Source: Panorpa germanica (Eukaryota; Arthropoda; Insecta; Mecoptera; Panorpidae). Taken from it: a stretch of 64,000 nt of DNA. Each line of letters opens with the position of its first letter. Within the stretch, counting starts at the first letter, position 1. Made by a program: the position numbers and the translations under genes. The notes below the pieces were generated by a model. It did no database searches and was not told where the DNA came from. It saw nothing but the letters and a program-made list of their open reading frames with translations. Positions 1-64,000 of this stretch are shown one piece after another. The stretch spans positions 8,132,152 to 8,196,151 of the forward strand of contig OY783218.1 of NCBI GenBank assembly GCA_963678705.1. The letters are read 5' to 3'.

Positions 1-1776
1 CTTGGTTGAGCGGCTACAACTCTTTACGCAAGCCGACTCCTGTGTTCTTTGCATGTGTTGTGTCACAATACATACATACCACGTACCGCGCTGTAATGCT
101 CACTTACCATCTGAGCCAAATGAAATAAATTCCGCTTTATATTTGAATGCCCTTAATATTGTTATGTTAATAAAAGCTTACTTCTATTAAGGTAACATGC
201 GTGTTACGTGTTAAACATTAAGCTAGTGGTTCTTTTTACCTGAAAAATATAAGTTACGGTACCGAAATTTTAAGCAGTCATTTGTCAACTAAGTTTTTTG
301 GAAAAGTAAAAATTAATGTCATATTGTGATCTAAAGCAACGTTACCATTCCTCTCTCCCTCACTCTCTCTCAACTTATCTTTGAAGTATCTAATAAAATA
401 ACAATTTACGAACATTTTTATAATTCTCTACTTCAAATTGAACTTTGTACATAAATTTCCGTTGTGTAACCACAAATTATAAGTATTCTTGACGTTAACT
501 TAATCAGGTAAAGACGAAAGCTCTTTAAGACGGTGCTGTCATCTGTCGCATGTTGCGGCATCAATCCACAGCTTATAGAGACCTTCACAGTTCACACAAC
601 GACACCATTTTTTTGACAAAAACCTCTAGGGTATAAACTTCTGCTCCTGTTCATTTAAAAGCTAAACTGATTAATTTATACAAAAGGGAAAACTTTTTAA
701 ATTAGAACTGTTTATAACAGAAAACTCAACGAACTAAAAACTAATGAAAATAAAAGTCTTTAGAATTTGAACAAAATTGCGTTCAGTCAATTGAACAACA
801 TGGAGAGAGTAAGAATCATTTCCATATTTGTATCTTGAAATAAACATAATTATGAGCATCTGTAATAAATTTAACATCCCATTAAACATTTTCGAGTCAC
901 TGTCACAGTCATATTGAAGATGCGTATTGAAGATGTCTCATGAAACAATTCAATTTTATTTCACTCGTTCAAGAGAAGTGTCAGTGATTTGAACTACAAA
1001 TAGCAAAATCACTTAACCTGGCTCAGGTACTACCGTACCAGTATTCAATGACGTTGCAAATAAACCTTTAAAGTGTAACAGAGACTCTAAACTCTAAGAA
1101 GTTAAACTCTATCTCTACTAAAATAAATATTTTCAAATGTAAAAGAGACGAGAGACTATAACTCTATTTAATTATTTGATGTTGGAAAGAGAAAGAATAT
1201 ACTTATGAAAAGATTTACCTTAAATCAGAGAGTGCAGCACTGGAATCCGTGACATGCCTCTCCTTTATTACATTCTACATCACGTTTTCACGCATAAATA
1301 TCCAAGGACACATTTTCTATTTAGGAAGTGGTTTTTATTTGGTGTTTTTGATGTGGAAAAAGTCATAGAGCATTATATATGGTAAACAACCCTAAATACA
1401 CCCACTCACTCATATTGCCCTGCCCATGTTTCTGAAAATATTCACATCATGGTTTTATGCCATTTAATAATTTTCCATTTTCCTGTATTTTAACAACATG
1501 AGACATTCCGTGAGTAGAGTCTGGTTTCATTATTTGAAGACTTGGATGTGCGTTCTGCGGCGTACGCTCCACATCATGTGACGTCATCGTGAAAAGCTTT
1601 GACATTATATTTTGTGTTATTAATATTTAAAACAACGGATATGAATATATAAACATATATGTACGAGTAAGGAAAAGAATTTGTACGAAAATGTAAAAAG
1701 ACGCGTATACTCGTATGTAGGGTGGTGAGTACATCGAAGATAATCTTGAAAAAATTAAGGTTAAGGCATATATATA
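1..1776. other. AT-rich non-coding stretch
   Basis: No credible coding exon is visible on either strand; stop codons are dense in all frames. One segment (about 886-1003) belongs to a dispersed repeat found twice more in the window and is listed separately. The rest I see nothing in. Confidence 0.6.
886..1003 (+). repeat. Dispersed repeat family E, copy 1 (partial)
   Basis: Shares with 13041-13216 and 19383-19584 the ordered blocks AACATTTT.GAGT, CATATTGAAGAT, TCATGAAACA.TTCA and GAACTACAAAT-like text. It is the most degraded of the three copies. No coding potential and no clear terminal repeats; type of element unknown. Confidence 0.45.
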
Positions 1777-2108
1777 TCTTAATATATATAAATTACGTGT
1801 CACTGTGTTGTCCGCTATGGACTCCTAAACTACTTAACCGATTTTAATGAAATTTGTACACCGTGTGCAGTTTGACCTAACTTGAAAGATAGGATACCTT
1901 ACATCTCAATTTATTTATCTTATTGCTAATTATTTGTCTATTAATTATCTGTATATGACATATGACATCGGGCGACAATGATGGCGACATCTGTTTACTA
2001 GATTGAGTAAATATTCTGTTGAGTAAATCGAAATCTGTTGACTAGATTGAGTAAATATTCAATAGATGGCGCTACGTTAGGCACAGCAACGCGTGGCCGG
2101 GACAGCTA

Positions 2109-2109
<1 letters not shown>
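1777..2109 (+). mobile_element. Non-autonomous Helitron, copy 1
   Basis: Begins with TC and ends with CTAG (GACAGCTAG), sits between A/T bases, has no terminal inverted repeat and no target duplication, and carries the 5' text TTGTCCGC.ATGGACTCC common in insect Helitrons. Length 333 bp, the same as copy 2 at 2168-2500, from which it differs at only a handful of bases. It has an internal near-duplication of the words ATCTGTTGACTAGATTGAG and GTAAATATTC. No coding capacity; it would depend on a Rep/helicase made elsewhere. Confidence 0.8.

Positions 2110-2110
<1 letters not shown>

Positions 2111-2167
<57 letters not shown>
2111..2167. repeat. (AT)n microsatellite
   Basis: Uninterrupted AT dinucleotides between two head-to-tail Helitron copies. 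It provides the A/T target into which Helitrons insert. Confidence 0.95.
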
Positions 2168-2170
<3 letters not shown>

Positions 2171-2500
2171 TAATATATATAAATTACGTGTCACTGTGTT
2201 GTCCGCGATGGACTCCTAAACTACTTAACCGATTTTAATCAAATTTGTACACCGTGTCCAGTTTGATCCAACTTGAAAGATAGGATACCTTACATCTCAA
2301 TTTATTTATCTTATTGCTAATTATTTGTCTATTAATTATCTGTATATGACATATGACATCGGGCGACGATGATGGCGACATCTGTTGACTAGATTGAGTA
2401 AATATTCTGTTGAGTAAATCGAAATCTGTTGACTAGATTGAGTAAATATTCAATAGATGGCGCTACGTTAGGCACAGCAACGCGTGGCCGGGACAGCTAG
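2168..2500 (+). mobile_element. Non-autonomous Helitron, copy 2
   Basis: Second 333-bp copy in the same orientation, again TC at the 5' end and CTAG at the 3' end. Differences from copy 1 are scattered point changes (for example TCCGCGATGG against TCCGCTATGG), with no indel. Together with copy 1 and the AT spacer it forms a head-to-tail tandem. Confidence 0.8.
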
Positions 2501-2759
2501 TATATTTATATGTAGGAAATAATTTTATTGGAATAAAGTAAAATTAATTTTAGATTTAAGATAATATTTAAAGCTACAAGATTAATTTTATATTAAAGCG
2601 GGATTGAACAAATTTTTGTTAACAAGAATTACTAGAATTGTGTGAATTCAAAATGAGTGACCTAACAATTATCTTTTGAAGTCTCGACCGGGACAAAGAA
2701 TATTTTTATAGTAATGTTTTAATCATTTCTATAAAAATATCATTATCATTGTGCTTATT

Positions 2760-3060
2760 ACATACTATCTACCCATTCTCACTCCTTCCAAAAGAAAAAA
2801 GAAAAATACAAACAAAGCAGTTAAATTTAAACCCTACTGCTTCTCTCTTCCTGATTCTCTCTCTCCTGTTTGTACTCTGCTCTTTCTTTTATTTCTTTGC
2901 TCCTTCTCTTTATCTCCGCCATCCATCTCTTCTCTTCACTGCCTCCCTTTAATAACTGCACAATCTCCTTTTCACTTTTTACTCTTTTCTCACTGTGTGT
3001 CAGTGCTTCTAACTCTCTCCTGAATATCCACCTATCTAATTTTCCAGTATCTGCTGCCTT
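2760..3060 (-). pseudogene. LINE 3' coding tail remnant (polypurine family)
   Basis: On the minus strand a polypurine-rich stretch reads with the signature LLKGG...KRWMAEI followed by a lysine/arginine/glutamate-rich tail. The same signature occurs at 22150-22726, 33190-33560, 38560-38800, 45230-45480 and 54953-55538. It fits the extreme C-terminus of a non-LTR retrotransposon polymerase. The plus-strand open frames here are pyrimidine-rich shadows. 5' truncated and dead. Confidence 0.55.
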
Positions 3061-3317
3061 TATTTTTAATATACCACAATGCTGTTGTTATTAGGGAATG
3101 AAATAAATTATGTTGAACACAAATTAAAAGTTTATTTAATAAAATCACAATGTTTAATACTTTATACTTATAATGTATACCTTTATAGACTTAATACCAT
3201 GCCACGTATATTTCCTACTAAGATTAACACTAAGAGAACAAATTAAATCTAATCTTAAACAAATAAATCTAATCATTATGTCTAATAACTGTTTTTATAA
3301 TAATAAAGAATAATAAT

Positions 3318-3321
<4 letters not shown>

Positions 3322-3381
<60 letters not shown>
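3322..3381. repeat. (AT)n microsatellite
   Basis: About 60 bp of AT dinucleotides preceded by a short TAA run. Confidence 0.95.
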
Positions 3382-3384
<3 letters not shown>

Positions 3385-3935
3385 GGGTTGATGTTGAGTA
3401 TCAAGGCAACTACGGAAGGGTGAGAGATGTCAAACATACTCAAGTCACCTCGTGTCAGGATATTTCATTTAAAGCGGCTTAGTATCTACATCCTTACATA
3501 TCCTGCGTCCTGGTCGAAACGAATGGAATAAACAAACGGAAAGAGAAGATACGTTTCAAAGCAAGAACGTATTTGTAAATCTATTTAGATGTACGACACG
3601 TGGTTACAGAATTAGGTTATTACAAGTTACCAGTCTATTCGCAATTTTGCGTAGGGGATGTTTTTCCCGGAAAGGGATATATTTAGCATCCCTTATTTAT
3701 CGCTATGAAGGGTTTTTGAATGTAACTTATGAGAATATTATTTTTACTTTCATCAAGCTATATTCATTTTGTATTATGTAAATGAAGGTAAGCGTACACA
3801 GGTACGCATTGCTCGGATGATACGCATTAGATTCACTGAAGAAAACATGAAGAAGTTTTTCAATGATCTTGTTAACTTATTTTTTTAAGCCGGATTTTTT
3901 TAAATTTCTATTGAAATATGCTATATATTGTTACA

Positions 3936-3985
3936 TATAGTTCAAATTACGAGAGATCGGCGGCGACTCATACTTAGAAAGAGAA
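3936..3985. repeat. Solo end of 215-bp MITE family M1
   Basis: Matches the terminal repeat of family M1 (TAGTTCAAATTACGAGAG then GGCGGCGACTCATACTTA) but the homology stops inside a GA-rich run. It is a broken copy of the elements at 4450-4662, 28169-28384 and 29869-30085. Confidence 0.65.
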
Positions 3986-4150
3986 AGAGGGAGATAGATA
4001 GAAAAATAGAGAGAGAGAGACAATAATACATATGAAATTAAAAAGTTTATTCTTGTTTTTAATAAGTTTTCACAGAAACAATGCCTGAAAATGTCAAATA
4101 TTAGCTTTTAAAACCTACCACAGTGAAATTAAACATTCTATAAATAAATA

Positions 4151-4180
4151 AATATATATATATATATATATATAGATATA

Positions 4181-4250
<70 letters not shown>
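4151..4250. repeat. (AT)n microsatellite
   Basis: Nearly pure AT repeats, interrupted by TATAG and TTTATA, over about 100 bp. Confidence 0.95.
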
Positions 4251-4449
4251 TTTATTTTATTAGCTCCGTATTTATTTTTGTTATCAATGCAGAGTATAAA
4301 AGAAGTTTTTACAAAATACTTCATAATATACTTTAATTATATAAACACATAGTCCTTATTTAGTCCTTATCTGACATACGCTCATAGAGTCACCGAGTAA
4401 TTTTAGTTCATAGAAGAAACATCAATAAATGGTGTCGCTAAAAGCGGCA

Positions 4450-4662
4450 TAATTCAAATTACGAGAGTTCGGCGCGACTCATACTTAAAACAAGTTGTGG
4501 GTATAAACTGCAGATATAACTAAAAAGCACTGACTCACTTATTTTTCTATAATGTATATAGAAACGAATAAGGTAAAATTCATTATCGTATTATAGATTT
4601 ATACCGCTCTTATAACCTCTTTTAAGTATAAGTCGCCGACGAACTATGGTGATTTGAACTAT
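4450..4662. mobile_element. MITE family M1, copy A
   Basis: About 213 bp with long imperfect terminal inverted repeats: TTCAAATTACGAGAGTTCGG at the left and, reversed, CCGACGAAC...GATTTGAACTATA at the right. Flanks are TA-rich, consistent with a Tc1/mariner-type TA target. No coding capacity. Further copies lie at 28169-28384 and 29869-30085. Confidence 0.75.
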
Positions 4663-4666
4663 ATTT

Positions 4667-4944
4667 GAGGTTTATTTAACATAAAAATCTTTACCTTTTA
4701 CATAAAATATTTAAGTAAATAAAATGTAAGATTACTTAACAAAAGATACCTTTTAAAATTAATTTATATTGTCTGACAAAGTTTCATAGTACATTAATAT
4801 ATTAACAAAAGAATTTCAACGTGCTTTGCATTTATTTAATGACAATGTAACAGAAGTATGTTAAACTTCGGTAATTAATAAAGCGTAACGTTAAGTAAAA
4901 AATATTACGTTAAATAATACATGAGTTTACATTTTGTGTTTAGC
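4667..4944 (+). repeat. High-copy AT-rich repeat family F, copy 1
   Basis: Starts GAGGTTTATTTAACATAAAA and ends near TTTACATTTTGTGTTTAGCG. Internal landmarks are AATGTAAGATTA..TAACAAAAG, GCATTTATTTAATG, AATGTAACAGAA, CGGTAA.TAATAAA.CGTAACG. Related copies lie at 16835-17108 and 39093-39347, plus two copies split by other elements (41937-42815 and 54812-55775). No ORF; class unknown. Confidence 0.6.
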
Positions 4945-6220
4945 GAGTAAAGCCCCATTCCCACTCACTGTTTTTAGTTTTAATTTAAGGTTTTCACCTT
5001 AAATGTAATTTTGAACTTAAGAAATCATGCGCCATGCATCAGTAATATACATTATTTTGTAATAATTGCTACCTTTATTTAATATAAATTATTGTATTTA
5101 ATATAATTAGTTTTATTTCTTTATACTTCAAAAGCAGAAACTTATATTTTAGGCTAAAACTTTAAATTAACACAAAAACTCAGTATGTGTTAATTTAAAG
5201 TGTAATGGTGCTTCCATTTTTTTAAATATCCATAAGCTAACAGAGATATAGCTATTTAAAACTTAAATTTCTGTTTTCTTGCTGAGTTTTTATGTAATTA
5301 TATATTGAGTTCACGAGATTAGTATTATAGCTTGATAAATAAATATCCGTACAAAACATTTACTTAAACAAAACCTAGTAATAGTGTTTAAATTTGTTAG
5401 CTGACTAACCAACCATAAATAATGACTTTGCCCTTCATTATTTTCCATCTCTTTCCCACTACATACATTATTAATAAAATATTAATTAAAACTTTTAAAA
5501 TAATAAAACGAATATTCTGTTATATTCAGAGCATGTCAACTAAATTAATAAAGGCGATATTTCATATGCAATGTAAACATACTATCATCATCGTCATCAT
5601 CATACTCGTACATATGCAACGCTTCATGTAGAATCGCATTTGTTCGTTGTAACGATTCCGTAATTCGTTAACAGTTCGTTAATAAAACACAACATGCGAT
5701 AGAGTTAAGTATGTATGTGTGTCTGTGTGCCGAGCGCGTCGTTAAGCAGCGCTGCGGTCTACGGTGGTGATAATGATGACGGCTACGCGAAGGAGATGAT
5801 ATTAGTTTAGATGAATTTCATTTGAATATCTATATTCAACACACATTCGTTGCGGTAACGGTCGGTAGCATTGGTCAATGATTTTATACTCGTGAGCGGG
5901 TAATGCCGGCAGTTTCCTCGATCGAGTGTGTACAATAGCTCTCGCGTGGTTCATGGACAGTCGTTTGACACAAATCAAAAATAACGAGAGGTGATACCAA
6001 TAGCCATGTTCATTCTCGGCACATCGACAAATGTTTTGACAAATGTCTCGCCGAGAGTATACAAGAGATATGTACAAGTATGTTACGGTTGTTATTCATG
6101 AATAAATTTATACTACAGCTCTTCACTTGGATATATATTCAGCACTATCTTCTTTTAAGCATAATATACTTTAATAAAGGGGCAGTAAAACATTTCTTGA
6201 AAAATCACATGTTGTATCAA
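4945..6220. other. Non-coding stretch with a GC-richer patch
   Basis: AT-rich sequence with a short CATCATCGTCATCATCAT trinucleotide run near 5585 and a locally GC-richer block at about 5720-6060. A minus-strand open frame of 91 codons (5802-6077) crosses that block, but it resembles no family I know and has no recognisable splice signals, so I do not call it a gene. Confidence 0.5.
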
Positions 6221-6221
6221 T

Positions 6222-6808
6222 ATAATGGGCTGTGTCCTCATTTTTTACTGGTCGATTTTTCAATTGTTGCTTGAAATGGATGTTAATAAATGTACATTGG
6301 CGTGTCTATTTTATTAAATAGCAAAATTGACGGAGATATAGCAATTAAAAGTTTGAATTGTAGTTTTAGCGCTAGAAATTGTCGGCCATATTTGTATGAC
6401 GTGAAATGCATTTTAACGTCAGTTACTTGTTGAGTAGGTCAGTGCTGTGGTAATGTTCTGTAGATGTTGGTAGTCAAATAATCAAGTCAAATCAAAGAAT
6501 AATAAGTTTTTATTTTATTTAACCCTGCTAAGGCAGACATAATATAGAAATTTGATTGTTTCTTGAAATAGCTGTAAATAATATTTGATATCTTGATATA
6601 TAAATACATATAGCAGAGATTTATGATCTGTAAAGTTGGTAACCTTACACAAGGATTGTGATGTCACATGCATTTGGTGGGTATACAACGTTGAATCCCT
6701 TTAATAATTAAAGGGAAAAAATGACTTTATTAATTGTTAATATCTCCTAACATATAAGGAATTATTAAAAAATAATTGAACATTTGAGGTTCTAGTAACC
6801 CACTTTAT
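6222..6808 (+). mobile_element. Dispersed element G, copy 1
   Basis: About 587 bp beginning ATAATGGGCTGTGTCCTC and ending TAGTAACCCACTTTAT; an inverted copy of almost the same length lies at 42150-42740. The ends form only a short imperfect inverted repeat (ATAA..TGGG.TT). No ORF. Probably a non-autonomous DNA transposon, class undetermined. Confidence 0.6.
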
Positions 6809-7146
6809 TAATATATAGTACACTTTTATAGAAATTAAGACATAGGATAACCTTTAAATGTCGTTATAGAATACGTGACTGCCAGATGTTTACTTTATTA
6901 TTCGTTGTGAAAGAAAGGGATAGAAATCTTTTTTTAATTTTAAACTAACTAAACTCGGTCATATTTCACTGTACCTCAGTCTGATATGAAATTAATGGGA
7001 AACTAAATAAAAGACACATAAATACAGATGGCGATCAACTGAAAAGAAACAAAATAAATGAATTAGATTTTTGAAAATACACGCGTATTCGAATGCAATG
7101 TTGAGTCAAAATTTCAAGTCATTCGCCTAAAGTTATTTTATTTCAG

Positions 7147-7440
7147 TTAAATTTGATTTATTAAGATTATATTAGTTAGGAATTCGAGCACTTTTTGAAT
7201 TTCTTCTGGATTGTCTGAAAACATGTCCTTTAGTTCACTGATGCTGTGTTTTGTTGGTTGAGTTTGATATTGTGGGCAGGTTACTAGTAGATGATGGACT
7301 GTTATTTGCGTCTGACAGTTGCTGCACTGCGGAGCTGTTTTTTTACTCATTAAATGTTGATGCGTCAAATAAATTATTTGATTTGAATATAATTTTCTAC
7401 AGAATGCACCCTTCATTCTTTGTTAAAAAATACAATATTT
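7147..7440 (-). pseudogene. LINE polymerase C-terminal fragment (zinc-knuckle type)
   Basis: The minus-strand frame encodes a LTHQHLM segment followed by CSNCQ.....HHLLVTCPQY, the cysteine/histidine motif found downstream of the reverse transcriptase/RNase H in many insect non-LTR retrotransposons. It ends at a stop about 45 residues after the motif, as expected for a C-terminus. Only this end is present, so the copy is 5' truncated. Confidence 0.65.
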
Positions 7441-7817
7441 ATATTAAGTGACAGTGAGGACGCGCCACAAAACAAATAAAAATCTTTTAATTTTATGATG
7501 AAAATAAAGTCTCAATCAGAATTTATTATTGGAGAAACAAGAATCTTTCCAAGTGTTTAGCTAATTACTCATTTAAAACCAGTATTTAACAACTTTATAA
7601 TGATTTTCTTTTGTTTTTCTTTTTAATGCTTGTTGACTTAAGTTTTACTCGTAATTTTCTTTTTAAGTAACTTTTACGTTTCCTTCATAAATAAATTAGC
7701 TAATGGAAGACTTTGTTTTAGACTTAAGAAAGTAATTTATTAATAACAAAAAGAATTCGTGAAAATTAAATACTTTACATTTAATTATTTTCTTATTATT
7801 TTATTAAGAAAAAAAGA

Positions 7818-8106
7818 AGACGTAAAAACAACAGTCCATTACGATTTACAAAGAAAAATAATATCTCACCGCAGTCAACCTCTCTGCGAGTTTTCCGGGC
7901 GTCCAGTAGTATATCCTGCACCAACCGGTTTTAAAATTAAGGAAGAGACATTTATAAAAGTCATTAATTCACAAAACAAGACAGTTTCCACGGAAACTCC
8001 GGAAAATTATACTTATTTTAAAGAGAACTACATTTGTGTAAAACCCAAAAAAAACCCACGTAATAAAAAATTCATTTTCCGTCGAGTGAAAATAATACTT
8101 ACATAG
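7818..8106 (+). CDS. Unrecognised open frame, possible exon
   Basis: A plus-strand frame of about 95 codons with mixed codon use, less AT-biased than its surroundings, running into a TAG at 8104-8106. Residues are mostly polar and basic, with two cysteines and a lysine/arginine-rich end (NPRNKKFIFRR). A pyrimidine-rich tract ending in TTATTAAG lies just before it and could be an acceptor; GTAAAA inside TTTGTGTAAAACC could be a donor. I recognise no domain. It may be an exon of an unknown gene, a transposon remnant, or chance. Confidence 0.25.
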
Positions 8107-8616
8107 TTTGTGTAATCATTGTAATGGACCAATGAGAGCAGATGGCTGTCACGTGCAGAGACAGGTGCAATATCTTCGTCACGTGATGAACAGGTACGTT
8201 GTACGCCTGATATAACATCCACCAAATCAACAGCAGGGGTCGCGAAACCAACGTTAGGGAAATTCGAGGTTGAAACTTTTATGTTTTTTTTTATTACCTC
8301 ATAATTTAGAATCCATTATCTATGGTTACGTTATTGAAAGTCAAACGACTTCAATTTTAGTGACAAACAAAGCAGCACTAGTCTTTTGAACCACTTTTAG
8401 GATGAGGTGCTGAATAAGCCAAAGGCTAATAAAAATAAAAAATAAGTAAAGAAAAATGATATTAATAAATCCATTTCTGTATTATACCTTTTTAGATTCC
8501 ACCTTTAAGTTAATTCTATCAAGTCTAAAAAGAATTGCAGATTGTTATGGGAAGTTTTTTCTATAAGGAAATTACCTTTTACAAAATTGTAAAAAGAAAA
8601 TAATAAGTTCGTAACT

Positions 8617-9055
8617 TTAATAGGTTTAAGTTTCATTCCCGCTCATTGCTTTAATTTTATTTTGTATTTAATTTTAATTGTTTAGCATATGGCAATACGC
8701 GTAGTCATTCACACTACCATTTTTAATTTAATTTATTTAGTTTTCTTGGTTTTTTTAGAACCTTACATTAACTTAAATTAAGAAACACTGTATTATATTA
8801 TAACCTCCAAAATGTGACAATCTGTCAAAATGCATTAGGATTTACTTTTACAAGAAGTTTAATGTCAGTTTTTTGAAAAATATAGAAGTGAAAACAATTT
8901 CTATTACTAATTGTTATTAAAAATTTCAATTTTAATTATTTCACATACAATTTTGTCGAACTATCAATATTTATATTACTAACGATGCATACGCACCAAC
9001 TAAATTAACTAAACTTAAATTAAAACACAAATGTGAAAAGCAGAAATAAATGATC
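8617..9055 (+). repeat. Dispersed repeat family H, copy 1
   Basis: Co-linear over about 440 bp with 40225-40665 in the same orientation. Shared blocks include TTGTTTAGCATA.GGCAATACG, AACCTCCAAAATGTGACAAT, CTGTCAAAATGCA.TAG, GAAGTTTAATGTCAGT and CAACTAAATTAACTAAACT. No ORF and no evident terminal repeats. Confidence 0.6.
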
Positions 9056-9595
9056 GAGATAATTTTACTTTATTCACAACAAATGTACTATACCATGTTG
9101 CACGATACAATTGTAAGTATTACACGCACATTAATATGCATCTCTTTCACACTCTGTTGTATAAAAGAGATGGAAATTTGTAGAAGAGAAGAAGGATGAA
9201 ATCTTATTGATTATTGGATAACAATATTTTAATGTTTAATATCTCCTATAATATTTCGACTTATTGATAAGGTCTTATAGCCAACTAGTTCAATATATAG
9301 TACAGTTTTATAGAAATTAAAACATGGTTCACAAGCCCATTTGTGCAGTTTAAATATGACAAACTTTATCTGCATGTTTTTATAGATTTAGAAACCAGAA
9401 AAATATTTTAGCTGTTGGATTATTTTAAGCTTTTTATATTTCTCTAAAAATATGCTCTAAAAGCTCAAGTTACGAAAAAAAAGCTCTTTTAAATTCAAAT
9501 TCTATGTTTTAAAAGTCAAGTTTAAAACAAATATCCGTACTTTTTGATTATTACATTTGTCTGCAGCAATGCGATATGGGTGGCTGTGTTTGTTG

Positions 9596-9650
9596 AGTAG
9601 CTGCATCACATCCACATCCACATCCGCATCCACATTCACGTCGATGGGAT
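9596..9650. repeat. Short (CACATC)n-like hexamer tract
   Basis: CACATCCACATCCACATCCG and a few degenerate units. The open frames on both strands that cross this tract come from the repeat and are not called as genes. Confidence 0.7.
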
Positions 9651-10048
9651 TATTCGCGAAGCTGCACAACTGCTTTACATGCAGCACTGTGGATGCACTA
9701 ATGCAGCCACAGTGGTGTAGGAAGCTATCTATCTTGCCAGTAATAACAAATAATAACAAATCTATAGAGGTAGTATTTGATAACCCATTTTATCTTCGTT
9801 GTTGCATACATTTAGAATTCACACATACTAATACAATAATGATATGCTGCTTAGCGAGTGAAACAAATAAATGTTTAAAATAAATGTATAATTGTTTATT
9901 AATAATATATACTCGATATAAGGTTAGACGCCAAAGTTACAAAGTAACTACAACACTTCCGTAGAGTTTTCTTTAAGATTATGACAAATTTAATGAGATG
10001 GAATTATTGTTATAATATATGTGCTGTGCATTGTGTGTACCCGGGTTA

Positions 10049-10800
10049 AGGGGTCTTCCATAAATTACGTCACACGCTTGAATTGTGGGGAGGGGGTCAA
10101 GAAATTGTGACAATGGGGGTAGGGATCTAAAGCGTCACATGTAGGATCTTGATTCTTCTTGAAAAAGATTGATTTTTTAATCGATTCGAATCGAAGTCTA
10201 AAGAATCGATTCAGAAAAAAATTGAAGTCCAGAAGATCGATTTTTCGATTCTTTTTGAGCTTTTATATAAAAAGAAGACACTAACTCCTCCAAAAAGAAA
10301 AGGAAAACATCTTTTATGGATTTTACTTTTAGTAAGTTTGCAAAAAAAATAAAAGCCCGTCTTATAATTAAATAATAAGTTAAGAGTGATTGTTTATTAA
10401 TTAATAAAATCATGTACTTTATTTATTGTAGAACAAAATAATTATAATTCCAATATTTCATGTCCAAACAAATAAGCAATGTAAATAATTGTATAGTTAC
10501 ATTTTTACGATTTCGATTCTTCGATTAAACGATCTCAGATCGCTCAGATCCCTAGTCACATGTAACATAAAATATATAATTATTTTTGTAAAAAATATAG
10601 TTAAGAAAAAAGGTAATTTTTTTTTAAATTTCCAAAAGGGGCATTATGATTTTTAAAGAGTTAAAAGAAACGTTATTTTCGAAAAAGTTTCATGAGATCA
10701 AAGAATAATAAAATATTAAAAAAAATGGTTTGTAAAATGTGGATGGGTAACGGGTCAGAATTTCTGAAAATTTGTGTGATGTAATTTGTCGATGGCCCCT
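10049..10800. mobile_element. MITE (GTCATCCATAAATTACGTCA type), interrupted
   Basis: Left end AGGGGTCTTCCATAAATTAC followed by GTCACAC; right end, reversed, AGGGGCCATCGACAAATTAC followed by ATCACAC. These terminal repeats belong to a widespread insect MITE type. The element is interrupted by another transposon at 10142-10554; without it and one copy of its target duplication the element is about 330 bp. Confidence 0.75.
10142..10554. mobile_element. hAT-like MITE nested in the previous element
   Basis: Bounded by a perfect 8-bp target duplication GTCACATG (10134-10141 and 10555-10562). Ends are TAGGATCTTGATTC and, reversed, TAGGGATCTGAGCGATC. An 8-bp duplication with TAG-type ends is the hAT hallmark. 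The interior carries repeated AATCGATTC words and no transposase I can recognise; the minus-strand open frame inside (10198-10413) matches nothing known to me. Confidence 0.75.
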
Positions 10801-11014
10801 AATTAGTTGTGTTGTCTAAAATTAATTACTTAACACTAGTTTACTATTTTCTGTGATGTACTAATTCTATTCAGATTTTTATCTCGATCATCATAAAACA
10901 TTGTATTTATTAAGGTTCAATTTTCTCTTAAAAACATCACCCCAGTTTTCTCAATAAACTATTTGCCTTGACATTTATTCGTCATAGCCACCAACAAACA
11001 TTTTTTATATATAT

Positions 11015-11290
11015 ATAAGATTTTATAATTCTATTTTACAAATTTGTAAATATTTAAATAATTCACTAATTAATTTTGAATCACTTAACAACAATTTAGT
11101 ATTAACAAGAAAAGTTTTAATCACATCTAATATTTCACTATTGAATTTTGATCTTTGTAAACTATAATTTATGCATTCAAATATAATATGATCCAAAGTT
11201 CCTTCTTCACCACATTGACATCTATCGTCAGATTTAATATTAATTTTGTACAGGTGAGCTGGAGTTTTACAATGATTATTATTTAATAAT
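11015..11290 (-). pseudogene. LINE polymerase C-terminal fragment
   Basis: Minus-strand frame with CQCGEEGTLDHIIFEC, a variant of the C-x-C...H-x4-C motif at the end of I/R1-like LINE ORF2, followed by about 45 residues to a TAA stop. The upstream part (KTPAHLYKINIKSDDR) is also in frame. The fragment lacks the reverse transcriptase. Confidence 0.65.
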
Positions 11291-11384
11291 GAATTGTGTT
11301 AAAATATTAAATAAGAAATTTCATAATTGTCGAAACTACAACATTTTAAATTGAAATCACAAGTACGTCAACATTTTTTTTTTA

Positions 11385-11580
11385 TTTTTAATAATACTTC
11401 ACGGGCTTCTTAGGACCAGGGTCCTTTTTTCGCCCTTCTTACTTCATTTGATTTACATTTCATTATTATTATTACTACCTAAACTTTTAAACCCGCTTTA
11501 TACCATATCCTGTGTAAGACTAAGCACACTGGCCACCTCGGATATTTTATTAGTTCCTGCATACTCGTTGGTACGTCAAC
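11385..11580 (-). pseudogene. LINE 3' end, family L2, short copy
   Basis: The minus strand encodes PTSMQEL.KYPRWPVCL followed by a stop, then a 3' UTR with CCTAGGAAG-like text and TAA repeats. It is the same family as 25780-26215 but only about 195 bp long, a strongly 5'-truncated copy. Confidence 0.65.
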
Positions 11581-12474
11581 ATTTATTACTATTAATTCTT
11601 TTGAGAATAACTGATAAATATAATTAAACTATGAATTTATTTTTCCTTTAATTTTATCTTGTTTTAAATACAAAAGATTTGGAAAATATTAATTTTATTA
11701 ATAATTATTTTTGAATCTGTCAGCAACACAATTTTGTTGAATAATTAATTACACAATCAATACAAGAAGCTCTCAAAAGATGTCGCTAAAGTAGTCTTTA
11801 AGTAAAGTGTACGACTACTAATGAAACCGTTAAATTAATTAAAGAGATACAAAAAGGAATGAAAAGGTAAATAAAATTAGATGAAAGTAAATGGAAGAGT
11901 TGAAGGCTGGAGCTTTCGAGCTTTCAAGCTTTGAAGTTCACGTACAGAAATAGATGTCGTCATTTACCTGACAAACAGCTGGGTTATTAACCCACGAAGC
12001 TACTATGGGTGGTTGCTACGTGTTTGGGGAATAACTCGCCCTTGTATCATGGGTTTGGGGGTGGGTTTGCAGAGTTGTCTATTGCTCACGTAGGAAATCT
12101 TAAGCTATAAGTTTAAGTACTTTATCGGAGATATTCCGTATTTATAAGATTGTAAAAGCTCTGGTTATTAAAGGAAGTGTTCACAGACTTTCTAATTTAA
12201 AGATAAATATAATTATAGTCAAAAGAAACCTCTGATTACAATTTATTTTACCATAAACTAATACTAACATAATATGTGAGTAGTAGGGTGTATCAACAAC
12301 AGCAGACTGTTTTGTTTTCTGAATAAAATGTAAAGTATCTGCAACATTTGTGATTTGGTTTATTTATAGTAAAAGTAATACTTTATGGATATACGTTTTA
12401 TGTATAAACGGGTCTTCAGAGTACAGTCCGTGAGCTGTATTTGTACTTGATGAAATTAAATTTCCCCCGTGATT

Positions 12475-12735
12475 TGAAATAAAATAAGTAAACATTAGTG
12501 GAGAAGTGAAAACGAAGAGAGAAGGCAGGAAGGATAGTGAAAAGATAATAGAGTGTTTGTCGAGAGGAGACAAGGAAGGCAAGAGGTGATAGATGAAGAT
12601 ACAGGCAATAAGGAATATAGTTTAGGAAGAATAGTTTAAGTTTAGTTTTAACTTTGAATTTATATGAAATGCATTAAGAAATATAATAATGTAGATTGTA
12701 AGGCCGAAAGGCACACAATTAATATAATAAATAAT
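12475..12735 (+). pseudogene. LINE 3' coding tail, polypurine family
   Basis: The plus strand reads KIIECLSRGDKEGKR-like before stops, then the family 3' UTR with TAGATTGTAAGGCCGAAAGG and CACACAATTAA. The same tail occurs at 55490-55538 and, inverted, at 22150 and 55569. 5' truncated; frame broken. Confidence 0.6.
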
Positions 12736-13040
12736 AATAATAATAAGTAAACATTTTTTGCACGTTCTTCTGGCTCTATTTTGTTGATAAAATGGCGACT
12801 ATTATATTTGAATTTAGTAATCTTTGAAGGCTGATAACCCTTCATTATAGTCCTCTTTACTCGATCAGATCAATTCTGCAATTAGATTCAGACAAACAGT
12901 TCGCTTATCGTATGTGTAAGCAATAAAATCTGATGTCTGATCTGAAAGGAGGCGGAGAACTGACTTGATCTGACAGTATTGGAAAACTATACTCTCATTT
13001 CTTTGTTTGCAATCAAATATTAAAAAGTACAGTAGCGTAT

Positions 13041-13216
13041 TTAGGTCAACATTTTGGAGTACACTTTCCACATCATATTGAAGATGTGTATGATTTTTTT
13101 GTCATGAAAAAGTTCATTAACAGTTCAGTTTCATCTCATCGGCTACAAATGACGGAACCACTCCACCTGTCGGAATACAAATGATGATAAAGTTGATGCG
13201 AACTATAATTGAAGTA
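13041..13216 (+). repeat. Dispersed repeat family E, copy 2
   Basis: Co-linear with 19383-19584: AACATTTTGGAGT, CATATTGAAGAT, TTTTTTGTCATGAAA, TCGGCTACAAATG, CCTCCACCTGTC-like, GATAAAGTTGATG.GAACT. Non-coding. Confidence 0.6.
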
Positions 13217-14446
13217 TAATCCAAATTGTTTACTTAGCATCCACAGGCGCAGAAGAAATTTTCCGTCCCTCTTTAAAACAATCATATGGAAAATAGAAAT
13301 ACATGCACATGTTAAACATATTCCTTTTTTCGAGCTTTTTTGTATTCACTCTGAATATGAACTGATCATATAAAAGGCTATACGATTATATATGTCAAAT
13401 TTTTAACGTAAAAGTAATACCTATGCAAAGTGGGGATAATTTCAAAATACTCAGTATCTATTGACACACATCTTAAAGTAAGATATTAATTTTTCAAACT
13501 GCGCGGTCGTTTATGAACGCCTTGTTGTATGAAAACCTTAAATCAAATTTATCTACTACGAACTATATTACACTCGCATTAATTGATATACTACGTTGGT
13601 TATGAAGTTAGAATTCTATTCCTCAGAGAACCCTTTAGATAATGTTTTGTTTTTGTTTTTCTTCAGGCAACACAGCGTGAGCGCAGCATGAGATATTGAC
13701 TCTTAAATATTATATGAGTCATATTTTCCTAGTACTACTGGTAATGGTGAAATAAAATAGTAATTCTCAATAACTTTAAGTTCTAGAACAAAGTCAAACA
13801 TTTTATTACTCCTCTCAATCCCTAAGGAACGTATGAAACAGTCTGGATGTTTGAGATCTTTCTTTAAAACTTGAATTTAAGTTTAATGTTTGATGTATGC
13901 AGCATAGCACAATCTAATGTTCGCAGGGTTCATTCAATAAGCGTTTGAAATTCGTACACGAACGCAAGCGCTTTCGGTTTACTGTCGGTAAATAGAAGAG
14001 ATAAAACCGTCCGAATATTTGCTTCAGATATATCCATGATACTGTCCTCACATGCGTTGACGACTATGACATTAAAACATAACCTACTATGCTCAGTATG
14101 AACGTATCTGAACGTTTATTACACGTAATTAACAATGTTTGCCAAGTATTTATGTTATAGTAAACAAGTAAATGTAATACACTTGTTCTAACTTAATAAA
14201 GTGAAATTTTTTTTTTATATTTTCAATACTACTGTAATTTATTGTTTACAATTCTTTCAATTTCTCTATCGTCTAAAAAGTTTATTATTGTTTATTTGAT
14301 GTTAGACAAGATGAAGTGAAAGGATGGACTGAAAGTGTAGGATTACAATATTATGTATGTAGATTATGAAATGTAATATTAAGGGTGAAAAAAGGATCGT
14401 GGTCTTAAAAAGTTCAGTAAATTATCAATAAATGTATCGAGCTTAA

Positions 14447-15092
14447 GGGGTTGGTAAGGTTTCAACCTTTTTTTTTATTTATTTATATTATTGTACAACA
14501 TATTAAGCTTATTTTGTAAAAAAAAAATTAAGTCTTCGCCTCTCTGGTCTGCTTTCGTGTTATTTTGAAACTTTTAAATGCAGTTTCTTACACATAGCTT
14601 TTTCAGAGTCGGTGCCCTCTCTAGCTCAAAATCTACTTCACAGATTCTTTTGAAATTTTGCACACTCTTTGTTTAACATACATAAATGCCGAGGTAACGC
14701 TGCCAATTTTGCCATTTTTTTCATGAAAAATCGGTATTTTGACTTTTAAGTGCTGTAAAAAATTAAAAAATCAATAAAAAAGAAAAATTCGACAGCGGTA
14801 CCTGTAGAAACTTATCAACTATTGAAATCTTTTTGGTTTTTCGATTTCAGAAACTCCAGTGATGAGTTATGAGTGGCACCACAATGTTACTTTTTTTGTG
14901 ACGTCTGCGAAGATTCGTTGTCAATGCCTCATTTCTTGATATTTATTTATGAAAACTTCAGAAAGTATTCTGTAAATGTTGTTTTATCATGTAGTTGTTA
15001 TAGAAATAATGATATATTAACTGTGTCGTCAAAAAAACATTATAGAAAATATGCTTCTTTTTTATCGTTTTGACCTTAGCCTCCTCCCCCAC
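14447..15092 (+). mobile_element. piggyBac-like MITE, family P1, copy A
   Basis: 646 bp flanked by TTAA on both sides (14443-14446 and 15093-15096). Ends are GGGGTTGGTAAGGTTTCAAC and, reversed, GTGGGGGAGGAGGCTAAGGT. A TTAA duplication is the piggyBac signature. The plus-strand open frame at about 14873-15073 matches a similar frame in copy B (51990-52202); it seems to reflect shared element sequence, not a transposase. A related uninterrupted target lies at 43729-43780. Confidence 0.85.
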
Positions 15093-15594
15093 TTAAAGAA
15101 GACTATGTTGATATATAAAGCGCTTTTTTTAAATAGTCACTAATAATCAAACTATTACAAAGATTACACGAACATTACAAAGGTGTAAGCCTACAGTTTG
15201 TGTTTATCGGTTTCTATATACCCATTTAAGTACATGGTAAAAAACCTACATGATATTCTTAACCCAGTCAAAGCTTTCTGGTTCCTGTTTGTTCACCATA
15301 TGCGATCAAATCGACTATGAAATTATTAATGATGGTGAAAAACATTTTCTTTCTAGTTTGTTACATCCATCAATAAATAAGCTTTTCTTTCAATAACGGT
15401 AATATAGATATTCAAATACGTTTCATTTTTTTTTCCAATTGGAAATGAACAGTTTTTCAATTTATATTTACGACCCCCACCCTGTTCTCCACGTCTTATA
15501 AAACCCCAGACCTCTTTATTTGCCTTGACTCAGCCTTTGCTCTTGAGCGCAGTTCATTATATATTTCATACATATATTTCTTTAAAAAAATAAA

Positions 15595-15601
15595 CATATA
15601 T

Positions 15602-15670
<69 letters not shown>
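15595..15670. repeat. (AT)n microsatellite
   Basis: AT dinucleotides with one TAAATA interruption. The minus-strand open frame of alternating Tyr-Ile here is an artefact of the repeat. Confidence 0.95.
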
Positions 15671-15674
<4 letters not shown>

Positions 15675-16834
15675 AGCACATGTTTTCATTCAATAAAATA
15701 CTAGATGAGGTACAGAAGACTGAGGCATGCCTTTATGCTTATTTTCGTATTCCCTTGCACTAAACTAACATGTACTCATGTATTTTTTCATATATAGTTA
15801 TTCATATATTTGTTTCCAATCGGGAAATTTATATTCATGAGAGTTTGTTTTATGTTTTGAGTAGTAGTCAACTGCAAAGAGAGATGGCAGTAGTGGTGGG
15901 TTATCGATAGAATCCTCAAAAGAATAATCATTCCGAATATAATTTTGAAACAATTTAAAAAACTTTTATATCGTGTTCAGATAAATATACAAAGAAATTG
16001 AAACAACTGTAAACAATAAATTACAGTAGTATTGAAAATATGAAAATAGTTTTTCACTTTAGAGACAGAGTTATGTAACTAATAAATTAATATAAGGAAA
16101 TATTCATATTTTGTGTTTAGCTGCTATACTCATACATAATATGTATTTGAATAATCCTGGCCGTAGTCCTAAATGTTTGATGATTCTATCATTTCATATA
16201 AAAGCTTTGTGCTCTCCACTTTGGGGGTACGTACGTTAACCCACTCCCTCTGCACCTTCTCACCCGCAGGAGATGATGCGTTATCAATCATGGTTACATT
16301 TTAAATGAAATTTACTTTAACAAAGGCAACGATACAATGGCTCGTAAAGGTTCGTTACGTCGTTTGATTGTATAATCTATCATACTCGTATCTGTAGAGA
16401 GATATTAATCTTAACATTTAAAAATATACAAAATCTAGTTACTTTGTTTTGACATATTGCTCTAATGCTAACAGAATATTCAATGTAAACTTGAAATTGA
16501 TTTTGTTACAAATTATTTATTTGTTTTTTATGTTTTAAGTGTTGTAATGTTATTTATTTATTTCAGTTTTCTATTTTTTAATCATTAAATAAATATTTTA
16601 ACCCAAGATATCTATTAAAATCGATTGCAAAGTTTCGACCATAGCTACTAACAAACACCATGAACGAATTATTTATTTTTTGTACTGTTTACGTAGAATA
16701 TTTTACAGATACATTACCGAAATTATAAGAAAGGTATGTAAAAATATGTTAAATTTCAGCTAATAATAAAATATAACATTTCGCAAAAATATTACAATAA
16801 ATAATATATAAAATATATCATATATTTTGAGACA

Positions 16835-17108
16835 GGAAACTAGTTTACCTGTTATAGACAATTTTTTATGTTAATATAATGTAAGATTATATAACAAAAG
16901 TTACCATTTGACGTAAATATTTCTGATATTAATGAAGCTTTTTATGCGAGATTACAAAATGTTACAGATTAAATTAATTAGTGAAAGATTTTTAATGTAT
17001 TTTGCATTCATTAAATAAAAATGTAACAGAATTATGTGAAATATCGGTAAATAATAAAACGTAGCGTTAAAAAAAACATAATATATTTAAATTGAAGTTT
17101 ACGTGTTT
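16835..17108 (+). repeat. Repeat family F, copy 2
   Basis: Same order of landmarks as 4667-4944: AATATAATGTAAGATTA, ATAACAAAAGTTACC, GCATTCATTAAAT, AATGTAACAGAATTATGT, ATAATAAAACGTAGCG, AAGTTTACGTG. Confidence 0.55.
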
Positions 17109-17414
17109 TTTTTTTTGGACAACATTACTTAAATTTTTTATGCAACATATTAAATAACGTTTGGAACATAATAGTATATTAAAAAATATATAACATATTA
17201 ATATACATATTTAGTTTACGTAAAAATATTTATAACATCAGACGGTTGTGACTACGTGCGATTCCCGAAGCATCGCTATTTTTTCTAGGGTTTGGTTTTA
17301 TTTTTTTTTTTTAATTTTCTGTAATACTACAACTTAGTATATATATACTTATCTAGTGCCTTACATTTCTATAATTACACGGTGTGGTAGAGATTGCTCC
17401 AATGAACAATTCTA

Positions 17415-17830
17415 CATGACTAGGTTACTAGGTCCGAGGGTTTAGTCCTGCGAAGTCTTCGAACATCATTACTATCAAGCAACATTTGCATCACAGCGAT
17501 GTTTTCGTGGTTACGAAGTCTCAATTCGTGCTTTGCTGCTATAGTTTTGATTTCTTCTCCGATTGTGCTAATCTTCAGGTCTCTATGTATGTCATCATTG
17601 CCGATATACCACGGTGCATTAACTATTCCTCGCAAAACTTTTATTTGTTTTGTATTTCCTTAATGTTTGATTTCTTGGTGCAACCTCAGAGTTGCACTCC
17701 ATACGTCCACACTGATTTTAGCACTTGTTTATATGTAAGCAGCTTGTTTTCAATGTTTAGTTCAGAGCGTCGCCCTATTAGCCAATACATATTTCTGTAT
17801 TTTATGTTTTAGGGTGTGGTTGTTATCTAA
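17415..17830 (-). pseudogene. Jockey-like LINE reverse transcriptase C-terminus, broken
   Basis: Reading the minus strand: YWLIGRRSELNIENKLL..YK..LK..WTYGVQL, then after lesions LRGIVNAPWYIGNDDIHRDL, then RRLRRTKPSDL just before the stop. These are the conserved C-terminal blocks of jockey-clade polymerases. A stop replaces the tryptophan expected after GVQL, and a second stop plus a frameshift follow before the LRGIVNAPW block. Only the last third of ORF2 is present, followed by 3' UTR toward 17330. Confidence 0.8.
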
Positions 17831-19382
17831 AATAATATGCTCTTATAATCATAAAATTTATAAAGCAGCTAGCTCACATATGGCTACAATACCAATAATA
17901 TCACCAGCTTTGTAGAAGCTCAACGGTGATAGGACTCAGCATCGGAAATAGTCCGACGTTAAGTAAATAACATTAATATTACATATAGACAGATTATTTC
18001 GTATGACATATGCTGTCACGGTAATTTCAATTGCATGCAATGTGAAAATGCATTATGACCAGTATAGCTTTAATGCAACTAATGCATTTTCAAGGAACTT
18101 ATAAAACATCTTCCTTAGTAACAACACAAAGATTACAATAACAGTCCTCCTTTCATAAACACACATCTAAAATTCCATTTCTCTTTGTACTAGATAACAT
18201 AAAGTACACCATTTCCAGCACTGTATTCAAGTAGTAAAGGATGCTTTATGGCAACGAGCAAGGACAAACAACTCGCAGCAGTCTTCTCGTATATCAGCAT
18301 GGACATAAGACTTATGTTAGAGGAAGTTGGAAATAGTTGAAACACTTACATATACTACACAAGAGGATAGTGGGGAGGATTGGGACACATAACACAAAAG
18401 CCAATTGCCCGTTTTACAGTAAATAAATAAATTTATTTATGTCCTTGGTATTCATGCAACTGTTTGCTTTCTGTAAAGGAGTTATTTTAAAATTTAAAAT
18501 TACGACTTGTAGAAAATTGCTGTTGTCTTAGAAGTCATAAAGTATTGCATTACACGGTGGATCGTTCAAGGTCTGATATTAATTATTACTTAATACAATT
18601 ACCGGATGCGGAACTGGTACAACTGGACGTAAAGATTACAATGCGATAGCTAAGAACTCTATTCTATATATTGGCAACTTCCTTCGGTGTTTCAGAAGCA
18701 AAGAGATAAAATCTTCTGCTGGTCTATTGATGTGACAAAAATAATTAATTAATTATCTTTAGATGTTATCAACACTGACTTTCCGTATAAGATCAAAATA
18801 GCTTCCGGCATTTACAAAGGTCATACACATTTCTTGGAACATCGTGATGACAAATACTGTTTTAAATTTAATTTAATTTTGATTAACAGACTCTGTACCT
18901 TCGGCACTTGTTATTAACCTCAAGTATTGTAACCTTGGAACGATTTCGGAGTTTAAAATAATGGCGAAATAGATTATCATTTACAATCAAAAAGACTTAA
19001 AAAATATTACCATATGATTGCTCACCCTTCTGAAAACTCTTTCATAAATATTTCCAAAGTAATCATTTCATAACATTTAACAAAAAATTTAAATATTTTC
19101 CTTAGTTAACATTTTATTAAAAAAGAAAAACAATCAGCTCCTATCTATAACCTCAATTAAGGCCTCACAATGCCATACAGTGATCAAGTGTTATATAAAT
19201 GAAGGTCCGTTGGTATTGCACTACTCCCCCAACGCAAGTCGTGTTCCGGGCAGTTGCTCATAAACCTCTTCCTTCATGTCGAGTTTACACACACGACAAG
19301 AACCGCACCTACCGCCCAGTTTGGTTTAAATACTTAAAAAATCAGTAGACAGCAGAGCCTGGCATACCTAACACCTCAGTAA
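17830..19382. other. Non-coding stretch
   Basis: AT-rich, without recognisable exons, RNA genes or terminal repeats on either strand. Confidence 0.5.
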
Positions 19383-19584
19383 ACATTTTGGAGTCATCAT
19401 ATATATTTGCTATCATATTGAAGATACATATGGATTTTTTGTTATGAAACAGTTCTTTTATAGTTCAGTTTCTTACAGTCGTTCATATGAAATGTCTCTT
19501 TTATCGGCTACAAATGGTGAAACCTCTCCACCTGTCGAATACAAATGAAGATAAAGTTGATGGGAACTATAATTGAAATGCACA
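19383..19584 (+). repeat. Dispersed repeat family E, copy 3
   Basis: Longest copy of the family; shares CATATTGAAGATACATATG, GTTATGAAACAGTTC, GTTCAGTTTC, TCGGCTACAAATGGTG, CTCCACCTGTCGAATACAAA and GATAAAGTTGATGGGAACTA with 13041-13216. Confidence 0.6.
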
Positions 19585-20321
19585 ATAGTGGTAGAAACGT
19601 TACCAAACAGGACACTGCATCAAATTGTTTAATGAGATACCTGGTTTATACACACCTTTCGTTTAATGGCCAAATACATAGATTTGCACCACGAAGCGTG
19701 TAGAAGTAGAACCCTTCTATCTGGTCATTGCATCTAGTGAATATTATACATTACATAAATGTGGAAAACGAGAGTACCATCCCAATTCTGATGTGGAAAA
19801 CGATACCCAATCCGCTAATCTGATGAGGAATCAAGGTGTTCTTATTTAATTTAGGACAAATGTCAATTCAATTAATATTCAACTATGCAATATCTTAGTT
19901 TCTTGTCAGGATGTTAAAGAATCACATAATTTGTTTAATACATTTATTTATAAAATAATAACGATGATAATAATACAATAAGGTTACAATATAAACGTTG
20001 GTATTTACTTTACAAATACAGAACATTGAATGAACAAACCATTTTAAGTTATAGTTAATATATACTCAGTCCTACATTAGTTTTCAGCTAGATTTAATAG
20101 GTTTATTTTTATTACTTTTGAGAATGCGTTTAGTTAATTTCGGTAAGCACATTCACGTATTCAATCAGTGGTTTAAAGTTTCACACATTTTAATTGCTTT
20201 AACCTTTGACTTGGTTTCCGTTCACAATATACACTTATTAATCACATTCTTTTACGACTTTTCTAGCTCGGGTGTTATAGTTATGATTACTTTGTATGCT
20301 CGATTTATTTTTATGACTCCA

Positions 20322-20847
20322 CATATATATGGAGAAAGAATGATGAACCTGAAAGTGTGCCCAAAATGTCTGTGACAGAGAAAGCTATATGTTCCTATTT
20401 GTTCTCTATGCGCATACATCGAAAGTGACAGTTGTCAAGTCAGAGCTGTATAGATATAATACGTGACAGTTGTTAAATATGACATTATATTGATGTAGAA
20501 TACTGTAGATATGTATAAATATAAATAAACTATATATAAATATAACTAAAAACGTGAGTTCTGTCCACTCCAAATATCACAGACATTTATGGCGTTCATG
20601 AGTATATATTTTCACTGAACGATCAATGTTTTACCGACAGACGAGCTTTGTACCAACTAAAGAAATATAATTTCTTTACATATTTAATGTTTATTATATC
20701 TTAATAGAATATTAATATTTATTCACTTTCGACGCATGCGCATAGAGAACAAATAGGAACATATACCTTTCCCTCTCGCACACATTTTGGACACACTTTT
20801 AATCTATATATAGGAAATATAGGCTATTCACACTCCATATATATATG
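20322..20847. mobile_element. MITE with about 110-bp terminal inverted repeats (family M2)
   Basis: The left arm (20322-20420) and right arm (20726-20847) are reverse complements over about 110 bp: left CATATATATGGAG...GTGCCCAAAATGTCTGTGAC...CTATGCGCATACATCGAAAG; right CTTTCGACGCATGCGCATAG and onward. A solo right arm lies at 56737-56860. The interior (20549-20690) is related to 36940-37078. No transposase. Confidence 0.7.
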
Positions 20848-22149
20848 CTCTAAGACTCCTATTGACACACCCTGTGGTTAGAATACACACTACTTTTTTA
20901 ATTAAAAATATAAAAATATTTCAATTTCTTTTAATATTATGTTCATCGTATCTTCATGAAATTCAAATTTGCATCAATTACCTCGATCCTGATGAAGCAA
21001 TTTTCATTTTCTCGTCAAGTATTTTACTTCCTGGCATTTTCCGTGTTTTTTTTAATATCTTCTGTTATTTTTAAAGTTTCCCAAGCTCTACTTTTCAGCT
21101 TTTAAAATCAAGCTTTCTACCCAATGTTATATAAAGGTATTTACAAACCTTGCGGGCATAAATTTCCATATTTCTGCTTCAGATTTAAGGATGGAATCTC
21201 GTCGTATAAATTCCAAAAGTTATTTCAAACGATTTTCTCCTTTTTTAAGTTTCCTTTTCCTTTTTTTTTTTTTTGTAAGAACACCCTCAGTGCTTTTAAA
21301 GACAATTCTAACATTTTGATGGTACAAATGTTATTTATTTGATTCCTATAGACACATTTGCTTTATTTTTCTTTAATTTTTTTATTTTAGGAAAAGCTCT
21401 CATGAGTTAAATCATTTTTCCATCAATTTCCCCCTAATGTTCCAAGATTTGTATCAAAACGATTAAATCTTTTTATTAACCTGTCAGTCTTTGCGGTCTT
21501 ACCATCCCATTCTCATCTCTTCCCTTCACTTCGCGTTTCATCCCTTTCACTTGCCCTACAGCCCTGTTTAATACAGATTAATATTAAATTTATTAATGAA
21601 GCGTTTTATATTCACTTTATTATGATCTAAACGGTTGAGTTAGAGCGAGACAACACTATGAGTGAACCAGAAACAACTTCATGTGGGTTGGGATAGGAAA
21701 TGGCGAGGAGAATGAGTTAAACAAGGTGCTTATAATACTCGTACATTGGGATTTGTAAATAAATGAGATATACTAAAGTTCTAAAGCTTTTGAGCTCAAA
21801 GATTCATATACTAAAGAAATGTGTTTAAAATTTATCATTTATAATATGCTCAAGTATTCATAATTGATATTGAAATTCTGATATAAAAAGTCGGAATCTA
21901 AAAAATGTACCGACATTAGCTTGAACTCTGTAGAGTGGAGAAATTAAATTCCTATTATTTTTACTTAAATATTTAATAAAATAATAACTAACTAAGCTGT
22001 AGAACGGACTTGACATTTAGATCCTTATTTAGTACTTTTTTTCTGACGTCATGCGTCATGAATTAGACTAGTGTGATATTCATATGTTTGTTGATATTTG
22101 TAAATAGAAGGTTAACCGTAAGTTGCATTCACTACTTTTTTTTATATTA

Positions 22150-22726
22150 TATAATCAATTGTGCACCTTTCGGCTTTACAATCTACATTCTTAATACATT
22201 TCATAGAACTTTAACTTAAAATTAAACTTAAAACTAGTCTAGACCTTTCTATTTCCAAAAGTACTTTTCTCTTGACCCTCTTCCTTCATTTACCCTAGTC
22301 CTCCGTCATTCTCATCGTTTCCTCACCTCTTGTCTTCTTTGTCTCTTTGTCACTACAGATTAAAATCACTTCTGGCGTTACTTTTCCTTCCTCGTTCCTT
22401 TTCTCTATCTCCGCCATCCACCTCTTCCCTTCACTCTTCTTTTTAATAACTGCCCAATATTCTTTTCGCTTGTTACCTTTTTCTCACATGAAAACTTAAT
22501 GTGCTCCAATGTTTCTATCTCCGTTCCGCACACCCTGCACATCCTTTTTCCTCGCTATTTACCCAGTATCTGTTTCCTCTCTCCTTGTTTCCCAATCTGA
22601 ATCTGGCAATCCTCATACTTTTTGTGTCTTTTTCTCTTAAGTATTGTGGTATCTCTCTCTTCCAAATCCTTTTATATCTTCTGTTGTAATTGCTCTTCTC
22701 AATTTTTTCCATTTTCTCCTGTTTGT
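22150..22726 (-). pseudogene. LINE 3' end, polypurine family, longest copy
   Basis: The minus strand encodes a lysine/arginine-rich segment containing MRIARFRLGNKERGNRYWV, then GCAGCAERR with the spacing of the C-x-x-C part of the LINE C-terminal zinc motif; further down is the KRWMAEI-like tail. The 3' UTR carries the TTGTAAAGCCGAAAGGTGCAC block. The copy is 5' truncated. It is flanked by an imperfect direct repeat of about 50 bp (22086-22135 and 22720-22769), a possible long target duplication. Confidence 0.7.
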
Positions 22727-22795
22727 TAATATTGGCAAATAGAAGGTTAACCGTTGTTGTATTTACTACAAATTTGATTGCCAATATTAACAAAC
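22721..22795. repeat. 18-bp perfect inverted repeat (hairpin)
   Basis: GTTTGTTAATATTGGCAA (22721-22738) is exactly the reverse complement of 22778-22795, with a 39-nt loop. It overlaps the right-hand direct repeat flanking the LINE tail. Confidence 0.85.
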
Positions 22796-23579
22796 AAAAG
22801 AATATCACACACATTCGTGGAATTTTGTATATAAAGAAATATGTATGTCTTGAAAGGTAGGCTGTCGTGTGTGTATTGTCCCAGATGTATTGCAAAAATT
22901 TTCTGTTTGCCTTATGATTGTTTTAATGTATACTGAGTCAGTTGCTTCATGTAGTCGTGTTGTGTTTAAGACAGTTTAAGATAGTTGTGTCTTTAATGTA
23001 AGGTCGCACTTGCACAACCTTTTTGCTATCAATATCACATACATTTTGGTACGGTATTGGTAGATAAAGGTTTGCCATGGTCTCACGTTTTTACACACAC
23101 ACACACACTTTCAACAGTCTATAATAAAGTGGTACTACACGATTCCACGTATTCGATATAATTTAATAGTAGTTAGAGGTTTGCACTGATGAGGCTTAGG
23201 CATATCGACGTTGGAGAGTAGATCCAATTAAAATGAATTATTAACATTTTCAAGCACTACAGAGTCACCAACAAACAAGTGCTCTAGAATCGACAAGTAC
23301 GTCGTTTACTTCCTATATTTATGAGAGAGGTGGGGGTGCGGTGAAGTGAGGTACTCGGTGAGGGGATGGCACTTGTCTGTATCTATCCACATAGATTAAA
23401 TTGTCAGCTTAATTCTATCATAGACATAAATCATTCATTATTTGAATTTAATCTACAAATTACTTGTATAACAGTAAAATGGGTAATATATTTTTGACAG
23501 ATGTGAGTACCTCGATCAGTGAAGATCAAAGTTTTCTGTAATGTTCATTAAGTGTAGAATTTAAATTAATAATTATTTA

Positions 23580-23643
23580 GGGGCCTATTTTGTAACTGCT
23601 TATCTGACGTCTGTTAACTTCTGACGACAAAATAGACCCCTAT
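23580..23643. repeat. Short inverted repeat, MITE-like (family M3)
   Basis: GGGGCCTATTTTGTAACTGC faces GACAAAATAGACCCC. The same terminal word occurs at 52857 and, diverged, at 22019 and 60085. It is a very short, internally deleted copy. Confidence 0.55.
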
Positions 23644-24881
23644 GTTTTTCAGTTACTTAATAATTAGCAGCTAATTTAAAATCCAAAAAATTATACAGAT
23701 ACATTATAATCCTTACACCTTTGACAAAATATCTAAACTTACGTATTACTCTTACTTCCGTATTACTTTTTACGGTAGAAGAAAGAAGGATAAATATATT
23801 TTGTGTTTAACAAGCGGTTGGTTTATTATTTTACCGTGTAGCAGCGATAAAATATTATTTTGAATTATGCCTAGCAAATGAATATCAAATTACTTACAAT
23901 TGCACGGACCGCACTTTAGCAATAACTGTTTTCTGTGTGTTAGACTTATTCCTTAAGGATTAGTTATTGTTTGGGCGTGCAGAAGGTAGATTTAGAAGTT
24001 TATGACTGAGATAATGACATATTTGCTAATTAAACGTTGTTGCGTATTGATCCTGCGTTTAGTTCCTCTTTAATTACCCCCTGTACCTCTCTTAACTCCT
24101 CAGGCAGAATCCTGGATCCTTGGTCCTTGTGTACGCAACAAATAAACTCAAACTTTTAATGAGAATTATTTTCTAAACTTTAATACATTTTTTTTTCTTT
24201 TATACTGAAATTCTAAACCTAAATAAAACATATTAAACTAGCGCTATATCTCTCAGTAAAACGACTTGGGTATAATCCTATTTGATAAAGAAATATGTTG
24301 TAACTTCGTCTTGCGGCTTAATTTTATTTTTAAGTTGCTGTAAGCTAATATAATGATAATTTTTGTATTTATTTTACCCAATTCTGCTATGAATTTTCCC
24401 ACTTACTCTATTACTTACATCTAACCCCATTCTATAATCTAGATTTTTTTAAATTCCAGTACTACTTCTCAAGAAATAGCTATTACACCATTTTTGAGCA
24501 ATAAAATTAAATGATAAAAGAGACATTCCTAATTGCAAAAGCTACGAAATAAACTTTTTAACATTTATGAAATAAACTTCAGCAGAAAAGAAATTCAATA
24601 TTTATTATTCGAACAAACATTAAAAATCGAATTTAAATATTATAAGAGTTGATAAAGTATTATATTAGAACACATCGAATTTTTCTTATTTTACAAATGC
24701 ATATTATTTCCTCGAAATGCCATTAAACCTTTAAACATTCAGACAGCATCAGCAATCTGTATTTCAAAAGAAAGTATATATTTCACAACCTTTAATACTT
24801 TTACATTTCCAGGATTATAAAAGTCACAATTCTTTTGTCAGACAATTCAAGGAACATAGCAATATCTCAAATATCACACAA

Positions 24882-24916
24882 AACGAAACGAAACAAAACA
24901 AAACAAAACAAAACAA
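24882..24916. repeat. (AACAA)n simple repeat
   Basis: AAACGAAACGAAACAAAACA followed by further AAACA units. Confidence 0.9.
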
Positions 24917-25779
24917 TTCTTTGCAAAGAAAATGATAAATGCATTTGTTAGGTTAGATGATTTGTATCTGAGGAGAACAAAAGGCAAAGACAGAATACGG
25001 TAGTGCCAACTACTGAGAAGAACACGAAACAGAAGCCCCAGCTAAGATCTGGGAGATATTTTATGTCAATTTCTTATTACAAATTCAGGTCTCGTATTTC
25101 AAATGTTATGTCGCTAGTTAAGCATGCAACAGAGAATTGTCGACTACGTCACTTTATCGTTCTCCAGTCTCTCGAAGATGTATTCCATCCGAAGGTTTAC
25201 GACATTACACGATTTATGCTTGTAATATACGAAGCCACAAAAGATACTACAATTGAAACATATTCCATTTAGATCTATGTTATAGTCTAGGAAATTTATG
25301 ATAAGAAATTCATATAACTCCTTACATTTTTAATACCTTGCAGACTGGCCATCCACACTGTGAACAGTTTGATCTATATACACCACAGTTATGGTGAATG
25401 GGAGGAAAAGGAGAGTACATGATGGTGAGGCTAAGCGAATGAGAGGAGAATGAAAGACTAAAAGGCATACATAGATGATGAATTGACATTAAGTGAGAAA
25501 GAGATAATACCTCAATACTATTCACTCAAGATTTTTAGGCGTTGTTTGAAATCTTTTTCAAAATTTTGGTTTTGTATTTTGCTTATACATTTTCTAGGAC
25601 AATTTTTTACTCTCGTCAAAAATTGCCATTTATTATAATCAATTTCATTTCCCTACACTCCTTTTTTCAACTTTTGATTTTTAAATTATTGCAACATTTA
25701 CGCAATCAATGTTATATTTAAAATTTCAACTTTCTATCTATCATAAATTAAAATTTATTATTATTGTTATTAATAATTT

Positions 25780-26215
25780 ACGGGTTTCCTAGGACCACGC
25801 TCCTTTTTTCGCTATTCTAACTTCATTTTAATTACATTTTATCTATTTACATTTCATTTATTATTACACCTATACTTTTAAACTCGCTATATTCCATATC
25901 CTGTCTATCATTAAGCATACTGGCCACCTCGGATATCTTAGTAGTTCCTGCATACTCGTTGGCAACACCACTCCATTTTTTACCAAAATTCTGTACAAAT
26001 TATTTTTGCAGGCCTCCGTTTCTGTACATTGAAAGATCAAATTTTCTGGATCTGCTACCCCTTCTCCACAATTGCACAGACCTTCAAGTGATTTCTTTTA
26101 AGATGTGCCAATGCCCCTGTATGGTCTACCCTTAATCTCGAGATAAGTGATAACACTCTTCTCGAACCTTGAGCTTTCCACCACCAACGACGTCCGCACA
26201 CCGAAGACTGTAAAC
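25780..26215 (-). pseudogene. LINE 3' end, family L2
   Basis: The minus strand reads LSLISRLRVDHTGALAHLKR, then after a one-base frameshift near 26088 CNCGEGVADPENLIFQC (the C-x-C...N/H-x4-C motif), then PTSMQELLRYPRWPVCL and a stop. The 3' UTR contains the CCTAGGAAAC box and ends in TAA/TAATAA repeats, as in I-clade LINEs. A shorter copy of the same family is at 11385-11580. Dead, 5' truncated. Confidence 0.7.
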
Positions 26216-27860
26216 TGAAAAAAGAAATTCCTTTCTCTGAAGATTACAATTTAATTTATATAAATTTCACTACCAAATTCCCATTTAGAAATATAACGCT
26301 AGAGTCAGTTTGTAGCAATATAACACTTTAGCAAGTTAAATCTTGCACACTGCGTTAGAATTTCTATGTGACAGGTAAAAATAAAACTTGGAAATACTTG
26401 GCAGCAAGCTTGAAACAATTTTGTAACCGGGCTGAAACATTTCAAGTTAGAATATAATCGCTGAAATGCAAAGTCCCTTTTTAATATACTTTGTTTTTTT
26501 AAATGTTATTAACATAAATAATATTTTTTTAGTAATTAAAGGATTTACTTGTTCCTTTTACATTATTAAAATATTTACTAATCTTTTTTACACACAACTT
26601 CTGAATATGATTATGTTCTTGATTTTTATTTTGGCTTCTAAACGATTCATATGTAGCAACAGTTTTATAGAATAAAAGACTATGGCAACAACCCTATACT
26701 AAAAAAATTTAATAAAAATATAAAAGTGTACAAAATGATATATAAGATAATAAATTCGTTCCACTATGTAGGTACCTGTTCGGAATTTTGTCGACTTTTT
26801 ATCTTCTTATTTCATTTTAACATAAATTTACTGCACTATAATTTAAAACGTAAGTTATCGAAACCATTTAGAGAGCTTAATAAATGTTTTATGTTTAAAT
26901 ATCTTATACAGTTGAATAACAAAATGGCAGTTTGGCTTTCAACAGTTAACGGTTTGTACAAGCTCTATCTGCTAACATTTTATGTATTAAATCCTTCTGA
27001 AGGTAATAAACTACAGAAGCTGAAAACAATACTAACAATAAAGTTCCTAAATTACTTCATGACAATAAATTCCTCTTTCTGAATCACTTATCTCACGGTT
27101 AGTTATACTAGGTTTAACTTATCCCTGGTTTTTAAAGTTTTTCTATTAAACTGACTCGCGTCGACATTGTCTGTCGCTCAGTGTTTAGAATTGTCTACAA
27201 AAGAGTGGTCGGTGTACTACTTCTATTTCCACCTACCACTCACCACCCTCTACACATCACCCTTATTCTCCTAACTCGACATATGGGACAAAGGGATGCT
27301 GATAAACCAACAAACACGCCCTTGATAAAAACTTTTATAACTTTCAGTTTGAAGTAATGTTTACTTTTGTTCGAATAGTAATAGCTTAACTTCAATTTGT
27401 CAAATGTTTGTCAAAGTATAACTTAATATATATAGTACGGTCGGTTCGTAGAAACGGTAAAAACGATGACCGAAAGAAATTCATTTCTTTTAACCTTAAA
27501 ATAACATTTAAAATTTAATATTTATATTATGTATCCAATCTTGTTTGTTTAAATACGTTTTGTATACATACATTTGACTACACACCATTTATTGGTGTGT
27601 CAATCTGTCACTAATGTTTGGAAGAGAGTACCAACCCATTTTACTGCAGATTTAGTGTACAAGATGCTTTGCCATAGCACAGTGGCCGATGCGTTGATAC
27701 GCTATGACAGGCTGATGTGCCTTCAAATTAGATTCTCGGTTTCACACTATATTTTCGTGGTTTGGTTGTTGCAACTCATAACCCAAAGCTTATTCAATCA
27801 ACTTGCCAAAAACGTGCAAAACTCTCACAAAGGAAGACCTTTCTAGCAAAGTAGATTTAA
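26216..27860. other. Non-coding stretch
   Basis: AT-rich. Open frames at 26466-26675, 26726-27082 and 27574-27846 have no recognisable domain and codon content typical of random AT-rich DNA, so they are not called. Confidence 0.45.
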
Positions 27861-27964
27861 AATCCCGGAGTAATACCATCTGCTTGATCTGGCACTATGT
27901 GACTTTTATCTGATCTCCAAAGTCAAATCTACATTAAAAGAACAAGATTTCAGACCGTTGAAAC

Positions 27965-28592
27965 TATAGAGATATAAGAATAGAGTACGCGAAGTGTACG
28001 GCTGTGTGTAAGAGGAAAAGATAAAAGCAAAGAGAGAGATAGCCTACCGAGAGTCCTATCTGTTTCTTCCTAGCCGAACCGCTGCTGCTGGCTTGGTTGA
28101 TTGGCGGTATGGTAGGGGGTAAACAAGCAAGCAGACACTAGAGTTAAAATAAAAATAAAAATATTTGTATAGTCCAAATGACGATAGTTTGGCGGTGACT
28201 TATACTTAAAAGAGATTATAAGAACGGTATAAATCTATAATACGATAATGAATTTTATCTTATTTGTTTCTATATACATTATAAAAAAATAAGTGAGCTG
28301 TGCTTTTTATTTATATCGGCAGTTTATACCCCACAACTTGTTTTAAGTATGAGTCGCCGCCGAACTCTCGTAATTTGAACTATAATAGTGAGTGTAGCAT
28401 ACAGTAAATTTCAAAATGAATGACGACACCGACAGCCCTCCCACTCTGACGCAACATGGCTATTTTCATTTGTGCGGCAGTCAATCACAGTACTCGGCTC
28501 GAAAGAGACACAGAGGACTTTAACGGCTATCTCTCTCTTTACCTTTATCACAGTATTCAGCCTCTTGCTCACTCTATTCTTATATCTCTATG
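27965..28592. mobile_element. hAT- or P-like MITE with 8-bp target duplication
   Basis: 628 bp flanked by a perfect GTTGAAAC duplication (27957-27964 and 28593-28600). Terminal repeats are TATAGAGATATAAGAATAGA at the left and CATAGAGATATAAGAATAGA read in from the right. It is inserted in a mariner transposase fragment and is itself interrupted by an M1 MITE (28169-28384). No ORF of its own. Confidence 0.85.
28169..28384. mobile_element. MITE family M1, copy B (third-level nest)
   Basis: Left end TATAGTCCAAATGACGATAG, right end CTCTCGTAATTTGAACTATA. It is the same 215-bp family as copy A, in opposite orientation, and lies wholly inside the 8-bp-TSD element. Confidence 0.75.
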
Positions 28593-29498
28593 GTTGAAAC
28601 TGTGAAAGAAAAAGTGTCACGTGTCATGAACGAGATCACAGAAGAAGACTTCCAGCACTTTTTGAACAATTGAAAATTCGTGTTTTACCTGGCATTTTGA
28701 GACGATTATCGGGTCTCCACACGGAAAGGTCCACCTTCGTAATATTCACATATAGTGTGAATTGTTATTCATATAGAAATACATAAACACATATACAGAA
28801 AGCGTATATAATGTGTCCCCTCTGCTACTAAAATACCATAATACTTGATCTCGAAAGTAGAGAAACCTTGCAGCGGCGTAGGGTGCATAGAGAAGGGGAA
28901 AGTAATTAAATATACGTATAAATTTAAAATAAAGAGTTTCACAGTATCAGTCTCGCCATTCTATAGCCACACATCGTATATAGATATAACTATTTTACAG
29001 CTGAAGACGTAATAAATTATCTGGTTTGTAAATAGCTGGGATATGCATTATTCATGTTAATACGACGAACATACACAACATATGAAATAGAGATCCTGAG
29101 TGTTGTGTTGAACATACAACCACTCCCCTGTCCGCACTTCCACCCCGTCCGACCGAGAAATCCACAATGCACCTGTATCCATCTATTGTTTGATAACGCA
29201 TCATGTTAGGCTATTTATTACATGATGAAATATGTTTCAACGTAATGTAGCATATACGTACAACTATATGTAATCATCATTATCATAGTTTATTTTCTAA
29301 CATGATGACGTACCCTTTATGTTTAATGTTTAATGGTGAAGCTCGTATGTATGTTCTAGTGTTGCTGATGGGTGGGAGGAGGTGGGGGTGTGTTATTTAT
29401 TATCGGGAATCTATTAATAACTGTTTAAAGGTTCAACCACACCCTTATGCTTGGTCTAAAGTACAGCGAGAAGCAATATTCGTTGCACATCGGCATCA

Positions 29499-29691
29499 TT
29501 TGCTGTTTCTACGTATTCATGCAACCAGTTTTGTATGAGAAATCATATTTTCTTTATTTAATTTTTGAATCCTCAATGTCATTTACGTTGTATGATAATG
29601 ATAATGTAAATTCAAATAATAATTTGCTTTTGTCTTCTTTGCCTTACTTTGCGTTTACCGATACCATTTTACAGGTCAGTGTGTTAGCATA
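29499..29691 (+). repeat. Direct duplication, copy 1
   Basis: About 190 bp starting GCTGTTTCTACGTATTCATG and ending CATTTTACAGGTCAGTGTG, repeated at 33733-33911 with small indels. Open frames crossing it do not agree between the copies. Confidence 0.8.
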
Positions 29692-29868
29692 GACATATAA
29701 AAGTGTATAAACGCTTTGTCGGGTATGGCTATGAATTTCACATGATCTTTTTAAATATTTCAATTTTCTCAGCTCATAATTCAAAAATTTATCGAGGAAA
29801 TACATGACCGTCAGAATATGGTAATCAAATTAAATATATATAAAATGCAAACTAACGTATAATTTAAC

Positions 29869-30085
29869 GTATAGCTCAAATTACGAGAGTTGGTCGGTGG
29901 CTTATACTTAAATGAGGTTATAAGAGCCGTACAAATCTATGATACTAATGAATTTTATTTTATTCGTTTCTATATACTTTATAGAAAAATAATTGAGTCA
30001 GTGCTTTTTCGTTGTATCGGCTGTTTATACGGTACAACTTGTTTTAAGTATAAGTCGCCGTCGAACTCTCGTAATTTGAACTATA
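29869..30085. mobile_element. MITE family M1, copy C
   Basis: About 217 bp with ends TATAGCTCAAATTACGAGAG and CTCTCGTAATTTGAACTATA; the interior matches copy B throughout. The open frame running through it (29890-30165) is incidental. Confidence 0.75.
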
Positions 30086-30134
30086 ATAGTTTTTACATAA
30101 TTCGGTTACATTACATAGCTTTATTAACGTTTTT

Positions 30135-30480
30135 TCTTTTATATATAGTTTCTCAGGCTTCCTAGGCACGTAGCCTTTTATCGCCCCTAACATTCCTCTG
30201 CTTCATCTTATACTTTATATCCACACAACAAGAATGATCTCTTCATGGCTACTGCTGTTATAAATTTCGGTTTCTCAATCAAAAAGGCGGTGTTAACAGG
30301 AAACGTCTGCGAAGTCTGCAGCACCGCCCTTTGAAGTCCATTTCTTGGCATTGCTGTATTTTTACATTGAAACAGAATGTGCTCAGGATCTGCCTCCTCT
30401 TCACCACATTCGCATTTAGGGTTTGGAACGATTTTGTCTTTATTAACGTTTGAAAACATAAATTTATTTTGTAAGGTAAC
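30135..30480 (-). pseudogene. LINE 3' end, family L1
   Basis: The minus-strand frame contains CECGEEEADPEHILFQC (C-x-C...H-x4-C), then NGLQRAVLQTSQTFPVNTAF and a stop about 60 residues past the motif; the 3' UTR has a CCTAGGAAGCC box like family L2. The C-terminal frame is still open, unlike the related copy at 48515-48820. 5' truncated. It lies only about 170 bp upstream of the Ig exon. Confidence 0.7.
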
Positions 30481-30648
30481 CTAAAAAATGTTATGTAACA
30501 GGTAAAATTATTTATGTTAAATACATCTTAAATAAGTAACTGTTTTTCGTGAGTAGTGTCCATTAAACATGGAGGAAACAAATCAGGATAATCTGTTTCA
30601 CTTCATACAAATGTTCACCTGGTTTAATTTCTGTTATTTCTTTTTCAG

Positions 30649-30761
30649 TGAGGTCGACATCTTCCCATGAAAAAATCCACATAACGCCGAATCATGCCGA
30701 ACTTGTGCGATATGTGAACGACTCCTACATTCTGACTTGTCACGGTCATCGAGGAACAAAG
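30649..30761 (+). CDS. Immunoglobulin-like domain, exon encoding the N-terminal half
   Basis: The exon is bounded by a strong acceptor (TTATTTCTTTTTCAG) and donor (GTAAGA). Its frame opens with two bases completing a split codon (phase 1), then 37 codons ending in phase 0. The product holds the first half of an Ig-fold: a beta strand before VNDSYILTCHGH, where the cysteine is the B-strand disulfide residue. It joins in frame to 30872-31064, only 110 bp downstream. No upstream signal-peptide exon could be identified in the window. Likely a secreted or cell-surface IgSF protein; the P.GE after the Trp in the next exon recalls NCAM-type first Ig domains, but I cannot name the gene. Confidence 0.85.
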
Positions 30762-30871
30762 GTAAGAAGAATACTGATAAAACTCTCCTTTTAAATATCT
30801 TGAGATGATAAATGATTACAAAATATATAAGCTAAATTTTTAAATACATCTTTTTCTGTCTTCCTCCAAAG

Positions 30872-31064
30872 GTTCGTTGGCTGAGTCCCCGTGGAGAACC
30901 AATACCACAAGATGTCGGCCGTGTTCATGTGGAATCCCGAGATGCCATCGCTCCAGGAGCTCAAGCGATTGTCTTTGAACAAATTGATGTACATGACAAA
31001 GGAAACTGGACTTGTTCAACAGAAGATAAGAAAATAAGAAAAAGTTTTAAATTGATCGTCTATG
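30872..31064 (+). CDS. Immunoglobulin-like domain, exon encoding the C-terminal half
   Basis: Acceptor CTTCCTCCAAAG, donor GTAAGT; 193 nt, starting in phase 0 and ending in phase 1. It encodes VRWLSPRGEPIP (the core tryptophan nine residues after the first cysteine), then a strand ending IDVHDKGNWTC (the D-x-G-x-W/Y-x-C signature with the second disulfide cysteine) and KSFKLIVY as the final strand. The two cysteines are separated by 54 residues, normal for an I-set/C2 domain. The 1-0-1 phases make the pair a self-contained symmetrical module. The exon downstream is not recognisable within the window. Confidence 0.87.
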
Positions 31065-31454
31065 GTAAGTAATTCTGAAACTTTTACTAATATACGTCGA
31101 TGCATATTACCTTACTTTAATATCTATTTTTAATCAAGGAAAAAACGGTTTCCAAATGACATGAACGTAACTAAAAACAGAAACGATCAAATCAAGCATT
31201 GTTTTTACTATTCGTGGTAGACCAGATGGAATTTAGTTTTATTCCAAAAATTGTAGTGTAACTAAATTTGCATTAGTAGTTTTGCGCACCGGAAATACCA
31301 CACAGGCGCTGGTGTCTTAAATCATTCGAGGAAAAGTTGCGGGCAAACAGTTCTTTTACACGTGCATTTTTGTACTAATATTTGAACAAGCTTTTAGAAG
31401 AGAATCAAAAATTAACTGGACAATACTCATTTATATAATGAAATAAATTTATGT

Positions 31455-32134
31455 GTTTTTTTTTCTCAAGTATAGATTGAGCAATTTTATTTGAACCTTT
31501 TGTACATTATTAAGCATACTTTTGTCTATGTTGTATAATTTTATCATGCAGCAATATTAAAGCATAAGCCGGTAACAGAGCTTTCTCCAGAAGGTCTTGG
31601 GAAAAAAGACAATTGCGGTGTTCACAATAACTTGGTTGGAAATTATTTAAAAATGAAAAACCATTAAAATTTAGTTAAATTATAATCAAATCCTAACCCC
31701 TACGGCCTCTGATCATTTAAAAATTTTTGGTGGCCATCTAAAGTGTAAACTGTTATTTTCCACGAAAAATTCCGCCATCTTGTGGGTGGGAAACACCCTT
31801 AATGTAAAAAAATTGTTTTTATCTAAACATTGGGGTGAGGTATTTTATATGTAGAAAATGTGTACGAAGTTTGAAATGAATCGGTCAATTAGTTTTTAAA
31901 TTGTCGTGAACACGGACTTTGAAAAAGTAGTTTTTAGAAAAACGCGTCTAAAGTTTTTGAACTTATACAGGGTGTATTGTCAATACAGACAATAACTTCA
32001 GACAATAGACAATAACTTCAAGAATATTACTTAGATCGGCTTAAAATTTTAAGGACATATTCTTGAAATGTTAAACAAAAAGATAAGACAAAAAAAAATT
32101 GGATTTTTTGAAAGTGACAACCCTAACCCCTCCC
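31455..32134 (+). mobile_element. TTAA MITE family P2, copy 1 (left end missing)
   Basis: Co-linear with 60297-60989 from CAAGTATAGATTGAGCAATT to the right end ACCCCTCCC followed by TTAA (32135-32138). The left terminal repeat present in the other copy is absent here. A short tandem duplication around ACAATAACTTCA is found only in this copy. Confidence 0.75.
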
Positions 32135-32138
32135 TTAA

Positions 32139-33180
32139 TATTGTGTGTACACTAACTAACTTATCAGACTTCTTTTTATGGAAAATGCTTAAGAAATGTT
32201 ACGACATTTTACTAACAGGTAAGGAAGGACACTAGCTTCTTTTGATGTTACAACTGAACCTATGTACTTAAAACAAAACTGTTATTTCTGTCTGTTTTCT
32301 CTGCTATTTTCACTCTACATTGTTTAGGAAAAATACAAATGTAAAAATATTACAACTAAAAAATATATTTAGACTGCATCTGCAGTTTTACTTGTAAATT
32401 TATTTGCAACAACTAAATGAATATGCATATAAATATAAAAAAAAGTATAAACAAAAAGCTTTAATTTAAAAATATGTTTACGTAAACAATACATTAATGT
32501 TTTGTGCTGAAAATGACTCCACGGAACAGAGAAGCGCCTCTAACGGATGTGTGATGAACTACGTTTGCGAACTGCATTTATATGTTTCATATTAATATTG
32601 TAATACATATATATTTACATATACATATACTCCTCCATTTACAGCCGACATTTGTTCCTAGATATTTGTCGTAAGTCGAGTTCGTATAAAAATAAAAGCT
32701 CTCGAAAGCTCAAGCTGTCTTAATTTGCCAAACTTATTTCATTAGTAAAATTAATTAAGTTATGTTGAGCAAGATATTCAGGGCTAGTTTTTTTTTTATA
32801 AATTTCTATTTCTTTTATTTTTTTCCTGAATTATAGTTTAAGTCGTAAGTCGAGAACTACCTGTCATATATAAACAAAAACATATATGTCCTTAACAAAA
32901 GTAATTCTGCTTTAATTTAAAATGTCGTATCTCATTCCGTCTTAATTGAGCTAAAATTTCTAGAAAATTTTACTTAATATTCAACGTTTGTGATTGATTT
33001 GTCCAATAATATTATTATAAAATTTCTTATGAAAGCCGTTTAAAGATTAAAGAATGTTATAAACACCTTTTTGAGGATTAAATACTTTGCAGATTATGTT
33101 TAAGTAAACTATAGTACATGAAAGTTTGAATTTACAAATTAGTACTCGTAGTTTGCATTTAAACTACACTTTACCTAATT
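32139..33180. other. Non-coding stretch, probably intron
   Basis: AT-rich without recognisable exons. The direct word GTCGTAAGTCGAG occurs twice (about 32669 and 32841). Nothing else stands out. Confidence 0.45.
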
Positions 33181-33189
33181 TACGGTTAA

Positions 33190-33560
33190 AATATATCTTC
33201 TTCTAGTTTGTACTCCTTCTCTCTTTGTTTTCTTTTTACTTCCGCCATCCAACCTCTTCCTTTGCACATTTCTTGCAATATCTTCTCTAGAGTTACCCAA
33301 CTTTGCACTTTCTCTAAATGTGATCCAATTTCTCCTCCTTCTTTCCACACATCCTGCATATTTTCTCGTTCTCTTTTCTCTCGTTTCTCTTTCTTTATTA
33401 CGTAATCTAAACCTTGTGATCATTCACGTTTCTTTACCTCCTTGTTTTTCCAGTTACCCTGCTATTCTTCTCGTCCACCTTGTATTGTGGTCCGCTTCAA
33501 ACCATCTTCTTCATCCCTTCCTATTATTGTTCATCTATATCACTTTCTCTAATTAGCATT
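33190..33560 (-). pseudogene. LINE 3' coding tail, polypurine family
   Basis: The minus strand reads ITRFRLRNKERETREKR, then YAGCVERRRRNW with the C-x-x-C-like spacing degraded, and further KRLDGGSKK. This is the same order as in 22150-22726 (RFRLGNKERGNRYW, GCAGCAERR). Frameshifted relic. Confidence 0.6.
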
Positions 33561-33732
33561 AATATTTTATATTTGGAAAGTTATAAACTAATTACTCAAA
33601 AAAAAAGGGAAATGTATTTGAATGCGCTTTATTTTCCGTGTTTTTGATTGTGTAACAAGCAAATAAGTTGACTGTAAAGGTAAGCCTCCACAAAAACGCA
33701 TAAGCTCATTGAATGCTACTTGGTAGAGAAGA

Positions 33733-33911
33733 GCTGTTTCTACGTATTCATGCAACCAGTTTTGTATGAGAAATCATATTTTCTTTATTTAATTTTTGAA
33801 ATCCTCAGTGTCATTTACGTTGTATAATAATAAAAATGTAAATAATAATTTTCTTTTGTCTTCTTTGCTAATGATTTTGCGTTTACCGATACCATTTTAC
33901 AGGCTAGTGTG
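33733..33911 (+). repeat. Direct duplication, copy 2
   Basis: Second copy of 29499-29691. Its right edge coincides with the TTAA at which the P1 MITE fragment begins (33912-33915); the other copy has TTAG at that point. Confidence 0.8.
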
Positions 33912-33915
33912 TTAA

Positions 33916-34170
33916 GGGGGGGTAAGGTCAAAATGATATAAAAGAAGCATATTTTCGATACTGTTTATTTTGACGACACAGTTAATATATAATTATTTCT
34001 ATAATTGCTACATGATAAAATGACATTTGAAGAATACTTTGTGAAATTTTCATAAATAAATATCAAGAAATGAGGCATTGACAGCGAATCTCCGCAGACG
34101 TCACAAAAAAAAAGTAACATTGTGGTGCTACTCATAACTCATCACTGGATTATCTGAAATCGAAAAACGG
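33916..34170 (-). mobile_element. TTAA MITE family P1, truncated copy C
   Basis: Reverse orientation. After TTAA (33912-33915) it starts GGGGGGGTAAGGTCAAAATG and follows copy A's right half through GACGACACAGTTAATATATA, GAGGCATTGACAGCG, GACGTCAC and ACTCATAACTCATCACTGGA. Homology stops near the CGAAAAAC box, about the element midpoint. Confidence 0.75.
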
Positions 34171-34520
34171 AAAATTAAGGGAAGCGTATGCATGACCGCA
34201 AAATTAGTGCAGTTGAGATCGTCGTAAAACAATAAAGAACAAAGCACATGAGAAAGGTATTTAACGAAAGCACAAAACAGGGATGGAGATCATCTGCTTT
34301 TATTTATATTTGCGAAGCAAATAAACAGCGTGAACAGTAGCAGTACCTTATCTGCCTTACCCCGTATAAATCATTTCCGACAAACACGAGACAATGTAAT
34401 TAACACAACTAGACTGAAAACTAAATGATGTTTGTATAGTATTTATAAAGCCCACAAGTAATTTACTAACAAACATACTATTTCCGGTTAATTAATTAAA
34501 TAATTATTCAATTTATTTCC

Positions 34521-34559
34521 GGTTTGTTGGTTTTTAAACACGATTTAAACCAACAAACC
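34521..34559. repeat. 13-bp perfect stem-loop
   Basis: GGTTTGTTGGTTT (34521-34533) pairs with AAACCAACAAACC (34547-34559) around a 13-nt loop. No gene nearby; possibly the palindromic end of an unrecognised element. Confidence 0.7.
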
Positions 34560-35784
34560 AACATTGAAATTGTGGAGTGAGCGATTGTAACAGAGGAAGT
34601 CTGCTAGTATAGTGGTCCATGCGAATTTCACTAACCACCAGAGATATATATAATTCAGATAGGTATATCATCAGTCTTTAGGGAAAATATTATAAATGAA
34701 ACATGAGCGTTACGTGGAGGAAAGCGAAGGGGGTAAATTAAAACCTCACAGATAACAAATACACATTTTGCTCAGCAAATTTAACTTCTGAAGTTATTAA
34801 ATATGCACATAATAAGTGAAAATGATAATTTGTCGAATGATCCTTCAGAAAAAGCCTAAAGTTAACAGTAAACACATATCATACGCATTTCATTTCATAT
34901 ATTTGTTTTACCCGAGATCAGATAGTAACAATAAGTGGGAGAGAGATAGGTAGATATCAAATTCAGTTAATTAAAAATCAGTTACATACATACTCGTATT
35001 TTAGGTTGTGAATTTGCGGGTTTATTTTTAACACGTTTGGTTTTTATGTAATCACATACGCATACACACACACATATAAAAAAGTGTGCGCGACAGCAGC
35101 GCCAAATAATCTAGGAACTAAAGGAGACTTTTTGACATTATTATTTTATTTATACACTTACAAATTATTTAAATATATATTTTGTTGTTAAGGAGGTACA
35201 GGACGTACCGTCAATACAAAAAGTTTATCTCTCGGTAATCCGAAATACAAAATACGAAGAACATTAGGGACGAGCAAATATTGGGACTGTATCTTTGAAA
35301 ATGAATTTTTCAATTCCCTATTAAACTGCTATTTGCTAGTTAAAATGATTTTTTATGCATATAATAGTTAAATAAATGAAAAATTACCTATAATTAATAT
35401 CAAATTTATATTAATTCAATTTAAATACAAATTAAATATTTTGAAAAAGGAATAATAAATTTGGCAACGCTGTAAATTTACGTGTGTTGACGAATGCGTG
35501 ATTTGGTTCTTTGACAAATAAATTGTTATATTTTATAAAATATTTATTCCGATTTTGAATTTCTTGCTCAAATTGGGATTTGCAACGTACCGGCAGGCTT
35601 ATAACCTACATTTACTGTTTCTTACTGGTTTTATTTAAATATTTTCGTATATAGGTATCCCTTTGATAATTTTCTTTTTGCAATAGTTACAGAAAAGATT
35701 CTTTTATATACACCTAGTTTTTGAAAGCCGTGTCACCATTTTTTCATAGTTAAAAGTTATATTATGTGGTGAAATTGAGCTAAA

Positions 35785-35840
35785 AATTATATATATATAT
35801 ATACATTATATATATATATATATATTATATATATATATAT

Positions 35841-35896
<56 letters not shown>
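35785..35896. repeat. (AT)n microsatellite
   Basis: About 110 bp of AT dinucleotides with ATTA interruptions, directly abutting the left end of a long-inverted-repeat element. Confidence 0.95.
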
Positions 35897-35899
<3 letters not shown>

Positions 35900-36682
35900 G
35901 GTGTCCCAAAATTCAACGATAAGCCGGCACCAGAAGATGGTCCTGCTCATGACTACACAAGAAAAGAAGAAGAAAAATTTTTATCTCATTTTGTTTAGGA
36001 ATTAGAAAAAAAATAATTTTTTTTTCGAAAATTGAAACACCGTAAGATGTTTTTAACTACCATGACCACAATTTTTCAAATATTTCTGATTTTTTTTTTG
36101 CATCGGCAACCTAAATAGCACTGCTATCCATCCCAATCATTAAAACTCCCAGAATGCTAGCTAACTATCAACAACAACAATTTATGAAATATGGTTCTCT
36201 TTTAGAAATAGTATGCATAATTTTTTTTTATTGCTAGTTTTTCTGGAGTATTATACCATTTTGGAATCCTGAAGAGTTGCGCCAATTTTTAAAAAAACTT
36301 GCCATAGTAGTGTTCATACTTTTTTTTTACACCACGATGAGTTAAAGTTAACTGAAAGTAAAAATCTTTAAAAATTTTAGGGAAAAAAATAATTTCGATT
36401 GATTGTTGTGTAAAAACTACTAGCATTCTGGGAGTTTTAATGATTGGGATGGATAGCAGTGCTATTTAGGTTGCCGATGCAAAAAAAAATCAGAAATATT
36501 TAAAAAATTGTGGTCATGGTAGTTAAAAACATCTTAAGGTGTTTCAATTTTCGAAAAAAAAATTATTTTTTTTTTAATTCCTAAACAAAATGAGATAAAA
36601 ATTTTTTTTCTTCTTTTCTTGTGTAGTCATGAGCAGGACCATCTTCTGGTGCCGGCTTATCGTTGAATTTTGGGACACCCTG
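35897..36682. mobile_element. Foldback element with about 265-bp terminal inverted repeats
   Basis: Left arm 35897-36163 starts CAGGGTGTCCCAAAATTCAA; right arm 36416-36682 is its near-perfect reverse complement and ends GGGACACCCTG. The arms are separated by about 250 bp of AT-rich spacer. Flanks are (AT)n on both sides, so the target is TA-type but cannot be sized. No ORF. Transcribed, it would form a long hairpin RNA. Confidence 0.88.
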
Positions 36683-36939
36683 TATATATATGTCTCCAAT
36701 TTTATTAGGAATTGTAAATTTTAAACAAACTCATGTGTTGCTTCTAAAATTTAAAGATTATTTTGGTAATTTAAAAACATATTTTAATAATTACATTGTT
36801 TAACTTAAATCATACCTGAAATTTAAGGAAACAACATTTAAAATTTTATTATTTGTCAATAAATATAAATATATTGCCATAAATTGTCAATTCCTTTTTA
36901 TTTAATTTTATTACAATCTCACAATCTGCCCTTAACTAA

Positions 36940-37078
36940 CTAACTAAAAACGTGAATAAAACGACTCCATAAATCAACTGTGGTCGTTATTCCTACAGCG
37001 ACATCTATAGCGTTCACGAGTATATGTTTTCACTGTATCAACTAAAGAAATATAATTTCTTTACATATATATTTACAA
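36940..37078 (+). repeat. Fragment related to the interior of MITE M2
   Basis: Shares AACTAAAAACGTGA, GCGTTCA.GAGTATAT, TTTTCACTG and CAACTAAAGAAATATAATTT with 20549-20690. No M2 arms flank it. Confidence 0.5.
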
Positions 37079-38279
37079 CATGATATTAACATAACTTTAA
37101 ATATTATAATTTTAATTTGATAAAAAAGAATAATATTTATTTTATAACACGCTAAGCTTTCAGCTTCTGATTCTAGGTCATCTTCAGGTATATAATACAC
37201 AAAACACCTTGTTGGTGAATTTTTCCATTTTAAATGTTGGTCCACACGATTTAAGATTGTTGTTATTTAATAACCAACGTCAGTTTTTGTGATACAGTTT
37301 CTGTGTTTGAAACGTAAGTGATATATAAAATAAAAAAGTATACCTTTCGAGTTTATATATATTTATATGAAAACATAATTATAAAGTTGTGTTTGTTAAT
37401 GTATTACATATAATTATTAAAACACATGAAACAAGTTCTTATAATTTCACGCGAGCTTTCTCGATGGTGGAAACGCCGGATCATTGTAAATGAATTTCAT
37501 AAAAACATTTCAACATGTAATATAATACATAAAGTGTTTTCATTGCATGTTCATTATGAAACTCATCCAGGCATTAGTGGCGGTTGATATTACATTGTTA
37601 AAATAATACTTAATACATGGAATTCTACTTCGTTGTTATAAATCATGAAGTATAATCAAACTACAAACCATTTTGTAAACTAAAAAAAGAAAAACAAAAC
37701 AAGTTCGAGCAAGCACGGAAATGATAAATATTGTTGCCTTGCCACACATTGTCTGAGCTTAGCGTAGTAACATTGTGTAATACTGGTGCTACGTCTGGCT
37801 GGACTCGACTCCGACTCGGCTTCGGTTTTTGTGGTTATGTTTACTTTACGCTGACCATATTACCGTTAACAATGCATGCATTTTTGTGTTAATAAATTTT
37901 AAAAAGTATAAATTCACACATTATGATATTTTATTTAAAAATGAGTTTACAGATATTCGTTGCAAGAACGAAATCTGGCGATAATGGAGGGTGCATATTC
38001 GTATAAATAAAATACTCGTTAACTTTTAATGAGAAATTATTTAGTTTCATATAATGAGATTTATGCATACTATAATGTACTTTTATCTACTATATGTGTA
38101 TATGAAGTAATAGGACTGGTTTTATTTAATTTTATTCAAATAGAATGCAATTCAATATTATTTCTCTCTTTGGGAAGTCACAAAGTGCATGAAACGGTCA
38201 TTGTAACCTTCACACCAGAGCTGGCCATTTTAATGTGCCATTAGACCATTTTAAGAGTAGGTGCGGTGCCGTGATTAGG

Positions 38280-38500
38280 TTGAATATGGATTATACCTGG
38301 AGGAGATTGCAAAAGAAAAGAGAGCAAAAAGATGGATGGCGGAAATAAGGAGAAAGGTAAGACAGAAACATGGCAAATAAGAGACAACTTCAGTGGAATA
38401 TCAAGGAAAGATAGCTGACGGGAGATACAAAGAAGTGTGAGAGTGATCCAAGGCGAGATAAAGACAAAAGAGAAGAAGATACATTTCTTAAAAGAAGAAC
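38280..38500 (+). pseudogene. LINE 3' coding tail, polypurine family
   Basis: The plus strand reads EEIAKEKRAKRWMAEIRRK then stops; the KRWMAEI box is shared by the family. Only the last few dozen codons and some 3' purine-rich sequence remain. Confidence 0.5.
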
Positions 38501-38559
38501 TTAACTATATATATAATAGACTAACTAAACTAAGAAAATAATATAATGTAACTAAGAAT

Positions 38560-38800
38560 TAATATAGAACAAAACGAATATTGTGCAGTTATTAAAGGGA
38601 TGCAGTAAAGGGAAGAGGAGGATGGCGGAGATAGAGAAAAGGAGCGAGAAAAGAGAAGGAATGGCAGAGTAGAAACTGGTGGGAGAGTAGCAGGAAGATA
38701 GAAGCAGTAGGGCTTTAAATTTATCGGTTTTGTTTTTATTTTTCTTTTGGAAAGAGTGAGAATGGTTCGATATAATAAGGATCACAAATGTAATTAAGCA
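38560..38800 (+). pseudogene. LINE 3' coding tail, polypurine family (second adjacent copy)
   Basis: The plus strand contains CAGTTATTAAAGGGATGCAG then AGGATGGCGGAGATAGAGAA, encoding LLKG...KRWMAEIEK-like residues; very similar to 45240-45400 and to the reverse of 2760-3000. The minus-strand open frame at 38552-38860 is its shadow. Confidence 0.55.
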
Positions 38801-39092
38801 CAATGATATGCAATTTAATAATTTCAAGCAGAAGAATGTAGTGCATAATGGCAAAAACATTACAATAATAAATAATAGAATAAAACGTTAAATAAATACA
38901 ATGTGATATTCCATGCTCTGGTGCTTGGTTTCCGGGCAGTATTTAAACACTCGTCGAAGATTCGTCTCTAGTAAATAGAAATCATTTTCAATCGATTCCA
39001 AAAAGTCTAAACACCTTTCCCTTCTGATGTCGATTCGGACCTACGAAAAGTCTTTTGCTACCATTTTTGTAAAGATTTTTCTAATCACCAAT

Positions 39093-39347
39093 AATTTTAT
39101 AGGTTAATATAATGTAAGATTACATAATAAGAGTTATCTTTCGATTGTCGTATGTTTTCGGATATTAATAAAGAGTTTTGTGTAGAATGTTATCAAGTTA
39201 AAACTAAATTAATATATAACTAAAATATTTTTAATATCTTTTGCATTTATTTAATGGATATGTAACAAAATTAAGTTAAATTTCGGTAAACAATAAAACG
39301 TAACAAATATTACAAAGCTTAATATATAAGTTTACGTTTTGAGTTGA
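39093..39347 (+). repeat. Repeat family F, copy 3
   Basis: AATATAATGTAAGATTACAT, GCATTTATTTAATGGATATG, AATTTCGGTAAACAATAAAA, AAGTTTACGTTTTG in the family order. Confidence 0.55.
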
Positions 39348-39834
39348 GGAAGAAATCCTTTTAAAAAATAAAAGCTTCTAGAATAACTATAAAATAAGAT
39401 CCTTATAGATTAAATATTACTATGTTTTACCTAAGTATAAAATACTACACGAGTGAAAGATGAAGTATGTTGTATATTTAGGGGTTACTTTTAAATAATA
39501 AAAAAAGAAAAGGTGGTAATTCAGCAGATATTATTCTTCACATAATTTTCATGCCTTCACGTATCATTTTCAATAAAAGAATTTATGTACTATACGTTTT
39601 ATTAACCAATAAAAAAGTTTAACTGCATAACAAAAAACCCAATATTTAAAAAGCTCAACTTTTCTCAACAGCTTTTATAGAATTATCCTATTTCACCTAC
39701 AATAAACGAAATAAAAATAAAAATAGAATGTCTAGGTCTTCTCAATCAAAATTCAGTATGCAATACATATAATTGATAGCATTGTTTGAATTCAATGAAA
39801 CGAGCACAATAAACTATTTTTAACGATCACGTAT

Positions 39835-40100
39835 CCAGCCCATCCACCCTTTCTCCCTCTCTATCCACACCCGCACCCGCTACCAGTACCACTACTTCCG
39901 TCCGGCATCACGGGCTCAAAGAACGTCCGCTCTCTACAGCGCAATGCTTCTCGTGGATTGCATTCGAATTACGCTCGCGTCATCTGGACTGCTGCTGCTG
40001 CTGCTGATGATGCTGATGCTGGTGATGATGGTACATTGCTCTTAATGCTTGGATGGTCCGTTACATTGCTGAACCTGTCAATGGAGCAAAGGCCTACTCT
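39835..40100 (+). other. GC-richer island with a CTG tract and a leader-like short ORF
   Basis: A block of clearly higher GC than its surroundings. From an ATG at 39944 a 33-codon frame to TAA (40043-40045) encodes a hydrophobic run (GLLLLLLMMLMLVMM after a basic N-terminal part) resembling a signal peptide; possible donors GTGATG or GTACAT are weak. The CTG tract alone gives leucines, so this may be chance. A first exon, a conserved non-coding element, or repeat-driven hydrophobicity are all possible. The two Ig exons lie upstream, so it cannot be their leader. Confidence 0.3.
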
Positions 40101-40224
40101 GTATTCACGTTCTGCCAACATGATAGCTCAAATTTAGATGATGAATTCGGTAATATTAGATTCAATATCACTATTTCAGAACATGTAACTATTATGTTTT
40201 TAAATAGTTGCCGCTAAACACAGT

Positions 40225-40665
40225 TAAATATCATTTGCACTCACTGCTTTAATTTAATTTTGTATTTTATATTTAATTTAAATTGTTTAGCATACGGCAA
40301 TACGCGTAATCCTTTACAGTGCCATTTTTAATTTCATTTATTTTTTAACTTATCTTAGTTTTTTTAGAATCTTACAAGGTCCAATGTCTTAAATTAAAAA
40401 TATTAAATTAAGAAAAACTATATTATATTATAACCTCCAAAATGTGACAATCTGTCAAAATGCAGTAGAATTTATATTTAAAAGAAGTTTAATGTCAGTA
40501 TATCAAAAATAAAGAAATAAAAACAATTTCTAATACTAATTGTTATTAAAAACTATTTCACCTTCAATTTTGTCCTTCAACTATCGAACTGTCAAAATTT
40601 ATAATACTAAGGACGCATGCCCATCAACTAAATTAACTAAACTCAAATATAAACACGAATGTGAC
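40225..40665 (+). repeat. Dispersed repeat family H, copy 2
   Basis: Second copy of 8617-9055, same orientation, with an extra block of about 25 bp around ACAAGGTCCAATGTCTTAAA. Non-coding. Confidence 0.6.
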
Positions 40666-41936
40666 AAGAAATGCCAATAGTAAGTTAAATATCAAAACAG
40701 TAAATAGAAATGATGCTTTACATGTATTTAAATTAATTAACTTTAAATTAAAAAGTTATTTTTACGTAAGAAATGTTATCAACAATGCTATTTTGTTAAA
40801 TAAAATAATTATAATAATAATAATAATATATAACGTTTTGTGACCTATTACAATTTAAAAAATTATATTACAATCATAAAAACTGTTTTAGGACTACCAC
40901 TATAATCTTCGTGCTAGACACAAATGTAAACTTATGTATAAGTTAACGTAATTTTTACCTAACGATACGTTTCTTTATTTACCAAAGCTTAACATAACTT
41001 GTTCACATTATTACTAAATAAATGTAAAACACTTTAAAATTAAAAATCTTTTACTGACATATTAGTTTAATATGTACCTTTATATAAAAAGCTTTATAAA
41101 CGTAAATTTGTACCTTACAATATTTATATCAAATGTAAACTAGCTTATGTTCAATAAACCATAAATTTATATAATTGTGCTCAGTTGGTAATTATATAAT
41201 GGCACATGACAGTGTACGACAAAGCTTTATTCATAAATTTGCTGAAAGATTTTGACACTTATTTTCACGTGGATGATAAATAATTAAAATTAATTTCAAA
41301 GCTGCCAACATTAATAAAAATAAAAGTTTTTAATTTCAGAAAATGTGACATAATTTTCTAATTCTAAATTTACATTTATATTAATAAGAAACAAACGGCA
41401 AGGCGATGGTGCGGTATAACGAATGTAAACTTCGTATAACAACGAAGAGCTTTTGTTTTGTAGAACGGAGTTCTAAACCTTATTATTAAACTTTGGTTAT
41501 TTTCTGAAAAAGAAAAACGGTATTACAAGAAATACTGCATTACATTCGATGTTCACGTAGAACTCATTTGCGTTGCCTGAGGCTATTGCAGCGAGCTCCT
41601 ACATCATTCTTAAACGTGCAATAATATTTCTCGTGGAAAATGGAGGTGATTTATACACCGGGTAAATAGTTAAGGCAATGTATGTACAAGTACAATGTAC
41701 AATGATGAGAGTTACCAAGTATTTTCAGTGAGAACTTAGTACATTCAGTTATAAAAGATGGCGACACCTTAAGGTGTTACATACGCCGAAAAAAAGGTGT
41801 TAGAAACGTAGTTTACAATTAAAATAATTACAGAATACAAAATAATTATTGAAAATACCATAATGAGCTAATAACAACCATTATTTCTGTGTCTAATTGT
41901 TACTCTTAAAATACAAAACTTAAATTATATTTATTT
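40666..41936. other. Non-coding stretch
   Basis: AT-rich with no recognisable exon or terminal repeat. Confidence 0.5.
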
Positions 41937-42815
41937 CAAGTTTATTTAACATAAAAAGTTTACTAGTTATATTCTCGTAACATTTGTTAGGTTGACATAA
42001 TGCAAAGTTATATTACAATTACAATCTTATTAAATATTAAAATTACTGCGGGATATAACCTAGGTGTTGAAATCGTAGTAATATGAGTTAGTTTAGTTAA
42101 TATTTTTTGTATTTATTTACTGATGATATAAAAAAGTAATATATATTGGATAAAGTGGGTTACTAGAACCTCAAATGTTCAATTATTTTTTAATAACTCC
42201 TTATATGTTAAGAGATATTAACAATTAAAAAAGTCATTTTGTCTCTTTAATTATTAAAGGGATTCAACGTTATACACATTCCAAGTGCATGTGACATCAC
42301 AATCCTTGTGTAAGGTTGCCAACTTTACAGCTCATAAATCTCTGCTATATGTATTTATATATCAAAATATCAAATGTTATTTACAGCTATTTCAAGGAAC
42401 AATTATATTTAAATATTATGTCTGCCTTAGCAGGGTTAAATAAAATAAAAACTTATTATTCTTTGATTTAACTTGATTATTTCGACTACCAACAGCTACA
42501 GAACATTACCACAGCACTGACCTACTCAACAAATAACTGACGTTAAAATGCATTTCACGTCATACAAATATGGCCGACCATCTCTAGCGCTAAAACTACA
42601 ATTCAAACTTTTAATTGCTATATCTCCGTCAACATTTAGATATTTAATAAAATAGACACATCAATACACATTTATTAACATCAATTTCAATCAACAATTG
42701 AAAAATCGACCACTAAAAAATGAGGACACAAGCCCATTATGTTAATAAAAAATAAGAGTAGACGAAAATTATTACGTTAAATAATACAAGACGTTACGTT
42801 TTGTGTTTAGAGACA
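41937..42815 (+). repeat. Repeat family F, copy 4, split by element G
   Basis: The head (41937-42120) carries AAGTTTATTTAACATAAAAA and GTATTTATTTACTGATGATA; the tail (42771-42815) carries ATTACGTTAAATAATACAAG and GTTTTGTGTTTAG. The two halves are separated exactly by element G (42150-42740). Confidence 0.55.
42150..42740 (-). mobile_element. Dispersed element G, copy 2
   Basis: 591 bp, reverse complement of 6222-6808, starting ATAAAGTGGGTTACTAGAAC and ending CACAAGCCCATTAT. Alignable end to end with few indels. Confidence 0.65.
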
Positions 42816-43728
42816 ATTCTTTATTAATAAAATGTTTTTTTGTGTTAGAGGCACTTTGCTATTATGCCCCTTACAATCGCCACTGCATTTTTATAACAAC
42901 TATCAATATTATGTTATAAATTACCTATTACTAATTAAATATTATAAAATGATTAAATAAATATCAAATTTCATGAAACAAATGTTGTAATTAAAATTAG
43001 TCCACCAAACTAATTTTATGGTTTTAATCATAATTAGTGCATCATGATGGGTTCATGACCCACGTGACCACAAGATAAAACCAATATATTTATTTCATAT
43101 GAATACCATTTTACAAATCGATGATTTCCATTGTATAGGATTTTCATGAATTTAGAAACCATAGAAATATTATAAATTACATTAAATGCTTCCTGTTATT
43201 ATTATTATTTATTTATTTCATTACGATTATTAATCCACAGGTGTATTGTCTGATTATTTACATAGGAATTTATTTTAATTAAATTAAATTAAATATATAA
43301 ATCTTTTATATTGAATTTATATTTTTATTGTAAAAATTAATTGGATTTTCAAGGTACAGTACGTGCTATAAGTACTCGCTACTGTAATACTGTTAATCCA
43401 CAGTTACGCTTTATTATCCACAAGTTATGAACATTTTTTTTTAATAATATCATTAAATAAATGCAAAACAAACTTAAAATCATAAATCAATCAAAATCAA
43501 TTCAGTGACTCTTTAAATTTCCCGCGCAGCTCCCTTCAATTACTATCTATTAATAGATTACTGTGAAATTTTGAGCAAGCTACATCATTTAGTTTGTGTT
43601 TAACAGCCATAGCGCGAGGAATCTTTTCCTGTAAGACTTTTCCTGTAAGAAACAGACGCCTATTTTGTCAGCCTTGAGGAAACCTATTATTTGAAAGTAA
43701 TAAAAAAATGGGGAAAACGTTGGGCTAC

Positions 43729-43780
43729 ATGTATCGAGCTTAAAGAAGACTATGTTGATAAATAAAGCGCTTTTTGGCGA
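43729..43780 (+). other. Related empty site for MITE P1 copy A
   Basis: Reads ATGTATCGAGCTTAAAGAAG then ACTATGTTGAT..ATAAAGCGCTTTTT. The first 11 bases match the left flank of copy A (14432-14442) and the part after TTAA matches its right flank (15097-15135), with a single TTAA (43740-43743) at the junction. Confidence 0.85.
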
Positions 43781-44928
43781 AAGAAATATCTTTTATTGAG
43801 AAATGCAGCACTTTTTCAAAAAGGAAGTTACCCTCGTGGGTAAATTCGGTCCTGCTTTGAAACACTATACGAGTATGCTTTCTACTCGCTGCTCCTCTCT
43901 CTCTCTCTCTCGTCGAATACCTTCATTGAAGATATTTGTATAACGCAGAACATGCACATGTGGTTCGAACGAACTTCTGAATCAATTTGACAGACGACAA
44001 AGGCAAACATGATGTGACAGTTGCCTATAACAAGGCGGCTGTCAATTAGGAAAAATACCAACGAAGCTTGTCAGAAGATAGACGGTGGGATGCCGACGCC
44101 AATGAAAGAATTCCAAAGAGGTAGAGGTACCAGTAAGAGGAATATTGACTTGTACAAAAATGAACTGTCACTTGAATTTAAAAATCCATCTACGCGAAAT
44201 GTGACATGCGATTATAATGAACTGGGAATTTATTTAAAATTCACTTTTTTTTTTTTTAAATGACAATTAATTTTGTGAGTGAAGTGAAAATGGATATCTT
44301 AAAGCTTATTCAAATATTTATTGAAGAACAGTAGAGGACTGAGCGTCAGATCGCGTGCCTCCATTAATATAATATTGACAAGACTCTACTTTTCTGATTA
44401 TCTCTGCTAAATAGTTATATCTATTTTTAAGTAATTGATACAGCATAGGGTAAATAACAAAACGTAACGTTACGTAGATAAGATTATGTTACGTAGATTA
44501 TATTCGCTAATCAATATCCTTTTTATAGCTCTCACTCTACAACTGCTTTATTGCGATTTGCTTTTTTAATATTTATTTAAGTGCATCAACTTTCAACAGT
44601 TATTAGCACTTAAAACAATATATACATTTATAAACATTTGCAACATAATTTACAACTTATAGACACGAGTATGGGTACTTAAAATAAAGAGATTAAATTA
44701 GTTTTATTGATAAAGTCAATAAGGTCTTTCAGACTTTCCCTATTAAAGAAATTTCTATTATAATGTTTTTTAATACACCACTGTATGTCATACATCTGTA
44801 TTTATAATATGGTTTATGCATCTTGACGTCAAACGGGTAATGGACCATCGACACTCAGAGTTGTATATTTCCAAACCTTTCAAGATAAATGCATATACGT
44901 AGCAACGCAAATGCTATCGGTTGTTTTT

Positions 44929-45160
44929 ATTATTCCATTGAGTGCGAAATGATGACAGAGGAAAACATTGCATACACACCGTATAATAAACGTACATATA
45001 ATACGGAACACAATACATACATATAATAGTACAGACGTACAGTGGTGTATTCTTAATTAATAAAGAAGATGAAATAAACCGCCAGTTTATATCAAAAACT
45101 CGAATACACCCTACTGAAAAGTCGACGTCGCAATGTAGTAACCTGCAAAAGTGACCTAAC
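44929..45160. repeat. Dispersed repeat family I, copy 1
   Basis: Shares with 48330-48440 the words TACGTACAGTGGTGTATT-like, ATTAATAAA, ACTACACCCT/ATACACCCT and GCAATGT. Degenerate pair, non-coding. Confidence 0.4.
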
Positions 45161-45229
45161 ATAAAAAACAATAAATAGGTTACAATTTTCTACCTTATAT
45201 ATATATATATATATATATAGGTACGTATA

Positions 45230-45480
45230 TATATAATGAGGGAGACAGTGAATGAAAGAGGTAGATGGCAGAGATAGAGAGAAGGAGCGATGAAAGAGAA
45301 GGAATGGCAGAGTAGAAACAGGAGGGAGAGAGCAGTAGTGGTTTAGGTTTATATATTTTGTTTTTAATTTTCTTTTTGGAAGAAGAAAGAATGAGTAGAT
45401 GGAATGAAAAACACAAGTGAAGTGTAATTAATAACAATGATATGTTATTTTATAATTTAAGGCGGAACAATGTAGTGTCT
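45230..45480 (+). pseudogene. LINE 3' coding tail, polypurine family
   Basis: GAAAGAGGTAGATGGCAGAG and AGAGAAGGAATGGCAGAGTA match 38600-38670 and, reversed, 2900-2960. The minus-strand frame in this region is a shadow. Confidence 0.5.
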
Positions 45481-45924
45481 AATTAGCTTATAGTAAGCTA
45501 GCAACTTTGATCCTGCACTGTATGACAATCTTTTATCCGGAAACAGATAATTTAAAGGTAACCGCTATATAATCATGTGTTTTTTTAATTTTATTACATC
45601 ATAATTCAAAGTTTCTTTAACTAGCTTACCGCTAAGTAATTCTCCTCCATTCTTTATACGTCCGGACCTGCATGAATACTACACGCGAAAATGAAGAAGA
45701 ACAAGCTTGCATGTTCAGCCTTTATACAAACAGAGCAATGTGTATAGAATGTTCGTTCAGGCATTCAACAGTCTATCGTCTATCTCTCACACAAAGCTCA
45801 AAGCTCCGAGCTTTGTACATTTAATGCATTGCTATGATAAAGGACTTAGAAGACCAGGAAAATTTAAACACAGCGTACTAGAAAACTACACCGTTGGTAT
45901 AGAAATAGAAGGCATTGGTTTAGT

Positions 45925-46005
45925 TCGTTTAGAATTAGAACTTAGCTTAAAAATAGCTTAAAAATTTAGCTTAGAAATTAGCTTAGAAATTAGCTTAAAA
46001 ATATC
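45925..46005 (+). repeat. Short tandem repeat (TTAGCTTAGAAA)n
   Basis: Units of TTAGCTTAGAAA and TAGCTTAAAAA repeated about five times. Confidence 0.8.
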
Positions 46006-46009
46006 TGAA

Positions 46010-47890
46010 TCAATGAAACTTCAGATCGGTAGAACACACTCAGAAAGTTTGCAGTGTATTAAACACAAAATTTATAAGATAATTATTATCATATGTAGTA
46101 TTCTATATGAATATGGTCTTAGTGAGGGAATACTTCTATGTTCATCGCAATAAACGAGATTATTCTATATTCTATGTGCCATTGTCTGTCTGCACCGTTT
46201 GTTTTTATCTGCAGAAGCTGCGGTATTATATTCTATTCAATAAATGCAACGGGATTAGTATGTGTAATAAGTATGTGTAAGATTTAACAGCAGTGTTATC
46301 GATCTGGCAGATGAATAAACTGTTAAAAAGTAATAATCTCGTGATATGAGATGTACAGACAATACTCTACTGATAGGTATTATTCTGTGTAGATAATTTA
46401 AATTAAATCTTCATATCTGTACAATAGAATTGTTGTTTATAAATTTTTTATGCCGGTTTCACACTAGAGATACAGTTTTGTTGTCAAAAAACAAAACAAA
46501 ATCATGTTTTGTTTTATTTTAATACAGTTCTGTTTTTTGAAAAACAGACTGGTTTCGTTTTAGTGTTTTTCAGTGGTGATATTTATATTTTATTTCTAAC
46601 ACTTTAATTTAGTACAATCTCTGTGATTAATAATGGAGCATAATACCTCCCAAACATTACCGCAATGACGGTTTTATGTTCACAGCTCAAAAATGGCGCG
46701 AAATTTAAAATGATACGTTTTATTTAAAGACCCTATATGTGATATTACAAAAATTAATGTAATTGAAATTGAAATGGTTTCGTCCGCTGAAGATTTAGGT
46801 GCGTTTTTCATTGTTCTTAAAACTGAGCATGTTCTAGACGTTGTCCTCTTCTTGTTGTGTTCATCCTTTGTAAACTTGTACGTAACAAAAATAGCACAAA
46901 ACCAAACTGTGTGTGATTAGAATTTTTTTTAAATTAAGTCTGGATTTTGCTTATAACTGCAGTGGACTCCTGTTGGTTCATACTAAACTTTACTACTGTA
47001 AGAATCTATTAACCTTCAGTTCCTTTATACATAAAGTTAAAAAATAAGGTTCTAATGACTGTTCGAACGCCAACAAAATGTTGTGCCTCACTGGTCCATT
47101 CCATTCGGTCATATCCCTCAGGATACATGTTTCAACTCATCCCCTTTTCCTGGAACATAATACAAATACCAACTAACTTACAATATGCTAATTATCCCAA
47201 ACATTTTTTTATAAATTTTCTATATTTCTTATTTTCCATTTTTCTAGTTGGATAAGAAAACATGTATTTCTGCTTATAATATTAGAAATTAAAATTTATT
47301 CAGTTTGAAACATTTTAAAAGTACAAGATACTTTTGAAAATATTTATGCATATTTTATATTTAAAGTTGTAAAATACCCTGGATAACTTTTACAAGAAGG
47401 TACATTATTATAAGCCAGCTAAAGTCAAAAATGAATTCTATTCTCTTAAGACAACATATCTTGGAACAACTTTAAACACCTACTACTCGTATTTTAATAA
47501 AGATACTTTTTAAATTCTGTTTGTTAACAATTTTATAAATAATTTAAGTTAGAAAGTATTTGTTTATTAAAAGAATATTCTTTATATAACGGACCAAGCG
47601 ACTGGGCTTAAAAGAATAGGGCGGAAAATGTAGCATGACAAAGGTTTGTTCATAATAACTTAAAAGATTGTTCTGATTTGCAATCTCCAGATGTCTTAGG
47701 TCGCTCTCACACTATTACTTACAACGACTACTTTTTGAGTACGGTGTATTTGAGTTTTTTGTATTCATATTTTTTTTGTAATAATATGTCAGGTATGCTA
47801 AAAAAAAGCACCTATGCTAAAAATGAAAATTAACCTAGATAAGAAATAGTCGTTCAGTGCAGGCTATATCTATGAATGACAATTAAAAAC
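46010..47890. other. Non-coding stretch
   Basis: AT-rich; a short symmetrical run around 46480-46560 (ACAAAACAAAATCATGTTTT) is low-complexity. Nothing else seen. Confidence 0.5.
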
Positions 47891-47894
47891 GTTG

Positions 47895-48200
47895 TGGTAG
47901 CTTTAACACACTGTCTTTTTAGTCTATTAAAGTCAGACGTATGTTTATCTAGTAAATTCACAGCTAGATAGTTTGGATTTGGATTGTTTAGTCGCTGCTG
48001 GTATCTTTGTCTGAATTTGTTAATTTTTCTTTCACAGTTGTAATGTTGAAGTCATGGTTGATAAATTTGTTGCTTATGAACCATGGAATATCTATAATGG
48101 TCCTTACTGTCCTTGACTGAAATGTTTCTAGTATTTCTATGTTTGGAACACTAGATGTTCCCCAGAGTTCAATGTCGTAACTCTGATACAGGTTTCACTA
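47895..48200 (-). pseudogene. Jockey-like LINE reverse transcriptase C-terminus, frameshifted
   Basis: The minus strand reads ELWGTSSVPNIEILETFQSR then TVRTIIDIPWFISN..INHDF.ITTVKEK; after a one-base shift it continues FRQRYQQRLNNPNPNYLAVN and LLDKHTSDFNRLKRQ. These are the jockey C-terminal blocks also seen at 17415-17830, but the residue differences indicate another lineage. Upstream reverse transcriptase is absent. Confidence 0.8.
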
Positions 48201-48329
48201 TCGTTTTAATGCTGCTCGTATTAATTACCTCTTCTTCTTACTGATCTCTGTGTCTGCATTGCTTTCCCTCTCACCGTTTTCCCGTCGATCGTTTCTTTGA
48301 TGTCAAGACGTACGAACCGTATTATGAAC

Positions 48330-48440
48330 ACGGAATTACGCAATACGTACAGTGGTGTATTAATAAACAATAAAGGAGAAACTTCCTCTCATAATAATGC
48401 GACTACACCCTGAAAATGCAGGAAAACGATTGCAATGTGA
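48330..48440. repeat. Dispersed repeat family I, copy 2
   Basis: See 44929-45160: AATACGTACAGTGGTGTATT, AATAAACAATAAAGGAGAAA, GACTACACCCTGAAAATGCA. Confidence 0.4.
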
Positions 48441-48514
48441 TATTGCAATCTCTCTTAGTCACGATTTTTCTCTCTTTGAAGACCCCTTTACATGTGACGT
48501 AATTAATGTATTTT

Positions 48515-48820
48515 ACTGCCTTTTTTAAATATAGTTTCTCGTGCTTCCTAGACACGTAGCCTTTTATCGCTCCTAATATTGCTCTGCTTCTTCTTATACT
48601 TTATATTCAGACAACAAGAATGATCTATTCATGGCTAATGCTGTTATAAATTTGTTTCTCAATCAAAAAGGCGGTGTTAACAGGAAGCGTCTGCGAAGTC
48701 TGTAGCACCGACCTTTGGAGTCCATTTCTTGCCATTGCTGTATTTTTACATTGCCGCAGAATGCGGTCAGAATCTGCCTCCTCTTCACCACATTCGCAAT
48801 TAGGGATTTTACTGTCTTCT
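48515..48820 (-). pseudogene. LINE 3' end, family L1, second copy
   Basis: Closely similar to 30135-30460 throughout: CECGEEEADS, then RILRQCKNTAMARNGLQRSV; the frame breaks soon after FLIEKQ. The histidine of the zinc motif is replaced, and the copy is 5' truncated about 20 bases earlier than its sister. Confidence 0.7.
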
Positions 48821-51189
48821 ATTCTTCTAAAATCTCATACTTTCGCTATTATTGCTTTATGATTAAGATCGCTGTTATAGACTACTTAGTAGCTTTACAA
48901 GAAGTATGCTTTTGACCAACTTTACAATTTATGATTTGACATTTTAGAAATTGCATTTGAAAGAAATTGTATGTTTTGGTGTTATAATTCATTGTCAACA
49001 ACAGCTTGAGAACCACTATATTTATTTTTATACTTTATTGAATTAAAATCCAGGAAAATCAATTAAATTTTCTTATCACTAACTTCTCCAAACATGTTTT
49101 TATTTTATCAACATCCAGCTAATGTTTTTTAAAGTAAGTAAATATATTTCTGCATTTCTCCTTTATTTTACTTTTCTTTTTTTTTTTTTTTTGTTAGATT
49201 TTAAAATATTTTTATTACTTTTTTAAGTGCTTCAAGTTGTCTAACTTTTAAGTTTTTCTACAGTCTCAGATTCCAGTTAGATCCCTCCTGGAACATTTCG
49301 ATAAGTTACACAGAAATGTCATTTATTCCAGCATTAAATCCACTCCATAAAAAACGAAAACATATTTCCAATAAGACACTGGCTTCAAGCTTTTACTTCA
49401 GTTCGGGTTCTGCTCTAGCTAATATCGACTTTCATATTATATTAACGACGCTGGAAGCGAACTGGATAAGTACTTTGACAAGCAAATATTATAATACGGT
49501 GCTACCTGAAATAACATTTTGGTGAAGGTAAATTATAACTTAATTCATTTAGAATAATTCCAGTTTATTCATTTACATTTTTTTAATTCTTTTATAATTA
49601 AATAGGGAGATAATTCAATCTGTCTATAAAGTCATTCAGCAATATTTATTTAATGTAACAGTGTACGTCCAATGACACATCTGATGGTCAAAGAATACAA
49701 TAATTAGATAGAACTGTAGAGTTTTTGTTTTTAGTCTATAAAATATTTTCTTAAGATTCATTAAGCGTGAAGCTAGCTGGTTTGAATGGTTTTTATTAGA
49801 AATATGGGTTGGGTAATATTTAATTAAACACTGAATTAATAATATTTGATGTTGTTAGTAAGCAAGATCGTGCGTATTTTCAGCACTACGCTTGGATGCG
49901 AATTCTTGAGGTGCAAGCACAGGAATTAAAGATCTTCACTTAAATTTTATATAACAATTCACTTGTTTATTGGATCTAATTTAAATCACAAGTTTTGAAT
50001 AACAATAATAATAATTAACACTTAAAATATAACAAAGTAGTAACAAAATAGTAATAAAGTAGTAAGTAGTAAAGTAGATATTAATAAAGTAGCACTGAAT
50101 AGTAACAAAGTAGTAAGAGTAGCAAGCACTGATAACAGCGCAGTCACTTATATAGGCCAGCAAAAGGAGAAGGGTTTGTGACCAGCTGTAATCTGGTTGA
50201 TAAAAAAGGTCTCGCAAATATAAATGAATTTGTCACAAAACAATAAATAATTTGTAATTTGACAAATATGTTGAAATAAATGAGTTTGGCAACATTTTGC
50301 TGCTTAAAGGAGTAAAATGTGTGTTCCAAAATTAACCAGATGTCTTTATTTCTGAACCGCATTTAAACGAATATCTTTACTCGTAGAGTTTTATTATTCG
50401 TCTAACTTAAATCGCATATTCTCCTAACTTGCATCATGCTTATGAATAATCCTTTCTTACATAATGACCCGTCTTTCAGGCTCATTATATCATGTTAATT
50501 TGACTGTTCACGCATATAGCCCTATGACGCAAAGCAGTAAAGAAAATATAACCTAAATATCATATTACTAATATAAATACTGATATAATATATTTATGTG
50601 TACCATATGGAGAACTTTGAATACCGGCGTAAGTTTTTAAACGAAATAAAATCACATAAAATCAACAGTTTTCAATCCGTTTCTTGTAGATTTTATTTGG
50701 CGGAAACCACACACCACAGCTTTCTCGCAAAAGGTAAAAGGAAGTATGTTTAAGATAGATCTGAAGACAATTCTGGCTACATACAATTGATTTCAGTAAA
50801 AGGCAATTGTAGCTTGATACTATTGACATTATTTACCACTTTACGCCAAAATCCCGCTATGTTTATATATACATCTTTAAATAAAACGTTTTTATTGTGA
50901 TAGAAAGAAAACACACGCCAGATCCTTTTGATTCTTTCTCTTTAGACGTGAATTTATCGGCTTGGGCTATATGGGGCCCAAACCATGATCCTCTATTATC
51001 CTCTAGAGAATTTAACTCTATAAAAAGAATTGAATGTTTCACATAAGCAAACAAACATACTTGTAAACACGCCTGGTAAGCTGAAATGAACAGATTGGAT
51101 CACATTAGGCGGAGACCGTGCACTGGGTAATGGCACAGGCTCTAGGGTAATCTAAAGTGTCCAGCGAGTGCCCCAGAGGGATGGCTATT
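48821..51189. other. Non-coding stretch
   Basis: AT-rich, with TAGTAA-type simple repeats at 50030-50120 and slightly GC-richer text at 50900-51180. A plus-strand segment after TTTCTCTTTAG (50945) is open for about 35 codons, but no family is recognisable. Confidence 0.45.
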
Positions 51190-51400
51190 AGATTCCTTTT
51201 TTAGTAAATTAACAAATTTATTGTCAACCTAATCGGACCTAATTTATTCTTTGTGTTTATTTATATAAAGCGTTGCTACTTTATTCGAAAACAAGTTAGG
51301 TTCCTATGTTCAAAGCTAAATCCAATAAAGTTAATTAATAAATAATGATTTGGTGGAGCTATTCGTAAAATAATATTAAAACAAGCTATCATTTATCCCG
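51190..51400 (+). repeat. Dispersed repeat family J, copy 1
   Basis: Same orientation and order as 59818-59998: AGTAAATTAACAAATTTATT, CCTAATCGGACCTAATTTAT, TTTATTTATATAAAGCG, GATTTGGTGGAGCTATTCGT. Confidence 0.65.
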
Positions 51401-51583
51401 GCAAACAAATATTGTAATAAAATGAATAATGTAAGCATTTATTTCTTATTTAAATAACGCGCATAGTTGGTAGTAAGAATCTGTGTTATTTACTACTGCT
51501 GCCACCTATTGATTGTTAGTTTAACGAGATTATGTAGTAAGAAACATGAAGCGGTAAAGAAGGAATAATATACCGACCATTAA

Positions 51584-52198
51584 GGAGAGGGGTAAATTTT
51601 CAACTTTTTTTTAAAAAAAATTTTAATTTATTTATATTAATATACAACGTATTAAGTTTATTGTGTGAAAATTTGAAGTCGATTGGAGTAAAACTGTCGG
51701 AGATATAGAATTTTAAATCTTTACCTCTTTAGTCTGGTTTCGTCTTTCTTTAAAATTTTTAAATGTGGTTTCTCACACATAGCTTTTTCAGAGTCGGTGC
51801 CCTCTCTAGCTCAAAATCTACTGGACCTGATCTGATTTTTTTCATGAAAAATCGGTATTTTGACTTTTAAGTGCTGTAATTGAAAAATCAATAAAAAAAG
51901 AAAAACTCGACAGCGTTATCTGCAGAAACTTATAACTAATAACTAATAAAATCATTTTGGTTTTTCGATTTTAAGAAATCCAGTTATGAGTGGCACCGCA
52001 ATGTTACTTTTTTTGTGACGTCTGCGGAGATTCGCTGTCAATGCCTCATTTCTTGTCATTTATTTATGAAAATGTTACAAAGTATTCTTCAAATGTTATT
52101 TTATCATGTAGTAATTATAGAAATAATTATATATTAACAGTGACGTCAAAAAAGATTACCGAAAATATGCTTTTTTATCGCTTAGAACTTACACCCCC
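51584..52198 (+). mobile_element. piggyBac-like MITE, family P1, copy B
   Basis: 615 bp with TTAA on both sides (51580-51583 and 52199-52202), left end GGAGAGGGGTAAATTTTCAA, right end, reversed, GGGGGTGTAAGTTCTAAGCG. Alignable with copy A (14447-15092) end to end; copy A has about 60 extra bp around 14640-14700. Confidence 0.85.
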
Positions 52199-52489
52199 TT
52201 AAAAAGCATTGTTATTTAAATATAATGATATTTAGGAAATATAATACACAACTCTTAACTGTAGTCTACAAGTTATATAAGAAATAAATACAAGTTAAAG
52301 AAATATTGAATTAATCCATTCTGCTTTGTCAGATTTTAAATATATAATATATCCATTTTACAAATTTAGACATAAACCTTTTTTTATATGTGCTTAATTC
52401 ATTACATTTTAGTGGATTTTAGTATTCCCAAAAGATAGAACGTAAATGAAAGGAAATAAAATATATTCAACATTAAAGATAAATCTAAA

Positions 52490-52790
52490 TATTATTGTAT
52501 ATATTTATTAAATTACAGTAACAATAACAGAATTTTTTTTATTTCACAAATGTAATGCTATTACACTGTAAAACATTTTTCATGACAATATTCTTTTAAT
52601 CAGATATAGAAATAAAAATAAATACAAATGAAATTTGCTGCCCATCAGATCTGCAGAGATGCCAGCTCCAGTACTAAATCCTTTAGCACATCATCTATTC
52701 ATTTATAATAATTATAAATATTTCACTTGCCCTAAAATAATGCTAATTATATAAGATTATAGATTATAATAATAAAGAAGAAAGAATCTA
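52490..52790. repeat. Duplicated 3' flank of the OBP unit
   Basis: Resembles 61084-61400 and 63160-63440: ATTACAGTAA.AATAACAGAA, TTTCACAAAT.TAAT, CATTTTTCATGACA, CAGATCTGCAGAGATGCCAG. It marks the distal end of a duplication unit of about 2.3 kb containing the OBP gene. Confidence 0.7.
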
Positions 52791-52856
52791 TCTTTTACAT
52801 TAAATACTTTGAATTCTTATCTAAATTTACGGAATAATATATTGAAACGAAACTAA

Positions 52857-53052
52857 GTCCCCTATTTTGTAACTAGTTAAGTGGCGTCCGTTAATTTCAT
52901 ACGATTTTCAAAGGCATATATTTTCTAAATTAGACTACGTAAGTTTATCTTTATTCAAAACTATCAGCCAGTTTTAGATAAAGGCCAAATAAAATTGACA
53001 TACTTTGGATTGGTATAGGTAGCCTAATTAAACAGTTACAAAATGTGGACCT
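52857..53052. mobile_element. Small MITE (family M3) in the OBP1 3' flank
   Basis: About 196 bp with ends AGTCCCCTATTTTGTAACTA and, reversed, GGTCCACATTTTGTAACTGT. It lies 40 bp past the OBP1 stop codon and is absent from the other two OBP units. It contains an AATAAA on the minus strand (52950-52955). Confidence 0.55.
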
Positions 53053-53092
53053 AAATAACATGTACTATGACATTATACTATAAAGTTAATAA

Positions 53093-54529
53093 TCAAAATT
53101 CTTCTTTTCGCAAAATATTAAGGTCATCATAATTTTCTTCGGTTTTGGCTTTTCCTACATTGATATAAGGTTTGAACAATGCAGAGAGACAATCTGCAGC
53201 TGCAGCTGCTTTGTCACAGGGGTCTCCAGATACACGGCTGTTGTTACATACGCTAAATATCTTCAATTTTTCTGAGGTTGGCATTGGAATATAAACCGTC
53301 TTCTCAACGATTTCTATCAGCCTGTCTACATTGAAGTCACCCGCCTCGTTAACCAACCCAAAGTGCAGCATTGAGCACTTAAGGTAACACCGGAACTCAC
53401 GGCTGTCATCGTGCTCAAACGTAGTGGTGTATCGACGAACATCCGCTTCAGCCACGTTGTTCTGCGCGATACAATAGTGATCATTGAAGTCATCCCCAAT
53501 GACATCCTGAAATAAAAGGAGTAGTGTAAAAGTAAACGTAAATATTACATAAAAATAATAGTGAAAATTTTATGGAAATAATTCTATTTATCAAAATATA
53601 ATCTTTCTTGTACTGCAATGTTATGTTTAGCAAAGTTATCTAAGTTGTCTTTGTTGTTAGTGTATGAGTTATTAAACGTATAATCAAGTAGTCTTTCAGT
53701 TTCCTTTTTGAAGTGTTTGTGAATAAAATTTCCAATATATTTTTGATATCACTAGCTAGCATCTACTGCTATTACATATGGACTCAATCAGACTCAATAC
53801 TAACTCTAGTTATTCGCGTATGTTCCTTAAATAAATTGTTATTCGTTCTTGTTTTGTTTTCGTGTAATTCTGAATTAACCCTTAATTCTGCATAAAATAT
53901 TCCTTAAGTAGAGAACAAGTTCATAAATATAAATACCATAAACAGAAAACATCTTTGATATTATTTATCTAACGTTTTTCGACAATCATATTCAACAACA
54001 ATTAAGAAACGATTGAGTTATTAACAAAACACTAAAATATAAATATATGTTAACGAAAAGAAATAATTAAATCTAAGGTGCAGAAGTTACAACGTCTTGA
54101 AGAATGTATTTAAAAGATTTTATTGAAAAAACTAACACGATAAAGAAGAATGTGAATGAAAGCACGAACATTCGAACGAACGTCGTGTAATCTTGTAGAA
54201 TTGTGTTAATTTTTTATCTAAAACTACAAGAAAAAACAACTTTTTAATAAATATTTTCAAGGATTAAAGAATGACTCACGTAGAGGTAGTAGTACACAAT
54301 TTTTACATTTATATTACGTAACAAACTGTTGCCACGCCCAGTCGGTCATGTTTCCTGCTTTCCATAACATCAATGGATTTATGAATCAAAGTAGAGCGTA
54401 GTTCAATTAAAGGCAATTGTATATAAATATTATAAAAATATATAAATTTAAATAAATACATATATATATATTACTTACTGCAAATTGTGTAACACACGCG
54501 ACAAGGATCACTATCAACAGGTTGTTCAT
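53093..54529 (-). CDS. Odorant-binding protein, classic six-cysteine type (OBP1)
   Basis: Two exons: 54479-54529 (17 codons, hydrophobic signal peptide MNNLLIVILVACVTQFA) and 53093-53506 (137 codons plus TGA), joined in phase 0 across a 972-bp intron (donor GTAAGT, acceptor TTTATTTCAG). Precursor 154 aa. In the mature part cysteines fall at 12, 40, 44, 87, 97 and 106, i.e. C-x27-C-x3-C-x42-C-x9-C-x8-C, the diagnostic PBP/GOBP spacing with three expected disulfides. Insect OBPs are small alpha-helical proteins secreted into sensillum lymph or other fluids, carrying hydrophobic ligands; the ligand cannot be read here. The C-terminus is a charged tail (EENYDDLNILRKEEF). First ATG chosen because it opens the signal peptide. 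Neighbours are two minus-strand paralogues. Confidence 0.93.
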
Positions 54530-54775
54530 GGTTTGATACTGAACACAAATTGATTCGATTTTGATTGATACTGAATATAAATCGTAAGATGCGAGATATG
54601 AGTATCTGTTTTAATATATATTTGATATGAGGGGAATAGATTACAGGTGAAAAGAAATGATCCAATAGTATTACTACAGGAAAGAAACAATGTGGAAGGG
54701 ATAACCAAAGCTATGATTGGCTTAATTAAATCTTTATTTATATTTTTCAACATAATCTACGTTTTACCATCCAAA
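54530..54775 (-). promoter_or_regulatory. Conserved 5' flank of OBP1
   Basis: This flank is alignable with 62822-63125 upstream of OBP2: shared blocks ATTACAGGTGA, CCAATA, TGGAAGGGATAA, CTTAATTAAA-like and ATTTTTCAACATA. An AT-rich TATA-like stretch lies about 80-90 bp upstream of the ATG and TTCAGT words typical of arthropod initiators occur twice between them. The exact transcription start is not determined. Confidence 0.45.
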
Positions 54776-54952
54776 AAAATGAACAAATTACATAAACTCA
54801 GTTACGTATAAGTGAGGTTTATTTAACAAAATAAAGTTTACCTTTTACTTCTTTTTTTAATTTAATGCAAAGTAATATTGCATTTTAAATTTAAATTTAC
54901 ATTTTTTTCTGATGTTAAGAAAGCTTTTTATGCAAGATTACATAATGTTACG

Positions 54953-55538
54953 TTTGAGTGTAAGGAAAAAGTAGCGAGCGAAAGGAACATTGGCCAGCTA
55001 TTAAAGGGAGGCAGGGAAGGAAAGAGGTGGCTGGCGGAAATAGTAAGAAAGAAAGAAAGTCAGGAGAAGAAATAAGCTGATGGCTGGGTTGCACAAGGAA
55101 CAGGAAGAGAAAGGAAGTACTAAAAGAGGCAATGAAGGGAAGCAGGAGAAAGAAAGAAGTAACGAGGAAACAGTTAAACTTCAGCCCAGAAAAATAGACT
55201 AGGGAATAGACCAGTCCAGAAGGATGACTAGGGAAAATGAAGGAAGAGGGTCAAGAGAAGAAGAAGCAGAAAGTACGGTTGGAGATAAAAGTTTGCATGG
55301 GGAACATGAAGAGAGAGGGTCAAGAGAAGAAGAAGCAGAAAGCACTTTTTGGAAGTACTAAAAGTCTAGAATAATTTTAATTAATTTTAAGTTTTAATAA
55401 ATAAATAAAGTCTAGTTTTAAGAAAATAATTAGTTTTTAAGGTTGAATTGTTAAGATAGGAATGAAATGTATTAAGAAATAGAATACGGTAGATTGTAAA
55501 GCCGAAAGGCACACACAATTAACAATAAATAAATAAAT
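54953..55538 (+). pseudogene. LINE 3' end, polypurine family, with target duplication
   Basis: 586-bp insertion flanked by a perfect 11-bp duplication ATAATGTTACG (54942-54952, 55539-55549). It encodes ERNIGQLLKGGREGKRWLAE before a stop, then purine-rich sequence, then the family 3' UTR (TAGATTGTAAAGCCGAAAGG) and an (AATA)n tail. It is a 5'-truncated retrotransposition product; it defines the 3' terminus of this LINE family in the window. Confidence 0.82.
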
Positions 55539-55568
55539 ATAATGTTACGTATTAGGTAAAATAACGTA

Positions 55569-55692
55569 TTATATATTTAATTGTGTGTGCCTTTCGGCTT
55601 TACAATCTACAGTATTATATTTCTAATACATTTCATTCCTATATACATTCAAACTTAAAACTAAACTTAAAAATATTCTAGACTTTTACTAT
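55569..55692 (-). mobile_element. Very short LINE tail, opposite orientation, with target duplication
   Basis: 124 bp containing only the 3' UTR of the same LINE family (TTGTGTGTGCCTTTCGGCTT on the plus strand), flanked by AATAACGTA (55560-55568 and 55693-55701). It is tail-to-tail with the previous insertion, so 55440-55650 can fold into a hairpin. Confidence 0.8.
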
Positions 55693-56736
55693 AATAACGT
55701 AAAAAAGTAAAATAACGTTACGTAACAAATATTACGTTACACAATACAGGAATTTGTGTTTTTTGCTTAGTAGAATATATTAGTTCTAGTGACCAGGACC
55801 GGTTGCTGAAGTCTTAGTTATCGCAAAAGTTAGTTAACATGGTCAGTTAAAGAGAAATAACTGTATAATTCTGGTAGATTCTACTCTTCAGAGTATTGCG
55901 CTAGACTCTAGAGCAATGTGTCGGTCAAAGAAGTCTGGTGTTATATTTTAATGTTGCATGAACGTAAATTATGTATTACATAGAATTTAGCACAATTTAA
56001 ATACAATATAAAATAGATAAGTGTAGCTTGTAGATGACTACGGCGTCGTTATTGATAGCGATGGCTGATTAACACTTCATAGGTTGAACTGGAGAGTATC
56101 AATTACGTGGAATGTCTTTACTTGTAAACTAGTATGTTGACCTGAGACTTCATAGACAACCAAACTATTGCTAGGTGTTGCTGGGCAGCGGTTAAACTAT
56201 ATATCATTCTGCCGACCTTAAGTATCTGTTGCATTTAGTGCCGGATTAGCTATATAGCAGAAATAGAAAATGCTTAAAATATTTTTCTTTAGATCTATCA
56301 TTAAAGCAGCACAGACGCGTGAGATACTGGGTCATGCCATCTTTATACATTCCGAACTATACATTACAAATTTATTACTCTTTGACATTTGCGTTATTTA
56401 AAAAAAGACTTTAAACAATTCAATTCTTTCTAGGAACAACTTATATAGGGAAATATTCATTCCATATATCCAGTCACAATCTTTCTTTGCAATCAGTATA
56501 AACAAATAGTGTTCAGTTAGTATAAAATATTTTTCCCTATATAAGTTCTTATCTCATTATTTATTTTAATTAATTTAATTATTAATTATCAATTTGATCG
56601 AAGTAATTAGTCAAAAGATGATACTAAACGATAAGTCTAATATGAATTGATAGAATATTAATATATAATATACATTACATTTTTACATTTTTTAAATATT
56701 ATATATATTAGAATATTATTATATCTTGACAGCTGG

Positions 56737-56860
56737 TACTTTCGACGCATGCGCATAGAGAATAAATAGGTACATATACCTTTCTCTCCCGCACACATTT
56801 TGGCCACACTTTTGATCTATAGGAAACATAGGCTATTCACACCCCGTATATATATATACT
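56737..56860 (+). repeat. Solo arm of MITE M2
   Basis: TTTCGACGCATGCGCATAGA, then CGCACACATTTTGGCCACAC and AGGCTATTCACACCCCGTAT match the right arm of 20322-20847. No second arm nearby. Confidence 0.65.
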
Positions 56861-57157
56861 TTAAGGGTTCAATCAAGTAAGGATTGGTAACTTTGATGCC
56901 AAGAATTAATTTTAAAATTAAATTTAGAATTTTGCCAACTCACACCATAACAAATAAATAAATTTTTATTTTAATTTATTTTATAATTTCTTTAATTAAA
57001 AAGAGTCATTTTTTTGACAATTTTTCAACAGTGAACCCGTTTGAAGGTAAAAATTATCCAAAATATGTATTTTTGTAACTACCTTAATTTTTATAACAAA
57101 GATATCGCATTATTTCTTGAGTTCAAATATGCAAACATTTTATGAAAATGTATAATT

Positions 57158-57744
57158 CGAGGCGTGTTTTTTAAGTGAGTACCGTTTTGGAATTAAAAAA
57201 AGACGTGCAAAGATATCGCAATAATTTTATTTTTACATGAAAGCCTTTACCTTAATCTACTTTTCTACATAATTTCCGTGAATATTGAGGCACTTGTCAT
57301 AACGTGGCACCAGTTTTTGAATACCCTCCTCATAAAATTCTGCCGCCTGACTTGTTAACCACTGTATCACAACTGTTTTGACTTTTTTCATCATGCACAT
57401 TTGTGCGGCCATCTTTAAATGCTCTCACCCATTTCCTTACCATTCCATCACTCATAATGTTTTGTCCGTAAACTTCACAGATCTCACGATGAATATCGAT
57501 CGGTTTTACGCCTTTAGCACTAAGAAATCGTATAACAGCCCGTACTTCACAATCGGCGGGACTCACGATTGTCTGAGGCATCTTAAACACTCAGTAAACA
57601 ACGTATACAATGAAGAATAAGACTGTAATGGCTGTAGAAAAGTAGATTAAGGTACAGGCTTTCATGTAAAAATAAAATTATTGCGATATCTTTGCACGTC
57701 TTTTTTTAATTCCAAAACGGTACTTACTTAAAAAACACGCTTCG
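57158..57744 (-). mobile_element. Internally deleted mariner element
   Basis: 587 bp with inverted ends of about 110 bp: CGAGGCGTGTTTTTTAAGTG at the left and, reversed, CGAAGCGTGTTTTTTAAGTA at the right. The right side is followed by TA (target); the left TA appears mutated to TT. It contains the shortened transposase frame at 57260-57581. Confidence 0.88.
57260..57581 (-). pseudogene. Mariner (irritans-type) transposase, central part deleted
   Basis: From the ATG at 57581 the frame gives about 72 residues of the N-terminal DNA-binding region: a first helix-turn-helix (CEVRAVIRFLSAKGVKPIDI), then MSDGMVRKWVRAFKDGRTNV, the second helix-turn-helix typical of mariner. It then jumps across a deletion to a stop at 57330. 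In another frame just downstream the family C-terminus is readable (AAEFYEEGIQKLVPRYDKCL, then IHGNYVEK and a stop). The whole catalytic DD34D core is missing, so it cannot transpose by itself; the long ends stay recognisable to a full-length transposase. Confidence 0.85.
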
Positions 57745-59817
57745 TAGTATTCCAAACTCGTTTTTTAATTTTGATTAAAATATTATGAAATATATATATA
57801 GCGTTACTCTTTCCTTGAATGTTAAATTTCCAATTTTGACATTTTTCAATCGTGCCGTTTGTATTAGCTCTGCATATGACATCACAGAAGAAATAAGTAT
57901 TCGAGATGATTTTTCGCTTTTCGTAAGGTCTTACCCATATTTTGTGGTTTTCAGAAAGTGAGTATGTGATATTTTTAAATTAAATGAGGGTGAGAAAATA
58001 CCAATTATTCGTCTCATAAAATTGATGACGACACACTTATGGTAGATGAAATTCCACAAATTCTCCCATCATTCTACCTAACTCTATGCCTGATTTCATA
58101 TACGGATTAATTTTAGTTGTAGACGAATTAGTAGAAGATAGTCTTCTTAAGTTAAGCTCCTACGATTTATAGTGATTGCACAATTGCTCGACAGCAACAC
58201 GCCTAGTTTGAAAAGTTTATCTACCAACTAGAGCTACACCGGGAAAAACATGATAATGCCTACGTGATCAACATCATTACGTTATTTCTATAAATATAAT
58301 ATTTTTGCTGTAAAATATTTAGTTTCCATTTAAGATATTATCAGCAATATATATAATCAATATAAAATTTTTTTTAATTTTTATTATCAATTAAACATCT
58401 ACAATAATAATTTAACTTCTCAAATTTTATCAAGCTAGGTGGGCTATGGTAAAATAAATAAATTGTTTCGTTACAATACAATACCCATCTATAGTTATCA
58501 GTTGCAAAGTCCACACAATGACAATTGTAAGTCAAACGCAGTTGCGCATATCGAATTAAACATCTGAGTTGATCTTGATTGGGATGTAGTATACTTAAAT
58601 CAAATTAAATTATTTTGCAGTGTAGATTTAGAGCAGAGCAGGCCATAAAACTAATTACAAGGTTAATTTTTTACTTCTCAAATAGAAATTGTCTTTCTGT
58701 GTAAGTTTCACATTTACTAGCTTATTACAAGCTAATTAAGTCTGACATAAGCAGAACTAATCCGCTGAAGCATCAATATTATCGCCACTTCAGTTGAAGT
58801 TATTAAACCGGTTATTATGAGCAATTAACAATTAGATATGTGTTTAGATTATATTAGATGATATGTATCTTTTATCTGTTATTATTTCATCAAGGAAAAC
58901 ATTGTACTTTTATTTTAATAATCATTTATTTTAATATATCATATATCTTCAAATTATATAATCTTTTCTTTTTTTTATCATATTATGTACAAGGAAACAA
59001 ACTAATCTATGGTAAACCCCCTTGAATTGGGTTGTGAATTGATTTTTTAGCGATCGCTTTTTTAATTATTTATTGAAATATAGGTTCAAGGAAGATATAC
59101 CTATTTAAAGTTTAAATTTCTTTTTTCCGCTTATTATTTCTTGACGTCAATAGAACGTCGAAGTCGATAGAATATAATAAGTAATCGCATTTATTTATAC
59201 TTGTATGTCAAAATAATTATTTCAATCATCAATAACTTCTATAATATTGCGAATTGAATAAAAATAGTTGTATTTATGAGGTTTTATAGAAATTCAGTTA
59301 TGGTTCACAACCTTATTGTAGTTTATCGTAAAAATAGTAGACCTCTAGCTTACTTCATTTTCCCTCAAGATCAAATTCCAAGCAAGAAAGTCTACATATA
59401 TTATTATTTATTTTATTCTGACACTAATTCAGTTTTCTATTTGTTAAGAATCTGTTTATTTTTGTTTCTATTTTAATAAATAATTCAATTTTTTATCTCT
59501 CTTGATCTAAAGATAATCGTCGACCGCTACATGACTTTCAATTCCGTTATTATCTGCGATGTGCTTTGCACTTTCAACAATTTGTTAAGGAATAAATTAT
59601 TTCACAATTCACGGAAATACGTTTCCAGTTGATATCGCTTGGACTGTACAGTCAGTATGATAAAAATATTAATATATATCTATTGACGTAGAGACTATAT
59701 AAAAACCATAATTAATAAAAACACTTTTTGTCAAATATTGCGTAACGTTTTTTAACTGATACTAAGACTATAGGTACGTCTCAGGACCCACTTGTATTGT
59801 AAGGAAACAATTTATAC
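57745..59817. other. Non-coding stretch
   Basis: AT-rich, no recognisable exons, RNA genes or terminal repeats. The open frame at 59276-59476 has no features I recognise. Confidence 0.5.
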
Positions 59818-59998
59818 AAATCAGTAAATTAACAAACTTATTGTAAACCTAATCGGACCTAATTTATTCTTTATATTTATTTATATAAAGCGCTAGTACA
59901 TTATTGCAAAAAACGACTTAGATTCCTATGTACAAAGCTAAATCCAATAAAGTCAATTACCAAATAATGATTTGGTGGAGCTATTCGTAAATACAATA
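59818..59998 (+). repeat. Dispersed repeat family J, copy 2
   Basis: See 51190-51400; near-identical order including AACCTAATCGGACCTAATTT, TTCCTATGTACAAAGCTAAA and AATGATTTGGTGGAGCTATT. Confidence 0.65.
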
Positions 59999-60248
59999 AA
60001 AACAACCTCTTATTTTTTTGAAATTCATAAAATAATTTACTTATTTCGACTTATTATTTACATGATATAAACAAGTATAATGAAGGCTCCTATTTTATAA
60101 CTTCATGCGTCATGTATTGGATTAGTATGATATTCATTTTAATCCTAATATGCAAGTGTATTGTCAAATATTATATAATGTTTCATAAGATGAAAGAAAC
60201 TCTATCAAATTTCGCAGCCCAAGCCTTTTTGCAAGACCATGACATTAA

Positions 60249-60989
60249 GGGAGGGGTTATGGTTTCAGCGTAAAAAAAACCACTTCTTTTGCGTATTTTT
60301 TTTCTTAAGTATAGATTGAGCAATTTTATTCGAACCTTTTGTACATTATTGAGCATACTTTTGACTATGTTGTATAATTTTATCGTGTAGCAATATTGAA
60401 GCATAAGCCGGTAACAGAGCTTCCTCCGAAGGTCTTGGGAAAAAAGACAATTTGCGGTGTTCACTATAACTCGGCCGCAAATTATCTCAAAATGAAAAAC
60501 CATTAAAATGTAGTTAAATTATAATCAAATCTTCCCCCCAACGGCCTCTAATAATTTTTTTTTTTCATTTAAAAATTTTTGGCGGCCATCTAAAGTGTGA
60601 ACTGTTATTTTCCACGAAAAATTCCGCTATTATGTGGGTGGGAAACACCCTTAATGTAACAAAAAATGTTTTATCTAAACGTTTGGGGGAGGTATTTTAT
60701 ATGTAGAAAATGTGTACGAAGTTTGAAATGAATCGGTCAATTAGTTTTTAAATGGCAGTGAACACGGACTTTGAAAATGTAGTTTTGAGAAAAACGCTTC
60801 AGGACAATAGCAATGAATAAACTGTATACCTGATTAACATATAATATAACGGATTAATAAGACAATAACTTCAAGAATATTGCTTAGATCGGCTTAAGGA
60901 ATTTTAAGGACAAATTCTTGAAATGTTAAACAATAAAATAAGACCAAAAAAAATTGGATTTTTCGAAAGTGAAAACCCTAACCCCTCCC
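60249..60989 (+). mobile_element. piggyBac-like MITE, family P2, complete copy
   Basis: 741 bp between two TTAA tetranucleotides (60245-60248, 60990-60993). Ends are GGGAGGGGTTATGGTTTCAG and, reversed, GGGAGGGGTTAGGGTTTTCA. Copy 1 at 31455-32134 lacks the left end. The minus-strand open frame (60183-60503) spans the left boundary and is not a gene. Confidence 0.85.
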
Positions 60990-61083
60990 TTAACCTTTCT
61001 TTGTATGTGGTTGGTTTATTAAATGCCAGTAGCGTTTGCGCAAAAGATAGGAAGTAAATTAAACGGCACCATTAAAGATTTAT

Positions 61084-61400
61084 TTATTTATTGAAAATAT
61101 TATTGTATCTATTTATCATATTACAGTAATAATGACAGAATTTTTCTTCATTACACAAATTTAATTAAATTACACTATGACAGACATGTTTTATGACATC
61201 ATCCTGTTCAAATAAGAGAAATAGAAATAAATGCAAATATAATTGATGTATCTCAGATCTGCAGAGATGCTGGGTCCAGAAATAGGCACTTTTGTGCACA
61301 CCACTGCGACCTATTCATTTCATTTAGATAGTGAGACTGAGACTGATTCGATTATAATAATTATATAATAATTTTACATATAACATTTTTATCTAAATTT
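61084..61400. repeat. Duplicated 3' flank of the OBP unit, copy 2
   Basis: Very similar to 63160-63440 (ATGACAGAATTTTTCTTCAT, CAAATTTAATT.AATTACAC, AGAGATGCTGG.T.CAGAAATA, CGACCTATTCATTTCATTTA) and less so to 52490-52790. Confidence 0.75.
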
Positions 61401-61487
61401 AAGGATTAATAATACGATTAAATTGAAGGGAATCTAAATAATACGACAAAGTATTATAAAATTTAAAATAAAGTAAAAAGTTTATAA

Positions 61488-62821
61488 TTATAAATCGCCC
61501 TTTTGCCATTTTGATTTTTCTTCGAGTTTGGGTTTATACATCATATTGATAACAGGTTTGAACAATGCAAACAGACAGTCTGCAACTCCAGCAGCTTTGT
61601 CACTAGGGTCTCCAGGCATGTGACTGTTGTTACATACGCTGAGGACCTTCACTTGCTCTGAGGTTGGCATTGAAATGTAAACTGTCTCCTCAATCATTTC
61701 TATCAGCCTGTCTACATTGAAGTCACCCGCCTCGTTAACCAACCCCATGTGCAGAAACGAGCACAAAATGTAACACGGCAACTCACGACTGCCATCGTGC
61801 TCAAACGTAGTGGTGTATCGAAGAACATCCGCCTCAGTGATGTTGCATTGACCACTACAATACTGGTCATTGAAGTCAATTGCATTGACTTCCTGAAATA
61901 AAAATAGAAGTATAACGTAAACATAAATATTACATAAAATAATAGTGAAAATTTTATGAAAAAAACTCTATTTAATAAAATATAATCTTGAAAGTTTATA
62001 ATACAATGCTATTTAAATAGCATCCTTGATAAAATGATGATTTGAATAAATATCATAAATAGCGAACATCTTTGAAATAGTTCATCTATCGTATTCAACA
62101 ACAATTAAGAAATGATTGAGTTATTACCAAAAAACTTAAATAGAAGAATATGATAACGAACGAAATCAATTAATTTAAGGTGCAGAAAATTAAAATGTCT
62201 TGGAGACTAAATTTAAAAGATTTTATTAAAAAAACTATCTCAATAATCACGTCACGCAACTTTGTAGAATTCCGTTGAAATTTTAGTCTAAAACTTCAAG
62301 AAAAAACAATTTTTGCATAAATATTTTTATAAAAATGATCACTTTGTTAACCATTGAAACTTTCTAGAATCTTTCGAATATATTTGTTGTTACAATTGCG
62401 TTTCTAAACCTCAAAAACACCTTGAAGTCACCTTGAAAGCTAGTGACGTAATTGATTTTTGTGTAAAGCTACGTAAACGAACATAATTATCAAATTTTCA
62501 AAATAGAAAGCTCGATAATGATTTAAGAATGTCAACTGCAGTTAGAAAGACTCACTAGAATGTGGAATAACGAATAACTACTTAGAATGCACTTTACTTA
62601 AATTACATAACACTGTTGCTAGCCGCACCCAGTCGGGATAGACATCCTTGGTGCTACCAATAATGTCAATGCATCTATGAATTCAAGTAGACTCTACTTT
62701 AATTATAGGTATATGTAATATGTATAAATGTTATAAGAATATATGCATATATTGTATAAGTACTTACTCCGATTGTTAAAATGCCTGTAGCAAGGAACAC
62801 TGCCACGACGAACTTCTTCAT
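61488..62821 (-). CDS. Odorant-binding protein with altered cysteine pattern (OBP2)
   Basis: Two exons: 62768-62821 (18-codon signal peptide MKKFVVAVFLATGILTIG, donor GTAAGT) and 61488-61892 (134 codons plus TAA, acceptor TATTTCAG), phase 0, intron 875 bp. Precursor 152 aa, co-linear with OBP1; the block NEAGDFNVDRLIE is identical. The fifth canonical cysteine is serine (GDPSDKAAGVADC against GDPCDKAAAAADC). A new cysteine sits four residues after C1 (YCSGQCNIT), so six cysteines remain but at 12, 16, 40, 44, 87 and 106 of the mature chain. C2, normally bonded to C5, has lost its partner. The new cysteine also precedes an NIT glycosylation sequon. The C-terminal tail differs from OBP1. The frame is intact, so it is probably a functional gene. 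Confidence 0.91.
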
Positions 62822-63125
62822 TATCCAAAGCTGAATTGGCACTGGATGTAGTTCACAAAATGTAAAATATGGATATGTATGTTTTAACTATACAAATTTC
62901 AACTATATTGTTATCGCTTTTAACTGTGCATATATTGAGGGGTATACATTAGAGGAGGCATACATTACAGGTGATAAAAATGAACCAATAACGTACTACT
63001 GGAAAGAAAAAAACTGGAAGGGATAATCAGTGCCGTAATTAGCCTAATTAAACTTTTAATTTTGATTTCATTTATTACATTATATTTTTCAACATACTCG
63101 TAATTTACCTTCCAATTTTTTTAAG
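62822..63125 (-). promoter_or_regulatory. Conserved 5' flank of OBP2
   Basis: Alignable with the OBP1 upstream region (54530-54775): ACATTACAGGTGATAAAAAT, GAACCAATA, CTGGAAGGGATAATC, GCCTAATTAAAC, TTTTTCAACATA. TATA-like TATATTG/TATATGC stretches lie 60-130 bp before the ATG. No start site can be fixed from sequence alone. Confidence 0.45.
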
Positions 63126-63449
63126 CCATCCAAAGAAAGCATAAATTACATCCCGCTAAATTATTGTATCTATTTATTATACTCGTATTACAGTAAAAAT
63201 GACAGAATTTTTCTTCATTACACAAATTTAATTCAATTACACTATGAGACATGTTTCATGACGTCATCCTTTTCAAATTAGAGAAATAGAAATGCAAATA
63301 CAATTGGTGTATCTCATATTTCCAGAGATGCTGGATTCAGAAATAGCCATTTTTGCGCACACCTGTGCGACCTATTCATTTCATTTAAATAGTGAGACTA
63401 TTCGATTATAATAACTATAAATATTTCATTTCTAGATTACAGCTGATAA

Positions 63450-63542
63450 TTATAATTCCTCTTTTTGACATACTAGGTCATCATAATTTTCTTCGGGTTT
63501 GGGTTTACCTATATTAAGAACAGGTTTGAACAATGCAAAGAG
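63450..63542 (-). pseudogene. Third OBP copy, C-terminal coding remnant (OBP3)
   Basis: The minus strand encodes LFALFKPVLNIGKPKPEENY then DDLVCQKEEL and a stop, matching the C-terminus of OBP1 more closely than that of OBP2. Homology breaks exactly at 63542. The expected preceding coding sequence, about 320 nt with all six cysteine positions, is missing and replaced by the unrelated segment 63543-63793. Confidence 0.85.
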
Positions 63543-63793
63543 TTTAACCAGATAATCATATCCAACTTACAAAAAATATTTAAATTAATTTAAATTTCTC
63601 GCCTTTGGCTGTCTACAAGACGTTCTACACAATATATTCAATCGAATGGAGAATGTTAGTTTGGATCGTATTCATAAATGTTGTTTACAATTGTAAACGA
63701 ATCTTACTTCATTCGTTTCGATCGAATCTGTTCGATCGTGAACATTGCTCGCAAAATTCAGGAATAGGGCCTCTGATCATTCCCATGGACACA
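63543..63793. other. Replacement segment inside OBP3
   Basis: 251 bp with no similarity to OBP exon sequence; contains short palindromic words such as CGTTTCGATCGAATC and GTTCGATCGTGAAC. The plus-strand open frame here (63605-63802) is not recognisable. Confidence 0.6.
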
Positions 63794-64000
63794 GTGAAAT
63801 AAAAATGAAAGTATAACGTAAACGTAAATATTACATAAAATAATAGTGAAAATTTTATGGAAAAAATTCTGTTTATCGAAATTTATAGTTTTAAAAGTTA
63901 ACAAAAATAATAATTTTTCTTGTACCCCATGGGACTAACACATGAAACTACATGTAATATTTAACAAAGTTCCCTAAGTTGTCTTTATTGTTAGTGTATG
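63794..64000 (-). pseudogene. OBP3 intron, runs off the window
   Basis: GAAATAAAAATGAAAGTATA onward follows the 3' half of the OBP2 and OBP1 introns (ATTACATAAAATAATAGTGA, AAAATTTTATGGAAA), and the last bases match the OBP1 intron text GTCTTTGTTGTTAGTGTATG. The acceptor is destroyed: TTTCAG of the paralogues has become TTTCAC. The signal-peptide exon, if kept, lies beyond 64000. Confidence 0.8.

Follow-up and report, generated by a model that had tools for sequence, protein, structure and literature searches.

Loss of the fifth conserved cysteine and gain of a cysteine close to the first in a tandemly duplicated OBP gene of Panorpa germanica

Classic insect odorant-binding proteins (OBPs) carry three disulfides, C1-C3, C2-C5 and C4-C6. 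The same pairing is described for 2ERB, and AmelOBP14 is given as an OBP with two disulfides whose structure has been solved (PMC5034290). Cysteine loss in the family has been put at a minimum of 22 independent events, comprising one loss of three cysteines, 13 of two (eight of these being C2/C5) and eight of a single cysteine (PMC3428353), and two of the eight single losses are of C5 alone, one event accounting for seven Nasonia second domains and the other for ApisOBP11 (Table 2 of PMC3428353). The original prediction for the gene described here, that known minus-C OBPs lose C2 and C5 as a pair, does not hold in view of these single losses. The same source proposes that once one cysteine is lost the constraint on its partner is relaxed. 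Minus-C OBPs are usually defined by the absence of both C2 and C5 (PMC2722677), and in the fire ant the C-minus pair was lost independently in SiOBP2 and SiOBP8 (PMC3031547). For silkworm OBP genes, the same source places the first intron, of phase 0, close to where the signal peptide is cleaved (PMC2722677); some of these genes have no other intron.

We analysed an OBP gene, OBP2, located near one end of the window, which is the whole stretch of 64,000 nucleotides studied. Its two-exon model gives a product of 152 amino acids with no internal stop, in line with the intact frame of the original prediction, and the product of exon 1 is hydrophobic and leader-like as judged by eye. The protein matches the Pfam family PF01395 (PBP_GOBP) with 46.3 bits, passing the curated cut-off of 22, and the intron plan, a lone phase 0 intron after the leader, is like that reported for silkworm OBP genes. 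Searching the window with the OBP2 protein by tblastn gave a single full paralogue, OBP1 (53.1-53.5 kb), together with a fragment at 63.5 kb; the match to OBP1 is 64.3% identical over an aligned stretch that takes in some intron frame. OBP1 is a tandem paralogue of OBP2, 8 kb apart from it. Both genes have few residues before C1 (61859-61892 in OBP2 and 53473-53506 in OBP1), which would give a short first helix common to the array.

Table 1. Features of the OBP array in the window. Codon positions of OBP2 are on the minus strand, with counting begun at the start of exon 2.
Feature	Position	Strand	Description
OBP1 exon 2	53093..53506	-	with stop codon; all six cysteines; PF01395 58 bits
OBP1 exon 1	54479..54529	-	MNNLLIVILVACVTQFA
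OBP2 exon 2	61488..61892	-	entire mature OBP domain and TAA stop
C6 Cys124	61577-61575	-	TGT
Ser115 at C5 position	61604-61602	-	AGT in OBP2; TGT (Cys) in OBP1
C4 Cys105	61634-61632	-	TGT
C3 Cys62	61763-61761	-	TGC
C2 Cys58	61775-61773	-	TGT in OBP1 and OBP2; usual partner C5 absent in OBP2
New Cys34 at C1+4	61847-61845	-	TGC in OBP2; AAC (Asn) in OBP1
C1 Cys30	61859-61857	-	TGT
OBP2 intron	61893..62767	-	GT...AG; donor GTAAGT, acceptor TTTCAG
OBP2 exon 1	62768..62821	-	leader exon MKKFVVAVFLATGILTIG; phase 0 end; translation and GTAAGT donor
OBP3 remnant, tail part	63438..63542	-	C-terminal tail from just past C6 and start of 3' flank
OBP3 remnant, intron part	63777..63899	-	intron 3' end and first exon 2 bases; acceptor CAC, not CAG

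The cysteine register of OBP2 (spacing 3/23/3/42/18) is fixed by OBP1 (27/3/42/9/8), because OBP1 retains all six cysteines. Five of the six canonical cysteines of OBP2 are in register with those of OBP1, and the pattern first proposed, a change of C5 to Ser (TGT to AGT) with a Cys four residues after C1 and with C2, C3, C4 and C6 kept, agrees with this register; both the loss and the gain are confirmed in the OBP2 sequence. The AAC and TGC codons at C1+4 are two base changes apart, via Ser or Tyr, and the 111 ungapped codons of the core show 30 residue differences and 55 nucleotide differences between the two genes. Two alternative registers were rejected. Cys34 is not the true C1, as OBP1 has the first of the two cysteines only, at a distance of 27 from C2 that lies within the 25-68 given for silkworm OBPs (PMC2722677), nor is C5 mis-registered, as Ser115 preserves the X8 spacing to C6 and lines up with the DPCDK motif of OBP1. 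With Ser at C5, OBP2 is not a classic OBP with six cysteines at C1-C6, and with C2 present as TGT it falls outside the strict minus-C class of PMC2722677; it does fall within the looser class of fewer than six canonical cysteines used in PMC3428353, having five, and with a total of six it is not a plus-C OBP, which would have more.

The fragment on the upstream side of OBP2, which adjoins it, is here called OBP3. Its exon body has been swapped for about 235 nt of other sequence, whereas its 3' flank still matches the OBP2 flank at 85.1% identity over 281 nt, as does its intron, at the 3' end, at 86.7% over 105 nt; exon 1, if any, would lie past the window end. Apart from its own locus, the filler (63541-63810) matches nothing in the window over more than 37 nt. 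OBP3 (63438-63899) is, judged from these alignments, a local pseudogene, and it is without the part covering the Cys34 and Ser115 sites, from which the age of the two changes relative to the OBP2-OBP3 split could have been read. The array within the window thus consists of one six-cysteine gene (OBP1), one altered gene (OBP2) and one ruined copy (OBP3). Between OBP1 and OBP2 lies an N-terminal fragment of a mariner-type transposase (57333-57590; HTH_48, 36.8 bits). Elsewhere in the window, an open frame at 30836-31069 weakly resembles the immunoglobulin I-set domain (17.6 bits, short of the 23.7 cut-off) and may belong to a cell-adhesion gene as one of its exons, another at 11026-11298 weakly matches a reverse transcriptase zinc-binding region (18.6 bits, short of the 27.5 cut-off), and a 391-bp unit is present as a tandem pair, 97% alike and with a TA microsatellite within, at 1768-2511. 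A tRNA scan found none.

The reading that we favour, with about even confidence, is that OBP2 is a working or recently working, tandem-duplicated OBP that has lost C5, would retain two disulfides and stands half-way to the minus-C kind, Cys34 being a separate substitution. The frequency of such changes by chance was assessed by simulation, in which the OBP1 coding core was evolved with selection against stops only, under an A+T-rich mutation model that was assumed and not fitted. A single branch received 12, 18, 24 or 30 nonsynonymous changes, in 4000 runs each. Exactly one cysteine gain together with exactly one canonical loss was found in 9.4, 12.6, 14.6 and 13.6% of the runs, respectively. 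At least one new cysteine appeared in 27, 38, 48 and 54%, a gain at most four residues from a canonical cysteine in 15, 21, 27 and 32%, and at least one canonical cysteine was lost in 49, 64, 74 and 82%. Since one gain with one loss is not improbable without selection (9-15%), the total of six is by itself no evidence of compensation, and Cys34 need not be a compensation for the lost C5.

A different arrangement, in which Cys34 replaces C5 and bonds to C2 (Cys58), so that helices 1 and 3 would be stapled twice and the link between helix 3 and helix 6 would be gone, is possible but doubtful. It would account for the retention of both C2 and the total of six cysteines, although the gain of a cysteine is within chance. 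An AlphaFold2 model built from the two window sequences is poor (pLDDT 59.1, pTM 0.44). For the 132-residue construct, which places C1 at residue 10, the new Cys at 14, C2 at 38, C3 at 42, the Ser at 95 and C6 at 104, six helices are predicted at this low pLDDT (2-14, 18-27, 36-46, 58-68, 75-87 and 94-129). In this low-confidence model Cys34 is the final residue of predicted helix 1, one turn past C1, and C2 sits one turn ahead of C3 in predicted helix 3. The layout is similar to that of the homology model of the beetle minus-C protein BhorOBPm2, with helix 1 at 11-26 and C1 at 22, and helix 3 at 45-57 and C3 at 53 (PMC5034290). Antiparallel packing of helices 1 and 3 at the C1-C3 bond would be expected to stack the Cys34-C2 pair alongside that bond, and provided that the helices do run antiparallel there, it is possible that Cys34 reaches C2. 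The original prediction looked to a structural model on this point, and at a pLDDT of 59.1 the layout permits the contact but does not show it. Word-match searches of the literature, extending into few papers, yielded neither a precedent for such a rewiring nor a report of a cysteine gained at C1+4. We consider it unlikely that the third disulfide of OBP2 has been re-routed from C2-C5 to Cys34-C2, leaving helix 6 and the C-terminal tail held by C4-C6 alone and perhaps able to open more freely. Were this the case, the re-routed bond would be a natural disulfide swap in the fold of a ligand carrier, for which OBP1, with its six cysteines and only 8 kb off, could serve as a control; otherwise OBP2 is another cysteine loss among the fast-evolving OBPs, with one partner of C2/C5 still present.

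It is also conceivable that constraint on OBP2 has been relaxed and that the cysteine changes are the early decay of a gene heading to a pseudogene, like the adjoining OBP3 that is already destroyed, and we judge this to be quite improbable. In a single MAFFT alignment of the OBP1 and OBP2 units, from which the identity and gap figures of this paragraph are taken, the noncoding parts are 69.7% (5' flank), 76.5% (intron, 637 aligned nt with 16 gap events) and 70.0% (3' flank) identical, and exon 1 is 58.8% identical over 51 nt. Over its first 333 nt exon 2 reaches 82.3% identity, compared with 69.7-76.5% for the flanks and intron, a difference that constraint on OBP1 alone could explain in part. 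Gap events in the noncoding parts number 40 over 1388 aligned columns, and the lengths of 33 are not divisible by three, whereas exon 2 has two gaps (3 nt and 12 nt), both of which rework the C-terminal tail, as decay might, and neither of which breaks the frame. With gap rates from the partly diverged flanks and intron of this one alignment, and with half of the total assigned to a single neutral branch, exon 2 should have gathered about 4.8 frame-breaking gaps, against the 0 observed (P about 0.008). The kept frame argues against a long neutral drift of OBP2, as far as this alignment goes. The absence of stops is a weak sign of constraint: 32, 17 and 11% of neutral runs were stop-free over 111 codons at K of 0.10, 0.15 and 0.20 (2000 runs each), and the 17% at K 0.15 suits decay as well.

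By the Nei-Gojobori method dS between OBP1 and OBP2 is 0.318 and dN 0.153, with a dN/dS of 0.48 (bootstrap 0.26-0.93; below 1 in 98.6% of 5000 replicates), a value that is not low and that, being a pairwise mean, could equally come from a constrained OBP1 and a drifting OBP2. The original prediction called for a dN/dS estimate, and this pairwise value lies below 1 but does not assign the constraint to OBP2 rather than OBP1. An identical run of 50 nt is shared by OBP2 (61696-61745) and OBP1 (53310-53359) over core codons 45-61; of 10,000 codon shuffles, 0.61% gave a run as long. It could be a gene conversion tract or reflect local constraint. That either codon, or both, reflects a base-call error or a rare allele is very improbable, for although there is a single sequence and the change of C5 to Ser takes one base, AAC and TGC are two bases apart in one codon and 55 differences lie in the 333 nt around.

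Taken together, the half-way minus-C reading is favoured because five of the six canonical cysteines are kept, where 49-82% of the unconstrained runs lose at least one, because exon 2 has no frame-breaking gap (P 0.008) and dN/dS is 0.48, because loss of C5 alone and a two-disulfide OBP, AmelOBP14, have precedent in the sources cited above, and because a gain paired with a loss turns up in 9-15% of the runs free of selection. If OBP2 is expressed and secreted, the C1-C3 and C4-C6 disulfides would be kept and C2-C5 would be absent, and the protein would probably behave as a looser two-disulfide OBP, with whatever binding role it may have, of the minus-C kind caught halfway with C2 still there. 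Cys34 would have arisen by a separate substitution, so that C2 and Cys34 would be two extra thiols, which may be paired, dimerising or free. Indeed, relaxed constraint, a free thiol and a new disulfide, the options named at the outset, were the right set to weigh. Of course, several findings count against the half-way reading. C2 is TGT in both copies, although a solitary C2 without constraint would have been free to change, and the cysteine total is still six; moreover, pairwise dN/dS cannot separate OBP2 from OBP1, and the 5' flank, which can be aligned to its OBP1 counterpart at 69.7% identity, is no better kept than the other noncoding sequence.

The best solved relatives of OBP2 by sequence are 8c68 (AGAP010489-PA, mosquito) and 3q8i, with LUSH and honeybee ASP5 next or near. 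An alignment-based search for orthologues gave 54 pattern matches in a set of genome contigs and 12 in a set of viral contigs, neither set being made up of insect genomes, and no relative was among them. OBP2 has about 7-11 residues between the likely end of the leader, placed by eye, and C1, compared with 16 in the LUSH and 18 in the ASP5 chains. It is like the classic six-cysteine OBPs in its PF01395 domain, in the C2-X3-C3 spacing and in the register of C1, C2, C3, C4 and C6, and unlike them in the Ser at C5 and the extra Cys at C1+4. A C2-C5 disulfide is impossible in OBP2, as in minus-C OBPs of the honeybee OBP14 kind, but unlike these, as they are described, it has C2 and a new Cys. With C5 alone gone it resembles ApisOBP11 and the second domains of the Nasonia double-domain OBPs, as tabulated in PMC3428353, although unlike the latter it is a single-domain gene. 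Since single losses of C5 have precedents, the loss in OBP2 is of a known kind, and OBP2 is a modest variant of the cysteine-loss pattern known in the OBP family.
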